A stretch of DNA of 64,000 bases, from contig NZ_CP039852.1 in assembly GCF_006228385.1 (NCBI RefSeq), positions 3,364,001-3,428,000 on the forward strand, in the 5' to 3' direction. The position numbers and the translations under genes were made by a program. This document shows, piece by piece, positions 1-64,000 of the stretch. The notes beneath the pieces were generated by a model, which made no database searches, was not told the DNA's origin, and saw only the letters and a program-made list of their open reading frames with translations. The stretch comes from Salinimonas iocasae. GTDB lineage: Bacteria > Pseudomonadota > Gammaproteobacteria > Enterobacterales > Alteromonadaceae. The stretch's first letter is position 1. Each line of letters opens with the position of its first letter.

Positions 1-126
1 CGACTTGAAACTTGCCCGGATTGTGCACCTGTTAATGCCTGCCCCTTGGATAAGCAGGAAATTCTCGGCGCCTCGTGCTCGTGCCCCACGCCTAACGGTA
101 TTCAGTACGGACAGGTCACCCGATAG
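1..126 (+). CDS. C-terminal end of a possible cysteine-rich protein (partial)
   Basis: Frame 1 is open from the first base to a TAG at 124-126, giving 41 residues with cysteines arranged C-x2-C-x5-C and later C-x-C, rich in Pro. This looks more like the tail of a real protein than random frame, but there is no start and no recognised domain. The next gene starts 50 bases downstream with its own ribosome binding site. It could also be chance open frame. No function is proposed. Confidence 0.4.
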   Translation, partial: RLETCPDCAPVNACPLDKQEILGASCSCPTPNGIQYGQVTR

Positions 127-175
127 CCCCTGCTTATTAACAACGAATGTGCTCAAACACGAAGAGAACCCAGTA

Positions 176-394
176 ATGCTTTCATTGAACGCGACCTTAC
201 TAGGCCAGGTTATTGCCGTTTTGATGGTAATAATGGCGATTGCCGGTTACTACCTGGGCAAAAGAAAAACCCAGACACCGGTATTGACTACAATCATTGC
301 TATTGTCTCGTCACTTTTACCTCCACTTGCGCTGTTATTTCTGATGGCGCTGGTGCTTAAAAATGATGTGGCTGCGCAGTCTGATAATCTTTAG
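176..394 (+). CDS. Small membrane protein, unknown
   Basis: A 72-residue protein with two hydrophobic segments (about residues 5-25 and 34-60) separated by a short basic stretch GKRKTQ, so probably a two-pass inner-membrane hairpin. The ATG at 176 is chosen over an upstream in-frame ATG at base 5 because a purine-rich GAAGAGAA lies about 8 bases ahead and because the upstream extension is Pro/Arg rich and does not look like protein. It is followed 30 bases later by another small membrane protein on the same strand. I do not recognise the family. Confidence 0.6.
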   Translation: MLSLNATLLGQVIAVLMVIMAIAGYYLGKRKTQTPVLTTIIAIVSSLLPPLALLFLMALVLKNDVAAQSDNL

Positions 395-424
395 CAATGA
401 GTAAAATTCTAAGGATGGTGAAAA

Positions 425-712
425 ATGAGTGATTACGCATCTTTCGGTAGCGGCTTGGGTGTTATTTGGCTGGGACTTACCGCCGTTCTTCATTGTGCAT
501 TTGCATTAGCTGTCTGGTTGCAGGCTCGCAAGGGGCAGCAACCCGGCAATGTAACCTGGCTGGTTCCACCTTCAATCTGGGCGTTGGCCACCCTCTTGCT
601 TGGCCCGTATTTCGCTGCTGTATACTGGTTTATTCATCACTCATCGTGGGGTGGGTTCAACAACGACGCAGTACGCTCGCTTAAAGCGCGTCGAAGACAG
701 CTTACTGATTAA
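425..712 (+). CDS. Small membrane protein, unknown
   Basis: A 95-residue protein with AAGGATGG as ribosome binding site. Two clear hydrophobic spans (about 10-33 and 44-70) flank a loop containing QARKGQQPGN, and the C-terminus is basic (KARRRQ), which by the positive-inside rule puts loop and tail in the cytoplasm. Probably expressed with the preceding 72-residue membrane protein. No family recognised and no function proposed. Confidence 0.7.
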   Translation: MSDYASFGSGLGVIWLGLTAVLHCAFALAVWLQARKGQQPGNVTWLVPPSIWALATLLLGPYFAAVYWFIHHSSWGGFNNDAVRSLKARRRQLTD

Positions 713-762
713 TCCGCAAGCTGTGCTATTGCACACATTTTACAACCGTTCATGGAGACCCG

Positions 763-1383
763 GTGAAGTACAAGGGTAAAATTGTTCAGTGGAATGATGA
801 GAAAGGTTACGGTTTCGTTCAACCTGTAGATGGCTCGCAGCGCGTGTTCTTTCATATCAGCGCGTTTACGCGGGGTGATCGCCGTCCGGTCAATGGTGAT
901 TTCGTTATTTACACATTGGCCAGCACCAGTCAGGGTGAAATGCGTGCTGAGCGCGTAACCTACTCAGCAAAAGGAACACGAAAAAGCGCTAAGTCGGGAG
1001 TCAGTAAGGTCCCCGCCATTATTGCTGTCAGTCTTATTGGCGGACTGACCACGCTTTCCGTTTTGGAAGAAGTGCCGGCATTTGTGCCAGCGCTGTATGG
1101 TGTAGCAAGTCTGATCGCGTTTGTGATTTACGCCAAAGATAAATCTGCCGCAAAGCAGGGTAAGTGGCGTACGCCTGAAAGTCATCTTCATCTGATAAGC
1201 CTTCTGGGTGGCTGGTCCGGCGGCCTGATGGCACAATCCTATCTGCGTCACAAATCCAGCAAAACATCATTTCTTGTCGTTTTCTGGATAACCGTATTGG
1301 TAAACATGCTTGCTCTCTCCTGTTACCTTGAGCCGTCGCTTCTTCCAGAGTCATTTCAGCCCTTGCTGAAAAAATATCGTTAA
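763..1383 (+). CDS. Cold-shock domain / DUF1294 membrane protein
   Basis: A 206-residue fusion. Residues 1-66 are a cold-shock OB fold with the RNP1-like stretch KGYGFVQP and the RNP2-like VFFHIS. The rest is DUF1294: three hydrophobic segments with the typical YAKDKSAA and LLGGWSGG motifs followed by an SYLRHKSSK stretch. The start is a GTG preceded by GGAGA at the normal distance; no ATG fits. The family is widespread in proteobacteria; a nucleic-acid binding head on a membrane anchor is seen but its role is unknown. It stands alone between small genes of the same direction. Confidence 0.85.
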   Translation: MKYKGKIVQWNDEKGYGFVQPVDGSQRVFFHISAFTRGDRRPVNGDFVIYTLASTSQGEMRAERVTYSAKGTRKSAKSGVSKVPAIIAVSLIGGLTTLSVLEEVPAFVPALYGVASLIAFVIYAKDKSAAKQGKWRTPESHLHLISLLGGWSGGLMAQSYLRHKSSKTSFLVVFWITVLVNMLALSCYLEPSLLPESFQPLLKKYR

Positions 1384-1529
1384 GCGCAATCCAGCGGTAA
1401 CAGCTTGTTACATTATACCAAGTGTCCAGCGCTGAACTTTCCTCTATCTTGCCAGCCTTACCTGTGTAATTCACTGTGTTTCGATTATCAGGAAAGTATT
1501 CGGTCTTTCAAATATAAGGATATATTGCA

Positions 1530-2042
1530 ATGAAAATCATTCATCTTTTCGCCATAACGCTGGCCACGTCATTTTCCTGCTCAGCCTTCGCGCAAACGAC
1601 ACCTGCCGACGATCAGGACATTGCTTCACAAATCTCGGTTGGGGTGGGACTTGGCACTATGTACAGCGGCCTGGGAGCCAATGTTGCCTGGACCTCACCT
1701 ACCGATCTTAAATATATTTCAGCAGGCTGCACTGCGCAAAAAGAATGTGGATTGGGCATTGGGTGGATAAAAACCGACTTGTTTGACAGCGCCTCTAACA
1801 AACATGGGATGGGCATTTATCTGAGCAAAGTCGACGAAGAATGGCAATGGGATGTGCGCAATGTAGATGGCCGGATGGTGTATGATGGCCAAGAAAAAGA
1901 TGTTTACGGGCTGGGACTGAGCTATACGTATTTTATGAACGGTATAAATAAGTCCGGGACCACCGCCGGTGTGTCTTTTCATGCTACAAACAGTGACTAT
2001 GATGATAAAGAGATCTGGCTGCAACTGGGTTATCAGTTCTGA
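1530..2042 (+). CDS. Putative outer-membrane beta-barrel protein
   Basis: A 170-residue protein with a Sec signal peptide of about 21 residues ending in AFA. The mature part alternates polar and hydrophobic residues in short strands (VGVGLGTMYSG, GLGLSYTYF, TAGVSFHA) and ends in LGYQF, i.e. a C-terminal phenylalanine as used by the BAM machinery. Two Cys (GCTAQKEC) may pair. The best reading is a small eight-strand barrel or a related periplasmic beta protein; I cannot name the family. AAGGATA precedes the ATG. A 147-base spacer precedes it and probably holds its own promoter. Confidence 0.65.
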   Translation: MKIIHLFAITLATSFSCSAFAQTTPADDQDIASQISVGVGLGTMYSGLGANVAWTSPTDLKYISAGCTAQKECGLGIGWIKTDLFDSASNKHGMGIYLSKVDEEWQWDVRNVDGRMVYDGQEKDVYGLGLSYTYFMNGINKSGTTAGVSFHATNSDYDDKEIWLQLGYQF

Positions 2043-2094
2043 TAAATAAATAGCGGCACTACGCTGGCAATACTAACGGAAGAGGAAGATTTAT

Positions 2095-2265
2095 ATGAAA
2101 ACTGTATTTCGTATTGTGCTTGGATTTGTCTTGCTGGCAGCGGCGCTCGCTGCCTATAGCTACGGCCATACCACCGGCACATTTCTGTTTATTGTTGCCG
2201 GCTTCGCCTTAGAAGCGAGCTTTTGGTTCAACCTGTTTCCGGTCAGAAGAAAGGCACCCCGATAG
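2095..2265 (+). CDS. Small membrane protein, 56 aa
   Basis: A 56-residue reading frame beginning MKTVFRIVLG and ending RRKAPR. It has two hydrophobic spans (about 5-21 and 27-49) with a short SYGHTTG turn and a basic tail, and a good AGAGGAAG site 8 bases before ATG. It lies 52 bases after the putative outer-membrane protein, so may share its transcript. The pattern (two short helices, basic C-terminus) resembles many uncharacterised proteobacterial mini-membrane proteins. No function known. Confidence 0.6.
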   Translation: MKTVFRIVLGFVLLAAALAAYSYGHTTGTFLFIVAGFALEASFWFNLFPVRRKAPR

Positions 2266-2336
2266 ACAATCGGTAAAACAGGGCTACGGCCTCATCAAGG
2301 GGTCTTTTAACGGGCAATGTATTTGGGGGAGGCGGT

Positions 2337-2639
2337 TTGAAAGCTGGTCAACACTGGCCCGTTATTGCAGGCTTTAGCGCTACCGTTATCGGGATGATTG
2401 CTTTCGCGGCGCACTGGCATCTGTGGGGCTATTTTGAAGGGCCGTTACCCGGTTACGAAATACTACTTTTCCCCGGTAACATGACGCTTCGCTATTTGTG
2501 GCATCCGTTACTGACAGAAGAGCTGTCTTTAAGCGTAAAACTGATATTACTGTTTGCTGGCCAGTTTTTTGTCGTCACGCTGTTGTGTCTGGGGCTGCGC
2601 ATGCTAATCAGAATAAAAGATAAGCTCATCCGCCAGTGA
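2337..2639 (+). CDS. Two-helix membrane protein, unknown (TTG start)
   Basis: A 100-residue protein. The only sensible start is TTG at 2337, supported by a very strong GGGGGAGG Shine-Dalgarno 5 bases upstream. Hydrophobic spans at about 8-28 and 66-90 enclose a periplasmic loop with many aromatic residues (WHLWGYFEGP), and the C-terminus is basic. It belongs to the run of small membrane proteins at this end of the window. Family not recognised. Confidence 0.6.
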   Translation: MKAGQHWPVIAGFSATVIGMIAFAAHWHLWGYFEGPLPGYEILLFPGNMTLRYLWHPLLTEELSLSVKLILLFAGQFFVVTLLCLGLRMLIRIKDKLIRQ

Positions 2640-2772
2640 CGTTTGTTTTCAGAAACCTCATGTCACGTTAATGTCGCAACATAATGGGATATTTAACTTT
2701 CCACCGTCAGGTATCCAATGCTACAACTACTGGTACCGAGCGGTTAGCCATAAACTTCATAAGGATGTGATG

Positions 2773-3351
2773 ATGCGGTATGTCTCTTTTCTCATTTGTG
2801 CAATAGTACTCACCGGATGTGCATCTGGCCCGCCAAAGGTCCAGCCTGGTGAACAGTTTGCGCAAAAAGGCGCGGTAGTGTCAGCCCCCTCTGATAGCGG
2901 CTGGTTATTGCTGGAACATACTGAAGAGAGTATTGCGCTCGCCCGCCCCTATCCTGAACAAGAATCTGTTGTATTGAATACCTATTATTTCTGGATAGGC
3001 GAAACAGTCAGTGACGATGTGTTTTTTGAAACGCTCATCGAAGGCAGAAAGCAGGTTGGTGACGAAAAGCGCTTTAACCAGCTTGATGTCAGTTACCAGA
3101 ACACGACCTTTCAGGAGCAGTCGTGCCTGAAGTATGAGGGTGTGGCTGAATATCAGCAGAACACTGACAAATTGCCTGCTGGCTCAGCATACTTTACTAA
3201 TCGCGGTTATATCTGCCGATCAAAACTGGATAACGCCAGTGCCATTTTAATGGAAATCTCAATGCGCTCGGCTTCCCCTGAAATGCCCGAACAGACAATA
3301 GCGCTGGGCGAGCGCTTTTTTTCCAATATCCGCCTGACCGAAACGCAGTAG
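2773..3351 (+). CDS. Predicted lipoprotein, unknown
   Basis: The protein begins MRYVSFLIC and has the lipobox LTGC at residues 13-16, so it should be processed by Lgt/LspA and anchored by its cysteine. The mature 175 or so residues have a mixed alpha/beta look with no domain I recognise. The AAGGA at 2761-2765 fits ATG 2773 (7-base spacing) better than ATG 2770 or GTG 2767; an upstream ATG at 2671 would bury the signal peptide. Seventeen bases separate it from the next gene, suggesting co-transcription. Confidence 0.65.
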   Translation: MRYVSFLICAIVLTGCASGPPKVQPGEQFAQKGAVVSAPSDSGWLLLEHTEESIALARPYPEQESVVLNTYYFWIGETVSDDVFFETLIEGRKQVGDEKRFNQLDVSYQNTTFQEQSCLKYEGVAEYQQNTDKLPAGSAYFTNRGYICRSKLDNASAILMEISMRSASPEMPEQTIALGERFFSNIRLTETQ

Positions 3352-3367
3352 CATCAGGAATCGGCCA

Positions 3368-3973
3368 GTGCAAAGTCCTTCAATCTTCATACCTATTGCC
3401 CGATATTTGCTCCTAACCCTGAGTATATTTTGGTTATGTGCATCAGCATTTGCCAGGGAAAACACTGAACTTGTTTCAGTGCTGCTTGAGATGAAGGCTC
3501 AGGACCAGGCTGTGCGTGAAGTAATAAAACAAAGCGGCGTAAATTTGTCGCAAGCTCAGGTTGATCGCATAACGGACACTGACGCGAAACACACCAGACA
3601 ACTTAAAGCGATTATCAGCGATCACGGCTGGCCGTCACTTTCCCTTGTAGGTGAAAATGGCGTTCAGGCGGCTTTTTTGTTGGTGCAGCATTCGCCTGAC
3701 ATCGCCTTTCAAAAAGCCATGCTCCCGCATATTTTTCATGCATATCAGAACAACCAGGGTATCACAGGCCAGGAGGTAGCACTTCTGACTGACAGAGTTC
3801 TGGTCAAAACCGGGCAGCCTCAAAACTATGGTACACAGGCTGATATTACATCGAACACGGTCACATTTTTCCCCATTGCAGATGCCGATGATGTAGATAA
3901 ACGCCGGGCAGAGATGGGCTTACCCCCGCTTATCGACTACAAAGAGATGTTGGAGCAGTTTTATGCAAAATAA
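3368..3973 (+). CDS. DUF6624-like secreted protein
   Basis: A 201-residue protein with an N-terminal signal peptide (hydrophobic 10-28, cleavage near AFA-R). The mature part has the features of the DUF6624 family: QLKAIISDHGWPSLSLVG, a VQHSPD segment, an LLTDRVLVKTGQPQNYGTQ stretch and a terminal RRAEMGLPPL. The family occurs in many bacteria and its biochemical role is not known to me. The start is GTG at 3368. It follows the lipoprotein by 16 bases and precedes the MBOAT-like gene, all on one strand. Confidence 0.7.
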   Translation: MQSPSIFIPIARYLLLTLSIFWLCASAFARENTELVSVLLEMKAQDQAVREVIKQSGVNLSQAQVDRITDTDAKHTRQLKAIISDHGWPSLSLVGENGVQAAFLLVQHSPDIAFQKAMLPHIFHAYQNNQGITGQEVALLTDRVLVKTGQPQNYGTQADITSNTVTFFPIADADDVDKRRAEMGLPPLIDYKEMLEQFYAK

Positions 3974-4015
3974 CGCTGCAGGATGTCGTATTACCTGCTT
4001 GTGGATAATGAACTA

Positions 4016-4492
4016 ATGAGCAGTGCGCAGCGCCTTCGCCACATTACATTACGCCAGTATGTTAAAAAACGTACCGGTGTCGCACTTGGTGCAAGCGGCT
4101 CGATGAGCAATATGCTGCGCCGCTCACTGGGCGCGCCGACATTTTCGGGCTTCTGGCAATACTGGAATCCGGTATGGGGGTATTATTTGAGCCGGTATAT
4201 TGCCCGCCCTGTAGGTAAAGTCACTGTCCCCGGGTTCGCTACTCTGGTGACTTTTGCGGTCAGCGGCGCTTTACATGATCTTGCTGTCAGTGCGGTAAAA
4301 GCAAAAGTTATATTCTTTTTTACACCCTGGTTTCTGTTAATGGGATTAATGGTCGTGATCACTGTTCATACAGGCGTTTCGCTAAAACATCACCGCTGGA
4401 GCACCCGCGCGCTGTGTAATCTGGCGTTAATCGCGGCAGGATTCGCAATGGCGAAAGCAGTAGAAAATCAGTTTCATACCTGGCAAGGCTAA
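4016..4492 (+). CDS. MBOAT-like membrane acyltransferase, short form
   Basis: 158 residues. The segment FSGFWQYWNPVWGYYL near residue 40 resembles the FWRRWH-type motif of membrane-bound O-acyltransferases, and SGALHDLAV near residue 82 resembles the region of the catalytic histidine in that superfamily. Three hydrophobic spans surround these. It is far shorter than standard MBOATs (over 350 residues), so it may be a compact family or a non-catalytic relative. ATG 4016 is preferred over ATG 3983, whose Shine-Dalgarno GCAGG directly abuts the codon. Substrate unknown. Confidence 0.55.
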   Translation: MSSAQRLRHITLRQYVKKRTGVALGASGSMSNMLRRSLGAPTFSGFWQYWNPVWGYYLSRYIARPVGKVTVPGFATLVTFAVSGALHDLAVSAVKAKVIFFFTPWFLLMGLMVVITVHTGVSLKHHRWSTRALCNLALIAAGFAMAKAVENQFHTWQG

Positions 4493-4521
4493 AACAAGCG
4501 TCTCATTGAAAAGGAGATTTG

Positions 4522-4983
4522 ATGTTATTAATGCAGTCCAGAACCCAGCATTTGTTTAGTCTGCTTATTTTTTATTGCATATTGATGGCGGGCTTTGCGG
4601 TAGTGACGCTCATTACTCATCCGCTCAGTGAGTTTTTTGATGAGATGCTTTTCAGTGCGCTAAAGTGGTTCGCCATATTTAGTGTGATATTCCTGTGGCT
4701 GGCAATATTTAACTCCGGTAGGTCAAAACTTACTGAACGTGGTGTAACGCTTGATGAAAGTGGCATCGGTTATGTTTACTGGGGTCGGGAGGTAAAAGTA
4801 TTGTGGCATGAGATAACAAGCTGGAATGTAAAAAAAGGCGTCTTTGGCCAATTTTTTATTAACGGTAAAGACAATAAACACCTACGATTTAGTTACTACA
4901 CTTTTTCTTCGTGGCAACGCGACAAGATTAACCAGGCACTTCTGAACCACTGCCCCGACAAGCAAGAGAAATCAACGGAATAA
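4522..4983 (+). CDS. Membrane protein with PH-like C-terminal domain
   Basis: 153 residues. Two hydrophobic helices (about 9-30 and 42-64) are followed by a beta-rich half: TLDESGIGYVYWGREVKVLWHEITSWNV is split over strands with the YxxxxxEVKxxWHEI pattern typical of bacterial PH-like (DUF304/YcxB-type) domains. The ATG at 4522 has an ideal AAGGAG seven bases ahead; a TTG three bases upstream is less likely. Function unknown; PH-like domains of this kind usually face the cytoplasm next to the membrane. Confidence 0.6.
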   Translation: MLLMQSRTQHLFSLLIFYCILMAGFAVVTLITHPLSEFFDEMLFSALKWFAIFSVIFLWLAIFNSGRSKLTERGVTLDESGIGYVYWGREVKVLWHEITSWNVKKGVFGQFFINGKDNKHLRFSYYTFSSWQRDKINQALLNHCPDKQEKSTE

Positions 4984-5008
4984 GCCAGTCATACTTTAAG
5001 GACAAAAC

Positions 5009-5332
5009 ATGAAAACCATTGTTATTCTTATCAGCACCATACTTTGCTGCTCCTGTGCCACCATGCGCACCATCGATCCTCCGGGAAACCAGGTCAACAT
5101 CTCGTATTTTGGTTACGACAGCTATTGCAAAGATATTCCCCGGGTGTACAGCGGCGTGTCGCATAATTTTTGTGTGTTATATGGTAAGCCCAACGGCTAC
5201 ACGACCAACTTTCAAAAAACGCATTTTACCTACTTACTGGTAGACTCTGTTGTCTCAGCCGCCGCGGACACACTGATTCTGCCATACACACTGGTTACGC
5301 AAACCAGTAAAGGTAATATAAAAGTAAACTAA
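5009..5332 (+). CDS. YceK/YidQ-type lipoprotein
   Basis: 107 residues with a lipoprotein signal peptide (MKTIVILISTILCCSCA, lipid cysteine probably Cys16). The C-terminal pattern VDSVVSAAADTLILPYTL matches the DxxxSxxxDTLxLPYT signature of the DUF1375 (YceK/YidQ) family of short outer- or inner-membrane lipoproteins. The N-terminal half has PRVYSGVSHNF, also family-like. Role of the family is unknown. TAAGGACAAA precedes the ATG. It lies 25 bases after the PH-like membrane gene and 22 before the next small gene. Confidence 0.75.
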   Translation: MKTIVILISTILCCSCATMRTIDPPGNQVNISYFGYDSYCKDIPRVYSGVSHNFCVLYGKPNGYTTNFQKTHFTYLLVDSVVSAAADTLILPYTLVTQTSKGNIKVN

Positions 5333-5354
5333 TCTGAAAAGTCAGGAAATAGCA

Positions 5355-5549
5355 ATGGAATTTATAGCAGAGGCCTTTTTAAAGTTGGTTGTTGCAGGGG
5401 TTAAACTGTTTGAACTGCATACGCTGGCACAGTTCTTCCGGAGCAGGAAAACGACACTTGAAAGATGGGCAGAAAAGTCGACACGGGATCAGCTCGCCGT
5501 TAATGTGATTGAAGAAAATGACGGCAAGCATTTGCCGAAGAACAAATGA
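5355..5549 (+). CDS. Small amphipathic protein, unknown
   Basis: 64 residues, start ATG preceded by AGGAAA. The first 30 residues form one hydrophobic-amphipathic helix (FIAEAFLKLVVAGVKLFEL); the remainder is charged (RSRKTTLERWAEKSTRDQ). It may sit at the membrane surface. It is probably translated from the same message as the YceK-like lipoprotein. No family recognised. Confidence 0.5.
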   Translation: MEFIAEAFLKLVVAGVKLFELHTLAQFFRSRKTTLERWAEKSTRDQLAVNVIEENDGKHLPKNK

Positions 5550-5631
5550 AAACCTGTTTGAAATTTAACCATTGCGTATGAGATAGTTGTTTTTGTTAAA
5601 AGGAATAGCAACAAGGCAAACAAGGAGAGTC

Positions 5632-6066
5632 ATGATGCTACGCAAATCTGCAGCGATGTTAACGCTGTTTACCCTTTTTCCCGTTATCGCCGCTACCCAG
5701 TACGCTGATGTCCTGGTGACACCAATCGATAATGCATCAGCCGTTTGGCAGCGCGCTTCTGATAACACCCCCAAATATCCCGTTGCACTGGCGCGTGAAG
5801 GAAAGCGCGGTTGCGCAGTCATACGGTTTGTAGTCTCTGAAGAAGGGGAAGCTTCAGATATTTCCGTGGTTGAATCTGTTCCTGATGTTGACATGGGTCG
5901 TGAGGCATTAAAGCTGATTCGTCACTGGGAGTGGGTCACAAAAAGCAATAAGACTGCAACAGCAGAAGATAAAACCCTGCGGCTGGATTTTTGTATGGGC
6001 GGAAGCTCTGTGGCTGAAGCACACCAGCGCTGTATGAGGCAGGCAGAATACCGGTGCAGTCAGTAA
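5632..6066 (+). CDS. Secreted stand-alone TonB C-terminal domain protein
   Basis: 144 residues from ATG 5632, chosen for the AAGGAGAG site. An N-terminal signal peptide (MLRKSAAMLTLFTLFPVIAA) is followed directly by a TonB C-terminal fold: KYPVALAREGKRGCAVIRFVVSEEGEASDISVVESVP and the LxLIRHWEW helix. The proline-rich spacer and membrane anchor of energising TonB proteins are missing, so it should be a free periplasmic TonB-C domain. Four cysteines are present (GCAVI, DFCMG, QRCM, YRCS) and could form disulfides. It is unlikely to energise receptors by itself. Confidence 0.75.
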   Translation: MMLRKSAAMLTLFTLFPVIAATQYADVLVTPIDNASAVWQRASDNTPKYPVALAREGKRGCAVIRFVVSEEGEASDISVVESVPDVDMGREALKLIRHWEWVTKSNKTATAEDKTLRLDFCMGGSSVAEAHQRCMRQAEYRCSQ

Positions 6067-6524
6067 CAAATACGTAATCAGCCGTTACAGCGCAATCCCC
6101 TTATCGTCACATGTGCTTACAGTTTATGGCGCCTATAATGTCTTTAATACGTTATGGTCATCGCAGACGTTTTATGTATACCGGCACTGGCCTGACTTTG
6201 CCACTGCTGCCTTATTGTAATTTACTGACGGCTCAGTGTTCATTTTGCTCAGATGGCGAATTTACCCAAATCAACAGCTCTGGCTAATGTCTGCCCCACT
6301 GTTGCCAACGATCTTATAATGGGTTGGGTTCGCTGTAGGTTTATTTTTTTGACTGCCTTTATAAAGACTTCTGGGGTTTCTGACTGTGTGATTTTGTTGT
6401 TTTTGCCCTGTTACAGATGCTCCAAATACGACGGCTACTCGTAAAAGCAACATAATATTTACATTTGCCGCTTTTCGGAATATTCCGGACATAGGTTCCG
6501 GCGCTACCAACTCAGGTGAATAGC
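6067..6524 (+). other. Gene-free spacer with a short palindrome
   Basis: No convincing gene is seen on either strand; the open frames here lack ribosome binding sites and protein-like composition. A perfect 12-base palindrome, CGGAATATTCCG, lies at 6476-6487, 38 bases before the next gene's ATG, and could be an operator. The region probably carries the promoter of the dienelactone-hydrolase-fold gene. Confidence 0.45.
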
Positions 6525-7139
6525 ATGCTCAACGTCATTGTCACAGATATCTTCGGCAAAACGCCTGCGCTTAACCGTATTATTGCGCGCTTATCCGGCG
6601 AGGTGAAAGTCGTCGATCCCTACGAAGGAACCTTCAACCGGTTCAGAGATGAAGCTGAAGCTTACAACAGCTTTTGCAGACAGGGTGGCTTACAAAGCTA
6701 TACCCATGCTTTATGTAATTCCGTTAAATACAACGACCAGCCGCAATATTATATTGGTTTTGGCATTGGCGCTGCTGCATTGTGGCGAGCCTCGGCGCAC
6801 CCGGCCCTTTCCAGGGCGCGGGCTGGCATTGCATTTTATGGTGCCCAGATCAGACATTTTGCCCAGGTTTCACCGCGGTTCCCTATGACGCTGGTACTGC
6901 CCGATTATGATTCAAGTTACTCAGTGGGGCAGATTGTTGAGAAAGTGTCACGGCATAATTTTGTAACGGTTAAACGCACTGCTATGGGTGAGGGGTTCAT
7001 GAATATTCAGTCTGCAAACTACAGCAGCTTTGGGTTTGAAAAATATTGCCGGGCGCTCGCCAGACAATCACTGTACTATGCAAATACGTCAGCAGACGTA
7101 TCCGCAAAAAGCTTTCAGGAATGCATTCGACAGGGTTAA
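6525..7139 (+). CDS. Dienelactone-hydrolase-fold protein lacking catalytic residues
   Basis: 204 residues with an alpha/beta-hydrolase layout like the dienelactone hydrolase family: a nucleophile-elbow stretch IGFGIGAAALW at 77-87, a beta strand plus acidic turn LPDYDS at 125-130, and GEGFMN at 155-160 followed by a YxxFGFEKYCRALA helix. In active members the elbow is G-x-C/S-x-G and the last motif is GHGFMN; here the nucleophile position is Gly80 and the histidine position is Glu156. So hydrolase chemistry is doubtful and a binding role is possible. ATG 6525 has AGGTGA ahead; a GTG at 6516 is an alternative. Confidence 0.65.
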   Translation: MLNVIVTDIFGKTPALNRIIARLSGEVKVVDPYEGTFNRFRDEAEAYNSFCRQGGLQSYTHALCNSVKYNDQPQYYIGFGIGAAALWRASAHPALSRARAGIAFYGAQIRHFAQVSPRFPMTLVLPDYDSSYSVGQIVEKVSRHNFVTVKRTAMGEGFMNIQSANYSSFGFEKYCRALARQSLYYANTSADVSAKSFQECIRQG

Positions 7140-7157
7140 GGATAAACAGGTTATATA

Positions 7158-7514
7158 ATGTCAGGGAAACGACACAACAGATTCGCTGTACTCCAACAAA
7201 GTCATAATATTGAGGATATGGATGTTACCATCAGCTATCATCGCCTGACCGGCCGAGTGCGGGTTTTTATCGACCAGCGCAAAGTGCTTTCGCGACTGAC
7301 ATGGCTATCACCCTTTATAAACCATACCTTTTATATCCAGTCGACAGCCTACCGGCTTCGTATAAAGTCATTTTTCTCCTGGTCTGCAAAATTATACTGT
7401 GGCGCAGTATGTTGTAGTGATGAGCTGTTACCTGCGCGCCGCAAACAGGTTGAGGTCAGGTGGATAACCAGCAGTATACTTTTTCTTACGCGACTTCTTT
7501 CTAAAGTTTTATAG
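7158..7514 (+). CDS. Hypothetical basic protein
   Basis: 118 residues, ATG 18 bases after the previous stop. The middle part (DVTISYHRLTGRVRVFIDQRKVLSR) looks like beta strands of a compact domain; the rest is basic and contains a hydrophobic C-terminal stretch (SSILFLTRLLSKVL). The family is not recognised. Likely co-transcribed with the hydrolase-fold gene. Confidence 0.5.
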   Translation: MSGKRHNRFAVLQQSHNIEDMDVTISYHRLTGRVRVFIDQRKVLSRLTWLSPFINHTFYIQSTAYRLRIKSFFSWSAKLYCGAVCCSDELLPARRKQVEVRWITSSILFLTRLLSKVL

Positions 7515-7620
7515 CTTTCTTTCAATAACTTAAAAAACACTACTCATCAGCTCAAAAGTGTCTTATGTTAAAAAGGACAGTGGCAAAAGACCGCTGAATC
7601 TAATTAACAGGAGCAATGGA

Positions 7621-8019
7621 ATGACCGACATTCACCAAGACAGTACCCCCTCATCAACTCAGCCGCACGGTACACCGATTCGTGATTCTGCGTTGACAGA
7701 GGCGCAACAGGAAGCCAAAACTCACGCCATCGTGGCATACGTATTTATGGTATTGGGATTAATAACCGGCATCTTCTGGCTGGTCGGGGCTATTTGGGCA
7801 ATGGTGAAAAAATCAGATGCCCGCGGCACGCCATTTGAAGATCATTACGCTAATATCATCAAAACATTCTGGATAGGACTGGTGGTATCAATCATTAGCA
7901 TACCACTGGCGGTGATCCTGATTGGCTATATTACACTTTTCGCCATCTGGATTTGGTCTATCTACCGCATTGTTAAAGGCGTGGCCCGACTTAGCGCCAA
8001 TCAACCCTATTACAGCTAA
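7621..8019 (+). CDS. DUF4870-like membrane protein
   Basis: 132 residues from ATG 7621 with AGGAG upstream; an in-frame ATG at 7558 lacks a site. A polar 35-residue head is followed by three hydrophobic segments (about 39-62, 80-112) around the loop KKSDARGTPFEDHYANIIKTFW, which is characteristic of the DUF4870 group (the short stretch with D/E-xHxxN between helices 1 and 2). Function unknown. Confidence 0.7.
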   Translation: MTDIHQDSTPSSTQPHGTPIRDSALTEAQQEAKTHAIVAYVFMVLGLITGIFWLVGAIWAMVKKSDARGTPFEDHYANIIKTFWIGLVVSIISIPLAVILIGYITLFAIWIWSIYRIVKGVARLSANQPYYS

Positions 8020-8129
8020 CTGCCCGTTTTATAATGTATTTATTACCGTGGGTACTGGTAAAGCCGGTGTTGGTAGACTAAGGTTAAATCAGTGCCCCTT
8101 ATCGGGCTAACTTTCAGGAATCACTGTAA

Positions 8130-8498
8130 ATGGAAGCTGTAACGGGAATCGGCGGGCTCTTTTTTCGCTCTAAGTCCCCTGAAAAACTCGCAGGGTGGTA
8201 TGAGAAAAATCTTGGTATTAGCCCTGTACCAGATAGCTATGACAAAGCGGGCTGGCAGCAGCAAGCAGGAACGACTGTATTTGCGCCATTCAAAAACAAC
8301 TCAGATTATTTTGGCGACGACAGTAAAAGCTGGATGATTAACTTTCGCGTTAACAATCTGGACGCAATGGTAGCGCAGCTTGAAGGCGCAGGGATTCCTG
8401 TTTCAGTCGATTCAACCATTTACCCTAACGGGCGGTTTGCAAGGTTATGCGATCCTGAAGGGAACCCTATTGAACTATGGGAGCCTAACACTCCATAA
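8130..8498 (+). CDS. VOC (glyoxalase/bleomycin resistance) family protein
   Basis: 122 residues forming a single vicinal-oxygen-chelate module pair: GIGGLFFRSKSPEKLAGWYEKNLGI at the start, the central NFRVNNLDAMVAQLEGAGI helix and the final CDPEGNPIELWEP motif with the metal-ligand-type glutamate. Proteins of this size usually dimerise. Substrate cannot be told; stand-alone VOC proteins include glyoxalase-like enzymes and antibiotic-binding proteins. AGGAATCACTGTAA precedes the ATG. Confidence 0.85.
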   Translation: MEAVTGIGGLFFRSKSPEKLAGWYEKNLGISPVPDSYDKAGWQQQAGTTVFAPFKNNSDYFGDDSKSWMINFRVNNLDAMVAQLEGAGIPVSVDSTIYPNGRFARLCDPEGNPIELWEPNTP

Positions 8499-8531
8499 CA
8501 CAAATCAATCATCCCTCCTAAGGAGCCTTTG

Positions 8532-9125
8532 ATGGAACATCCACTTTCATGCGAATGTAACACCGTCCAGGGCCATGTACTTCCCGGCGCAACCGCCAGC
8601 AGAGTTTTATGCTACTGCAAAGATTGTCAGGCGTTCGCCCGATACCTGAATGCTCAGGACACCGTATTAAATGTGCAGGGCGGCACCCATATTGTGCAGC
8701 TGGCCGCCTCGCGAGTGGTTATTACTAAAGGTCAGTCCCATATCGCTGCGGTTCGTTTGTCAGATCGCGGGCTGATTCGCTGGTACGCCAGTTGTTGCAA
8801 TACGCCTATCGGTAATACGCTGCCGACAAATCAGCTTCCCTTTGTGGGTCTTGTCGACAACATTCTTAATCAGGCATCTATTCCAAATGACTTTCCGGGA
8901 AAAATTGCGGTAGTCCATACCCAGTCTGCAATTGGCCATCCCAAACCATCAGCACACGGTTTACCCGGCACCATGTGGCGCTTTCTGCGCATCGTAGCAA
9001 AAGCCCGTATGTCTGGTGCGTATAAGCAATCACCATTTTTTGATGATGACGGCAAACCGGTTGTCGATCCGGTTGTGCTAAGTGATGCAGAAAGGAAAAA
9101 GCTTAAAAATGCGGGTGCAACGTAA
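8532..9125 (+). CDS. DUF6151 / GFA-like cysteine-rich protein
   Basis: 197 residues. The head has CECNTVQGHV, then CYCKDCQAF, and the middle WYASCCNTPIGNT, which reproduce the zinc-binding Cys pattern of glutathione-dependent formaldehyde-activating (GFA) type folds; the longer C-terminal half with GLPGTMWRFLRIVAKARM fits the DUF6151 group. Enzymatic activity is unproven. ATG 8532 with CTAAGGAG is preferred to the TTG three bases earlier. Follows the VOC gene by 33 bases. Confidence 0.75.
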   Translation: MEHPLSCECNTVQGHVLPGATASRVLCYCKDCQAFARYLNAQDTVLNVQGGTHIVQLAASRVVITKGQSHIAAVRLSDRGLIRWYASCCNTPIGNTLPTNQLPFVGLVDNILNQASIPNDFPGKIAVVHTQSAIGHPKPSAHGLPGTMWRFLRIVAKARMSGAYKQSPFFDDDGKPVVDPVVLSDAERKKLKNAGAT

Positions 9126-9382
9126 CAGAATTTCGTTTGATTGCCTGAGCAGAGCATGACATAACCCGAAAGCGGTAAGTATTGTTGATTAGAGTGTTTT
9201 ATCTTCGCAGAAGCCTTTCGCGCGCAGCCAGCAGGCGCTTATATCGTTACTTGTCCGCGCTATTTAGCAATCATCTTATATTTTTACACTAAAGTTCAGT
9301 GTCAGAACGCCTGTTGCTGCGCTATTTTATAAATAGGTAGCGCGGTGCTTCAATCGTACCGCTTCACCACGGGGAAAGCGTT

Positions 9383-9880
9383 ATGTTGCACATTCATCAG
9401 GTTAGCCTGTTAATACTGAAAACACTGGCTCGTCCGCGTGTTATTCAGGCCCTTTTTCTTTCATCATGTGCTGTATCGCTAGGCTACTTGTTGTCGTGGC
9501 CCTTCCTGTGGCTTTTATTTCCGATATTGCTGGTCAGCGAGATTGTACTTTTGGTTGGAAGCAAACCTGCTTCATTACCTTTTTCCAGTGAGGAGATCAG
9601 CCCCTGGAAGTCGCTTCGCGTTGCCGATGGATTTCTTTATGTTGGGCGCAATGCATTACCGGTGTCCTCTGTGCCGGTAGCAATACTGGCGCATCAGAAT
9701 AATTATGTCACTTTACAGTTACCGCAAAATACCATCGGCGGCAAAATTCCGGTAATAACATTCAGCCCCATTTACTTTCCTGCCGTTAAAGCATTTATAC
9801 GGCTTCGCTTGCCAGATACGGCAATGCATATACTCGCGGCCGGCCATACCGCTGCACCTGAGATAAGAAAGGCTTCGTAA
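9383..9880 (+). CDS. Membrane-anchored protein with beta-rich tail, unknown
   Basis: 165 residues, ATG with GGGGAAAG ahead. Two hydrophobic segments (about 23-42 and 44-62) are followed by a beta-rich stretch (SLRVADGFLYVGRNALPVSSVP) and a terminal part that ends with FSPIYFPAVKAFIRLRLP. The architecture, two helices and then a PH-like module, is like that of the genes at 4522 and 10141. The 257-base spacer in front holds no gene I can see. Confidence 0.5.
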   Translation: MLHIHQVSLLILKTLARPRVIQALFLSSCAVSLGYLLSWPFLWLLFPILLVSEIVLLVGSKPASLPFSSEEISPWKSLRVADGFLYVGRNALPVSSVPVAILAHQNNYVTLQLPQNTIGGKIPVITFSPIYFPAVKAFIRLRLPDTAMHILAAGHTAAPEIRKAS

Positions 9881-10140
9881 CGTTAATTATCGTTGTTGAA
9901 TCGCCAGTCACCGGGCATTACACGATGTTCATATTTTAATCTAACAACGCCATACGCCAGATGTAGCAAGGGCTGTACATAACCAGTTTATGACGTTTTT
10001 ACGACAGTTAGATGAAACAATTCTAGGAAGACACCCTTAATTTGTATATAATTTGTAAACGCGTGTGTTATACGTAGTGCTGGCGCAGTTGTAGATTTAC
10101 AAAGGCGCAGGTTTTCCTGATAAAAGAAGAGGACAAGCCT

Positions 10141-10494
10141 ATGTCTATCTATCTTTGTATTAGCGGTATCGTTTTTAGTGTTTATCTTATCGCCAACCTG
10201 TGGGCAATGAGTTCAAACCGTTTGAATCAGCCAGGGTATGTGCTTACCGATTTGGACGGTTTAGTTGGCGTTCGTCACAACAGCCTGTCCCGATTATTTT
10301 CAGGCTTCACCACCCTTGTTGCTAAACAACACATACGTCGCATACAGGTATCTTCAGAATGTCTGACGCTGTTTACTGACGCTGATGACTGCGTCAATAT
10401 TTGGCTTTCTGATCGCTACTTGCCTATTAATGCAAATTACGCCAAAGTACTCTTTCCTCAGGCCGAGTTTGTAGATAGCCCGTTTCTCCCCTAA
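10141..10494 (+). CDS. Membrane-anchored protein with beta-rich tail, unknown
   Basis: 117 residues, ATG with AGAGGACA upstream. One N-terminal membrane helix (about 3-23) is followed by a domain with alternating strands (YVLTDLDGLVGVRHNSLSRL, HIRRIQVSSECLTLFTD) and the tail NYAKVLFPQAEF. It could be a small PH-like domain on the membrane. The 260-base spacer before it contains TTGTATATAATTTGTAA-like AT-rich sequence near 10041 that may hold its promoter. Confidence 0.5.
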   Translation: MSIYLCISGIVFSVYLIANLWAMSSNRLNQPGYVLTDLDGLVGVRHNSLSRLFSGFTTLVAKQHIRRIQVSSECLTLFTDADDCVNIWLSDRYLPINANYAKVLFPQAEFVDSPFLP

Positions 10495-10698
10495 AAATTT
10501 ATTCCTCTTACTGTTTTTACAAAGATAAAACAGTGCATTAACGGGAATGATAAAACTCGTAAAGCTTCCCTACCACCGCTCTCAATTGCACCAATATGGA
10601 CATCGCCTCTGAACATCGTGATTACCTGATGTGCGCGTATAATCCTCATCGATTTTCACACCGCATAGCAATTATCGCTTTACAGGAAAATTAGTCAC

Positions 10699-11349
10699 AT
10701 GCAGAAAACACAACACGGTTTTGTTGAAGACCTTTTTGCGCTGGTCTGCGCAGGACTATTTGTCGCGTTCGGCGTTTACTTATTTCAGTCTCAGGACTTA
10801 ATGGTCGGAGGCGCAGCAGGGCTGGCATTACTCGGCACGCATGCGTTGCCAATGGACTTTGGCCTGATATTTTTTCTTATCAATTTGCCTTTCTATGCGC
10901 TGGCATGGACACAAATAGGCAAACGCTTCACGATCAACACCTTTATTTCGGTTACTACGGTATCGGTATTGTCTGAACAAATTCCTAAATTTGTAGACAT
11001 CTCAAATGCTAATCCCCTGTTTGCCGCTATTTTTGGTGGAATGCTGATTGGCGTGGGTATGCTGATTATGTTTCGCCACACCTCTAGTTTGGGCGGAGTG
11101 GGTATTCTGGCGTTCTTTCTGCAAGGAAAATATGGCATTCGCGCCGGTACGTTTCAGTTAAGTGTAGACACAGTAATTCTGTTGAGCGCGCTGGTATTTA
11201 TAGAATGGCCACTGGTGGTGGTATCAGTGCTGGCCGCTTTTTGTCTGAACATGGTGCTTTCGCTAAACCATCGCCCGGAGCGTTACGAAGCCGCACCTCA
11301 GGCGCGTCAGATTAGCGTGGAACATGGCGCACAGCCCCAGGGAAGTTAA
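10699..11349 (+). CDS. YitT family membrane protein
   Basis: 216 residues with five to six membrane segments and the YitT-family hallmarks: FGVYLFQSQDLMVGGAAGLALL, a central GGMLIGVGMLIMFRHTSSLGG stretch and the terminal YGIRAGTFQLSVDTVILL. The family (DUF161) is widespread; transport or sensing roles have been suggested but none is established. It is followed by a rho-independent terminator, so it seems monocistronic. Confidence 0.85.
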   Translation: MQKTQHGFVEDLFALVCAGLFVAFGVYLFQSQDLMVGGAAGLALLGTHALPMDFGLIFFLINLPFYALAWTQIGKRFTINTFISVTTVSVLSEQIPKFVDISNANPLFAAIFGGMLIGVGMLIMFRHTSSLGGVGILAFFLQGKYGIRAGTFQLSVDTVILLSALVFIEWPLVVVSVLAAFCLNMVLSLNHRPERYEAAPQARQISVEHGAQPQGS

Positions 11350-11365
11350 TCAGGTAATATTCAAT

Positions 11366-11394
11366 AAAAAAGGTCGCGAAAGCGGCCTTTTTTA
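11366..11394 (+). terminator. Rho-independent terminator after the YitT gene
   Basis: Inverted repeat GGTCGC-GAAA-GCGGCC with flanking A and T runs (AAAAAA before, TTTTTTA after). It lies 17 bases beyond the stop codon and can work on both strands because of the A run. Confidence 0.85.
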
Positions 11395-11410
11395 TTGCGC
11401 AGTTATAAAG

Positions 11411-11433
11411 AAAAAAACCCGGCAGAAGCCGGG
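11411..11433 (-). terminator. Rho-independent terminator facing left
   Basis: CCCGGC-AGAA-GCCGGG preceded on the plus strand by seven A residues; read on the minus strand it is a strong GC stem followed by T7. It ends transcripts coming from the right, presumably the alr-ZIP unit, whose last stop codon is 183 bases away. Confidence 0.75.
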
Positions 11434-11615
11434 CAAGGAACATGAGGATTACTTCGCTGCTTTTTTCGGATTGGGCTAGTCACGATCAAAAAATCGCTGA
11501 AGCCTTCTTTGATTGTTATGACTGCGTCCGTACAACAAAAAGGCATCCGAAGGTTGCGCAACATCTTTACTATATCTCTAACCCCGCGATGCTGCCTTTA
11601 TTCTTTAGGCTAAAG

Positions 11616-12395
11616 TTACAGCGACGTATCCAGTAGCATCATCAGTATAAAGCCGCCCAGTAGTGTGAACGTTGCCAGATTCTGATTACCGTTATTATGG
11701 GTTTCCGGAATAATTTCATCGCTGATAACAAACAACATGGCACCAGCGGCAAAAGCCAGCGCCCAGGGCATCAGCGATTCCAGTGTAGCCACCGCCATAG
11801 CTCCCAGTAAGCCTCCTACCGGCTCTACCAGGCCCGACGCAATACCGATAAGCGCAGAGCGAAGTGGTGTATACCCTACTGACAGCAATGCCACGGCCAC
11901 CGCCAGTCCTTCAGGAATATTCTGCAGCCCAATGCCGATAGCCAGCGTGACCCCGTTTTTGACCTCACCGCCCGCAAAGCCAACACCTACGGCAAGCCCT
12001 TCAGGAAAGTTATGTAAGGTAATAGCGGTAACAAACAGCCAGATGCGGCTTAGCTTGTAGGCATCGCTACCTTCACGGCCCCGCGAAAAATGTTCGTGGG
12101 GTACGTATTGGTGGATAAGGAACAGCACTGCCGCACCAAGAAAGGTTCCCCCGGCCACGGATAAGGGCCCGGCCAGGCTGCTATCATAATGTTCAGAGCC
12201 GTATTCAAGCGCTGGTAACAGAAGCGAAAAGAAAGTGGCGGCTAACATAATGCCTGCTGCCAGACTTAAAAGGCCGTCTTCCATACGGCGCGACAGACGT
12301 CTTATAGTAAAAACGCCCAATGAGCCCAGTGCGGTACCTGCACTGGCACATAAGCTGGCCACAAAGCCCATTACAACTACACTACCGGGATCCAT
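11616..12395 (-). CDS. ZIP family divalent metal transporter
   Basis: 259 residues from ATG 12395 (an in-frame ATG at 12455 would add 20 polar residues and overlap alr). Eight membrane segments are expected. The two metal-binding helices are visible: HNFPEGLAVGVGF (helix 4) and QNIPEGLAVAVALL (helix 5), with a histidine-containing loop QYVPHEHF between helices 3 and 4. These are marks of the GufA/ZupT branch, which moves Zn2+ and related ions into the cytoplasm. It follows alr by 43 bases on the same strand. Confidence 0.88.
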   Translation of the reverse strand: MDPGSVVVMGFVASLCASAGTALGSLGVFTIRRLSRRMEDGLLSLAAGIMLAATFFSLLLPALEYGSEHYDSSLAGPLSVAGGTFLGAAVLFLIHQYVPHEHFSRGREGSDAYKLSRIWLFVTAITLHNFPEGLAVGVGFAGGEVKNGVTLAIGIGLQNIPEGLAVAVALLSVGYTPLRSALIGIASGLVEPVGGLLGAMAVATLESLMPWALAFAAGAMLFVISDEIIPETHNNGNQNLATFTLLGGFILMMLLDTSL

Positions 12396-12438
12396 ACTCT
12401 GCTTAATTGTTGATGATGAAGTTACCGACAGGTATTGC

Positions 12439-13560
12439 TTATCGGTAGCGAACAACTCGTGGTACGCGTGGTGACACGCGAGTCATGAGCTCATAAGATA
12501 TTGTGCCGGCACATGCGGCTACTTCATCAATACGCAGCTTTTCGCCCCAAAGCTCAACAAAATCACCAATTTGCACCTGACCAACCTCAGTAACATCCAC
12601 GGTCAGCATGTCCATTGAAACGCGCCCTGCCAGCGGTGCACGCTGACCATTTACCAGTACCGGCGTACCGTTGGAGCAGTGCCTTGGATAACCATCCGCG
12701 TAACCAATTCCGATAGTGGCAATAATACTGTCCTTCTGCGCCTGCCAGGCCTGTCCATAGCCTACGTATTCTCCGGCTTTAATGTGCCGTAGTGCAATAA
12801 CAGAAGCACGCAGTGTCATTGCAGGCTGAACACGGGATAGATAGGAGGCATCGTGCATAGGGTTACTGCCAAATACACCTAACCCAACCCGGTTCCAGTT
12901 GCCATGGGAGGCAGGCCAGCCAAGCGTGGCGGGCGAATTAGCGATACTGACGGCCAGGCCGGTTTGCTTCACCAGTCTGGCAAATTTGTCCAACTGATTA
13001 GCAGTGGCCGAATTATCGGTATCATCCGCACTGGCCATGTGGGTAACCAGTACACAGTCATCACCAATAATCTGGCTGTAGTCTGTCAGCGCGCGCTGCG
13101 CATCTTCAGGTGTCATTCCCAGCCGGTGCATACCGGTATCTACTTTAAGCCAGATCCCAGGCGGCTGTGTCGGCGTCTGTCTTTTTACCCATTCCAGCTG
13201 GGTGGTGTCATGAACAACAATGGTCAGATTTTCGTCGCGAGCCTGCAAACATTCTTTTTCCTGATGCGGGCCTTCCAGAACCACGATAGGCGCATCAATA
13301 CCGGCTTCACGAAGCTTAATAGCTTCCTCGGTAATAGCGACAGCGAAGGCGGGCGCTTTGTTTCTTAAAATGCGCGCAACATTGATCGCGCCATGCCCGT
13401 AAGCATCGGCCTTGATGACCACCATTGTCTGGCTTTGCGGTGCCAGACTGCACAGGTAGTCAAAGTTGTGAATAATGGCATCTGCGTGAATGATTGCCTG
13501 AGTTTGTCTGCTCAACGTATTGTTACTGATTGCTAAACCGGATGGCCAGCATACTAGCAT
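12439..13560 (-). CDS. alr: Alanine racemase
   Basis: PLP enzyme that interconverts L- and D-alanine for peptidoglycan. The PLP lysine lies in VVIKADAYGHG and the catalytic tyrosine region in IGIGYADGYPR; the C-terminus GTISYELMTRVSPRVPR is diagnostic. 373 residues from ATG 13560, slightly longer than usual at the N-terminus; a TTG at 13515 (giving LSRQTQAII) is an alternative start. An in-frame upstream ATG at 13647 is improbable. It is divergent from murQ across about 140 bases, tying D-Ala supply to the cell-wall salvage cluster. Confidence 0.93.
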   Translation of the reverse strand: MLVCWPSGLAISNNTLSRQTQAIIHADAIIHNFDYLCSLAPQSQTMVVIKADAYGHGAINVARILRNKAPAFAVAITEEAIKLREAGIDAPIVVLEGPHQEKECLQARDENLTIVVHDTTQLEWVKRQTPTQPPGIWLKVDTGMHRLGMTPEDAQRALTDYSQIIGDDCVLVTHMASADDTDNSATANQLDKFARLVKQTGLAVSIANSPATLGWPASHGNWNRVGLGVFGSNPMHDASYLSRVQPAMTLRASVIALRHIKAGEYVGYGQAWQAQKDSIIATIGIGYADGYPRHCSNGTPVLVNGQRAPLAGRVSMDMLTVDVTEVGQVQIGDFVELWGEKLRIDEVAACAGTISYELMTRVSPRVPRVVRYR

Positions 13561-13703
13561 GAAAATACCCCGGCATTGGAAGCCAGCCTCGCTACCACGT
13601 ACATTTTTAACGGTCGCTGGCAAAATTGTAGCGCTGCCGGCTTGCAAGCCGTTTTCATCAGGTCGATACTGCCCGCTATCATCAGTTTTACTACAGGTAC
13701 TTT

Positions 13704-14624
13704 ATGGCAGGCTCCCAGGAAACGCTGCTGGCGCAACTTGATACGCTCATTTCCGAAGGCAGAAACCCCGCAACCATGCATATTGATGAAGGTACATCGC
13801 TGGATATCGTCCGTATGATAAACCGTGAGGATCATCATGTAGCCCCGGCGATTGAAAAGATATTACCTGAAATTGCGGAGGCGGTGGATCGTATTGTGGA
13901 CGGTCTCAGCCGCAAAGGCAGGCTTTTTTATATCGGCGCGGGAACCAGTGGCCGGTTAGGTATTCTGGATGCGGTAGAGTGCAGACCGACCTTCTCTGTC
14001 GATGACACCCTGGTAAACGGCATTATCGCTGGCGGCGAGCGCGCCATCATGCATGCGGTGGAAGGTGCAGAAGATGACGAAGTTCAGGGTCAAAAAGATT
14101 TAGATGCCCACACCATCACCCGCAATGATGTAGTTGTTGGCCTGTCGGCCAGCGGCCGGACACCCTATGTGTGTGGTGCGCTTCGCCGGGCCAGCGATCA
14201 TGGCTGTACAACGATCGGTATCGCCTGTACACCTGAATCACCAGTATTGACGTTATCAGATATCGCCTTATGCCCGGTGGTGGGCCCGGAAGCGCTTACC
14301 GGTTCGACCCGAATGAAGTCAGGTACTGCACAAAAGCTGATTTTAAATATGTTGTCTACCGCGTCCATGATCAGGCTGGGCAAAACTTATCAAAATCTGA
14401 TGGTTGATGTGAATGCGTCTAACGAAAAGCTGCGGGCGCGGGCTATCCGTATTGTTATACAGGCCACCGGCTGCGAGATATCGATAGCAAAGCAGGCTTT
14501 AAGTGAGGCCGGGCAGAAGACCAAAGTGGCCATTGTTATGGTTCTGTGTAACGTTGATGCAACAATAGCCAGTGAGATGCTTCAAAACAGCAACGGTTTT
14601 TTACGCCAGGCAACAAAGGAGTAA
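13704..14624 (+). CDS. murQ: N-acetylmuramic acid 6-phosphate etherase
   Basis: 306 residues, full length for MurQ. It splits the lactyl ether of MurNAc-6-phosphate to give GlcNAc-6-phosphate and D-lactate. The SIS domain shows IGAGTSGRLGILDAVECRPTF with the catalytic Glu, and AVEGAEDD with the second acidic residue; GLSASGRTPYV and TGSTRMKSGTAQK bind the phosphate. First gene of the rightward salvage cluster; namZ starts two bases after its stop, so they are co-transcribed. No MurNAc kinase is seen in the window. Confidence 0.95.
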   Translation: MAGSQETLLAQLDTLISEGRNPATMHIDEGTSLDIVRMINREDHHVAPAIEKILPEIAEAVDRIVDGLSRKGRLFYIGAGTSGRLGILDAVECRPTFSVDDTLVNGIIAGGERAIMHAVEGAEDDEVQGQKDLDAHTITRNDVVVGLSASGRTPYVCGALRRASDHGCTTIGIACTPESPVLTLSDIALCPVVGPEALTGSTRMKSGTAQKLILNMLSTASMIRLGKTYQNLMVDVNASNEKLRARAIRIVIQATGCEISIAKQALSEAGQKTKVAIVMVLCNVDATIASEMLQNSNGFLRQATKE

Positions 14625-14626
14625 AT

Positions 14627-15769
14627 ATGAAAGTGTTATACGCACTACTCTTACTACTGTCAGTTATCGCGCTTCCCGCTTACGCATTGCAGGTCGCTGC
14701 CGAGCAACCGGCTAAGTACCTGCCATTGTTGAAGGAAAAGCGGGTTGCTGCAGTTGTTAACCAGACCAGTCAGGCCCTGGACGGGCATCTGGTAGATTTC
14801 CTGCTCAGTGAAGATATCAATCTGATAAAGATCATGGCACCGGAGCACGGCTTTCGCGGTAAACAAGCTGCCGGTGAGACGGTTATCGACAACATTGATA
14901 CAAAAACCGGTCTGCCCGTCGTCTCCCTCTACGGTAAGAATAAAAAGCCATCTCCTGATATGCTCAGTGATGTTGATGTATTGCTGTTCGATATACAGGA
15001 TGTCGGCACCCGTTTTTACACCTATATCAGCACGCTGCACTATGTCATGGAAGCCGCTGCCGAGAACGATGTGACCGTAGTGGTATTGGACAGACCCAAC
15101 CCTAACGGGGCTTTCGTTGACGGCCCGGTAAGACAGCCTGGCTTTACCTCATTTGTGGGTGTCGATCCGCTGCCATTGTTACACGGCATGACTGTCGCCG
15201 AACTGGCCCTCATGATCAAAGGCGAAGGATGGATAAATCAGGCTGAAAGACTAACCTTGCATACGGTAGCGGTAGAAAACTATTCACGTAACATGGCGAT
15301 TACCTTACCGGTTCCCCCCAGCCCTAACCTGCCTAATGCGACTGCCGTGCGTCTTTACCCGTCATTATGTTTGTTTGAGGGAACCACTGTCAGTGTCGGG
15401 CGCGGTACACCTTATCCGTTTCAGATCATCGGCCATAACAATGTTCGACTGGGCGATTTAACCATCACCCCTGAAGCAGTGGATGCTGCACCGTCACCTA
15501 AACTGGAAGGTACTGAGCTGATGGCGAGGGATCTTCGTCAAAGTGCCATGAAGGGTTTCGATATCAGCTTGCTGATAAACACCTACCAGCAGTTCGTAAA
15601 CGCCGGCGAGACATTTTTCAGCCATCCCGATTTTTTCGATAAGCTGGCCGGGACGGACGAACTCAGGAAAGCGATGGTTGCCGGGCAGGATGCAGCCACC
15701 ATAAGAAAGCAGTGGCAGCCTGAGCTTGATGCGTTTAAAAAACGCCGGGCGCCCTATCTGCTTTACTGA
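14627..15769 (+). CDS. namZ: Exo-beta-N-acetylmuramidase NamZ-like (DUF1343)
   Basis: 380 residues with a signal peptide of about 20 residues ending in AYA. Family motifs of DUF1343/GH171: MAPEHGFRGKQAAGE, LFDIQDVGTRFYTYISTL, LDRPNPNG and the FEGTTVSVGRGTPYPFQ stretch. In Bacillus the family member NamZ removes MurNAc from non-reducing ends of peptidoglycan glycans after NagZ removes GlcNAc. Position between murQ and a D-lactate dehydrogenase supports the same role, in the periplasm. The symbol follows the Bacillus name; biochemical identity here is inferred. Confidence 0.85.
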   Translation: MKVLYALLLLLSVIALPAYALQVAAEQPAKYLPLLKEKRVAAVVNQTSQALDGHLVDFLLSEDINLIKIMAPEHGFRGKQAAGETVIDNIDTKTGLPVVSLYGKNKKPSPDMLSDVDVLLFDIQDVGTRFYTYISTLHYVMEAAAENDVTVVVLDRPNPNGAFVDGPVRQPGFTSFVGVDPLPLLHGMTVAELALMIKGEGWINQAERLTLHTVAVENYSRNMAITLPVPPSPNLPNATAVRLYPSLCLFEGTTVSVGRGTPYPFQIIGHNNVRLGDLTITPEAVDAAPSPKLEGTELMARDLRQSAMKGFDISLLINTYQQFVNAGETFFSHPDFFDKLAGTDELRKAMVAGQDAATIRKQWQPELDAFKKRRAPYLLY

Positions 15770-15777
15770 TAAAACAA

Positions 15778-15793
15778 ACGGGTTGATACCCGT
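15778..15793 (+). other. Hairpin between namZ and the D-lactate dehydrogenase gene
   Basis: ACGGGT-TGAT-ACCCGT, a perfect six-base stem eight bases after the namZ stop, without a following T run. It may reduce read-through or stabilise the upstream part of the message rather than terminate fully. Confidence 0.4.
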
Positions 15794-15845
15794 GCGTTTA
15801 TCCCATTAAATGAGTTTATTACTGTAATGTCTGGATTCGTTACCG

Positions 15846-18662
15846 GTGCCTGAGAACGCGCTCTATTCAGTTAAAAACCACTGGCAGGCTTTTGTCACCC
15901 AATTAGAAGGTGTTTTAAAGCCTGAGCAGCTTATTCGCGATTTAAGTCGTCGCACCGCTTACAGTACGGATGCCAGCTTTTACCACCTCACGCCCCGGCT
16001 AGTGCTGAAACTCGACGACACAACGCAGGTTCAGCGCGTGCTAAAACTCGCCTGTCGCTGGCTGGTGCCGGTGACTTTTCGCGCCGCCGGTACCAGTTTG
16101 TCAGGACAGGCAATCAGCGATTCTGTGTTAATTCTGTTATCTGAGCAGTGGAGACAGACTGACGTACTGGACGAAGGCGCGCGCATCCGGCTTCAGCCCG
16201 GTGTTATTGGCGCTTTTGCAAACCAGATACTGGCGCCCTATAAACGTAAGATAGGGCCGGACCCAGCCTCCATCGCAACCTGTAAAATCGGCGGCATCGC
16301 TGCGAACAATGCATCAGGCATGTGTTGTGGCGTTAAACACAACAGTTACCACACGATGGAACACATGACGTTCGTGCTGTCTGACGGCACCCGGGTCGAC
16401 ACGGCAGATGCCCGGTCAGTGAAACAGTTTTATCGAAAGCATGACGGGCTGGTAAGCGCCATCAGGCGGCTACGGGCTGATGTGTGTGCTGACGAGGTAT
16501 TAACGGAGCGCATACGGCACCAGTATCGGTTTAAAAACACGCTGGGATATGGCCTGAATGCCTTACTCGATTTCGAGGAACCGGTAGATATTATTACCCA
16601 TTTGATGATTGGCTCTGAGGGGACTCTGGGGTTTATCGGTGATATCACTTACCGCACTATAAAACTGCCTGCTTTTAAAGCGACGGGCCTGTACCTGTTT
16701 GACACAGCCAGGCAAGCCTGCGATGCCATTGAAGCACTGTCAGACGCAGGGGCCGATGCGGTTGAGTTAATGGACGCCCGGGCGCTGCGCTCAGTAGCCG
16801 ATTTACTGGCCCCCTTCTCCACCCGGCCGGTATCCTCAGACAATGTCGCGCTGCTTATCGAGCTAACCGCTGATAATCAGCAGACGCTGGATAGCGCACA
16901 GGAATCGGTCACATCCTTTTTTGAAACTGAAAAAACAATTCACGCCCTGCAACCTTTTACCCGCGATATATCTGCAATCACCACACTATGGAATATCCGC
17001 AAAGGCTTATTCCCTGCCGTCGGGGCAGTCAGAGAAAGCGGTACGACGGTTATCATAGAAGATGTGGCTTTTGATCAACATAAGCTGGCTGACGGCATTC
17101 AGTTGTTGCAACAATTGTTTGAAAAATACCGCTACGACGAGGCCATCATTTTCGGGCATGCGCTGGATGGCAATGTGCATTTTGTTTTTACACAGCGGTT
17201 TGACAGCACTAAAGAAAAAAACCGTTATCGTGATTTTATGGAGGATGTCAGTAAGCTAGTCACTGACAAGCTTCATGGCACATTAAAAGCGGAGCATGGT
17301 ACCGGTCGCAATATGGCACCATTTATTCGGCAGCAGTGGGGTGGACGTGCGCTGGATGTAATGAAACGCCTTAAACATATTCTGGACCCGGCGGCCATTC
17401 TTAACCCCGGTGTCATTATCAACGATGATCCGGATGCGCACCTGAAAAACCTTAAGCAGTTACCGTCGGTCGACGAAGAAATAGACAGCTGTATAGAATG
17501 TGGATTTTGTGAACCGCAGTGTCCGTCTGCATCACTCACATTATCACCGCGACAACGTATCGCGCTGATGCGACGGGCAACGCAGTTGCCGGCCGCAGAA
17601 CAGGCTGAAATAAGAAAGGATTTTGTCTACGCCGGAGATAAAACCTGTGCGGCTACGGGTCTGTGTGCCACAGCCTGTCCGGTAGGTATTAACACGGGCA
17701 CCTGGATAAAAAAGCGCAGGCATGCCGAGTCACCCGACAGCCTTCATTTTATGGCTGAGCATTTGAAACTGTCGCACTCGCTGGCTCGCGGCACACTCAA
17801 TCTTGCAACGGGCGTTGCTGCTGTCACCTCGAAAAAGACGCTGCAAGCCGCTACCCGCTCGGCTCACCGCCTGAGCCAACGTATTCCTGTTTTCGCCCAA
17901 ACCACGCCAGCGGCCGCAACCACCGAGTACTTCGCCGGTCAGCGCTTTACAGACAAAGTTGTGTTTATCCCTGCGTGCCCCAACCGTGTTTTCGGCAGCG
18001 AAGACAAACAACAGAGTCTGACAAAAACGGTTGTTGAGCTTCTTAATAAAGCCAGCATCGAGGTGCGATATCCCGATGCACTGACGTCTTTATGCTGTGG
18101 TCAGCCCTTTGAAAGCCACGGCAATATGCAGGCTGCGCAACAGTACCGGGAGGCCTTTGCTGCGGCGCTTCAAAAAGCCAGTGAAAATGGCCGCTATCCC
18201 ATTATTACCGACAACAGTGCCTGTGCGCTGAGCAGCTTATCAGCGCAGGGAATAAAAGTGACAGAGCTGGCGCAATTTCTGAATGAGATTGTAGCTGCCC
18301 GACTGCATATTACGCCGGTCACGGAACCCATTGCGTTACATCTCACGTGCAGCAGTCAGCACCTCGATGGAGCTAATGGGCTTCGTTCACTAGCTGAAAA
18401 ATTATGTACCAACATTTTTGTTCCCAGCCATATTACCTGTTGCGGGTTTGCCGGCGATAAGGGTTTCACCACACCGGAGTTAAATCAGGCTGCACTGTCT
18501 CCCCTTCGCGAACAGCTTCCAGCTGAATGTAACAGGGGTATCAGCAACAGCCGAACCTGTGAAATTGGTTTGTCGCAGTCCGGCGGTATTCCGTATCAGC
18601 ACATTGCTTACCTGATGAACGAGGTAAGTGAGTCTTTACCTACTAAGGAATGTGGACGATGA
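15846..18662 (+). CDS. FAD/FeS D-lactate dehydrogenase (Dld-II type)
   Basis: 938 residues. The N-terminal half is a PCMH-type FAD domain plus FAD-oxidase C domain (AAGTSLSGQ, GPDPASIATCKIGG, GSEGTLGF, GHALDGNVHFVF). The C-terminal half has two 4Fe-4S motifs (CIECGFCEPQCPS and CAATGLCATACPVG) and cysteine-rich CCG blocks (LCCGQPF, TCCGFAGDKGF). The domain order equals Shewanella Dld-II, a membrane-associated D-lactate dehydrogenase feeding quinones. GTG start, weak ribosome site. Placed after murQ, it can oxidise the D-lactate that MurQ produces. D-2-hydroxyglutarate is an alternative substrate. Confidence 0.85.
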   Translation: MPENALYSVKNHWQAFVTQLEGVLKPEQLIRDLSRRTAYSTDASFYHLTPRLVLKLDDTTQVQRVLKLACRWLVPVTFRAAGTSLSGQAISDSVLILLSEQWRQTDVLDEGARIRLQPGVIGAFANQILAPYKRKIGPDPASIATCKIGGIAANNASGMCCGVKHNSYHTMEHMTFVLSDGTRVDTADARSVKQFYRKHDGLVSAIRRLRADVCADEVLTERIRHQYRFKNTLGYGLNALLDFEEPVDIITHLMIGSEGTLGFIGDITYRTIKLPAFKATGLYLFDTARQACDAIEALSDAGADAVELMDARALRSVADLLAPFSTRPVSSDNVALLIELTADNQQTLDSAQESVTSFFETEKTIHALQPFTRDISAITTLWNIRKGLFPAVGAVRESGTTVIIEDVAFDQHKLADGIQLLQQLFEKYRYDEAIIFGHALDGNVHFVFTQRFDSTKEKNRYRDFMEDVSKLVTDKLHGTLKAEHGTGRNMAPFIRQQWGGRALDVMKRLKHILDPAAILNPGVIINDDPDAHLKNLKQLPSVDEEIDSCIECGFCEPQCPSASLTLSPRQRIALMRRATQLPAAEQAEIRKDFVYAGDKTCAATGLCATACPVGINTGTWIKKRRHAESPDSLHFMAEHLKLSHSLARGTLNLATGVAAVTSKKTLQAATRSAHRLSQRIPVFAQTTPAAATTEYFAGQRFTDKVVFIPACPNRVFGSEDKQQSLTKTVVELLNKASIEVRYPDALTSLCCGQPFESHGNMQAAQQYREAFAAALQKASENGRYPIITDNSACALSSLSAQGIKVTELAQFLNEIVAARLHITPVTEPIALHLTCSSQHLDGANGLRSLAEKLCTNIFVPSHITCCGFAGDKGFTTPELNQAALSPLREQLPAECNRGISNSRTCEIGLSQSGGIPYQHIAYLMNEVSESLPTKECGR

Positions 18663-19996
18663 AAGCATATATGGATGTGGTTTATAAACAGTTTGATGCG
18701 CTGCACTGGCGCTCATTACACCAGCCGCATCTGACACTGGCTGATATCCAGCCAATCTTGCGTACCTTATCCACTTACACGGCTATTGATGTTTCTCTGG
18801 TAGGGCATTCTTATAACGGCAAGCCAATTCATCAAATACGCATAGGTCATGGGGACAAGCGAGTGATGGGCTGGACGCAAATGCATGGTGACGAACCAAC
18901 GGCTACCGCCGCCATTTTAGATTGGTTTAAGATATTGGTTAGCGCGCCCGCGCTGGTTGCACCGACTGCGTTTTTTTCACAGTGCAGACTGTGCTTTATT
19001 GTCATGCTTAACCCTGACGGCGCGCAGAGAAAAACACGTCGTAATGCACAGTCTATTGATATTAACCGTGATGCCCGCGTGTTACAAAGCCCTGAAGGCG
19101 TGCTTTTGATGCAGCAGGTGAAACGCTTCTCTCCACACATTGCGTTTAACCTGCATGACCAGAACCCTTATTATCTGGCAGGGGTTAAAGATAAGCACAA
19201 ACGACCGTCTACGATGGCTTTTTTTGCCCCGCCTTTTGATGCACAGCACACTGATGATCATAACCGTCAGCGCGCCAAGCAACTAATAGCCAGTATGCAT
19301 CACATGCTTGGCGACTACTTTGACGTAGCCATTGCCCGCTATGTTGATGGATATTCGGCACGATGTTTTGGCGACACCATCGCAGGTATGTGCAGTACGA
19401 TTTTGATAGAAAGCGGCGCGCATCCTGACGACCCGTGCCGGCATACTGCCAGAAAAATGAATGTTATGGCGCTTCATTATGCCGTGCTCGCCTTCGTTCT
19501 GGATGAAAGCCTGGCTTCTGAGAAAGATTATTACGCTATTCCGGAAAACGTAGAAGACGGCATGTGCGACCTGTTGTTAAGACATGTGCAGATGGGTCAG
19601 CCGGAGCAGCCGTACTTTGCCGACATTAGCATCAATGTATTGCAGGATGGTGCACGGGTTACCGATATTGGTGACTTGGCGTCCCATGCCGGGTTTACTG
19701 AAAAGGCCTGCGACAACTGGCGACTGTTGCCCGACAAACCATACCAGGTGACAGCACCTCTTACTCTAACGCAATCGCACTATCGCACGCTTTTACTACA
19801 AGGTTTCAACAGGTTTATTGATAGTGAACACAAACTTACTATTGAAACCTCATTACCGGTTGTGGTCAGTACCTCGGCTGCTAACGACATTCACGGCCCG
19901 GCTTTAGGGGCACGCCCGGCTATCCTGTTAACAAAGCATCAGGCACCGGGACTGGCGGTCATCGACGGTACCTTCATTGAGCTTGAGCCTGATTAA
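18659..19996 (+). CDS. M14 zinc carboxypeptidase family protein
   Basis: 445 residues. The Zn ligands are in QMHGDEPTATAA (HxxE) and FNLHDQNP (His), with LNPDGAQRKTRRN and DINRDAR substrate-binding arginine/asparagine motifs and the catalytic Glu in LIESGAHP. No signal peptide, so cytoplasmic. The ATG at 18659 overlaps the TGA of the upstream dehydrogenase (ATGA) with AAGGA ahead, so the pair is translationally coupled. In this setting it may trim muropeptide-derived peptides, as MpaA-type M14 enzymes cut gamma-D-Glu-Dap, but substrate is not shown by sequence. Confidence 0.85.
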   Translation: MKAYMDVVYKQFDALHWRSLHQPHLTLADIQPILRTLSTYTAIDVSLVGHSYNGKPIHQIRIGHGDKRVMGWTQMHGDEPTATAAILDWFKILVSAPALVAPTAFFSQCRLCFIVMLNPDGAQRKTRRNAQSIDINRDARVLQSPEGVLLMQQVKRFSPHIAFNLHDQNPYYLAGVKDKHKRPSTMAFFAPPFDAQHTDDHNRQRAKQLIASMHHMLGDYFDVAIARYVDGYSARCFGDTIAGMCSTILIESGAHPDDPCRHTARKMNVMALHYAVLAFVLDESLASEKDYYAIPENVEDGMCDLLLRHVQMGQPEQPYFADISINVLQDGARVTDIGDLASHAGFTEKACDNWRLLPDKPYQVTAPLTLTQSHYRTLLLQGFNRFIDSEHKLTIETSLPVVVSTSAANDIHGPALGARPAILLTKHQAPGLAVIDGTFIELEPD

Positions 19997-21830
19997 CCGG
20001 CGTCGATGTCAGCGTTACCGGCGAGCGGCCTGTCGGCGTCTGAAGCCCGAGCAGCGTTTTGGCCAGTGTAGTGAAAACGGCGCCTCTGGCTTCGCCGGAG
20101 TTTGTGACCTCAACGTTGTAGCCAAATGTTGCCAACTGCACATCACTGACAGATGAAAAGTCGGCGGCGTTATAGGGCGCCCGCATACTGACAAATACAT
20201 TCGTTGCTCCTGCTTTACCGGACTTTTCCATCAGCTTTTGAAAAAATGCGTGACGCTCTGTCAGTCGGCTACGTTGTTTTATCAGTGCCTGCGGATCTAA
20301 CCCTCCCATTTCAGCCACCGTGTGGGCAGGGGTGATGTCGCCGACTATAAGCACATCATCGCTATTCCATTGCTGCCATGGCGACTTATCAGGCAGTTTA
20401 ACGAGTGGTCGACATGCTACAGTGATCTGGCTTTCCAGCATTTTTATCGCGTTGACGATAGCGTTACAACGCGCTGCATCGGGCATAACGATTCGCCAGC
20501 GACCCTTCTGATTCAGTGGTAAAGCCTGTTTCCCGCCGATAAGTGTAAGCGCCGCATCGGCAAGGCGTTGTTCAGTGCGCGCCGCGTCGTTATCCGGTAG
20601 CTGTTGAACGGCTGCCTGCAACCTGTTTTTAAGCGGTTGCCGAGTGAATTGCCCTACATTAAATCGTGACTTGGTCGCGGCAACCCGCTGCGCTGACGCA
20701 GTAAGTTGTTCTTTATCCAGCTGACCCGCTTCAAGCTGTTTTAGCAGATAACGGCGTAGTCCGTGAAACGCTTCTATATCTTTGTCATTGCGTATCGCAA
20801 AAGGCATCAGTGCGATATCCGCCCCCGCATTGAACGTTTTAATCAGTGCATCCCGGGGTGAAAAGTAATGGGCGATTCCTGCCATATCCATGGCATCGGT
20901 AACAATCAGACCATCAAACCCTAATTCGTCACGTAGTACGCCGGTAAGAATGGGCTTTGATAACGTCGCTGGTACCACCCGCATTTGTCCATTGCGGGTT
21001 TTCACCTTACTGCCGTCCAGTTGCGGATACTGAATATGCGCTGTCATCACCATTGCCGGTGGCTGGTTTTCTATGATGGTTTTAAACGGTAAGAGATCGA
21101 CAGCATTGACACGCTGACGGCTGTGCGTAACTTCAGGCAGGCCGGTATGACTGTCTACATGTGTATCCCCGTGCCCGGGGAAGTGTTTGATAGCACTGAG
21201 GATGTTGTGCTGCTCAAACGCGCTGACCGTAACTTGCCCGAGGCGGGCTACCTGCTCAGCTGATTCACCGTAACTGCGCACATTAATGACAGGGTTCTGC
21301 GGATTCACGTTTACATCAACAGACGGCGCGAAATTGACGTTAAAGCCTAATAGTTTCATTGATGAGGCTAATTTTTCCGCCACCGCCTGTGCATATTGCG
21401 CGTCGTCATCGCCGCTTGCCCCAATGGCCATATTTCCGACAAAGCGCGTCGCAATGCTATCGGGGATGCGGGCAACCCGGCCGCCTTCCTGGTCGATGGC
21501 AATAAACAATGGTGGCAAATCGTGTTCAGCCATCAGGCTTTGCAACTGATAATTCAGTGCAACCAGTTGCTCTGTGCTTTGGATGTTTTCTGAAAATAAA
21601 ATGACCCCGCCAATGCGCCCCTCGGTCAGCAGCGACTTCAGTGCTGATGGCAATGTGGTCATGGGTGTACGGCACGATGCAGATGGCGTGTTATCTTCGC
21701 AGAAGTAGCGAAAATCCAGCATTAGCTTTTGTCCCAGCATCGTCGATGGGTCATCACGGTCTGCCGCAGTTGCCTGGCTGGAAAAAACGAAGAAGAGAAA
21801 AAAAATGCAAATCAGTGCAGCGTTATACAT
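19974..21830 (-). CDS. nagZ: Secreted beta-N-acetylglucosaminidase, GH3 (NagZ-like, two-domain)
   Basis: 618 residues with a signal peptide (cleavage near ATA-A). The TIM-barrel domain carries IDQEGGRVAR, the NagZ signature KHFPGHGDTHVDSHTGLP with the catalytic His/Asp dyad, and the nucleophile in VTDAMDMAGI. A further 250-residue C-terminal domain is present, as in the exported Bacillus NagZ and unlike the short cytoplasmic NagZ of enterobacteria. It removes GlcNAc from glycan or muropeptides. It is convergent with the M14 gene, overlapping it by 23 bases, and divergent from the NhaC-family gene. Confidence 0.93.
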   Translation of the reverse strand: MYNAALICIFFLFFVFSSQATAADRDDPSTMLGQKLMLDFRYFCEDNTPSASCRTPMTTLPSALKSLLTEGRIGGVILFSENIQSTEQLVALNYQLQSLMAEHDLPPLFIAIDQEGGRVARIPDSIATRFVGNMAIGASGDDDAQYAQAVAEKLASSMKLLGFNVNFAPSVDVNVNPQNPVINVRSYGESAEQVARLGQVTVSAFEQHNILSAIKHFPGHGDTHVDSHTGLPEVTHSRQRVNAVDLLPFKTIIENQPPAMVMTAHIQYPQLDGSKVKTRNGQMRVVPATLSKPILTGVLRDELGFDGLIVTDAMDMAGIAHYFSPRDALIKTFNAGADIALMPFAIRNDKDIEAFHGLRRYLLKQLEAGQLDKEQLTASAQRVAATKSRFNVGQFTRQPLKNRLQAAVQQLPDNDAARTEQRLADAALTLIGGKQALPLNQKGRWRIVMPDAARCNAIVNAIKMLESQITVACRPLVKLPDKSPWQQWNSDDVLIVGDITPAHTVAEMGGLDPQALIKQRSRLTERHAFFQKLMEKSGKAGATNVFVSMRAPYNAADFSSVSDVQLATFGYNVEVTNSGEARGAVFTTLAKTLLGLQTPTGRSPVTLTSTPVNQAQAQ

Positions 21831-22039
21831 AAGAACCTGTTGAATGGCGGCAATGTTTCGAATAGTACTTCACCCCCTGTTTAAATTAAATGGTTGCCGG
21901 TTAAGGCATCGCATCAAATGCGTTCAGCAGGTATCATGGGATTAAGCATATAAGAACGCGGGCTGAAGACGGACTATACCCAGAGGCTTTCATCTTAGAC
22001 CGGCGCAACAGAGAATCATAAGAATACAGGATTAATTAC

Positions 22040-23416
22040 ATGGACTGGCTGTCTATTGTCCCCCCCCTTGTGGCCATTGTGGTCGTTTTCTGGAAAAAAG
22101 AAGTCATTATGGCACTGCTTCTGGCTGTGCTGACGGCGGAGGCACTCATTCTGCTGCAATCGGCGGGCGAAAGTGTGCTGTTGTCGCCCATCACGTCGGT
22201 AGAACGAGTTATAGAGGTTGCAGCCAGTCCTGGCAATACACGGATATTGCTGTTTTCAGTGTTGGTCGGGGCATTACTGGCATATATCAGGGACTCAGGA
22301 GGCGTGGCTGCCATGGTGAACTGGCTAACCGGCAAAGGCGTTGCCAAAAGTCGGCGTCAGGTCGGCGGACTTACGATGGCCACAGGTATTGCTGTATTCA
22401 TAGAGTCGAATCTGAGTGTGCTGACATCAGGTATTTTCGCCCGCGGCCTGTTCGATAAATTTAAAATAAGTCGTGCCCGTCTGGCTTACATTATCGACAG
22501 TACCAGTGCGCCGGTATGTATATTGATTCTGTTGAATGGCTGGGGAGCCTTTGTACTGGGGATGCTGGAAACCTACGAGTTGCCCGTTTCTGCCGTCAGC
22601 GTGCTGTGGGGTACCGTGCCACTTAACTTCTACGCCCTGTTTACCCTGCTTATCGTGATTTATACCATTGTGACCGATAAGGTCCATGGACCAATGGCAG
22701 CCGAAGAACAAAAGCAGCATTTGCAGGAAACGCAGCTGGAAAGCGAGCCCGCTACCAAAGCACGGTTTATGACCATTCCTCTGGCGGTAATGGTATTCAG
22801 CATGGTGGGTTTCATGTTCTGGACCGGCGATGGTGTGCTGGCAGAGGGTAGTGGCAGTAAATCGGTATTGTATGCCACCGTGCTGGCTACAGCCGTCGCA
22901 TACTTGTTGCTATTGGGTCACAAACGGTTTACCCATCATGAGGCGGTGAAGGTCGGCTTTAAAGGAATGGGTGAGCTGCTACCGCTGGTTACGATTGTTC
23001 TGTTATCGCTGACACTGGGAAGCAGCCTCAAAGTGCTGGGCACCGGCGTCTTCGTGTCGGGCATAGTCGGTGAGTACCTACCACTGGTGCTCATCGTCCC
23101 GATGTTGTTCCTGGCTGGCGCTATCATGAGTTTCACCACAGGCACTTCCTGGGGCACGTTTGCTATTTTGATTCCTATCGGTGTACCACTTATCCAGACT
23201 CTGGGTTTGCCCCCATCGCTGGTAATAGCGGCGATTCTGGGTGGTGGTATTTTCGGCGACCACTGTTCACCGATCTCAGACACCTCCGCGGTATCTTCTA
23301 TTGCAGCAGGCTGCGATTTACTGACCCATGTCAGGACTCAGTTACCTTATGCGCTGCTTGCCGGAGGCATGACACTGATAGCTTACTTTCTTGCCAGTGT
23401 CATGATGATCGGCTGA
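22040..23416 (+). CDS. NhaC-family Na+ antiporter
   Basis: 458 residues with about 11-12 membrane helices. Family features: FIESNLSVLTSG, IDSTSAPVCILILLNGWGAF, FTTGTSWGTFAILIPIG and GDHCSPISDTS near the C-terminus. NhaC-family carriers include Na+/H+ antiporters and the malate/Na+-lactate antiporter MleN, so lactate or another cell-wall product is a possible substrate in this neighbourhood; that is inference. AGGATTAATTAC precedes the ATG. It starts 209 bases from divergent nagZ and its stop is three bases from the convergent VOC gene. Confidence 0.85.
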   Translation: MDWLSIVPPLVAIVVVFWKKEVIMALLLAVLTAEALILLQSAGESVLLSPITSVERVIEVAASPGNTRILLFSVLVGALLAYIRDSGGVAAMVNWLTGKGVAKSRRQVGGLTMATGIAVFIESNLSVLTSGIFARGLFDKFKISRARLAYIIDSTSAPVCILILLNGWGAFVLGMLETYELPVSAVSVLWGTVPLNFYALFTLLIVIYTIVTDKVHGPMAAEEQKQHLQETQLESEPATKARFMTIPLAVMVFSMVGFMFWTGDGVLAEGSGSKSVLYATVLATAVAYLLLLGHKRFTHHEAVKVGFKGMGELLPLVTIVLLSLTLGSSLKVLGTGVFVSGIVGEYLPLVLIVPMLFLAGAIMSFTTGTSWGTFAILIPIGVPLIQTLGLPPSLVIAAILGGGIFGDHCSPISDTSAVSSIAAGCDLLTHVRTQLPYALLAGGMTLIAYFLASVMMIG

Positions 23417-23418
23417 GA

Positions 23419-23835
23419 TCAGGTAGCAAAAAGCTGGTCGGGAGAGGCGAACGCCTTAAACTCCAGCGCATTGCCTGCCGGGTCTTTAAAGAACATAGTG
23501 GCTTGTTCACCCGGCTGGCCCTTAAAGCGAACATAGGGCGAGATAATAAAGTCTATTTGCGCGGCTTCCAGGCGGCTTGCCAGTGACTGCCATTGCGGCA
23601 TGGTCAGCACCACACCAAAGTGGGGCACGGGCACAGCGTGATCATCAACAGCATTCTCGCCTGCCAGACCAGGCATAGATTCAACTTCATGTGTAACCAA
23701 CTGGTGTCCGAAGAAGTTCCAGTCTATCCATTGTGTGTCACTACGCCCCTGCTCACATCCTAGAGTATGGCCATAAAATGTGCGGGCTTTGTTCAGGTCG
23801 TCCACCGGAATTGCCAGATGAAACGGTTGTGGCAT
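23419..23835 (-). CDS. VOC (glyoxalase-like) family protein
   Basis: 138 residues: HLAIPVDDLNKARTFYGHTLGCEQGRS at the start (metal-ligand His), a second half beginning HFGVVLTMPQW, and the terminal FFKDPAGNALEFKAF motif with the ligand Glu. This is the dioxygenase/glyoxalase-like subgroup that includes uncharacterised YcbJ-like proteins. It follows the aldehyde dehydrogenase by nine bases and is surely in the same message; a role in handling reactive carbonyls is a guess from that pairing. Confidence 0.85.
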   Translation of the reverse strand: MPQPFHLAIPVDDLNKARTFYGHTLGCEQGRSDTQWIDWNFFGHQLVTHEVESMPGLAGENAVDDHAVPVPHFGVVLTMPQWQSLASRLEAAQIDFIISPYVRFKGQPGEQATMFFKDPAGNALEFKAFASPDQLFAT

Positions 23836-23844
23836 TATCTTCTC

Positions 23845-25260
23845 CTATAACAACTTTTTTAACGCGGCCAGTTTCAAGCTGGAAAATGGCGCATATCTTA
23901 CTTTTACATCCATCCAGAATTTACGTGACATCACCGCTTTTAAGTGGCTTAGCTCATCAAAGCCAGCTTTGCCATGATAGCGTCCCATTCCACTGGTACC
24001 CACACCACCAAAGGGTAGTTCAGGGTTTGTCATAAACATAATCGTATCATTAACACATACGCTACCTGCACTGACCTGCCGGACGATACGCTGCTCAACG
24101 GTTTTGCTGGAAGTAAAAAGATACAAAGCCAGTGGTTTGGGTTGTGCTTTGATGACAGGAAGCATGTCAGATAACTGTGTGGTGGCAATAATAGGCAGGA
24201 TGGGCCCGAAAATTTCTTCACGCATAACCAATGCATCGATAGGCGGGTTCTCAATAAGTGTGGGCGCCATGGTACAGTTTTCATGGTCGACCTGTCCCCC
24301 GCTAATCACATTCATCCCTTCCAGATAGCTTTCCAGTCGCTGTAGATGGCGCGCATTGATTATCTTACCGTAGTCTTCACTGTTTGCTGGCGACTTACCA
24401 TATTGCTCGCGGATCTCAGCCTTGATGGCTTTGATTAGCGCATCTTTCACACACGCTTCTACCACGACATAATCCGGTGCAACACAGGTTTGCCCGCAGT
24501 TCATCCACTTTCCCCAAACAATCCGGCGCGCGGTTACAGCTATATCTGCTGATCGTTCGACCAGACAAGGACTTTTGCCGCCAAGCTCCAGAGTGACTGA
24601 ACTAAGATGTTGCGATGCTGCCTGCATCACTATTTTACCGACGGTTTCCCCGCCGGTGTAAAAGATATGATCCCAGGGAAGCGCCAGCAGATCAGTGGTG
24701 ATCGCCTTACCGCCCTCGATCACAGCGATCGCGCTATTGTCAAGATACCTGGGGATAAGTTTTTGGATAAGGGCTGAGGTCGCCGGTGCCAGCTCCGATG
24801 GTTTAAGCAATACACAGTTACCTGCGGCAATAGCTGCAATACAGGGAGCCAGTACCAGTTGCAGGGGGTAATTCCATGCGCCAATCACCAGAACCGCACC
24901 TAAAGGCTCTGCAATAATGTAGCTCTTGCCCGGTTGGGCGGCCATTGGTGTCGAAACTTTTCTAGGCTTAGCCCATCGTTTCAAATGCTTTACTGTATGC
25001 TCAATATCATTTAATAAAAAGCCGATTTCTGATACCCAGCTTTCTGTCTTACACTTACCTAAATCCTTGTATAGCGCGTCCTGTAAAGCGTCGGACTCAT
25101 TTTCAAGTAATCGTTTAAGTGCATCCAGCTGACTTTTTCGCCAGCTCAGGTCAAAGGTTTTTCCGGTATCGAAACTGGTTTTAAGCTGTTCGTATACGGC
25201 TACGCTTTGCGCGGCGTTTTCCTGAAGATACTCACCGGATGAATTAGAAGAGTCGGACAT
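23845..25260 (-). CDS. Aldehyde dehydrogenase, class 3 / coniferyl-aldehyde type
   Basis: 471 residues. NAD(P) site and active site are clear: GAWNYPLQLVLAPCIAAIAAGN, the glutamate in TLELGGKSP and the nucleophile in MNCGQTCVAPDY; the tail LPFGGVGTSGMGRYHGKAGF is typical of ALDH3. Oxidises medium-chain or aromatic aldehydes to acids. The C-terminal hydrophobic helix may hold it at the membrane. First gene of a two-gene unit with the VOC protein. Confidence 0.9.
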   Translation of the reverse strand: MSDSSNSSGEYLQENAAQSVAVYEQLKTSFDTGKTFDLSWRKSQLDALKRLLENESDALQDALYKDLGKCKTESWVSEIGFLLNDIEHTVKHLKRWAKPRKVSTPMAAQPGKSYIIAEPLGAVLVIGAWNYPLQLVLAPCIAAIAAGNCVLLKPSELAPATSALIQKLIPRYLDNSAIAVIEGGKAITTDLLALPWDHIFYTGGETVGKIVMQAASQHLSSVTLELGGKSPCLVERSADIAVTARRIVWGKWMNCGQTCVAPDYVVVEACVKDALIKAIKAEIREQYGKSPANSEDYGKIINARHLQRLESYLEGMNVISGGQVDHENCTMAPTLIENPPIDALVMREEIFGPILPIIATTQLSDMLPVIKAQPKPLALYLFTSSKTVEQRIVRQVSAGSVCVNDTIMFMTNPELPFGGVGTSGMGRYHGKAGFDELSHLKAVMSRKFWMDVKVRYAPFSSLKLAALKKLL

Positions 25261-25347
25261 TCACGTATCACTGCTGATTGAGATTTATGCAGTATACCAG
25301 AGCATCGTGGACTTAAAAGCTGAAGCGAATTGGGAGGGATTTTAAAG

Positions 25348-25371
25348 CACAGCCTGCTTGCACAGGCTGTG
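25348..25371 (-). terminator. Probable purA terminator
   Basis: Nine-base perfect stem CACAGCCTG / CAGGCTGTG with a six-base loop, 25 bases beyond the purA stop. On the minus strand it is followed by CTTTAAAATCC, a weak U tract. Confidence 0.55.
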
Positions 25372-25395
25372 GATAACTTTATGGATAAAGTGTGA

Positions 25396-26727
<1,332 letters not shown>

Positions 26728-26852
26728 CTACCAGAGATCAACCACTGTGATCATCTGTTTTTATGCGCAATTTATGCACAAACTGTTATGTGTTGCCGTG
26801 CAATAGCTTTGAGCAATTACAATGCTATTAATCATTCACAAAACCTGATGTA

Positions 26853-27050
26853 TCACCCTATCAGGAAAAATAGAGCTGCTAAACCGGCAATAACCAACAA
26901 TGCACCAGATTGCCGCAATTCGCCGACGGGTGACTGACTAAGCTTTTGCATCAGGCGCTGCCAGCGGTTTGGAAACAAAAGCGGCCCCACACCTTCAAAT
27001 ATGAGTAGCAGAGCAAACGCTACCCATATGCTATCGGTCATTTCATTCAT
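26853..27050 (-). CDS. DUF2065 small membrane protein (YjeT-like)
   Basis: 65 residues with two hydrophobic helices: WVAFALLLIFEGVGPLLFP and ALLVIAGLAALFFLIG, linked by a basic/amphipathic stretch with NRWQRLMQKLSQ. This is the DUF2065 pattern; the enterobacterial gene yjeT sits just upstream of purA in the same way. ATG 27050 overlaps the end of the upstream aminotransferase-like gene by eight bases; ATG 27041 (MTDSIW) is an equal alternative. Function unknown. Confidence 0.8.
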   Translation of the reverse strand: MNEMTDSIWVAFALLLIFEGVGPLLFPNRWQRLMQKLSQSPVGELRQSGALLVIAGLAALFFLIG

Positions 27051-28203
27051 GTTGCAGACACACTAAATCAATATCTTGCGGGTCATGATATAAACCAAAG
27101 CCGAAGCGTAGTCGGTTGCCCCGAAAATCGGTCTGGATATTGTTATTGCGCAAAAACTGAGAAAGCATCTCGGTGACCTCACTGTCTGGCAGATTAAACG
27201 TCAGAAAATGTCCCCGTAGATTTTCATCTTCAATCATCAGGTTGTCCCGGTTCAGTAACGGGTGTCCCTGTGCATCAAGTAACTGCAGGAAATGTTGCTG
27301 GAGCTGCTTTACGTGCTGGTTGATGGTCGCTACGTCAATCTTCTCCTGCTCAAATAAGCGCAGCACGGCACGCAGGCGATACAACGCGCAAAAATCCATC
27401 GTCGCACCAGCAAAGCGCATGGCATCACTGGCATAATTTACTTTATCAGAGCGCGGCTCGTGGAGTTCTCCAAACTCTGCAAACCAGCCTGTATAAACTG
27501 GTCGTAAAGTGCATCCGGGAGGCACGTGGGCAAAACAGGCGCCCTCCCCCGCCTGGGCATACTTATAAGCACCGCCAAGATAGAAAATCCGGTCAGCGAT
27601 GGGTGCCAGATCTGTAGGAAGCGCCATAAAACCGTGATAACCGTCGATAACGATGAGTGTGTCAGAATCAGACACTGCATCGATAATTTCCGGTAAATGT
27701 CTGACCACATACCCTGAATTGAAAAAGACCTGACTGAAAAAAATCATGTCCCATTTTTGCTGCCGAATAGCTTCAATAAAGCGAGTTTCAAAATCGTCGA
27801 ACGGAAGGGTCGCCACCTGATGCAGCGATATCGTACCGGTTTCATTAAGGCGGCTAATTTGCCGGTTGAAACTGTGAAACTCACTGTCTGTCGATAAAAT
27901 AGCCGGCTTTTTTGTGTAGTCGAGACAACTTAACAGGCGGGCTACCAGTTCATGGGTATTTGGCGCAAATACAATCTGCTCCGGCATACCCGTGTTGAGG
28001 ATATCGCTGATATACGACTGAACCTGCGGCACTGCTTCCGAGAAAAAATGTGCCCATTTTTCGTCAACATACCGTGCGCTGTCTTCCCAGTATTCGAGCA
28101 TGGCTTCTCGCGTCACGTCGGGCCAGTAATAGTGACTGTGGCAACTATAGTGTTGCACAGAGGCATTGGCGGTTAGAAAACGCCGGTAATATTGCTTATA
28201 CAT
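27043..28203 (-). CDS. Class-V aminotransferase fold, kynureninase-like PLP enzyme
   Basis: 386 residues, fold type I PLP enzyme. Seen: HSHYYWPDVT near the N-terminus, cofactor Asp in LIVIDGYHGF, and the Schiff-base lysine in GGAYKYAQAGEGACF, which mirrors the CSYKYLNAGPG motif of kynureninases. Substrate residues cannot be verified by eye, and no other tryptophan-catabolic genes flank it, so kynurenine hydrolysis is only one option; a cysteine-desulfurase-like or selenocysteine-lyase-like activity is possible. It overlaps the DUF2065 gene, so the two are co-transcribed. Confidence 0.7.
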   Translation of the reverse strand: MYKQYYRRFLTANASVQHYSCHSHYYWPDVTREAMLEYWEDSARYVDEKWAHFFSEAVPQVQSYISDILNTGMPEQIVFAPNTHELVARLLSCLDYTKKPAILSTDSEFHSFNRQISRLNETGTISLHQVATLPFDDFETRFIEAIRQQKWDMIFFSQVFFNSGYVVRHLPEIIDAVSDSDTLIVIDGYHGFMALPTDLAPIADRIFYLGGAYKYAQAGEGACFAHVPPGCTLRPVYTGWFAEFGELHEPRSDKVNYASDAMRFAGATMDFCALYRLRAVLRLFEQEKIDVATINQHVKQLQQHFLQLLDAQGHPLLNRDNLMIEDENLRGHFLTFNLPDSEVTEMLSQFLRNNNIQTDFRGNRLRFGFGLYHDPQDIDLVCLQHE

Positions 28204-28349
28204 GGCAGCTCAGTTCGTAAAGATTTTGTAAACTCTAACAAAAAATTATTGTACAGAGTAGTTATCTAAACGCAGGCAGTTTCGTATACAATACAGATTA
28301 GCAAGTACTTACTTGTTCCCTGTACGGAGCACTACGAGCAGAATTAATT

Positions 28350-28763
28350 ATGCGATTTCCCAGCTATGGCCAATACTCACTGGATAAATCCGGCAATATG
28401 CTGGAAGTGTATGCCACTGGCGCATGGACGATGCCAACAACCCGCGCATTTGTAGAAGAACTGAAGATTCTGGCGACCTCATTCGATGATCAGCCCTGGG
28501 CGGCGCTGCTTGATGGCAGGCGCTGGGTACTCACCACTCCTGAGTGTCAGAAGGTGTTGGCTGATGCCATCGTGATGTGTATTGAAAACGGCTTGCAGCG
28601 TTCAGGCTATGTGCTGGATACAGGCATGGTGAAGCGCGCGCAAATAGAGCGAACGCATCCTAATTTGCAGGATCATAATCAGTATCCAAACTACACCCGC
28701 CATTATTTTGAAGGGTATTTTGCAGCGCTGAAGTGGCTCAAATCCGAAGGCTATACCCCATAA
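28350..28763 (+). CDS. STAS/SpoIIAA-like domain protein
   Basis: 137 residues beginning with a pattern (GNMLEVYATGAWTMPTTRAFVEELK, then PWAALLDGRRWVLTTPE) that recalls the SpoIIAA/STAS-like fold seen in several marine gammaproteobacterial hypotheticals. No regulatory partner is adjacent, and no function is known. The gene is divergent from the kynureninase-like gene and ends at a bidirectional terminator. Confidence 0.6.
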   Translation: MRFPSYGQYSLDKSGNMLEVYATGAWTMPTTRAFVEELKILATSFDDQPWAALLDGRRWVLTTPECQKVLADAIVMCIENGLQRSGYVLDTGMVKRAQIERTHPNLQDHNQYPNYTRHYFEGYFAALKWLKSEGYTP

Positions 28764-28790
28764 AAAAAGCCCGCATGAGCGGGCTTTTTT
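28763..28790 (+). terminator. Bidirectional rho-independent terminator
   Basis: AAAAAAGCCCGC-ATGA-GCGGGCTTTTTT, seven G/C-rich pairs plus A:T arms, between the convergent STAS-like gene and ybbN. The A and T runs allow it to end both. Confidence 0.92.
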
Positions 28791-28805
28791 ACTGCTATTG
28801 ATGCA

Positions 28806-29666
28806 CTAGTAAAGCAGGCTGTATACCTTACGACGATACAGCGACTTTTGCGGGTCGCCATCTGCCAGTGCGTTAATCATATCCAGCATGACTTTTTTCG
28901 CTTCACCGAAGTTCAGGTCAGTAAGCAACACCTGATGCAGCAGTGGCAGCGCTTCATCAACTTTATGTGCCTGCTGTAACTGAATAGCCAAGTCGATTTT
29001 TAATTGTAAGTCGTCCGGGTTGTTTTCTACCGCTGTTTGCAACTCTCTCAGTTCTGGCGAGTCAGCGGCCTGTTCAGCCAGTTCAACTTTTCCGGTCAGT
29101 GTTTGATAGCGCTGGTCCTGGTCCACCAGCCGAATAGTTTCCAGTTCTGCTTTTGCCTGCGCAACAGAACCCGTTTCGATTAAACAGTCGATATACAAAT
29201 ATTTTGCGTCGATATTTTCGGCATTAAGATCGACCGCCTGTTTAGCCAGCGGAAATGCGCTTTGATAGTCTCCCTGCTGGACAAACTGCGCGGCCTGCTG
29301 CATCTCAGCATCGCCTGGCTGGGGAAGATACTTGGCGAGCATCTCACGAATCTGACTCTCTGACTGCATGCCAGCAAAGCCATCCACAGGCTGACCAGCC
29401 TGCACGACCATCACGGTAGGCAGGTTACGGATGCCGAACTGGGCGGCAATTTCCTGCTGTGCTTCACAGTCTACGCGCGCCAGAATCATCTCATTTTTAT
29501 ATTCAGATGCGATTTTTTCCAGCATTGGCATCAGGTCTTTACAGGGCTCGCACCATTGCGCCCAAAAGTCTACCAATACCAGCTTTTCCTGCGATTGCTG
29601 CAAGATTACCTGCTGGAAATTCTCAGGCGTAATATCTACCACATTATTTTCGACTAGGTTGTCCAT
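28806..29666 (-). CDS. ybbN: Thioredoxin-TPR co-chaperone YbbN (CnoX)
   Basis: 286 residues: thioredoxin domain at 10-110 with active site WCEPCK and cis-Pro in NLPTVMVV, then about 160 residues of tetratricopeptide-like helices (FPLAKQAVDLNAEN, LPLLHQVLLTDLNFG). In E. coli the protein (SxxC version) protects GroEL/DnaK clients under hypochlorite stress; this one keeps both active-site cysteines, so may be redox active. Cytoplasmic. Alone on its transcript. Confidence 0.92.
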   Translation of the reverse strand: MDNLVENNVVDITPENFQQVILQQSQEKLVLVDFWAQWCEPCKDLMPMLEKIASEYKNEMILARVDCEAQQEIAAQFGIRNLPTVMVVQAGQPVDGFAGMQSESQIREMLAKYLPQPGDAEMQQAAQFVQQGDYQSAFPLAKQAVDLNAENIDAKYLYIDCLIETGSVAQAKAELETIRLVDQDQRYQTLTGKVELAEQAADSPELRELQTAVENNPDDLQLKIDLAIQLQQAHKVDEALPLLHQVLLTDLNFGEAKKVMLDMINALADGDPQKSLYRRKVYSLLY

Positions 29667-29799
29667 CGTTATTTGCCCGTGATTTTACAATTTGCCTGAT
29701 GATATGGGGTAAGGCGCTGAAAAAACAAGCCACCCGGTGTTTGCAATGCTGCGGATGCAGCCGTACAGTTAACAATCATGTTACATGAGGATAATCGCC

Positions 29800-30159
29800 A
29801 TGTCTGAACATAAAGAATATCAACACTTTAAGGATTTCTATCCCTACTACCTCTCGGAGCATCAGGATGCTACCTGCCGACTACTCCACTTCGTGGGGTC
29901 CTGGATAGTACTTGCGGTAATAGCGCTGGCGATCCTCACTACCCAATGGTGGTATTTGTTATTGCTACCAGTAATAGGCTACGGGTTTGCCTGGGTAGGA
30001 CATTTTTTCTATGAGAAAAACCGTCCGGCTACATTCTCGTACCCATTCTATAGTCTGATGGGCGACTGGGTGATGTTCAAAGATATCCTGACTGGCCGGG
30101 TATCACTGAAAGGTCGCGCGCATGATGACCTGAACACATCTCACTCGCACAAACACTAA
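29800..30159 (+). CDS. DUF962 / Mpo1-like membrane protein
   Basis: 119 residues from ATG 29800, which has GAGGATAA ahead; the upstream ATG at 29785 lacks a site. The motif FKDFYPYYLSEHQDATCRLLHFVGSW and later GYGFAWVGHFFYEKNRPATFSYP are those of the YGL010w/Mpo1 family (fatty-acid alpha-dioxygenase in yeast; His residues bind iron). Three to four membrane helices. Substrate in bacteria is not established. It precedes the S9 peptidase by 18 bases and may share its message. Confidence 0.8.
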   Translation: MSEHKEYQHFKDFYPYYLSEHQDATCRLLHFVGSWIVLAVIALAILTTQWWYLLLLPVIGYGFAWVGHFFYEKNRPATFSYPFYSLMGDWVMFKDILTGRVSLKGRAHDDLNTSHSHKH

Positions 30160-30177
30160 CAACAAAAAGGAACCTCT

Positions 30178-32250
30178 ATGGGGATTAAACGAACCTGGCT
30201 GGGACTCAGCGCAGCGCTGCTTTCCACGCTGACGTACGGGCAAACTAAAGACAACGCATTGCCTGACACACTACAGTACAATGATGTGTTCAACATCGAA
30301 TATGCCTCATCTCCCTTTTTTGGTCAGGACGATGAAACGCTGTATTACGTGCGTCGCAGCATGGATATCATGTCTGACAGAACATTGTCTTCACTATGGC
30401 AAATCGACCTGGACGGCAACGCCCATCGGCCGTTCCTTACTGATAAAGGCAACATCTATCAGCCTGTTCTCTCCCCCGATGGCACCAAACTGGCTTTTGT
30501 CAGCGACCACGGCGGCAGCGCGCAATTGTACGTCCACTATATGGACAGTGGGTTGCAGGCGAAGCTGACTAACCTGCAGGAAGGCCCGTCGAATATTGTT
30601 TGGTCTCCCGATAGCGAACAACTTGCATTCACTGCCTTCACCCCCGCACAGCCTGAAACGCTTTTTAAAGGAATGCCAGGCAAACCGGAAGGCGCGAAAT
30701 GGGCCGAGACAGCGAAATATATCGAGCGCACAGAATACCGCTCAGATGGTGCCGGTTACCTTCGGGATGGCCATAGCCAGATTTATATTCTACCTGTAGC
30801 CGGTGGTACGGCGCGACAACTGACCACCGGGGATTATCCTAACAGTGGCAATCTGAGTTTCTCCGGTGACGGCAAGTGGATTTATTTTGCCGGCGATCGC
30901 GCTGAAAACTACGCCCTTCACCCATTGCGTTCAGATGTATTTCGGGTGAACACCACCAGTCGTAAGGTTGAACAGGTAACAACCGTTGAAGGTCCGGAGG
31001 GCAATCCAAAGGTCAGTCCCGATGGTAAATACCTGGCATTCACACAGCTTAACGATCGCAAGAAGTCTTATCAAAATAGCGATCTGGTTATCATGAAACT
31101 GCCATCCGGTAACATGACGCGCCTCACCAGCGACCTGGATCGAAGCATTGGTGCGTTTGAATGGGCAGATGACAGTCGCTCTCTGGTATTTGCTTATCAG
31201 GATAAAGGCCAGACCCGACTTGCCCGTACCAGTTTGAAAGGAAAAGTCAGTAAGCTTGATGTCACAATTGGCGGGCAGTCGCTTGGCAGACCCTATACCT
31301 CTGGTGAGTTTGCACTGGCCAGCGACGGGACAATTGCTTACACCACCGACGACCCGCTGCGCCCGGCTGATTTAGCCGTAGCAGATAAAAAGGGTAAAAG
31401 TACCGTACTGACGCAACTTAACGAAGATGCGTTCGGCCACCTGAATCTGGCTAATGTTGAAAGCCTGCCAGTCAAAGCGTCGGTAGATGATCGTGATATT
31501 GATGCCTGGATTGCCTATCCACCCAATTACGACAAAAATAAGTCCTACCCGATGATTCTTGAAATCCACGGTGGCCCGCACGCGGCGTATGGTCCGCATT
31601 TTTCCATGGAAATTCAGCTCATGGCGGCCAATGGTTACGTTGTCGTCTGGTCAAATCCTCGCGGGAGCTCATCTTACGGTGAAGAATTTGGCAATCTTAT
31701 CCATCATAATTATCCCTCCGACGACTATCAGGATCTGATGGACGTGGTAGATGCTGCTGTAGCAAAAGGCAATATCGACAAAGATAATCTGTTTATTACC
31801 GGTGGCTCCGGTGGCGGTGTACTGACAGCCTGGTCAATTGGTAAAACGGATCGCTTCTCTGCGGCGGTGGTTGCCAAGCCGGTTATTAACTGGATGAGCT
31901 TTGCGCTGACAGCTGATGCCTATCCTTACTTTTCTCAGTATTGGATGCCGGGTAAGCCATGGGAAGTCGCAGATCATCTGTGGGAGCACTCGCCGCTGTC
32001 GTTAGTGGGCAACGTAAAAACGCCTACATTACTGCTAACCGGTGAGTCTGATTACCGCACGCCAATCAGTGAGTCGGAGCAGTTTTATCAGGCGCTTCGA
32101 TTACAGGGTGTAGAGTCTGCTATGGTAAGAATCCCCGGCGCCTCGCACGGTATTGCTGCGAAGCCATCCAGACTGATTCAGAAAGTCGGTAATATTCTGG
32201 CATGGTTTGAACGATATCGTTCAGATAAGCGCTCCGATAAGTCTGAATAA
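30178..32250 (+). CDS. S9 family prolyl oligopeptidase
   Basis: 690 residues with a signal peptide (cleavage near TYG-Q). The N-terminal two thirds are a beta-propeller with repeated WSPDSEQLAFTA, SFSGDGKWIYFAG, SPDGKYLAFTQ blades. The catalytic alpha/beta hydrolase holds the nucleophile in TGGSGGGVL, Asp in GESDYRTP and His in GASHGIAAKP. It cleaves peptides after specific residues (dipeptidyl/acylaminoacyl-peptidase-like) in the periplasm. Ends at a bidirectional terminator. Confidence 0.93.
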   Translation: MGIKRTWLGLSAALLSTLTYGQTKDNALPDTLQYNDVFNIEYASSPFFGQDDETLYYVRRSMDIMSDRTLSSLWQIDLDGNAHRPFLTDKGNIYQPVLSPDGTKLAFVSDHGGSAQLYVHYMDSGLQAKLTNLQEGPSNIVWSPDSEQLAFTAFTPAQPETLFKGMPGKPEGAKWAETAKYIERTEYRSDGAGYLRDGHSQIYILPVAGGTARQLTTGDYPNSGNLSFSGDGKWIYFAGDRAENYALHPLRSDVFRVNTTSRKVEQVTTVEGPEGNPKVSPDGKYLAFTQLNDRKKSYQNSDLVIMKLPSGNMTRLTSDLDRSIGAFEWADDSRSLVFAYQDKGQTRLARTSLKGKVSKLDVTIGGQSLGRPYTSGEFALASDGTIAYTTDDPLRPADLAVADKKGKSTVLTQLNEDAFGHLNLANVESLPVKASVDDRDIDAWIAYPPNYDKNKSYPMILEIHGGPHAAYGPHFSMEIQLMAANGYVVVWSNPRGSSSYGEEFGNLIHHNYPSDDYQDLMDVVDAAVAKGNIDKDNLFITGGSGGGVLTAWSIGKTDRFSAAVVAKPVINWMSFALTADAYPYFSQYWMPGKPWEVADHLWEHSPLSLVGNVKTPTLLLTGESDYRTPISESEQFYQALRLQGVESAMVRIPGASHGIAAKPSRLIQKVGNILAWFERYRSDKRSDKSE

Positions 32251-32264
32251 ATTAAAGGTACAAA

Positions 32265-32287
32265 AAAGCGGGCATCTAGCCCGCTTT
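32265..32287 (+). terminator. Bidirectional terminator between the S9 peptidase and sodC
   Basis: AAAGCGGGC-ATCTA-GCCCGCTTT. On the minus strand it is followed by TTTTTT (ends sodC); on the plus strand by CTTTATG (ends the peptidase gene). Confidence 0.85.
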
Positions 32288-32312
32288 CTTTATGTCTGCC
32301 TGAAAAGCAACG

Positions 32313-32831
32313 TTATTTAATTACACCGCAAAGCGCACGGGCGCCGCCTCCACCGAGTTTTTCAGGTGAGTCTGAATAGTTGTCGCCACCAGCATGCACC
32401 ATCAGAGCACGGTCTTCTATGTCGCTCATAGAAAGGCGTGTCGCAATCACCGGATGTTTAGCGTCGCCGTCTTCACCGACGTAAAGTAGCGGTAGATCAC
32501 CCATGTGGCTGTTATCAGACCATGGATAACCGTGTGAATCCGTTTTTTCCGGGTCGTAATGGCTGCCAGCAGCACCGGCGGGCGTTTCATCACCGTTTTT
32601 CATTGCACTTTCACACGAAGGATTTTCATGTACGTGAAAGCCGTGACCGCCGGGCTCCAGTCCTGTCAGGGAAGGCGTAAACACCAGACCATCGTCATGC
32701 TCTTCAATCGTAACCGTCCCCATCTTCTCACCGGATTCGGGGTCCATCATCTCGATAGTTTTCGCATCAGACATTGCCTGCGCGCTCAGTGCAGCCAGTG
32801 TAAACGGAAGTGCTGTTAAAAATCTTTTCAT
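32313..32831 (-). CDS. sodC: Cu/Zn superoxide dismutase (periplasmic)
   Basis: 172 residues from ATG 32831 with signal peptide (MKRFLTALPFTLAALSAQA); ATGs at 32834 and 32846 are possible starts. Metal ligands are in HGFHVHENPSC, GSHYDPEKTDSHGYP and the NSHMGDLP stretch, with the C-terminal GGGGARALCGVI supplying the disulfide cysteine. It removes periplasmic superoxide. Isolated unit beside the S9 peptidase. Confidence 0.95.
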   Translation of the reverse strand: MKRFLTALPFTLAALSAQAMSDAKTIEMMDPESGEKMGTVTIEEHDDGLVFTPSLTGLEPGGHGFHVHENPSCESAMKNGDETPAGAAGSHYDPEKTDSHGYPWSDNSHMGDLPLLYVGEDGDAKHPVIATRLSMSDIEDRALMVHAGGDNYSDSPEKLGGGGARALCGVIK

Positions 32832-32941
32832 CATAAAAATACCCATGTCGCTAGAGAAGTTGACCCGACTGCTGTAACGGGTGTGAAGAAATACTGACTC
32901 TGCTTATTGGTACAAGAACGGGCGGACGAAAAGATCAATGC

Positions 32942-32970
32942 GGTCGGGTTACCCATTGTATAACCCGACC
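32942..32970 (-). other. Perfect 10-bp inverted repeat after the amidase gene
   Basis: GGTCGGGTTA / TAACCCGACC with a nine-base loop, 10 bases past the amidase stop. No T run follows on the minus strand, so it may be a 3' stabilising hairpin or a factor-dependent terminator. Confidence 0.5.
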
Positions 32971-32980
32971 CTTAGAACAT

Positions 32981-34624
32981 TTAACGGGATGGATTCATCG
33001 CGCGGTTAATATCTACCAGCGCTTCTGCATTTTCGTAATATTGCGGCGTCAGTCTGCGTTGCGATACCTGTTCGTACGCGTAGGCGTAAGAAAGAACATT
33101 GGCATCCTGCAGGTTACTGCCGATAAAGGACAGCCCGACAGGTAAGGCGTGCACACCACCCATGGGAACTGTAGTATGCGGATAACCTGCTCGTGCAGCA
33201 GCAGAGCCATATCCCGGCCAGCCACCTGGCCACACGTCACCGTTGATGGGATCGACCCGTGGTGCGATAACGCCGGTTGGTGCTACTAAAACATCGACAT
33301 CTTCGTTAGCCAGCAACGCATCAATGTTTTTACGGCTGATCTGCTGTACCTGCCTGACGCTTTCCCGGTAACCGTCGCTGTCCAGAGAGTCCATGTCCTG
33401 TGATGCAACAAAAATGCTTTGATCGAATAATGCCAGTTCATCACTGGCATGCGCTTCATTATACGCAATCAATGCTTCCAGCGAGCGGGGCTCAACCTGT
33501 TCAGATGCAGTAGAGGCGAGGTAATCGTTTATGCCCGATTTGAATTCGTATTTAAGCAGGTCGTAAGCCATCTTACCGAAATTATCCGGCGTCTGAGGCT
33601 CTTCATTTATATCTACCAGCACCGCACCTGCCGCTTCCAGGTCTTTTAGAGCGCGATCAAAAAGTGCCTGAATACGGGCATCTGAGCCGGTAGCAAAGCG
33701 CAGTACGCCAACCCTGACGCCCTCCAGCGCGTCGTCATTTAACCGACTTGTATAGTCTGTCTGCGGAGTTTCTGTCGCCATTGCATTCATCATCATTGCA
33801 GCACCAGTGACAGTTTTGGTCATCGGGCCGGCTGTATCCTGAGAATGAGAAATTGGCACAATAAAGTCCTGCGGCACAATGCCGACACTGGGCTTAAACC
33901 CTACAATGCCGTTAACTGTGGAAGGGCAGGTGATAGATCCATTGGTTTCTGTACCGACAGTTGCTGCAGCCAAAGATGCCGCCATCGCAGCGCCGGATCC
34001 GGAGCTTGAGCCGCAGGGGTTCCTGTCCAACATGTGAGGATTTCTCACCTGACCACCCAGCGCAGACCAGCCGCTCATGGAGTGTTCGGAGCGAAAGTTA
34101 GCCCACTGGCTTAAGTTCGTCTTACCAAGAATAATAGCCCCCTGTGCACGCAGACCGGCAACCAGCGGACTGTCCCGTCCGGTTACATTATTTTGCAGCG
34201 CCAGAGCGCCGGCCGTGGTTGGCATCGCATCTTTGGATTCGATGTTATCCTTAAGCAGTACGGGGACACCATGTAAAGGCCCCAGAATCTGACCGACCTC
34301 GCGCTGCTCGTCCAGCGCTGTGGCAATATCTAATGCATCGGGATTAAGCGTCAGCACACTATTTAAGCCCGGGCCACGTTTATCTACCGCGTCAATTCTT
34401 GCAAGATACTGGGCCACCAGCTCCCGAGATGTCACCGTCCCATCCGCCAGCGCCTCGGATATCTGTGGAAGTGTCATTGCTAATGCGCGGGAGGGCTGAT
34501 AATCAGTAGCTACCGGCTCTGCAGGAACTGATTCTGCGGTACGATTTGAAGAGGTACACCCACTGAGTATTCCCACGGTTAGTGCTGCTACAACTAATGC
34601 AGTCTTTGTTGATTTTGCCTTCAT
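32981..34624 (-). CDS. Amidase-signature family lipoprotein
   Basis: 547 residues. The N-terminus is a lipoprotein signal with LSGC at about 20-23. The amidase signature is complete: catalytic Lys in PVLLKDNIE, cis-Ser/Ser in NPCGSSSGSGAAMAA and the nucleophile region GTETNGSITCPS. Such enzymes hydrolyse amides or peptides, often with broad specificity; the lipid anchor puts this one in the envelope. Upstream lies the sugar dehydrogenase gene on the same strand after a terminator, so it has its own promoter in the 200-base spacer. Confidence 0.9.
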   Translation of the reverse strand: MKAKSTKTALVVAALTVGILSGCTSSNRTAESVPAEPVATDYQPSRALAMTLPQISEALADGTVTSRELVAQYLARIDAVDKRGPGLNSVLTLNPDALDIATALDEQREVGQILGPLHGVPVLLKDNIESKDAMPTTAGALALQNNVTGRDSPLVAGLRAQGAIILGKTNLSQWANFRSEHSMSGWSALGGQVRNPHMLDRNPCGSSSGSGAAMAASLAAATVGTETNGSITCPSTVNGIVGFKPSVGIVPQDFIVPISHSQDTAGPMTKTVTGAAMMMNAMATETPQTDYTSRLNDDALEGVRVGVLRFATGSDARIQALFDRALKDLEAAGAVLVDINEEPQTPDNFGKMAYDLLKYEFKSGINDYLASTASEQVEPRSLEALIAYNEAHASDELALFDQSIFVASQDMDSLDSDGYRESVRQVQQISRKNIDALLANEDVDVLVAPTGVIAPRVDPINGDVWPGGWPGYGSAAARAGYPHTTVPMGGVHALPVGLSFIGSNLQDANVLSYAYAYEQVSQRRLTPQYYENAEALVDINRAMNPSR

Positions 34625-34801
34625 GGTATCTCCCTGTTTTTGTTATAACTTAAGGAATGCCTGTTCAAATAGCAAACACCTGTTCAGCCGCATGTGTGCT
34701 GATCATTGTTTAACACCTCTGGTGATGAGGCCGTCGCGGGCCGAAGCCGTCTTAAAAGGCAATATTGTTGACGATGACTTTACTCTTTTGCAGGCAAAAA
34801 A

Positions 34802-34820
34802 AAGCCAGCAAAAGCTGGCT
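34802..34820 (-). terminator. Terminator of the dps-sugar dehydrogenase unit
   Basis: AGCCAGC-AAAA-GCTGGCT preceded on the plus strand by AAAAAAA; on the minus strand this gives a stem followed by eight or more T. It lies just after the stop codon of the sugar dehydrogenase gene. Confidence 0.85.
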
Positions 34821-34825
34821 ATGTT

Positions 34826-35938
34826 TTATTTAGCTGGCGAAAGCTGAAGCAGCTTGCCTTTGGGTGCATCGGTAAGCACGTAGATAAGCCCGTCAGGACC
34901 GACCTCAACATCGCGAATACGCTCACCGCGATCTTTTAAGTATTCGTGCTGTTCACCGGGTTTGTCACCTTCCATTTCAATGCGTCGCAAGTGGGTAAAC
35001 TTAAGCGCACCTACCAGCAAATCGCCCTGCCAGTCAGCAAAAGCAGACTTGTCGTAAAAGGCCATACCGCTGGGTGCGATGGAGGGATCCCAGTAAATCA
35101 CCGGTTGCTCCATACCTTTCTGCTCAGTTTTTTCAGAAATGATACTGTCGTCATAATCAATACCGTAGGTAATGACCGGCCAGCCATAATTGGCGCCTTT
35201 GGACAGCTTGTTGACCTCATCACCACCTTGCGGACCATGTTCCATTGCCCAGACGTCGCCGGTTTTCGGGTGTACCGTTAACCCCTGGACATTTCGATGG
35301 CCATAGGTGAACACCTCAGGCGCCTGCCCATCAACAAATGGATTATCCTCAGGCACCGCGCCATCCGGGCGTATTCTGACGATTTTCCCCAAATGGTTAT
35401 CAGTGTTTTGCGCTTCATCCATATACTTATAGCGATCACCTAATGTGATATATAAGTTCTTGTCGGCATCAAACGCTAAGCGGCAGCCAAAGTGAAACCC
35501 GTTATCCACCAGAGGCTCTGCCACGAACAATGTTGTGACACCTTCCAGCGCATTATCCTTCAGTGTTGCTTTAGCAACAGAGCTACTGTTGCCGCCCTCG
35601 CCTTTACGGCTGTAGCAAAAGTAGATTGTCTGATTAGAGGCATAATCAGGATCTGCCAAAATGTCCAGCATTCCTCCCTGATTAACCGCTTCTACAGCAG
35701 GGGTATTCGCAACAGGTTCGCTCAACCCGTTCTCAAATGAGAAGCGGCGAATACTGCCTTTTCGCTCGGTCAGCAATAAATCACCGTCAGGCAGAAAAGT
35801 CATCCCCCAGGGATTGGCAAGTTTGGTCGCCAGTTCTTTAACCTGAATATTGTCTGAAGCCTGCGCGCTGGCGCCGGCAACCAAAAAAAGACCCGGCAGC
35901 AAGGCTGCCAGGCTTTTTGCAATAGTTGTTTTTTTCAT
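34826..35938 (-). CDS. PQQ-dependent aldose sugar dehydrogenase (YliI-like)
   Basis: 370 residues from ATG 35938 with a signal peptide ending ASA; an upstream in-frame ATG at 35980 would overlap dps. The six-bladed propeller shows LANPWGMTFLPDGDLLLTER, FHFGCRLAFDADKNLYITLGDR (catalytic His/Arg region) and EHGPQGGDEVNKL. Family members oxidise soluble aldoses at the periplasmic PQQ site and feed electrons to acceptors. It follows dps by 11 bases. Confidence 0.9.
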   Translation of the reverse strand: MKKTTIAKSLAALLPGLFLVAGASAQASDNIQVKELATKLANPWGMTFLPDGDLLLTERKGSIRRFSFENGLSEPVANTPAVEAVNQGGMLDILADPDYASNQTIYFCYSRKGEGGNSSSVAKATLKDNALEGVTTLFVAEPLVDNGFHFGCRLAFDADKNLYITLGDRYKYMDEAQNTDNHLGKIVRIRPDGAVPEDNPFVDGQAPEVFTYGHRNVQGLTVHPKTGDVWAMEHGPQGGDEVNKLSKGANYGWPVITYGIDYDDSIISEKTEQKGMEQPVIYWDPSIAPSGMAFYDKSAFADWQGDLLVGALKFTHLRRIEMEGDKPGEQHEYLKDRGERIRDVEVGPDGLIYVLTDAPKGKLLQLSPAK

Positions 35939-35949
35939 GGTTGTTTTTA

Positions 35950-36423
35950 TTAGCTGGAAGTTTGTGCTCGCAGCATCCACGCCGTCTTTTCGTGAATGCG
36001 CATACGGTCTGAAATTAGTGCGATAGAGGATTCATCATCAGCTTCCTGCGCCATTTTGAGCGCTTCGCGACTGGTTTTAACCACCTGCTCATGGCCATGG
36101 CACAGCAGTTGAACCATCTCTGTTGCTTCTGGTACGCCTTCAACCTCTTCTATGGAGCTGAGCTCTGAAAATGCTTTATAAGTGCCTGGTGCGACTACGC
36201 CCAGTGTGCGGATACGCTCAGCAATATCGTCTACAGCCTCTGCCAATTCTGTATAGTGCTCTTCAAACATTAAATGCAGGGTACGAAATTGCGGTCCCGA
36301 CACATTCCAGTGAAAATTGTGGGTTTGCAAATAAAGCGTATAAGAATCTGCCAGCAGCTTTTTCAGCCCTTCTGCCACACTGTTTCTATCTGCTTCAGAA
36401 ATACCAATATCAATCTTGCTCAT
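35950..36423 (-). CDS. dps: Dps family ferritin-like DNA protection protein
   Basis: 157 residues from ATG 36423 (AAGGAG at six bases; ATG 36426 sits too close). The ferroxidase-site ligands are at the dimer interface motif [43 protein letters not shown] spread over helices A and B. It mineralises iron using H2O2 and protects DNA. First gene of a two-gene unit with the sugar dehydrogenase, an uncommon pairing. Confidence 0.93.
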
Positions 36424-36527
36424 CATTCGCTCCTTTATCAGTTTTTGCGATGAATTTAAGACTTTTGCATCTGTGTTCTAGATACTGATAAGAACAGGTT
36501 TTGGATTACCGGAGTAAGTATACAGGC

Positions 36528-37004
36528 TCAGTGGTGATCATGCTGCGACTTTGCCTTATCGTGTTCGGCTGGATGTACCTGGAATGTCTGGCTGACCGGT
36601 GGGCGATTACCCAAAAGAAATGTCACATCTACCGTCATTTTCACGGTTAAGGGTTTATTAAGTCCGGTGAGCATGATGTGTTTTCCGCCCGCTTCAAACC
36701 TGACTGTCTGACCAGCATTAAGCGTTAGCTTATGCAAGGGCCGCATACTGACTATCTCATCGTCTACCACTGTTTCATGCAAGCTAGCTCCTTTGGCGAT
36801 GGTACTGCTTACAGAGATCCCCGTCACTACAACTGGCTCATCGCTGGTATTTGTCAGGGTAAAATAGCCGGCAGCAGAATTAGCCATGGGGAATGTTGCT
36901 GATAAATAGCTGTCAGATATTGCGATTTGAGATGGTTGCTGAGCCATACAGGCAAAGCTACTACACAGAATTAACAAAATAGAAAGTTGACGCCACATAA
37001 GCAT
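36528..37004 (-). CDS. PCuAC-type periplasmic copper chaperone
   Basis: 158 residues with a signal peptide (cleavage near CMA-Q). The Cu(I) site of the DUF461 family, H(M)x10Mx21HxM, appears as LHETVVDDEIVSMRP and GGKHIMLTGL. The tail is histidine-rich (HPAEHDKAKSQHDHH), a further metal-binding segment. It delivers copper to cytochrome oxidase or other cuproproteins in the periplasm. No Sco or oxidase gene is adjacent. ATG 37004 or 36998 both lack a good ribosome site. Confidence 0.9.
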   Translation of the reverse strand: MLMWRQLSILLILCSSFACMAQQPSQIAISDSYLSATFPMANSAAGYFTLTNTSDEPVVVTGISVSSTIAKGASLHETVVDDEIVSMRPLHKLTLNAGQTVRFEAGGKHIMLTGLNKPLTVKMTVDVTFLLGNRPPVSQTFQVHPAEHDKAKSQHDHH

Positions 37005-37065
37005 AAGTCATTCTATGGATTGAATAATCCATATTACAACGGGCGAAATAAGAAGCAAGAAAGAA

Positions 37066-37141
<76 letters not shown>

Positions 37142-37242
37142 ACACAAGAGGTGCATCAACTGACCAATTCAGGCCAGCTAACGGATGCGTATTTTAGTCA
37201 GACGTGGCAACTTGTCAATACCCGGCAGCTACCACATGCTGA

Positions 37243-38385
37243 TTATTTGAACGTAAGCAGTCTGTCTGCTTCTTTTTCGAGCTCCGGAAAGTACTCGGTG
37301 GGCACATAGCCAGACAATTTGTGCAGTTTTTCGCCCAGCTGTGCATAGCTGTCTGCGGTGACATTAATATGCCCCATTTTACGCTTTTCTCTTACCGACT
37401 TACCGTACCAGTGTAAGTGACACCCTGGAATACTGAGCAAATCTCTGGAAAACGTGCTGCAGCCAATAACATTTATCATCGCCGAAGGTGACAACGCACG
37501 GGTGTCGCCTAGCGGCAGCCCGACCAGCGCGCGCAAGTGATTTTCAAACTGACTGGTATGGGCACCACTGAGGCTCCAGTGCCCCGAGTTATGAACGCGT
37601 GGCGCCAGTTCATTAACCAACAGCTCTTCACCGCACTGGAACATTTCTACGGCCAGCACACCCACATACTGCATGCCTTCTGCCAGTGTGGTAAATATTT
37701 GCTGTGCCTGCTCCGCTAACGCTTCACTTACCTGGCTGGCTGGCGCAACAGAGACATGCAACTGACCGTTATGATGAAGATTTTCGGCCAAAGGATAGAC
37801 CTTAATTTCTCCGCTTCGACTGCGCACACCAATTAGCGACAGTTCGCGCTCGAATTGCAGCATTTTCTCGACAACCAGTGGAACGGCTTCCAGATCCAGC
37901 CCTGACAGAGCGTCTTTGATGCTTTCTAACTGGCTGGCGTCTTTCAGGCGCCACTGACCGTAACCATCATAACCATCGCGACTCGCTTTAATAATCAGCT
38001 TATCGCCGAGTGTTTTGACGCAATCGTCCAACTGGTCCAGATGTGTAACGATTCTGTGCGGGCAATTGGGTATGCTGAACCTTTCCAGCAAATGTTTTTC
38101 ACGAACGCGGTCCGCCCCCACCAGTATCGCATCCATAGACGGCATAAGCTTATCTGTTTTGGCAGCCTGTTCGAGTAAACGCTCAGGCACATGCTCAAAT
38201 TCAACCGTTAGCGCATCGGAAGACTCGATGGCCTGAACCAGATTCTGTTCAAGCGGTCGCTTACTGACCGGGTGCACAACAGTGTCATCTTTAACGTCCA
38301 CCGCCTGTACATCAATACCCAGTGGAACGCCTGCCAAATACATCATTTGCGCCAGCTGACCGGCGCCATACACGAGTACTCTCAT
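37243..38385 (-). CDS. purK: N5-carboxyaminoimidazole ribonucleotide synthase
   Basis: 380 residues of the ATP-grasp superfamily. It forms N5-CAIR from AIR, bicarbonate and ATP. Seen: [13 protein letters not shown] at the N-terminus, [13 protein letters not shown] and [19 protein letters not shown] in the ATP-binding part, and [24 protein letters not shown] near the active site. It follows purE with a 4-base ATGA overlap. Confidence 0.97.
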
Positions 38386-38873
38386 TCGTCCAGCTCCAGA
38401 TCCGCGTTTTGCAACACGGTGTCTGTCTGGTTCTGACGAAACGCGATAATCGCGTCCTTCACAGCGTTATCCTGCAAAGCAACAACCTGCGCGGCCAAAA
38501 GTCCGGCATTAGCTGCGCCAGCCTCACCGATCGCCAGTGTCCCCACTGCAACACCTTTTGGCATTTGCACAATCGATAACAGTGAATCCAGGCCGTTCAG
38601 TGCCTTTGATTTTACCGGGCAACCAAATACGGGTAAGTGGGTATGCGCAGCAATCATGCCCGGCAGGTGCGCCGCACCACCAGCGCCGGCGATAATACAG
38701 CTAAAACCTTCATCAGCTGCTGACTCAGCAAACTCTACCAGCAAATTAGGGGTGCGATGGGCCGAGACCACACGAGCCTCAAATTCCACACCAAATGCTT
38801 TTAACATCTTCGCAGCCTGCTGCATGGTAGGCCAATCGGATGTAGAACCCATAACAATTGCGACTTTAGCCAT
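38382..38873 (-). CDS. purE: N5-CAIR mutase
   Basis: 163 residues from ATG 38873, with GGAGAAG upstream; the longer frame to 38984 lacks PurE homology. It converts N5-CAIR into CAIR. Motifs: [41 protein letters not shown] and [23 protein letters not shown]. First gene of the purEK unit. Confidence 0.97.
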
Positions 38874-39276
38874 GTAAATGCTTCTCCACTGGATTTTGAC
38901 CATCGTGCGTAGACGTGCCGGCTTCAGATAACCGGTGTCCCGAAAAGGCGCAAGATTGTAGCGTAAAAAGCCAACAATGCCCATAACCTAACAAGCAGGA
39001 AACTGAACCACATGGCCGGTATTTTAATACAAAGCTATCAAAATGAACTGCTTAGCGTGCGTTTAGAAACTGCCTGATTAGCTCGCAAATATAAGATTTT
39101 TTTGCTTTGTGATGTACTAAATATTCAGGTTTCTGCACTCGTGCATAGCACCTTCTGCGTGAATTAACGTAAGAGTAGTAATTATTATAATTTTCCCGAA
39201 AACGGGATGGAAACGCAGTGTCGGACGCTAAAACTTGCCGGGCGGGTTTTGCGACATGTTTTAACTGAGGCGAACG
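38874..39276 (+). other. Intergenic region: purE promoter and long nhaA leader
   Basis: No gene is seen. Right of 39050 the plus strand has short stems: TGCAC-TC-GTGCA near 39137-39148 and CCCG-AAAA-CGGG at 39194-39205, then GC-rich GCCGGGCGGG shortly before the nhaA ribosome site. These could form a structured leader that senses ion or pH, but I recognise no known riboswitch class. Confidence 0.4.
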
Positions 39277-40548
39277 ATGAGTTTGAAAAAGACCGTACAA
39301 CAGCTAAACCACGTTGTTACCAACTTCTACAGGAGCGAATCTTCTGCGGGTATCGTATTGATGGCTGCCACGGCGCTTGCGCTGTTTGTAGCTAACTCCC
39401 CGCTTGAATATTGGTATAACCAACTAATCGAAGTACCGGTAGTTATTGCAGCCGGTGACTGGGGCATCGAAAAACCTCTGTTACTGTGGATAAACGATGG
39501 TCTGATGGCAGTGTTTTTCTTTCATGTCGGGCTTGAGTTAAAAAGGGAAGTTTGCGAGGGCGAGCTATCCAATCCCAAGGAGATCGTCTTGCCCGCTGCT
39601 GGCGCTGTGGGCGGTATGGCTATTCCTGCTTTAATTTATGTCTGGATTAACTGGGGCGATAGTCAGGCAATGTCCGGTTGGGCGATTCCTGCTGCCACAG
39701 ATATTGCCTTCGCGTTAGGCGTGCTGGCTTTACTGGGCAGTCGCGTACCGGCCAGTCTCAAAGTATTTCTGGTAACACTGGCCATTATTGATGACATTGG
39801 TGCCATCGTTATTATTGCGCTGTTTTATACCAGCAACATTACCGAAACCGCACTGTATATTGCAGCAGGATGTCTCATTGTATTGTGGATGATGAACCGC
39901 CGTAATGTGGTAGATTTACCCTCATACATACTTGTAGGCCTGGTGCTGTGGGTGGCACTACTTAAATCAGGTGTGCATGCCACACTTGCCGGTGTTGTAC
40001 TGGCAGCGTTTATTCCTATGCGTAGCCATAATGACCCCTCACATTCACCGGTAACCAAGCTCGAACATGAGCTGAGTGCATCGGTTAGTTTTGCTATTTT
40101 ACCTATTTTTGCGTTTGCCAATGCCGGCATTAATTTTGGGGCTATTCGTCCGGAAGGCATATTTCATCCGGTGACATTCGGCATATTTCTGGGTCTGACT
40201 GTGGGCAAACAGCTCGGTGTATTTACCTTTTGCTGGATTGTTGTAAAACTTGGGCTGGCAAAGTTGCCCGCTGACCTGAAGTTCCGTCATATTTATGGCT
40301 GTTCTTTGTTGTGCGGGATTGGCTTTACCATGAGTTTGTTTATCGGGGCACTGGCTTTTGAGCAATCAGGCGTCAATCGCATGTTCGATGAACGGGTAGG
40401 CATTTTGGCCGGTTCACTGGTCTCGGCTATCGCCGGATACATTGTACTGTATGTCATAGGCCGGGGTAAGGCTGAGGAAGCGGCGCAAAATGCTGAAAAT
40501 GTGAATGAGCCAGAAGTAATTACCGAACCTGACTCTAACCAGCGATAA
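39277..40548 (+). CDS. nhaA: Na+/H+ antiporter NhaA
   Basis: 423 residues with about 12 membrane segments. The ion site is visible in ATDIAFALGVLALLG (first Asp) and LAIIDDIGAIVIIAL (the Asp pair); NSPLEYWY and FFFHVGLELKRE near the N-terminus are family-typical. It expels Na+ in exchange for H+ and controls pH and salt. The charged C-terminal tail (about 30 residues) is longer than in E. coli. It ends 14 bases inside the convergent hybrid-kinase gene. Confidence 0.97.
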   Translation: MSLKKTVQQLNHVVTNFYRSESSAGIVLMAATALALFVANSPLEYWYNQLIEVPVVIAAGDWGIEKPLLLWINDGLMAVFFFHVGLELKREVCEGELSNPKEIVLPAAGAVGGMAIPALIYVWINWGDSQAMSGWAIPAATDIAFALGVLALLGSRVPASLKVFLVTLAIIDDIGAIVIIALFYTSNITETALYIAAGCLIVLWMMNRRNVVDLPSYILVGLVLWVALLKSGVHATLAGVVLAAFIPMRSHNDPSHSPVTKLEHELSASVSFAILPIFAFANAGINFGAIRPEGIFHPVTFGIFLGLTVGKQLGVFTFCWIVVKLGLAKLPADLKFRHIYGCSLLCGIGFTMSLFIGALAFEQSGVNRMFDERVGILAGSLVSAIAGYIVLYVIGRGKAEEAAQNAENVNEPEVITEPDSNQR

Positions 40549-43291
40549 ACTGACTCAGCGCAGCGATTAGTCGCTCACGCTTAATCGGCTTGGATAAATG
40601 CAAGTTCATGCCTGCCGCCAGGCAGGCATCACGGTCTTCGTTAAAGGCATTTGCGGTCAGGGCGATAACGGGCGTGTTTTGATTCGGGCCGGGTTCGCTG
40701 CGCAAGCTACGGGTGGTTTCAAAACCGTCTTTAACCGGCATCTGACAATCCATTAAAATAACATCAAACTTGCGCTTTGCGAGTACCCTGAGGGCCGTTT
40801 CACCTTCGGCCACCCGCATGCTTTTAGCGCCAAAATGACTGAGCATATCAATCACTATCTGGGCGTTAACATCGTTGTCTTCTACAACCAGAATCATTGC
40901 GTTTGGTTTGATAGTAGCGGCAACTGGTGACACCTGCCCCTGTTGCGGCTCAGCTGAGACATTCAAGGGCAGATGTACGGTGAATGTGGCACCCTGCCCC
41001 GGCTGGCTATTTACAGTAATCATGCCGTTGAGAAGTTTAACCAGCTTCTGTGTAATGGCTAATCCCAGTCCTGTACCACCGTAATGCCTAGTGGTAGATG
41101 CATCCGCCTGTTCAAATTCATTGAATATCTGTTGCTGATTGTCCTCGCTTATCCCGATACCAGTATCAGAAACAGTGAGCGTAAGCATGTTTTCATTGAA
41201 AGCGGCCTGAAGGGTCACCGTCCCCTCAGAGGTAAACTTAATGGCGTTGCTCAGTAAGTTATTAAGAATCTGGCTGATTTTGCCGGGATCGCCGTTCACG
41301 TACGCCGGAATTTTGCCCAGGTTCGCCATTAACCGGTTAGATCTTTGCCGCGCGGATTGCTGATAAGTTGCAAGTGCATTGTTAAGTAAGTCAGGCAGAT
41401 TAAAGTTAACCGACTCTGTGGTCATCTTGCCCGCTTCAATTTTTGATAAGTCCAGAATTGCATCCAGAATCATCAGAAGCTGCGATGCCGACTGGGCAAT
41501 CGTATTTACCCGCCTGTGCGTAACCTCGTCCAGGGACTGTTGCAGCAGATTATCGCAATTGCCAATAATTCCATTCATCGGGGTTCGGATTTCATGACTC
41601 ATATTTGCCAGAAACTCCGTTTTCGCCTTACTGGCCTTTTGCGCCTCCAGTAAGGCATCTTCCAACGAGTTTGTTTTCTCTTTTACGCGGCTTTCCAGTG
41701 ATGTATTCAGCTCTTCAAGTTGATTATTCAGCTGTTGATGTCGCTGATTAGCAGATGCCAGCTTACCAAATGCATAGCGCAGGCGTTGCTGGAGCTGGGA
41801 GAACGCTTCATCAAGCGCGCTGATTTCCTGCAGGTAAAGTCGACTGTCGTGGTCTATGCCCAGTGTTCCATCCATCGCCGGATTAAGATTTTTAAAGTGT
41901 TCAGCAAGGTTTTTAAGCGGACCTGCCAATAACCAGGCAATACCAAAGCCGGCTATAATGCCTAAGAGACACACCACGATAAGCAGTGCTAGCGCCCGAA
42001 GCATATATTCGCCGATAAGGCGTTCGTACCACATAACATCGTAGTACAGACTTACTTTCCAGTTGTTAGTCGCCAAAGGCTCAGTTTCATTCAGCCAGAT
42101 TTTGCTATTTAACTGAAAAAGGCCCGCGCAGTACTGCTCCTGACACACATCAAATTGCGGCAAACTCATTGGCGCCAGGCCAAGCGCTGGCGAAGCATAA
42201 ATCACTTTATCGTTAGCATCCTGAATGAGCATAGCAAAGCCGGGAATATTCTGCGCATCAAAATAAGCAAAGCTTTGCAAAGACAGCGAGCCTTCCAGAA
42301 TGCCCCTGAATTGCTTCTGCTCATCTATCACCGGTGCGGATATAGCCACGATGATATCGTCGCCAAACCCTCTTCCCTTAAATACTTCAGAAATAAACGG
42401 CGCATTCGACGATTCAACCGCAGCGAAGTACTGACGCTGTTTAACATTAGTCAGGCCCACCTTATTCGCCCGTTGCAACACGCTTCGGGGAAATGCATGG
42501 GTTATCTCTCCGTTTCCATCAGCGATCAGCAGGGTCAGGAAGTCCGGGTTTGCCTGTGCCAGCAGCGGCAGTAGTTGAGCCTGGTTGTCTGTCTGTGAGG
42601 AGAGAATGCCAGCATTTTGAATAATTGCTGCCCGGTGCCTTGCAATAAAGCTATCCAGTTGTTCTGAAAGAACCTGTGTGCGCTGGCGCATGTACAGTTC
42701 GATATCACTCATCTGATCAACCTGCACACTATTAATGTGCAAATAGTTAACGACAAGATTGCCGGTAAAAAATACAGCCGCGAAAAAATAAGTAAGAAGA
42801 GGGCTAAACGAGACAGGCTGCATACCCGACAGGGGTCTGACCGCGAACACTGTAAGATAAATCAAATGGCCGCAAACCACGGCCGTTATTCCTGACAGCC
42901 AGGTGACCACAGCAGAAGTCAGCGCCACTACAAATATCTGCTCATGCAAAATATACTGGATGAACAGCAGTGCAGGTAATGCAACAAGGGACCAGCCAAG
43001 GCCAGCCACCATCAGTATCCTGAAATGCCCTTTTTTATAGCACGTCAGGCTGGCAATAACAGGTTGAAGGCTGAGTATGAGCAAAGACAGATAGTTATCA
43101 TAGCGCCACCACAAGGGCGCAAATATAACCGCAATAAGAGGAACAGAAACCCGCGAAGGAAAAAGCAGTGCCGAAGCAATGGCAAAGATACCACCAAAGG
43201 TGGCTACACCTTCGGTGATAATAGGTTCTGGTAAAAAATTTACCACGGCGCCGAGAATAGCCAATGCTACTGCAACAACAACTGACTGCAC
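40535..43291 (-). CDS. Hybrid sensor histidine kinase with MASE-like membrane part and Cache domain
   Basis: 918 residues, GTG start with GAGGATAG ahead. Residues 1-180 form about six membrane segments (MASE1-like), 195-420 a periplasmic Cache sensor (DFLTLLIADGNGEITHAFP, FRGILEGSLSL), a helix at 430-455, then HAMP-like and coiled coil to 550. The HisKA box FLANMSHEIRTPMNG has His566; N, G1 and G2 boxes of the ATPase follow (NLLSNAIKFTSEG, SDTGIGIS, GGTGLGLAI). A C-terminal receiver has VVEDNDVN and LMDCQMPVKDG. No HPt, so an external phosphotransfer partner is needed. Ligand unknown; it follows the M20 gene by 36 bases. Confidence 0.88.
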   Translation of the reverse strand: MQSVVVAVALAILGAVVNFLPEPIITEGVATFGGIFAIASALLFPSRVSVPLIAVIFAPLWWRYDNYLSLLILSLQPVIASLTCYKKGHFRILMVAGLGWSLVALPALLFIQYILHEQIFVVALTSAVVTWLSGITAVVCGHLIYLTVFAVRPLSGMQPVSFSPLLTYFFAAVFFTGNLVVNYLHINSVQVDQMSDIELYMRQRTQVLSEQLDSFIARHRAAIIQNAGILSSQTDNQAQLLPLLAQANPDFLTLLIADGNGEITHAFPRSVLQRANKVGLTNVKQRQYFAAVESSNAPFISEVFKGRGFGDDIIVAISAPVIDEQKQFRGILEGSLSLQSFAYFDAQNIPGFAMLIQDANDKVIYASPALGLAPMSLPQFDVCQEQYCAGLFQLNSKIWLNETEPLATNNWKVSLYYDVMWYERLIGEYMLRALALLIVVCLLGIIAGFGIAWLLAGPLKNLAEHFKNLNPAMDGTLGIDHDSRLYLQEISALDEAFSQLQQRLRYAFGKLASANQRHQQLNNQLEELNTSLESRVKEKTNSLEDALLEAQKASKAKTEFLANMSHEIRTPMNGIIGNCDNLLQQSLDEVTHRRVNTIAQSASQLLMILDAILDLSKIEAGKMTTESVNFNLPDLLNNALATYQQSARQRSNRLMANLGKIPAYVNGDPGKISQILNNLLSNAIKFTSEGTVTLQAAFNENMLTLTVSDTGIGISEDNQQQIFNEFEQADASTTRHYGGTGLGLAITQKLVKLLNGMITVNSQPGQGATFTVHLPLNVSAEPQQGQVSPVAATIKPNAMILVVEDNDVNAQIVIDMLSHFGAKSMRVAEGETALRVLAKRKFDVILMDCQMPVKDGFETTRSLRSEPGPNQNTPVIALTANAFNEDRDACLAAGMNLHLSKPIKRERLIAALSQFIAG

Positions 43292-43327
43292 GCTATCCTC
43301 AAAAAATTACGCCATATAAACTTAACC

Positions 43328-44617
43328 CTAGTTACTTTTATTCATATAGTCTATTGTCATTTTGGTTAATAGACTTACGCCTAATTTCATGCCTTTATCA
43401 TCAACATAAAACTCTGGCGTATGGTGAGCCGGTGATTCTTCAACCGAAACGTCTAATGGTTTGCCACCTACCCAAAGATATAAACCCGGGACTTCTTCCT
43501 GAAAGAAAGAGAAATCCTCAGCGCCGGTAACCGGCTTGGACAACAAAACATTTTCTTTTCCGGCAGCTTCCTGAATAGTTGGCAGCATACGAGCAGTCAG
43601 ATCGGGATCGTTGAAGGTAATCGGATAACTATAATCCAGCGGCAGTGTCAGCTCGGCTTTTGCGCCCATACTATCAGCAATGCCCTTTACCTTGCGCTCC
43701 ATCGCTTCATAGATATGTTCTCTGGCTTCTTTACTCAGCGTTCGGATAGTCCCTACCAATTCAACGTCTTCAGGGATAATATTGGAACGGTTCCCGCCAT
43801 GAATTGAGCCAACTGAAACCACAGCAGCACTATCAATAACTTTGATTTCTCGGCTAACGATGGTCTGTAAAGACATGACCATTTGTGCTGCGGTTACAAT
43901 AGGATCGACGCTTTTCCACGGATATGCGCCGTGTGCCTGCTTGCCCTTGATAACAATTTTAAACGGATCAACAGCGGCCATTGCCCCTTCCGGTGTATAG
44001 CGCACTTTGCCAATATCCGTGTTGGCATTAATGTGAAGCCCGAAGATGACATCTACATCCGGCGATTTAAGAACACCTTCTTTTACCATAACCTCAGCAC
44101 CGCCTTTCTCTCCCGGAGGTGCGCCTTCTTCAGCGGGCTGGAAGATAAATTTTACCTTACCGCGCAGCTGATCTTTCATCTGGGTCAGCACTTCGGCAGC
44201 GCCCATCAGCATTGCCATGTGCGTATCATGCCCACAGGCGTGCATGACCGGAACGGTATTACCATCAAATTCACCGGTTTTGGTTGATTTCCAGGGTAAA
44301 TCATTACGTTCTTTAACGGGCAGTCCGTCCATGTCGGCACGTAATGCCACGGTAGGCCCTGGCTTGCCACTATCCAGCACGGCTACTACACCCGTTTTGG
44401 CGACTTCAGTGGTTATTTCAACATCCAGCGTTTTCAGGTATTCAGTGATGTATTTAGCGGTTTCAAACTCACGGTTCGATAGCTCAGGGTTTTCGTGAAA
44501 ATGATGACGCCATTCAATGACCTGTGGCTCAACATTATCAACCAGTTCATCAACGCTTTGTGCTGATGCCGTGCCAAAGGCCAGCCCAAGTGCCAGTCCC
44601 AGAAGTGTTTTTTTCAT
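43328..44617 (-). CDS. M20 family metallo-amidohydrolase, secreted
   Basis: 429 residues with signal peptide MKKTLLGLALGLAFGTASA. Metal ligands and base: MHACGHDTHMAM and QPAEEGAPPGEKGGAE, plus LHINANTDIGKV, and the terminal His in PAHHTPEF. The family contains N-acyl-L-amino acid amidohydrolases and carboxypeptidases; a periplasmic aminoacylase-like role is likely. It is upstream of the hybrid kinase on the same strand with only 36 bases between. Confidence 0.92.
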   Translation of the reverse strand: MKKTLLGLALGLAFGTASAQSVDELVDNVEPQVIEWRHHFHENPELSNREFETAKYITEYLKTLDVEITTEVAKTGVVAVLDSGKPGPTVALRADMDGLPVKERNDLPWKSTKTGEFDGNTVPVMHACGHDTHMAMLMGAAEVLTQMKDQLRGKVKFIFQPAEEGAPPGEKGGAEVMVKEGVLKSPDVDVIFGLHINANTDIGKVRYTPEGAMAAVDPFKIVIKGKQAHGAYPWKSVDPIVTAAQMVMSLQTIVSREIKVIDSAAVVSVGSIHGGNRSNIIPEDVELVGTIRTLSKEAREHIYEAMERKVKGIADSMGAKAELTLPLDYSYPITFNDPDLTARMLPTIQEAAGKENVLLSKPVTGAEDFSFFQEEVPGLYLWVGGKPLDVSVEESPAHHTPEFYVDDKGMKLGVSLLTKMTIDYMNKSN

Positions 44618-44706
44618 GTGCGTTCCCCGTTTTATATTTTCTTTACAGTATCAAAAATAATCAGCGCCGGGGAATAAAGATCATTTGTGCTGTTTTTAGC
44701 AGGCAT

Positions 44707-44736
44707 AAAAAAAGCGCACCGAAGTGCGCTTTTTTC
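44707..44736 (-). terminator. Terminator downstream of rho
   Basis: AGCGCAC-CGAA-GTGCGCT with an A7 run before and T6 after, so functional in both directions; placed 13 bases past the rho stop. Confidence 0.92.
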
Positions 44737-44749
44737 GAAAGAAAGGGTG

Positions 44750-46015
44750 TTAGCTTTTCTGTCGTTTCATTGCACCAAAGAATTCATCATTGGTTTTTGT
44801 CATCGAAAGCTTGTTGATGAGGAACTCCATCGCATCAATCTCAGACATCTCGTGCACAATCTTGCGCAGGATCCACATCTTCTGCAGTTCATCCTGGCTG
44901 GTCAGCAATTCTTCACGACGCGTACCTGAGCGATTGAAATCGATGGCCGGGAATACACGTTTTTCAGCAATCTTACGATTCAGATGCAGTTCCATGTTTC
45001 CGGTACCTTTAAACTCTTCATAGATGACTTCGTCCATCTTAGAGCCGGTATCAATCAGGGCCGTTGCAATGATAGTCAGACTTCCGCCTTCTTCTACATT
45101 ACGTGCGGCACCAAAGAAGCGCTTGGGCTTGTGCAGCGCATTGGCATCCACACCACCTGTCAGTACCTTGCCGGACGACGGAATCACTGTGTTATAGGCA
45201 CGGGCCAGACGAGTGATTGAATCAAGCAGAATAACCACGTCTTTTTTGTGCTCAACAAGACGCTTGGCTTTCTCGATAACCATCTCAGCAACCTGAACGT
45301 GGCGGCTGGCTGGCTCATCAAACGTCGATGCAACTACTTCACCCTGAACCAGGCGGTGCATCTCAGTAACTTCTTCCGGGCGCTCGTCAATAAGCAGTAC
45401 CATCAGTTCGCATTCTGGCTGGTTCGCCGCAATAGATTGCGCAATATTTTGCAGCAATAACGTCTTACCGGCTTTAGGCGGTGCGACAATCAGGCCGCGC
45501 TGCCCCTTACCAATCGGTGACGCCAGGTCAAGAACACGTGCAGTGATATCTTCCGTTGACCCGTTACCACGCTCCATACGAAGACGTGATGCGGCATGCA
45601 ATGGGGTAAGGTTTTCAAAAAGGATTTTATTGCGGGAGTTTTCAGGCTTGTCGAAGTTTACTTCGCGAATTTTTAACAGGGCAAAATATCGCTCACTGTC
45701 TTTTGGTGGCCTGATTTTTCCGGCGATGGTATCACCGGTACGCAAATTGAAACGTCGTATCTGGCTGGGAGAGACATAAATGTCATCAGGACCGGCTAAA
45801 TACGAAGAGTCTGCCGAGCGAAGAAATCCAAAACCATCCTGTAGAATCTCCAGAACGCCGTCACCAAAAATATCTTCACCGCTTTTGGCATGGGCTTTCA
45901 GAATTGAGAAAATGATGTCTTGTTTTCTGGCTCGCGCCATGTTTTCCAGGCCCATTTTTTCGGCCAGGTTAACCAACTCGCTGATTGGTTTGTTCTTTAG
46001 TTCAGTTAAATTCAT
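44750..46015 (-). CDS. rho: Transcription termination factor Rho
   Basis: 421 residues, full length. Hexameric RNA-dependent ATPase ending transcription. N-terminal [17 protein letters not shown]-binding [12 protein letters not shown], Walker [13 protein letters not shown], Walker [17 protein letters not shown] and Q/R loops are all present. Only one gene in its unit; a 200-base leader upstream could hold the usual autoregulatory attenuator. In most gammaproteobacteria trxA is next upstream; here trxA lies 13 kb away. Confidence 0.98.
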
Positions 46016-46215
46016 ACTGGTGGGTCTTTGTGTGTACTTGGACTTCGCTTACAGACTACTCGGTCGCTTATTCATTATTAGAAAAGGTTTTGTATACCCA
46101 GATACGGGCTAGCAGAACGCTGCTCAGATGAGAGCTACCAAAACGTTAGCACCATAATGGAAGCTCGTCCAGCGTTTTACCGCGGAACTGTTAAAAAAGA
46201 TCGAATTTTTATCGT

Positions 46216-47238
46216 TTAAACCTTATGTTTAGCTAATATAGCGCGGTTTTTTGTCACGCTATTAATAAAATTTCCCTGCATTACCGGTCGACACCGCCAC
46301 TTTTTACGTTCACCAACGACAGCGGGTTGCGCCAGTGTAAAACGGTTTTTGCCCGCGCGCTTTGAGCTGTACATTGCCATATCTGCTTCATGAATCATTT
46401 CGTCAAGAGACTGGCCATCCATACTGTATCGCCAGGTGGCGCCGACGCTGACCGTCACGCGGCTAACCACATTTTCACTATACGCCAGTTGAATCTTTGC
46501 CACGCTGTTGACGATATCCTCTGCTATTCGGCGTACGCCTTTTTCACCGGTACGTGGCAGCATGACCAGAAACTCCTCGCCACCAAACCGGATTACTGTA
46601 TCGCCCGGTCGCTTACAGTTAGCACTGACTGCCTGGGCGACAGCTTTAAGGCAGCGGTCGCCGTGTTCATGCCCGAAGGTATCGTTAAGCTTTTTGAAAT
46701 CATCAATATCTAACAAGATAATTCCCAGTTCTCTTTCTTCACGAGCCAGGTCGCCGGCTATACGCAAAGCTTCATTGTGCATAAAGTTGCGATTTTTTAC
46801 CCCAGTCAGAGCGTCGTGCATGAGAAGCTTCTCCATCGTTTTTAGTTGCAGATAATTTTTAAGATGATTGCGTGAGCGGTGAATCAGGGTGGCCGGCACA
46901 GGGTTGACCACAAAATCGGTGGCACCGGCCTGCCAACAACGCTCCTGAATGGCATCGCTGATATTGTTGGTGACCATAATGACAGGCATATCGCTGCAGT
47001 CTTTGCGCTGACGAAGTGTCTGGCACAACGTCAGGCCGCTTTCATCATCCATATCCAGTGCAATGAGCACCAAGTCAGGTGACACACCTGCATCAAAAAA
47101 TGCGCTAACATCCTGCGTACTATCCACTGCAGCAACAGTAAAGTGCTGACTTAAAACCCGGCACAGCGCTTCGCGTTGATGAGCATTATCATCAACCACC
47201 AGCACCCGGCACTGCTCAAATGACTTTACTAAGCGCAT
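46216..47238 (-). CDS. Diguanylate cyclase with degenerate receiver domain
   Basis: 340 residues. A receiver domain at 10-130 is followed by a GGDEF domain. GGDEF is intact: LTGVKNR, LLDIDDFKKLND, and RFGGEEF with an RxxD inhibitory site (RPGD) five residues earlier, so it should make c-di-GMP. In the receiver the acidic pair D16-D17 is kept, but the phospho-acceptor position in DLVLIALDMDDESG aligns to Ala60 and the usual lysine in GATDFVVNPV is Asn. It may not be phosphorylated in the normal way (Asp62 is the only nearby substitute). Two bases after the glycosyltransferase gene: last gene of an EPS operon. Confidence 0.85.
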   Translation of the reverse strand: MRLVKSFEQCRVLVVDDNAHQREALCRVLSQHFTVAAVDSTQDVSAFFDAGVSPDLVLIALDMDDESGLTLCQTLRQRKDCSDMPVIMVTNNISDAIQERCWQAGATDFVVNPVPATLIHRSRNHLKNYLQLKTMEKLLMHDALTGVKNRNFMHNEALRIAGDLAREERELGIILLDIDDFKKLNDTFGHEHGDRCLKAVAQAVSANCKRPGDTVIRFGGEEFLVMLPRTGEKGVRRIAEDIVNSVAKIQLAYSENVVSRVTVSVGATWRYSMDGQSLDEMIHEADMAMYSSKRAGKNRFTLAQPAVVGERKKWRCRPVMQGNFINSVTKNRAILAKHKV

Positions 47239-47240
47239 GG

Positions 47241-48110
47241 TCAGTGTCCTTTTGTCAGGTGAACCGCAGACTCAACCTTATTGCTACCTTCCGGTCGGCT
47301 AAACAATGAAGCCAGGCTTTTTATTTTTCCCTGACCTCGCAGCAAGCTGGCTTTGAGATAAAAGTGCAGCTTTTCACGGGTTGTGAAGGTGAAGTTGCCA
47401 TCTTTGTTATACCGGTGCAGCTTGCTGGCTTGCTTAAGATTATCGGTAGCTTTGCAGCTTTCAGTATTCACAGAGCGCGTTGTTTGGTTTGCGCGGCCGG
47501 CGTTTCTGGTATTCATTTGCTCTGGCGAACGTTCAGCGTAGTGTCTGCATACCGGTGCTTTGCGATAGCTTTTGTCAGCCCACAACGGCATACAGGCAGT
47601 GATATTTTCAGGCCATTTCTGGCATGGGTCGTTTTTGAAAAAGCGCGCCTCGCGCCAGTTTATCCGATAAAAGCGACGGCGCTCTGTCACTGTCTGACGG
47701 GTATCTTCCAAACCATGATGACGCTGATCTTCGTCTGTGAAATAGAAGTTTGCCAGCCACACATCCATGCGGTTTTTATCGGCGCGAAGCGCTTTTTCAA
47801 GCAAGGGCCGTGGTGAGGTATGCAGCAACTCATTAGCATTGACGATGTACCACCAGTCGTTCTCATCGTACAGATGGTGGTACATATTATATATCCGGTT
47901 TCTAAGCTGCGGCCGATAGGCCTCGTCGCTGCGAACGGCAATCACAATCTGTTTAAACCGGACTGCCATGTTCTGCACAATTTCCCAGGTGCCGTCATCA
48001 GAATGATTGTCAAAAAGATAAATGCGGTGGCAAAACTTCATGGCATTCAATAAGGTTTCTTCAATAATGTCAGCTTCATTTTTAACGACACAGATCGCAT
48101 TGATTTTCAT
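47241..48110 (-). CDS. Glycosyltransferase family 2-like protein
   Basis: 289 residues. KINAICVVKNEADIIEETL and LFDNHSDDGTWEIV match the N-terminal nucleotide-sugar binding part of the GT2 subgroup with a degenerate DxD (Glyco_tranf_2_4 type); the YIVNANELLH stretch replaces the acidic motif (xDADE in relatives reads xNANE here). Activity may thus be altered. Third gene of the pyruvyl-transferase unit, 13 bases after the preceding GT. Confidence 0.7.
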   Translation of the reverse strand: MKINAICVVKNEADIIEETLLNAMKFCHRIYLFDNHSDDGTWEIVQNMAVRFKQIVIAVRSDEAYRPQLRNRIYNMYHHLYDENDWWYIVNANELLHTSPRPLLEKALRADKNRMDVWLANFYFTDEDQRHHGLEDTRQTVTERRRFYRINWREARFFKNDPCQKWPENITACMPLWADKSYRKAPVCRHYAERSPEQMNTRNAGRANQTTRSVNTESCKATDNLKQASKLHRYNKDGNFTFTTREKLHFYLKASLLRGQGKIKSLASLFSRPEGSNKVESAVHLTKGH

Positions 48111-48123
48111 TTTGAAGATTCCT

Positions 48124-49077
48124 TTAATTGCTATGCTTGAACCAGCGGGCTGGTGCTCGCACCTGCTGCTGAATAAGTCCCATTAGCGCAAGCGAACCGA
48201 ACAGAAGCTTGTAAACAGGTTTGCGGTTTGCCCGCGTATCATTAAGCAGAGCCAGCGCATTGGCATAGTGGCCTGCAAGTAGATTCTGTCGCGCTACGTG
48301 ACAAAGATGGGCAGCGCAATACCGTTCGATATCCCGTTGTAGTTGCTCGTCCATCTGACTGTTTTTTAGCCGCAGCCCCAAACGAGCGCTGAAGGGACAC
48401 TCCCGAACCGGGGCCGTCGTTTCCGCTACATGCTTGCCCGCAACGCGGTAATAGCGCACATGTACGTTCGGGCTGTAGGCGATAGGACCTTTTAATGCCA
48501 CCTTCACAAACAGCTCCTGGTCCTCACCCGCTGATTCGCCTGCTGGAAAGCCGCCCGTTTCAACAAACAGGGTTTTCTTAATCACCGAAGAAGACATTAC
48601 AAAAGGGGTATCTCCACGGGATGCCACACTGAAGTAGTTGTCTATCAGCATGCCGTAAGGATTAACGTAAGGCAGTCTGATTCTGGCATCGGCGCACATG
48701 CCGTGCTGGTCGATACACTGATAGCGACTGGCATAAAACTCTGCTTCAGGAAAGTGTGTGATGAGCATGGCCATCTCTTCGGTAAAAAACGGCATCCATT
48801 GATCGTTGGCGTTCATAAATGCGATGTACGGGTTTTTGGCATGTGCGACACCCGTATTGCGTGCAACCGCTACACCCTGATTGTTCTGGCTTATCAGTCT
48901 GACCTTTGGCAAATTCGCTTGCGCGATACGTTCTGCCCCGTTGTCGGTAGAACCATCATCAACCACGATAATCTCGTCAACCGGATATTTTTGTAACTGC
49001 ACGCTTTCAATAGCATTAATAATCTGTTCAGCATTGTTGTACAGTGGAATAACCACGCTAAATTCAGGCTTGTTCAT
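48124..49077 (-). CDS. Glycosyltransferase family 2
   Basis: 317 residues from ATG 49077 (GGGGGCAG upstream; longer frame to 49206 lies inside the preceding gene). FSVVIPLYNNAEQIINAIESV, the DDGSTDNG donor site and NTGVAHAKNPYIAFMNANDQWMP are seen; the DxD-like position is NAND, so metal binding may differ. A C-terminal helical part of about 90 residues may touch the membrane. Overlaps the pyruvyl-transferase gene by 14 bases. Confidence 0.85.
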   Translation of the reverse strand: MNKPEFSVVIPLYNNAEQIINAIESVQLQKYPVDEIIVVDDGSTDNGAERIAQANLPKVRLISQNNQGVAVARNTGVAHAKNPYIAFMNANDQWMPFFTEEMAMLITHFPEAEFYASRYQCIDQHGMCADARIRLPYVNPYGMLIDNYFSVASRGDTPFVMSSSVIKKTLFVETGGFPAGESAGEDQELFVKVALKGPIAYSPNVHVRYYRVAGKHVAETTAPVRECPFSARLGLRLKNSQMDEQLQRDIERYCAAHLCHVARQNLLAGHYANALALLNDTRANRKPVYKLLFGSLALMGLIQQQVRAPARWFKHSN

Positions 49078-50176
49078 ACTGCTGCCCCCAATTGATGAAT
49101 GCGGTCTGGATCGCGTCTGAAACAGGCAGGCTGGCAGACGATTTAGTACTGTGAGTGATCTCCAGCACTTTATTGAGTAATGCATCCGGGTTGATGTTAT
49201 CTGCATCCATTTGATAATCAGCCGGAATGCCTACCTGATGGCACCACTGCACACTTTTTGAATGGTAGTTAAGCGCCATACACGGTGTGTTTGTCATATA
49301 AGAGAAGATATTGCAGTGCAGGCGCATGCCGACGACTGCGGAAAACGACGCCAGGATTTTAAGCATTTCCAGCGGATCCGGGTTGTAATCCACAATGTTT
49401 AGCGGCACCCGTCCCCCGATTCTGGCGCGGATCTTATTGTGTATATGATGGTCACCGTAGACTGGGTGGCCATTAAAGCTCAACAACGTGACAGGCTGCG
49501 CCGTGTGGTACCACAGCTTTTCAATGAATTCGCAGATGCGTACCACACGCATTGCTTCTGCCTTAGCATTTACCGATGCTGGTGCACTGGTGGGCCGGGC
49601 GCACAGATTAATCGCTACACCACTGCGCGGCTGCTGTGTGGCCTTAGCGCCGAAAGACAACAGTGTCGGCGCCAGGTCAAAGGCTTTAACCAGATTTGCG
49701 CGAGGCGCAATATGTTTAGCGATATCAAAACTTCCCTGGTCGCGCAGAGCGACTAACCCACACTCGTTTAAAAAGTCACGGCAGGCCAGCTCGTCGTTCA
49801 GGTAGGTGAAAGGCGCAATACCCACCCCCAGTGCCATACTTTTCCCTTTACCGGCCAGTGCCATCATGTGGCGTTTCTGATTGATGTCAGCAGCTGAATT
49901 AAGTACCGAGCCACCGCCAAAAATAATTCGTTTGCTGCGCGCTGCACCGATGTAGTGGGTCATTCTGTTCTGACCTTTAAAAGCCGGTTTTTCATGAAGC
50001 GTCGCGATGTCAGCGCTAAAACCGCTGGGCAACGTTTTGTTGTAAGAAGAAACCAGCATTTTTTTGCAGCCCAATACGGATTGAGCACCATAAAGTGTCG
50101 CCAGCAATAACGCGTCGTCGCCGCTGTTTTGCATGCCGTAATGGCCAACCAGATAAGCATCGTATTTTGAAATCAT
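49064..50176 (-). CDS. Polysaccharide pyruvyl transferase family protein
   Basis: 370 residues of the CsaB/WcaK family, which adds pyruvate ketals from phosphoenolpyruvate to exopolysaccharide sugars. Seen: YLVGHYGMQNSGDDALLLA, FGGGSVLN, LGVGIAPF, DLAPTLL and VVGMRLHCNIFSYMTNTPCMALNYHSK with the conserved histidine. First gene of a four-gene minus-strand unit (this, GT2, GT2-like, diguanylate cyclase). A sigma-54-like promoter lies 41-58 bases before its ATG. Confidence 0.85.
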   Translation of the reverse strand: MISKYDAYLVGHYGMQNSGDDALLLATLYGAQSVLGCKKMLVSSYNKTLPSGFSADIATLHEKPAFKGQNRMTHYIGAARSKRIIFGGGSVLNSAADINQKRHMMALAGKGKSMALGVGIAPFTYLNDELACRDFLNECGLVALRDQGSFDIAKHIAPRANLVKAFDLAPTLLSFGAKATQQPRSGVAINLCARPTSAPASVNAKAEAMRVVRICEFIEKLWYHTAQPVTLLSFNGHPVYGDHHIHNKIRARIGGRVPLNIVDYNPDPLEMLKILASFSAVVGMRLHCNIFSYMTNTPCMALNYHSKSVQWCHQVGIPADYQMDADNINPDALLNKVLEITHSTKSSASLPVSDAIQTAFINWGQQYEQA

Positions 50177-50216
50177 AGGGTTTCTCCAATATTCCCTGCG
50201 CGGTACACAAGGAGAA

Positions 50217-50234
50217 TTGCAGAAACCGGTCCAA
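50217..50234 (-). promoter_or_regulatory. Putative sigma-54 promoter of the pyruvyl-transferase operon
   Basis: On the minus strand TTGGACCGGTTTCTGCAA has GG at -24 and GC at -12 with exactly ten bases between (50232-50231 and 50220-50219). Predicted start site near 50207, a 30-base leader to the ATG at 50176, with a GGAG ribosome site in it. Assignment by pattern only. Confidence 0.5.
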
Positions 50235-50566
50235 CTTTTATCTTTATGTTTTATATGCGTTTTTTAAAAATCACGGAGAATGTTTATTAATTTGCAAAGC
50301 GCGATTTTTTATTCTGCAACAGTAATGCAATATGGTTTTCAGGTAGCGTTGTGAGTCAGCTGGCCAACTGGCATTTAAAAAAACAGTAAACCTGCTCCAG
50401 GCCCTGCTCACTTATCTTGTGATAATGAATCCCGCTGCTGCCCGACAACCGTGACATGCCCGATGATATGTTTTGGCGGATTGGAGTGAGGGTATGACTA
50501 ACCACTAACGGAGCCTGGCCTGGCAGTGGCGCGGGTATTGCCCAAAAACGTCTTATTGAAATAGTT
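50235..50566 (+). other. Gene-free region upstream of the pyruvyl-transferase operon
   Basis: No convincing gene on either strand. Contains the A/T-rich segment with motif copy A and half sites (50292-50330), then 230 bases of sequence in which I see nothing specific, before the sugar-transferase terminator. Confidence 0.5.
50292..50304 (+). promoter_or_regulatory. Shared motif copy A upstream of the pyruvyl-transferase operon
   Basis: TTGCAAAGCGCGA, matching motif copy B (51590-51602) in 11 of 13 bases, about 60 bases upstream of the -24 element. Further TGCAA half sites follow at 50315-50319 and 50326-50330. A candidate activator site. Confidence 0.4.
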
Positions 50567-50593
50567 AAAAAAAAAGCCCCTCACAGAGGGGCT
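50567..50593 (-). terminator. Terminator of the sugar-transferase gene
   Basis: AGCCCCTC-ACA-GAGGGGCT preceded on the plus strand by nine A; on the minus strand a strong stem followed by a long T run, 44 bases past the sugar-transferase stop. Confidence 0.9.
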
Positions 50594-50636
50594 GAACAGT
50601 GGGAGAACACACCTTATGAAGAAATCGTTTTGTTGA

Positions 50637-51335
50637 TTAGTAAGCCCCTTTGGCTGCTAATACCGCAGGCACCGTCATTGCCAGTATTTTCATATCTGTC
50701 CAGATAGACTGCTCGACGATATAGCGCTTATCCAGATTCAGTTGCTCTTCGAACGTGGTATCTGCGCGACCTGATACCTGCCACAGACCTGTCAGACCCG
50801 GTTTGCAGTAAAGGCGTGGCATAATTTGACGGTTATACTGGCAGTATTCGCTGACAAGGTGAGGGCGTGGCCCAATCATTGCCATGTCACCTTTAACCAC
50901 ATTGATAAGTTGCGGTAACTCATCCACTGAATACTTGCGCAGATATTTGCCGATACGCGTTATGCGCGGATCGTGGTAAAACTTCTGGCAGATACCATCG
51001 CGATCACTGTTGCTGGCAACCGGGGCTTTATATTGTGGCGAACCCGGCACATGCATCGAACGCAGTTTGTAGCAACGAAACTGGCGACCAAACTCTCCTA
51101 CGCGGGTTTGGGCAAATAGCACAGGTCCCTGACTTTCCATTTTAATAAACAATGCTATCAGCAGAAGTACGGGCGACAGACACAACAAAATAGTTAATGC
51201 CGCTGCCTGCTGTAAAAACATCGGAATGCCTTTGTGCATGTAACGCGCTTTGTTTTGCAAAGCTTCATCTACACTAACGGCCGGTGCAGTAACTACGGTG
51301 GCGTGAGCCTGGTGTAAAGGACGTGCTGTGTTCAT
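50637..51335 (-). CDS. Bacterial sugar transferase (undecaprenyl-phosphate glycosyl-1-phosphate transferase)
   Basis: 232 residues: one membrane helix (about 42-66, AALTILLCLSPVLLLIALFI) and the PHPT catalytic domain with QTRVGEFGRQFRCYKLRSM, YLRKYSVDELPQLINVVKGDMAMIGPRP and PGLTGLWQVSGR. It transfers a sugar-1-phosphate to the lipid carrier and so starts repeat-unit synthesis at the inner membrane. The N-terminal CoA-binding-like domain of WcaJ-type enzymes is missing (ExoY-like short form). Monocistronic with its own terminator and a sigma-54-like promoter upstream. Confidence 0.93.
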   Translation of the reverse strand: MNTARPLHQAHATVVTAPAVSVDEALQNKARYMHKGIPMFLQQAAALTILLCLSPVLLLIALFIKMESQGPVLFAQTRVGEFGRQFRCYKLRSMHVPGSPQYKAPVASNSDRDGICQKFYHDPRITRIGKYLRKYSVDELPQLINVVKGDMAMIGPRPHLVSEYCQYNRQIMPRLYCKPGLTGLWQVSGRADTTFEEQLNLDKRYIVEQSIWTDMKILAMTVPAVLAAKGAY

Positions 51336-51474
51336 GGCTTCATTCCCTTTTCAATGTGGGTAATTCTTAGAAAATCTGTATTACTGGCATACATTGTGTT
51401 GGTCAGTGTCAGGTGACGTGGTAAGCGTTTCATTTTCAGTGACCTAATTACTTCAACGTGTGATAACCATAGAT

Positions 51475-51490
51475 AGCCACATTCATGCCA
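51475..51490 (-). promoter_or_regulatory. Putative sigma-54 promoter of the sugar-transferase gene
   Basis: Minus-strand TGGCATGAATGTGGCT: GG at 51489-51488 and GC at 51477-51476, ten bases apart, with TGGCA as a near-perfect -24 box. Predicted start site near 51464, leader about 128 bases. Pattern-based. Confidence 0.5.
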
Positions 51491-51589
51491 TTTCCGAAAT
51501 AAATATTTAACCTATTGTTATTTAAATACTTTACAAAAAATGACTAAAGCTAACTTCAGCGACATAGGGCGTTTGAAATGCGTTTTGAA

Positions 51590-51602
51590 TTGCAAATTGC
51601 GA
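51590..51602 (+). promoter_or_regulatory. Shared motif copy B upstream of the sugar-transferase gene
   Basis: TTGCAAATTGCGA, 100 bases upstream of the -24 element. Same motif as copy A (50292-50304) and copy C (54507-54520, inverted). A typical distance for an enhancer-binding protein. Confidence 0.42.
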
Positions 51603-51864
51603 GGTTATTTTTATTTTGAAAAGACCCGCAGCAATAGCGTTAGCTTTTAAAGCCGGTATACAGGTGTAAAAGTTGGGTGCCCCACCATTAAGTAGTTTAC
51701 TTTGATGCTTCCTTCGAAGCCTTGATTAACCAGGCATGACACGAGCACTTTTATGGAATGGGCGCGAGCGAATTACTGCAAGAGCTGGTAATATTCCCGC
51801 CACAGCGGCATGTTATTGTTCACGCATCAGAATGCGTCTTGCTACTTACTAATTCAGGAAGCCC

Positions 51865-52413
51865 ATGGCACTTAAAGCGACCATTTTTAAAGCCCACCTT
51901 TCCATCTCAGATATGGATCGAAACTATTATAATGATCATAACCTGACAATAGCCCGTCATCCGTCTGAAAACGACGAGCGCATGATGCTGCGTATCATTG
52001 CGTTTATCGAGAATGCCCACGAGCGACTGCAATTCACAAAAGGATTGTCAGATGATGAAGTGCCGGACTTATGGCAAAAAAGCTTCAGCGATGAAATAGA
52101 ACTGTGGATAGAGCTGGGCCAGCCTTCTGAGCAGCGGATAAAAAAAGGCTGTAACCAAAGTCAGCACATGATGATTTATGCTTACGCTGATAACAGCTTT
52201 GATGTCTGGTGGAACAAAGAGAAAAACAAATTGCAAAGCAGGAAAAACTTGTCTGTACGTACTGTTTCTGAAGCACTTGCAACTTCGCTGGCAAACGCTG
52301 TTCAGCGCTCTATGCAAATTCAGGTAACCATTCAGGACGGGCAGATGTGGCTGACTATCGAAGGCGCAGATACCACCGAAAGTGTTGAAGTAGCAATAGA
52401 GAAACATTTGTAA
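51865..52413 (+). CDS. yaeQ: YaeQ family protein
   Basis: 182 residues, AGGAAG ribosome site. The N-terminus MALKATIFKAHLSISDMDRNYY, HPSENDERMMLRIIAFI and DLWQKSFSDEIELWIELGQPS are family-typical; the fold is PD-(D/E)XK nuclease-like with E and Q in the core (LWIELGQP). E. coli YaeQ was once linked to RfaH-related functions; its true role is unsettled. It lies in the EPS block but points against it. Confidence 0.93.
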   Translation: MALKATIFKAHLSISDMDRNYYNDHNLTIARHPSENDERMMLRIIAFIENAHERLQFTKGLSDDEVPDLWQKSFSDEIELWIELGQPSEQRIKKGCNQSQHMMIYAYADNSFDVWWNKEKNKLQSRKNLSVRTVSEALATSLANAVQRSMQIQVTIQDGQMWLTIEGADTTESVEVAIEKHL

Positions 52414-52721
52414 TGAAAAAGCTATCTGCCGTACAGCTTAAACAACAAGCGTTGATTTTCAGTGTTGCAGACAATCTTGAAGCGCAGGGCCGGGAAGAAT
52501 TAGCCGGTATGGTGCAGTGCTGGTTTACGGTGGAATATCACCAGTTCCCAGGCTCACTACTGCTTCGCTTTCAATTTGAAAGTGCTGAGCAGCTGGCTAA
52601 AGCGGAACCTGAGTTACGAAAGTGGCAACGGCGCCTGAGCGCCGCTTTGTTAAAAAAAGGCGTGGTGCTTAAAGACATGCGCCGACATCTGGTCTTTACA
52701 CTTCTGGGCCCTGAAGATTAA
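52413..52721 (+). CDS. Small soluble protein, unknown
   Basis: 102 residues; its ATG overlaps the yaeQ stop by one base (TAATG), so the two are translationally coupled. The centre (GMVQCWFTVEYHQFPGSLLLRFQFESAEQL) is beta-rich and the flanks are helical and basic. Similar genes follow yaeQ in related marine genera as hypothetical proteins, from memory. No function recognised. Confidence 0.65.
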   Translation: MKKLSAVQLKQQALIFSVADNLEAQGREELAGMVQCWFTVEYHQFPGSLLLRFQFESAEQLAKAEPELRKWQRRLSAALLKKGVVLKDMRRHLVFTLLGPED

Positions 52722-52789
52722 AAAGTGCAGACTTGCTACTGTCGCCGGTCATCAGAACGGCTTTAGTCTCCCGGACCTGCTGAGTTCTG

Positions 52790-53203
52790 TCAGCTGTTGT
52801 ACCACTGCCAGATACCTAATGAGTAACCACTTATCAAATCGATACCCAGCGCAGATTTTACCAGATAAAGCATAAGCACCGTAAAACAGGCCGCCAGCGT
52901 AAAACTGATCGTTACGAATAAAAGCAATGAGAAAACAGCGATAGCCTGCTCACGTTTAGACAGAGTCCGCCGGTTTCTGCCCATCAGAAAAACCAGATAA
53001 AAACTAAACGGGATGAAAGGCAGTTTGATAGTAGAGCGCACATCCACGGCGTGAAGACGGCCGCCCCGGGCACCTACTACCGATGCCAGCGCGCAAAGTT
53101 GTTCAGTCGTAAAACTGTTTGCTATCGCAGGGTTAAGGCGCTTCAGCAGCGCCTGCATAGCGGGATCAGCCGTCGGGTGAATGGTTGATTTACGGTTTTT
53201 CAA
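52790..53203 (-). CDS. Small membrane protein in EPS cluster, unknown
   Basis: 137 residues. Residues 1-55 are soluble (DPAMQALLKRLNPAIANSFTTEQLCALASVVG), followed by a hydrophobic stretch with LPFIPFSFYLVFLMGRNRRTLSKREQ and a second helix (FSLLLFVTISFTLAACFTVLMLYLV). Thus two membrane helices with a basic cytoplasmic loop. It follows the GT2 gene by 11 bases, so they form one unit; it may be an accessory or regulatory subunit of polysaccharide assembly. Function not known. Confidence 0.6.
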   Translation of the reverse strand: MKNRKSTIHPTADPAMQALLKRLNPAIANSFTTEQLCALASVVGARGGRLHAVDVRSTIKLPFIPFSFYLVFLMGRNRRTLSKREQAIAVFSLLLFVTISFTLAACFTVLMLYLVKSALGIDLISGYSLGIWQWYNS

Positions 53204-53214
53204 TGGCTAACTCC

Positions 53215-54225
53215 TTATACAGCCAGTTGTTTTTTTGCCAGTCGCTTCGTAGCTCTGGCTTCAAAAAAGCGATAATAGCGCCTAGGCAGCACACTCAGAC
53301 ATACCGATGCGGCGACGATTAATGTTGTACCGGGCGTTTCTGCCACCATTCGCCAGTTGGTAAATACTGCTTTAAAAAAATAGGCAAACGCTAATCGGGT
53401 TTCTCCTGTCTGAGAAGCATTTAGCGCCAGGCGGCGAAGCTGATAAGCATGTGCCAGGGAGAACCAGCGATTCACTCTGGCTGGATGAGAGGAACGATAT
53501 TTCGCCATCACATCCAGCCAGCTAGCGTATTGCTCGGCCAGGCTGACCGGAAGTTTTCCAGCAGTGTCACGCACGTGTGTGGTGGGGATAGACACCCCCT
53601 CAACCCTTAAGCCCGAATACAGAGCGATTTTAAGCCAAAAATCGAGTTTTACTGCGTCGCGCAGCGTTTCATCGAAATAACAGATCCGCCCCGATTCGTG
53701 CACCGGACTGCATGCGTTTAACTTATTCAGTGTAGCTCGGCGGATAACGGCGGCAGAGCCATTTCCTATAAGGTTGTGGCAGACAACCTCCCTCAGGCCG
53801 ATATCGTAAAGTCTTGGGAACTGACCCAGTCCGGTGAGTTGCCCCTGCTTGTCTATAAACAAAGAGGGACTATAACTGGCCCCCACTCGCGCACTGCTAT
53901 CCAGGTGCGCAATGTGACTGGATAGTTTGTTTTTCAGCCAGCGGTCATGCCAATCGATAAGCGCAATATATTGACCCCGTGCGAAGTAGATTCCGGTATT
54001 GCGCGCAGCTGCCCCCCCCTGACTTACCTGTGAAATAATCCTGATTCGCGGGTCATCGAAGCTCGCCAGTAGTGCCAGCGTTCCATCCGTGCTGCCATCA
54101 TTTACACAAATGACTTCAAAGTCGTCGAAGTCCTGAGCCAGTACAGAGTCCAGTGCAACATTCAAATATTCAGCACCATTGATAACCGGCATGATCACAC
54201 TGACCTTAGGCGCGGAACTACTCAT
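53215..54225 (-). CDS. Glycosyltransferase family 2
   Basis: 336 residues from ATG 54225 (GAAGGATG about 11 bases ahead); an ATG at 54324 giving 33 more residues is possible. The fold start is KVSVIMPVINGAEYLNVALDSV, then NDGSTDGT and NTGIYFARGQYIALIDWHDRW, where the DxD is replaced by DWHD. A C-terminal hydrophobic stretch (TTLIVAASVCLSVLPRRYYRFF) may bind the membrane. A copy of the shared motif lies upstream of the longer start. Confidence 0.85.
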   Translation of the reverse strand: MSSSAPKVSVIMPVINGAEYLNVALDSVLAQDFDDFEVICVNDGSTDGTLALLASFDDPRIRIISQVSQGGAAARNTGIYFARGQYIALIDWHDRWLKNKLSSHIAHLDSSARVGASYSPSLFIDKQGQLTGLGQFPRLYDIGLREVVCHNLIGNGSAAVIRRATLNKLNACSPVHESGRICYFDETLRDAVKLDFWLKIALYSGLRVEGVSIPTTHVRDTAGKLPVSLAEQYASWLDVMAKYRSSHPARVNRWFSLAHAYQLRRLALNASQTGETRLAFAYFFKAVFTNWRMVAETPGTTLIVAASVCLSVLPRRYYRFFEARATKRLAKKQLAV

Positions 54226-54506
54226 CGGGCGCGCATCCTTCTTCAGGGGGTGGTTTTTGGTCAAAAGTGATATCGGCGCGAACAACCTGGGCGACGACTG
54301 TTTTACCTGATAGTCAGACAGCATGATCCGTCAGCCTGCGGTTTCGACCTTTCTTTTCGTGTCGAAATATTAATGGAGGTAAACAAATCATTATATAGCT
54401 CACTCGGTTTATCGATTGAGCTATGTCTGTTTCAATTCCCGTTCCAGATTTTAAATAAAAATAACCTGCTGATTTTTAAGCTGATTACTTGGTAATTTTA
54501 TTGCCG

Positions 54507-54520
54507 TTCGCAATATGCAA
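54507..54520 (-). promoter_or_regulatory. Shared motif copy C upstream of the GT2 gene
   Basis: On the minus strand TTGCATATTGCGAA, matching copy B (TTGCAAATTGCGA) in 12 of 13 bases. It is about 290 bases ahead of ATG 54225 and 180 ahead of the alternative ATG 54324. A second TTCGCAAAATCGAA-like sequence follows at about 54528-54541. Confidence 0.42.
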
Positions 54521-54551
54521 TAAGTATTTCGCAAAATCGAATGTGTTAAAG

Positions 54552-56027
54552 TTACTGCCAGGACTGAATTTTACGATATAACGTAGACGGGCTTACACCT
54601 AACGCACCCGCCGCCTGCACCACGTTATCACCGTAAAATGCAATAGCATGCTCGATGGCTTTTCGCTCAGTGACAGCAAGCGGCTCCACTTTATCCGAAT
54701 CATAGCCTGCCAGTCTGGCATCCATGGTATCTGGCATAGGTATCACAGCTTCAGGCTGTGCACTATCCGTCGATGGCTGTGTCGCAATGGAGGAGCGGCG
54801 CGCAACCGATAGTTGATTGAGCTGGTCACTGGGTAAGCGAAGCTGTTCGCCCAACTGTTTGCTGGTTAGCAAGGGGCCTTCGTTCATAATCACACAACTG
54901 TGAATCAGGTTCTGCAACTGTCTGACATTACCAGGCCAGCTATATTGAGAAAGAAATACCTCAGCGTCAGAAGAAAAGCCTACAAACTCTTTTTCTTCTG
55001 ATGCCGCGAACTGTTGCAGGAACTGATTGGCAATTTGGACTGCATCGTTGTCACGTTCGCGTAGCGGTGGCAAGTCTATAGAGATAACATTGAGGCGATA
55101 GTAGAGATCTTCCCGAAGCTTCTTTTCTCTTATTGCTTCAAGGGGTTCCCGGTTTGTTGCACATACAAACCTCACATCAACCTTCTCTGTTTTGCCTGAA
55201 CCCACTTTCTGGAAAGTACCTGTTTGGATGAACCGCAAAATTTTCGCCTGCAGCGTCATGTCCATCTCACCCAATTCATCAAGAAACAATGTTCCGCCAT
55301 CGGCCAGTGTTGCCGCCCCGTCCCGATTGCTTACTGCCCCCGAGAACGCGCCTTTCACATGGCCGAAAATCTCTGACTCCATCAGCTCAGAGGGAATAGC
55401 AGCACAATTGAGCGCTATAAACGGGTCAAGCTTACGCTGACTTAGGTTGTGCAGCGCCTGGGCAGCCACTTCTTTACCAGTACCACTTTCCCCGGTAATA
55501 AACACAGATGCCCGGCTGGGCGCACTTCGCTCAATAATGCTATACACCATTTGCATAGCGATAGAGTCACCGATAAAACCATCCAGATTTTTGCGCCGCC
55601 TGCGCTCATAGCGTGCCAGCGTCTTTCGCAACAACGTTCGTTCGCTAATCAATTCTCTGGCCTGTATGGCTTGCTCGACAAGTATTCGTAACGCATGGTT
55701 GTCCCAGGGCTTTTGCAGGTAGCTCCAGACCCGACCTTTATTAATACCTTCCAGCACATTATCTAAATCAGCATGCGCTGTTAGCATTATGCGAATCGTA
55801 TCGGGAAACCGGTTTGCAATCTGCGCGCATAACTCATGACCATTCATAACGGGCATGGTTAGGTCAGTGATAACAATATCCACCGGTTCCTGTTCCATCT
55901 TATCAATGGCTTCCTGTCCGTTTCCGGCTGTACTAACTTTTACAGAAGGCAGATTTCTTAAGGTTCGCATCAGCGAATTGAGGATCGCCTGTTCATCGTC
56001 AACCAGTAATAAATGGATTTTTGTCAT
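54552..56027 (-). CDS. Sigma-54 dependent response regulator (NtrC type)
   Basis: 491 residues. Receiver 1-125 with D9/D10/D11 pocket (LLLVDDEQ), phospho-acceptor Asp55 in VITDLTMP and Lys in LQKPWD. AAA+ domain 150-385: Walker A GESGTGKE (179-186), sigma-54 loop GAFSGA (226-231; the common form is GAFTGA), Walker B TLFLDELGEMD. C-terminal Fis-type helix-turn-helix (AAGALGVSPSTLYRKIQSW). It should activate RpoN promoters upon phosphorylation, most simply by the kinase at 57221. ATG has AGGAA upstream. Divergent from the second response regulator. Confidence 0.95.
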   Translation of the reverse strand: MTKIHLLLVDDEQAILNSLMRTLRNLPSVKVSTAGNGQEAIDKMEQEPVDIVITDLTMPVMNGHELCAQIANRFPDTIRIMLTAHADLDNVLEGINKGRVWSYLQKPWDNHALRILVEQAIQARELISERTLLRKTLARYERRRRKNLDGFIGDSIAMQMVYSIIERSAPSRASVFITGESGTGKEVAAQALHNLSQRKLDPFIALNCAAIPSELMESEIFGHVKGAFSGAVSNRDGAATLADGGTLFLDELGEMDMTLQAKILRFIQTGTFQKVGSGKTEKVDVRFVCATNREPLEAIREKKLREDLYYRLNVISIDLPPLRERDNDAVQIANQFLQQFAASEEKEFVGFSSDAEVFLSQYSWPGNVRQLQNLIHSCVIMNEGPLLTSKQLGEQLRLPSDQLNQLSVARRSSIATQPSTDSAQPEAVIPMPDTMDARLAGYDSDKVEPLAVTERKAIEHAIAFYGDNVVQAAGALGVSPSTLYRKIQSWQ

Positions 56028-56078
56028 TATGGCGTTCCTGCCGTTTTTGATTACATCACAACTGTACTACCCAATTTA

Positions 56079-56093
56079 GGCACAATTTATGCC
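56079..56093 (+). promoter_or_regulatory. Palindromic sigma-54-type element between two divergent regulators
   Basis: GGCACAATTTATGCC. On the plus strand GG (56079-56080) and GC (56091-56092) are ten bases apart, with a -24 GGCAC; predicted start near 56104, 28 bases before ATG 56132. Read on the minus strand the same palindrome gives GG-N10-GC with a start near 56068, 41 bases before ATG 56027. It could drive one or both genes. Confidence 0.5.
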
Positions 56094-56131
56094 TCGTTCA
56101 ACTTTTCCATTGCGATTCCCGGGGTATTTTA

Positions 56132-57229
56132 ATGATGAACATGTCTGAAGCCGGCAGTGCAAGAAAACCCATCGTCCTCTGTATCGATGATGAGCCGGCA
56201 GTGCTGCGGTCAATCAAACGTACATTACAGCCCCTGAATATTACGCTATTGGCGACAGATAACCCTGATAAAGCCATCGAGGCGCTACGTCGCTACCGCG
56301 TGAGCGTGCTGTTAACCGACCTGTTGATGCCTGCAATGCCGGGTAGCGAATTGTTAAAGACCGCATCTGAATTGCAACCTGGCATGTACCATCTGGTTTT
56401 ATCCGGACATACAGATGTAAGCACAATTGCCTCGACCCTTAGCGCCAGCCGTGTCGACCATATCATGCAAAAGCCATGGGAGAGCGCTGAGCTACTTGAT
56501 ACGGTTCGCGAAGGGCTGGAGGTTGCTGCGATAAAGGCAAAGAATATTCATCTGCGTCGACAGTCACAGAAGCTCAACCGAGCTTTAAATCAGGAGAAAC
56601 TGGTATTGCGCCCCGGCGTTGAGAAACGTACCCGGCAGCTAAAAAGCTTGCTGTCGCAGATGCGCGAGCGTCAGCAGCAAACAGAGTCTGTTTTGCTGAA
56701 TATAGTAGAACAGCACCCATGGTTGAGGGTGCGCGAAAGCGCCCGGATTGGTAATGCGACAGCACGAGTACTGGACCAGCTTACGCAATCGATGACGCTG
56801 TCAGCAGATCTGCAACACGCTATATTGCTGGCGGGAAAATTATGTCAGATTGGTCTGGTCAGCGCAGCCACAAGCTTTGATGACCAAAATCTTAAATCAA
56901 TGAGCTTTGAATTACGCTCACGCTTTTATAGCCAGACTGACGCGGTGCTTGAGATTTTTTCTCCCAGCCAGGCGCTTAATACCACCGCCCAGATTTTGCA
57001 CGAGCAATTTGAATATGTGAACGGCCAGGGTTATCCGGGAAAACGTGCGGGCGACCAGATTACGCTGGGCGCGCGTATTCTGGCAGTAGCGCGTGATTAT
57101 TGCTGGTTGCGTAATGGCTTTTTGAACGGGGTGATGCACAATCATGATGAAGCGATCATGGTTATCTATCGCCACCGTGATATTTTCTACGATAGTCGGT
57201 TAATAGGGCTGCTGGAAAAGTTAGCCTGA
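56132..57229 (+). CDS. Response regulator with degenerate HD-GYP-like output domain
   Basis: 365 residues. An intact receiver (D19, D20, phospho-acceptor D63 in LLTDLLMP, Ser91, K114) is followed by a coiled coil (140-190) and an HD-GYP-like domain (195-365). There the HD pair of the LLHDIGK position is CQ (238-239, LCQIGLV), and the HHE position is LHE (289-291), though GQGYPGKRAGDQITLGARILAVARDY is well preserved. Metal ligands are thus lost and c-di-GMP hydrolysis is unlikely; the domain may bind or scaffold. ATG 56132, or 56135. Confidence 0.85.
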   Translation: MMNMSEAGSARKPIVLCIDDEPAVLRSIKRTLQPLNITLLATDNPDKAIEALRRYRVSVLLTDLLMPAMPGSELLKTASELQPGMYHLVLSGHTDVSTIASTLSASRVDHIMQKPWESAELLDTVREGLEVAAIKAKNIHLRRQSQKLNRALNQEKLVLRPGVEKRTRQLKSLLSQMRERQQQTESVLLNIVEQHPWLRVRESARIGNATARVLDQLTQSMTLSADLQHAILLAGKLCQIGLVSAATSFDDQNLKSMSFELRSRFYSQTDAVLEIFSPSQALNTTAQILHEQFEYVNGQGYPGKRAGDQITLGARILAVARDYCWLRNGFLNGVMHNHDEAIMVIYRHRDIFYDSRLIGLLEKLA

Positions 57230-58690
57230 AGCAGCCTGATGAGGTGCTATGGGCAGAAGCAGCGTGACACGGGTACCTACACCCAGTTCAGACGTAACAC
57301 TGATTTCACCCTCGTGTGCATCCATGATTGAGCGTGAAATAGCTAACCCCAGACCGGTTCCCTCGCCCACTGGCTTTGATGTAAAGAAAGGCGAAAATAT
57401 CTCTTCTAAATCTTTTTCTGGAATGCCGCATCCATTATCGGTTATCTCGACCTGAATGTATTGCTGTACCTGCACCGAGGTAATCGAAATTTTACCTTCT
57501 GTTTCAATAGCGTGACTGGCATTAACAATGAGATTGAGCAGCACCTGCTCTATTTCGCCGCGGTCGCCGAATACGTCGCCTGACTGCTGACTTAGCCGGA
57601 TATCAAACTGCACCGGCACCTTTATGGTGGCAGCAGCGATTTTCACTGCCTGTTCAATACAGGCGTTGAGATCGAAATAGCCGCGCTCCTGAGAGGTAGA
57701 GTGGGTAAATGATTTCAGGTTTTTAACAATATCTGCAATACGTTTCAGGCCATATGCATTGTCTTCCAACACTTCCTGCAGGTCGCTTTTTAAAAAGCTA
57801 ATGTCCATTTGATTAAGAAAGTCGCTAAGCTGTGCGTCTTCTGTGGACTCGTTAATGCGCTCAACAATGCTTAATAACTTAGTTACCGTTTCAGTTAAAA
57901 ACTGGTGATTTGCCTGGATAAAGCCTACCGGGTTATTGATTTCATGTGCCACCCCTGCAGCCAGCTGGCCCAGTGTCGACATTCGGTCTGCTATCACCAG
58001 TTGCTTTTGTGTGGCGGCTAAGTCCTGTCGCATTTTTTCCAGTACACTTTCGCTGGACTCGCGGTACCGGGTTTCGATTTGCCGCGCGACACCCAACCGT
58101 AAGTGCTCTATGGTTGTGTCCAGTACATACAGTTTTTCTTCATCAATAAACTCTGACTCAAGAAAAAATACCAGCCAGCCAATTTCACCGGGCTCAGCCT
58201 GAAAGTTGGAGCTTAAAAGCCAGCCTGCTACTCCGGCACGCTCATCCGCCACACCTTGAATACTCCATGAATCCAGCAGCTCGGTATGATGTGACGGAAA
58301 GCTCCAGCTTTTATAATCAGCCAGCGCAGCATTGCTGCCATCTTTAAACATAATAATCGGGGCGGGGGTGGTGCTTATTTTACCTGCTTTGCAAAAAAAA
58401 CAGGCGCCAATAGAGGCGTCGCAAAAGTTCATCGTCAAATCGATGGTCGATGTTACCAGCGGGGTAACCCCGTCATCGTTAGAGATGTAACGGCTGGAGC
58501 GCGACAGGTATTCCAGTTCCGCCTGTTTTTTCTGGGCCACTGACACCGACTCTTTAAGGGCTTTATTGGAGTAATAAATACGCTGAGAGAATTCTTCCAA
58601 CTGTGCCTCGGCCGCTTTACGGGCCAGCCGTTCACGGTTTAATCGTCGCTCTAGTAGCTGAATTTTTGAATTCAGTTCATCGTTTTGCAA
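57221..58690 (-). CDS. Soluble sensor histidine kinase (NtrB/PrsK-like)
   Basis: 489 residues, TTG start with GGAG seven bases ahead. N-terminal coiled coil (LLERRLNRERLARKAAEAQLEEFS), a GAF-like segment (about 68-205) and the kinase core: HisKA GQLAAGVAHEINNPVGF (His249), N box EQVLLNLIVNASHAIE, G1 ITDNGCGIP and G2 GEGTGLGLAISRSI. No membrane helices, so it senses something internal. It is the obvious partner of the sigma-54 regulator at 54552. Convergent overlap of nine bases with the HD-GYP-like regulator. Confidence 0.92.
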   Translation of the reverse strand: MQNDELNSKIQLLERRLNRERLARKAAEAQLEEFSQRIYYSNKALKESVSVAQKKQAELEYLSRSSRYISNDDGVTPLVTSTIDLTMNFCDASIGACFFCKAGKISTTPAPIIMFKDGSNAALADYKSWSFPSHHTELLDSWSIQGVADERAGVAGWLLSSNFQAEPGEIGWLVFFLESEFIDEEKLYVLDTTIEHLRLGVARQIETRYRESSESVLEKMRQDLAATQKQLVIADRMSTLGQLAAGVAHEINNPVGFIQANHQFLTETVTKLLSIVERINESTEDAQLSDFLNQMDISFLKSDLQEVLEDNAYGLKRIADIVKNLKSFTHSTSQERGYFDLNACIEQAVKIAAATIKVPVQFDIRLSQQSGDVFGDRGEIEQVLLNLIVNASHAIETEGKISITSVQVQQYIQVEITDNGCGIPEKDLEEIFSPFFTSKPVGEGTGLGLAISRSIMDAHEGEISVTSELGVGTRVTLLLPIAPHQAASG

Positions 58691-58813
58691 AGTGATACTC
58701 CGGCCTGTTCACAGCGGCCCCACCACTGGCGTGGCGTGGGTTGTTTAATAGTAGCAACAATTTTGCGTTTGAACAGACGGGTAACAGTCAATTGTTTGGT
58801 TATTCAGATACAA

Positions 58814-58837
58814 AAAAGGCACCCGAAGGTGCCTTTT
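58814..58837 (-). terminator. trxA terminator
   Basis: AAAAGGCACC-CGAA-GGTGCCTTTT, 19 bases past the trxA stop on the minus strand, with A6 on the plus strand so that a T run follows the stem. Confidence 0.9.
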
Positions 58838-58855
58838 ACAACTTATTTTCGCTCA

Positions 58856-59182
58856 TTACAGATTTTCGTTCAGGAACTCTGTAAGTTGTGCTTTTGATAA
58901 CGCACCTACTTTGGTCGCTGCAACGTTACCACCTTTGAATAGCAACAAAGTCGGGATGCCGCGAATGCCATATTTAGGCGGCGTTTCATTATTTTCATCG
59001 ACATTCAACTTACCAACTGTTAACTTGCCTTCGAACTCGGACGCAACTTCTTCCAGAATTGGCGCGATCATTTTACAAGGGCCGCACCATTCCGCCCAGA
59101 AGTCGACCAGCACAGGACCGTCAGCATTGATAACGTCTGCCTCAAATTTGTCGTCAGTTAACTGGATAATTTTGTCGCTCAT
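58856..59182 (-). CDS. trxA: Thioredoxin 1
   Basis: 108 residues from ATG 59182 (GGAGAACAGA ahead; an upstream ATG at 59230 adds an unlikely extension). Active site [11 protein letters not shown] and cis-Pro GIPTLLLF. General protein disulfide reductant of the cytoplasm. Divergent from rhlB, the usual enterobacterial arrangement, but rho is not the next gene on its side. Confidence 0.97.
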
Positions 59183-59283
59183 TCTGTTCTCCATTGATTG
59201 GTCAGTCGCTGATTTGTTCAGCCACACCATAAGTGTTATAAGAAACTGTCTTTTTTAATGCAAGCACTGATAAGCTATAAGCT

Positions 59284-60561
59284 ATGCAAACAACTCATTT
59301 AACCGAAACAAATTTTTCCGATTTGCCTATCAATGACAAGGTACTTTCGGCGCTTCAATCAGCAAATTTCACCCATTGTACACCGATTCAGGCTTTAGCT
59401 TTACCTCCATTACTGGATGGCCTTGATATTGCCGGGCAAGCCCAGACCGGAACCGGTAAAACCATTGCGTTTCTGGTCGCCACGTTCCACTATCTGATGG
59501 CTAATGCTGCCAAAGATAACGCGGATTCGAAAGGGCCGAAAGCAATAATTATGGCACCAACCCGTGAGCTGGCCGTTCAGATATACAACGACGCCAAACC
59601 ACTGAGTGAACACACTGGGTTATCACTTGGATTGATATATGGGGGTGAAGGTTATCAAAGTCAACGCGAAACGCTTGAAGAAGGTGTCGATATTATTATC
59701 GGGACGACCGGGCGTATTCTGGACTATTACAAACAAAATGTGTTCAGCCTTGCGCATATCCAGGTAGCCGTTCTGGATGAAGCCGATCGTATGTTCGATT
59801 TGGGCTTCATCAAAGATATCCGCTTTTTGTTTAAGCGTATGCCTCCGGCGTCAGAACGTCTGAGCATGCTCTTTTCTGCTACACTGAGTTATCGGGTTCA
59901 GGAACTGGCTTACGAGCATATGAATAACCCTACTCATGTTCAGGTTGAGCCGGAAACGAAAACCGCCAAGCGGGTAAGTGAGGAGCTGTTCTATCCGTCT
60001 GACGACGATAAAATGCGGTTACTGCTTACCCTGATGGAAGAAGAGTGGCCTGAACGTGCCATTGTTTTTGCCAATACCAAGCATACCTGCGAAAAGGTGA
60101 ATGACTGGCTTGAAGCCGACGGTCACCGGGTAGGCTTGCTCAGCGGTGATGTTCCGCAGAAAAAGCGCATGAGCATCCTGGATGATTTCACAAAAGGTAA
60201 GCTTGATATCCTGGTCGCGACCGATGTCGCAGCACGTGGATTGCACATTGATGCAGTAAGCCATGTTTTCAACTATGATTTACCTGATGACGCTGAAGAC
60301 TATGTCCACAGGATCGGTCGTACCGGTCGGGCCGGCAAAAGCGGTATCGCAATCAGCTTTGCATGTGAAAAATACGCGCTGAATCTGCCTGCTATCGAGC
60401 AGTACATTCATCATGCGATTCCGGTCACAGATTACGACCGCACAGCTCTGCTTGAGGATGTGAAACCGCCCCGGGCACGTCAGCGTAAACGGACACCCAA
60501 CGCACGTAATTCAAATCGTCGCGGTCGGAGTCGGGGAAAACCGTCAAATAAGAATAACTAA
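59284..60561 (+). CDS. rhlB: ATP-dependent RNA helicase RhlB
   Basis: 425 residues. DEAD-box motifs: Q motif [19 protein letters not shown], Ia [20 protein letters not shown], and [12 protein letters not shown]. The tail is basic ([21 protein letters not shown]) and binds RNA. In E. coli it is part of the RNA degradosome. It is followed by gppA after two bases. Confidence 0.97.
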
Positions 60562-60563
60562 CT

Positions 60564-62075
60564 ATGCAGCCTGAAATCCAACATGATACGTTGGTCCACA
60601 GTGAGCACTATGCCGCAGTAGACTTAGGGTCAAACAGTTTTCATATGGTCGTTGTCCATGTCGTCAATGGCAATGTGCAGATCATTGGCAAGGTGAAACA
60701 AAAAGTACGCCTTGCCGCTGGTTTGAATGAAGACATGGAGTTGGATGAAATAAGCATGGAGCGGGGCTGGCAATGTTTGCAAACCTTTGCTGAGCGCCTG
60801 CAGGACATCCCCCCTTCCAATATTCGTATTGTGGCCACCGCAACCCTGCGTCTGGCCACTAATGCACAAACATTCATTCGTAGAGCCGAACAGATTCTTC
60901 ACCATAAACTTGATGTTATCAGCGGTGAGGAAGAAGCACGGCAAATTTATCTTGGGGTAGCGTATACCTCAGCCAATCAGGGTAATTCACTGGTAATAGA
61001 TATTGGTGGTGCCAGTACTGAAATTATCATTGGCAATGACATGCAGCCTATTCATCTGAAAAGTCTGGATATGGGTTGCGTGACCTTTATGGAGCGCTAT
61101 TTTCCAAAGGGTCAAATTACACAACAAAACTTTGATACCGCTAAAGCACAGGCTGGCGCATTGCTGGATGACGTCAGCGATGCCTTTTTGTGTTTTGACT
61201 GGCAGAACTGCCTCGGCGCCTCTGGCACTCCCCAGGCCATTACAGAAATTCTGGTTGCCCAGCAAATCAGCGATGCGATTCGGCTTGATTATTTGTACGA
61301 GCTTGAGAAACAGTGTGTTGCGTGTGGTTCTATTGAGAATCTTGATATCAAAGGGCTTGAAGAAAACCGCAAACCTATTTTTCCCAGCGGCCTGGCTATT
61401 CTTATCTGTTTGTTTGAGAAGCTGAATATCAAAGCCATGAATATATCAGCCGGCGCACTGCGCGAAGGCCTTATTTACGGCATGCTGGATAATCTCCAGG
61501 AAAATGACCGGCGCGTTCAAACGCTTAATCATGCCATCAGTCGTTACCACATCGAAAAATCTCATGCAGATTCGGTGCGGGGTGTCGCCCTAACGCTTTG
61601 CCGTCAGCTATGCGCGCAGGCTGCTATCTGTCATCTTGATACAGAAGCGGTATTAGGAGCCGCCGCCACCTTACACGAAATAGGGTTGCATATTGAATAC
61701 AAAAAGCACCATGAACACGGTGCTTATATTCTTTCTCATATCGATTTGCCCGGCTACACGCGGTTACAGCGTGAAGCTATTCGTGACCTGGTGCTTTCGC
61801 ACCGCCTGACCATTAATACAGCGGTGTTTGATAACTACCACGAAGAAGTTCAGCCCATGTTACTGGCGCTGGTCAGAATTTTGCGCCTTGCTACTGTGCT
61901 GTGTCTGCGCAGACACAATAAGCACATCCCTGACGTTACCCTGGACATTGATGGCGATCGCTGGACGCTGACGTTACCAGATGGCTGGTTGAATAGTCAT
62001 CCGCTGATTAACGCGGAGCTGGCCAATGAAACCTGGCTACAGCACCGCGCCGGATGGGAGTTACGCTGTCAGTAA
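60564..62075 (+). CDS. gppA: Exopolyphosphatase / guanosine pentaphosphate phosphohydrolase
   Basis: 503 residues of the Ppx/GppA family. Actin-like ATPase fold with AVDLGSNSFHMVVVHV, the GEEEARQIYLGV stretch, VIDIGGASTEIIIG and an HD-like C-terminal domain (LHEIGLHIEYKKHHEHGAYI). Removes phosphate from pppGpp or polyphosphate. Adjacent to rhlB as in E. coli, which favours gppA over ppx. Confidence 0.93.
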   Translation: MQPEIQHDTLVHSEHYAAVDLGSNSFHMVVVHVVNGNVQIIGKVKQKVRLAAGLNEDMELDEISMERGWQCLQTFAERLQDIPPSNIRIVATATLRLATNAQTFIRRAEQILHHKLDVISGEEEARQIYLGVAYTSANQGNSLVIDIGGASTEIIIGNDMQPIHLKSLDMGCVTFMERYFPKGQITQQNFDTAKAQAGALLDDVSDAFLCFDWQNCLGASGTPQAITEILVAQQISDAIRLDYLYELEKQCVACGSIENLDIKGLEENRKPIFPSGLAILICLFEKLNIKAMNISAGALREGLIYGMLDNLQENDRRVQTLNHAISRYHIEKSHADSVRGVALTLCRQLCAQAAICHLDTEAVLGAAATLHEIGLHIEYKKHHEHGAYILSHIDLPGYTRLQREAIRDLVLSHRLTINTAVFDNYHEEVQPMLLALVRILRLATVLCLRRHNKHIPDVTLDIDGDRWTLTLPDGWLNSHPLINAELANETWLQHRAGWELRCQ

Positions 62076-62083
62076 TTTTTGGG

Positions 62084-64000
<1,917 letters not shown>

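Follow-up and report, generated by a model that had tools for sequence, protein, structure and literature searches.

Described MurNAc-catabolic systems and the Salinimonas locus

Peptidoglycan constitutes a sizeable marine pool of organic carbon and nitrogen, and text searches recovered no account of how alteromonads use the MurNAc it contains. In the comparisons below the ybbC genes of B. subtilis and T. forsythia are assumed to encode NamZ. The B. subtilis cluster has the order murQ-murR-murP-amiE-nagZ-ybbC, and the corresponding E. coli genes are murQ-murP-yfeW with murR, the gene for PBP4B (YfeW) belonging to the murQ operon; import in E. coli is by the PTS, and the operon genes listed in the available part of this source include neither NamZ nor a dehydrogenase (PMC5061867). 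In T. forsythia, a member of the Bacteroidota, ampG, ybbC, murT, murK and murQ are carried on one transcript, according to the accessible portion of PMC5388701, the main text of which does not contain the word 'lactate'. A further source, likewise available in part, assigns MurT to the sodium symporter superfamily and MurK to PF01869 (PMC5790795). DUF819 was considered as the MurT family and rejected, with no paper found that links the two terms and with the superfamily placement given in that same portion.

The locus considered here lies in a window of 64,000 nucleotides, i.e. the whole stretch of Salinimonas iocasae DNA that was analyzed. The seven genes that the preliminary description had named in it are borne out in position and family by the ORF list and by Pfam and NCBIfam scans. 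A leftward alr (12439..13647, - strand; TIGR00492, 352.6 bits, cut-off 168) is divergent from four rightward genes, namely murQ (13704..14624, +), namZ (14627..15769, +), the gene for an FAD/FeS 2-hydroxyacid dehydrogenase (15846..18662, +) and that for a peptidase of the M14 zinc carboxypeptidase fold (18650..19996, +). These are followed by a leftward gene for a nagZ-like two-domain GH3 beta-N-acetylglucosaminidase (19974..21830, -) and a rightward one for an NhaC-family carrier (22040..23416, +; PF03553, 141.5 bits). The alr ORF as listed begins at a TTG codon, and as most Alr ORFs of relatives have about 355-372 aa, the real start is probably further inside. The earlier characterization of the genes as mostly overlapping was too strong: only the dehydrogenase and M14 genes (13 nt) and, tail to tail, the M14 and GH3 genes (23 nt) overlap, and gaps of 2 nt and 76 nt separate murQ from namZ and namZ from the dehydrogenase gene, respectively.

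MurQ, a two-domain exported NagZ and NamZ are common to the B. subtilis cluster and the alteromonads, and relatives of the window species additionally share with B. subtilis a MurR-type regulator and an amidase. Where B. subtilis has the PTS carrier MurP, these relatives instead possess an SSF symporter and a BadF-type kinase; the alteromonad locus further differs in its Gram-negative provenance and in the linked FAD/FeS dehydrogenase and M14 peptidase. E. coli shares MurQ, and its PBP4B (YfeW) recurs as a domain of an amidase fusion at relatives' loci. Of the described systems, the T. forsythia operon comes closest by gene content to the fuller alteromonad loci, with NamZ, a symporter-superfamily importer, a BadF-family kinase and MurQ. 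The window differs from all of these, as its locus contains no regulator, symporter or kinase gene, neither the amidase nor the PTS carrier MurP and MurR of the B. subtilis type are found at it, and an operon of the T. forsythia type (sodium symporter, BadF kinase and MurQ) is absent from the window. Judged by gene content, the fuller alteromonad loci are close to a known system, with the window locus as a likely reduced form. We consider it reasonably probable that the cluster is a reduced descendant of an alteromonad MurNAc-breakdown locus with a linked D-lactate-oxidizing dehydrogenase.

Predicted activities of the MurQ, NamZ, GH3 and M14 proteins

The MurQ of the window matches the curated equivalog model TIGR00274 (403.5 bits, cut-off 302) and, by its family, is predicted to cleave MurNAc-6-phosphate to GlcNAc-6-phosphate and D-lactate. 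NamZ, a member of the exo-beta-N-acetylmuramidase family, contains both Pfam domains of this family (NamZ_N and NamZ_C, PF07075 and PF20732, at 250 and 99 bits) and matches the solved chain 4jja, deposited as a 'hypothetical protein', with 336 bits. Its N-terminus resembles a signal peptide by eye, suggesting a periplasmic protein, and a PEHG motif, which presumably bears the catalytic glutamate, is present in 126 of 131 NamZ ORFs with fragments counted. It is accordingly a predicted enzyme releasing MurNAc from glycan ends. The GH3 protein (271.8 bits to the GH3 model), again with a signal-peptide-like N-terminus by eye, aligns with B. subtilis YbbD/NagZ over residues 29-607, i.e. nearly full length and across both domains, with 292 bits; the loop KHFPGHG...SH, whose histidine we take to be catalytic, is found in 97 of 99 GH3 ORFs. 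The peptidoglycan-sugar catabolism and NagZ/NamZ/MurQ logic that had been proposed for the locus are thus supported. As judged from family and signal peptides, the exported GH3 protein and NamZ would work in the periplasm, clipping GlcNAc and MurNAc from peptidoglycan chain ends.

The M14 protein, apparently without a signal peptide by eye, scores low against PF00246 (32.6 bits, cut-off 21.6); its motifs QMHGDE or QMHGNE, and HDQ, are present in all 55 ORFs. Its predicted structure is of high confidence (pLDDT 92.8), and a fold search with it recovered carboxypeptidases in general. The nearest named relatives are from Salinimonas (75% and 60% identity), and one further relative is 95% identical. 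An identity with the murein peptide amidase MpaA was rejected, the NCBIfam MpaA model giving 19.1 bits (cut-off 157). From its position one might guess that it acts on peptidoglycan peptides, perhaps trimming the stem peptides.

Conservation of the murQ-namZ neighborhood and fuller loci in relatives

The set of relatives comprised 98 genomes, 59 of a single genus, counting the window genome, and 39 further members of that order. A murQ match occurs in 77, for which 75 is the better figure as those of G072 and G076 are weak SIS-domain hits; an M14 match occurs in 34, weak hits counted, and a namZ match in 60, i.e. all 59 of the genus plus one unlinked copy in G059. By coordinates murQ and namZ are same-strand neighbors in 58 of the 59 genus genomes, the exception being G045, in which they lie on different contigs. 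At the level of ORFs the adjacency holds in 57 of 58, counting four loci whose longest ORFs overlap by 52-94 nt, with that of G022 coming from coordinates only. Loci of at most 20 kb were compiled for 57 genus genomes and the window, thereby covering 58 of 59 with G022 left out. As these loci are clipped, their gene counts are lower bounds: Alr, MurQ and NamZ 58 each, GH3 51, NhaC 49, gamma-glutamyltransferase 37, M14 24, symporter 23, dehydrogenase 21, kinase 18, regulator and amidase-PBP4B 17 each, and NagX-like 14.

The symporter was recognized as an ORF of about 525 aa situated between alr and murQ or namZ in 23 of the 58 genus genomes, a representative of which is a sodium:solute symporter (SSF, PF00474). 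Of the other ORF clusters, one was represented by a BadF-type kinase (PF01869), another by a MurR/RpiR regulator and a third by a fusion of an amidase, a peptidoglycan-binding domain and PBP4B, the one member of which that was scanned passes the NCBIfam PBP4B model. An alignment of the symporter, run against genome records, gave 324 relatives, and the best 80 loci, which were kept and are here termed the named loci, come from Alteromonas, Paraglaciecola, Pseudidiomarina, Pseudoalteromonas, Bowmanella, Colwellia, Thalassotalea, Alkalimonas and others. Having been picked by the symporter, they reveal its companions and not how frequently murQ has a symporter, and 13 of their 76 murQ genes are identical to one in the genus set, some genomes being common to both. 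Among these best 80 of 324, murQ is present in 76, namZ in 71 and the order murQ>namZ in 69; the symporter directly precedes murQ in 49, and symporter>kinase>murQ is seen in 25. The same 80 contain the regulator (64), kinase (57), GH3 (47), amidase-PBP4B (34), M14 (30), dehydrogenase and NagX-like genes (25 each) and NhaC (15). Since murQ and namZ are neighbors in 58 of 59 genus genomes as well as in 69 of 80 named loci, their neighborhood is conserved well outside the strain in which it was first noted.

The inclusion of alr in the cluster, as originally proposed, holds up in one set and less so in the other: in the genus it is on the strand opposite to murQ and namZ in every one of the 58 genomes with loci, yet only 26 of the 80 named loci were seen to contain it, and its link to murQ may therefore be mere synteny. 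Nine MurQ ORFs of 612-626 aa start like a kinase (two of them, L126 and L252, are apparently from one genome); those scanned, three with Pfam and two with NCBIfam, show a BadF kinase followed by MurQ, i.e. a kinase-MurQ fusion. In several loci, upstream genes code for an SH3-NlpC/P60 protein and for a mandelate-racemase-family protein with a sub-cut-off match to L-Ala-D/L-Glu epimerase (one scanned member each). Such loci may thus deal with the peptide part of peptidoglycan as well.

Probable reduction of the locus and the supply of MurQ in the window species

The preliminary description had listed a MurNAc kinase and an importer as missing parts. This is correct for the window locus; however, the locus of relatives holds an SSF symporter together with a BadF kinase and a regulator of the MurR/RpiR type, and the window therefore appears to contain a reduced version. 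In the fuller relatives the symporter would import MurNAc, the kinase would phosphorylate it and the regulator would control the genes, and these loci supply candidate genes for MurNAc import and phosphorylation in gammaproteobacteria. In a quick tree of Alr, MurQ and GH3 the window grouped with G021 and G030, in which the same genes are missing, and the sister group is mixed, with a symporter in G008 and G031 and none in G025 and G053. The symporter distribution on this tree takes four changes in all; its loss in the clade of the window is the simpler reading, though others are conceivable, and is not certain. No symporter orthologue was detected in the window genome in a search of 62 genomes (best score 162 bits vs 800-990 in carriers), and the kinase profile has a single match there (253 bits), which is NagK-like and lies beside nagA. 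Hence, uptake of free MurNAc may not occur in the window species.

The specificity of these kinases was considered with reference to MurK, in which small residues at S133-P134-L135 and T94 are the determinants for MurNAc, according to the available part of PMC10465942. Both the locus kinases and the NagK-like kinase of the window genome have Gly-Gly and Ser/Thr at these positions in a motif alignment, and the determinants were accordingly abandoned as a means of telling MurNAc kinases from GlcNAc kinases. Against the NagK_SO3507 model of a GlcNAc kinase the genus kinase scores 290 bits, below the cut-off of 370, and the operonic kinase 129, and in Pseudidiomarina the kinase adjoins nagA-like and other nag-like genes. 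In view of this similarity of the genus kinase and this context, the kinase may serve GlcNAc.

The window genome encodes a permease that passes TIGR00901 (388 bits, cut-off 350), presumably a model for AmpG-like proteins, together with a cytosolic NagZ (456 bits, cut-off 207) and AnmK (478 bits), the last of these being found in 92 of the 98 genomes searched. Ordinary recycling can therefore feed MurQ. Together with the absence of the symporter orthologue from the genome and of the regulator and kinase from the locus, this agrees with a reading in which MurQ serves only the anhydro-MurNAc of the cell's own turnover, NamZ and NagZ are enzymes of wall remodeling or turnover, and nothing is eaten from outside. 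That namZ is kept beside murQ across the genus, and that an exported YbbD-type NagZ and a murQ-adjacent dehydrogenase are also retained, argues indirectly against it, as to our knowledge recycling of the E. coli style needs neither of the two exported enzymes; we regard such pure self-recycling as rather unlikely. Under the preferred reading of a reduced MurNAc-breakdown locus, MurQ in the Salinimonas-like clade would probably be fed mainly by AmpG-NagZ-AnmK recycling, because this clade has no symporter, regulator or kinase gene at the locus, and might receive extra MurNAc through any other importer and the NagK-like kinase. Thus, the chemistry of the earlier reading appears largely right, and the salvage of external MurNAc by the window species remains putative.

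The murQ-linked FAD/FeS dehydrogenase

The 938-aa dehydrogenase, with a GTG start as listed, joins FAD_binding_4, FAD-oxidase_C, 4Fe-4S (Fer4_8) and CCG domains in a single chain. On this combination it is predicted to be a quinone-linked D-lactate dehydrogenase of the type that we take to bear the name Dld-II, which would oxidize D-lactate to pyruvate and pass the electrons to the respiratory chain. In Shewanella, Dld-II occurs with lld/lut genes. Four homologues from other families (L070, L072, L073 and L078), 48-50% identical to the window protein, similarly adjoin a cluster of lactate genes of the LutB type, whereas the window copy is at murQ-namZ. Among these lactate genes only the LutB-like one from L078 was scanned and passes TIGR00273, the LutA and LutC labels being by position. 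The window protein passes no NCBIfam equivalog model and matches GlcD (177.7 bits, cut-off 567.9) and YdiJ (136.7 bits, cut-off 1350) only in part, which would allow for oxidation of another 2-hydroxyacid, such as glycolate or D-2-hydroxyglutarate, and for some other reason for its place beside murQ. D-lactate is, however, a direct product of MurQ, the above homologues adjoin lactate genes, and a second, distant relative elsewhere in the window genome (C1:1688951, a 1016-aa frame) is probably YdiJ itself; a different substrate is thus highly doubtful.

In the genus the dehydrogenase occurs in 21 of 59 genomes and always at the murQ/namZ locus, that of G045 lying beside namZ with murQ on another contig. 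Its linkage was further assessed in an even sample of the family, used because a class-wide sample of murQ (369 genomes, only 7 matches at E 1e-60) held too few matches to measure linkage. This sample gave a match in 101 of 295 genomes at E 1e-150 and 98 places outside the genus, of which 78 loci were examined (13 of the 78 proteins are identical to ones of the named loci): murQ is present in 30, lut-type genes in four and neither in 44, the last figure weighing against D-lactate as the predicted substrate. In a midpoint-rooted tree of 106 dehydrogenases (21 from the genus, 78 from the family sample and seven from other families), the murQ-linked label takes 7 changes against a mean of 35.6 on shuffling, and a single unmixed group takes in 38 of the 51 murQ-linked copies, with the rest in smaller groups; an earlier tree with 43 of 44 murQ-linked copies on one side was biased, its loci having been picked by symporter. 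The tie to murQ that had been postulated from the single locus is hence upheld by all 21 genus carriers and by the structure of the tree.

As 38 of the 59 genus genomes carry murQ and namZ without the dehydrogenase, 48 of the 78 loci outside the genus lack murQ, and relatives of the M14 protein are abundant (6285 matches at E 1e-20 among 7998 candidates scored), one could instead suppose that the dehydrogenase, M14 peptidase and NhaC carrier are a separate lactate or peptide unit merely adjoining murQ-namZ. We consider this improbable, in that linkage to murQ is seen again in several families and strongly structures the dehydrogenase tree, and an adjacency due to chance would hardly last across Alteromonas, Pseudidiomarina, Bowmanella and Alkalimonas.

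A functional rationale for a dehydrogenase belonging to the MurNAc-breakdown locus is offered by an engineered C. glutamicum, whose growth on MurNAc was biphasic, the medium containing lactate when one phase gave way to the other; according to the available part of PMC6165865, this was presumed to have slowed growth, and dld overexpression was considered a possible remedy. This effect would point to a need for a D-lactate-removing enzyme linked to murQ. More broadly, and only as a tentative proposal, marine alteromonads might possess a self-contained pathway for eating the peptidoglycan of dead cells, in which exo-hydrolases are exported, MurNAc enters through a sodium-driven importer and is phosphorylated by a kinase that in some cases is fused to MurQ, and a MurQ-specialized D-lactate dehydrogenase lineage feeds the lactyl part of the sugar directly into respiration, this dehydrogenase having been recruited to murQ several times because build-up of D-lactate limits growth on MurNAc. 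D-lactate disposal, seldom discussed in cell-wall recycling, would then be important enough for its repeated joining to the pathway. Text searches, with the two main NamZ papers and most subscription literature outside their scope, found no account of a D-lactate dehydrogenase in such a locus and so do not contradict the earlier claim that the combination is undescribed; the murQ-linked dehydrogenase is the part that looks new.

Within the genus an E. coli-type Dld (PF09330) is present in one of the 21 carriers of the dehydrogenase vs 35 of the 38 non-carriers (Fisher p 1.2e-11), with only three independent pairs on supported branches, for which a sign test is not significant. This is suggestive of the two enzymes nearly excluding each other. 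A few of the genus copies of the murQ-linked dehydrogenase are split or broken by stops.

Domain fusions and variable neighbors of the murQ-namZ loci

At loci of relatives (L-numbers, with coordinates within each locus) a single ORF of 612-626 aa joins a BadF-type sugar kinase to MurQ, in L171:11594-13462, L148:11587-13431 and L253:1274-3154, with further such ORFs in L126/L252 (apparently one genome), L173, L177, L244 and L256; domain scans covered three of these ORFs. This architecture strongly hints that the BadF-type kinase would be the maker of MurQ's substrate. A second fusion, of about 820 aa, combines Amidase_2, PG_binding_1 and PBP4B (YfeW-like) domains, as seen in one scanned member, and is encoded, in some cases by clipped ORFs, at L057:935-3397 and 16 other genus loci.

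Within the genus (59 genomes, G000-G058) the murQ-linked dehydrogenase and the E. coli-type Dld (PF09330) are nearly mutually exclusive, a pattern that is only suggestive given the few independent events (3 independent pairs). The dehydrogenase ORF is split in a single genome (L088), as is the namZ ORF in single genomes (L045 and L102; L062), reflecting either sequencing error or decay. Many genus members (L034, L037-L039, L041-L044 and related loci) possess NamZ ORFs of 446-559 aa, the window NamZ being ~65-180 aa shorter.

Several loci encode a DUF819 membrane protein (L112:7367-8533; L091:15717-16880) close to alr or the SSF symporter, which might function as a second importer. A gamma-glutamyltransferase gene (e.g. 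L093:345-2057; one member scanned), absent from the window locus, lies near the GH3 gene or the NhaC-type carrier in 37 genus loci.
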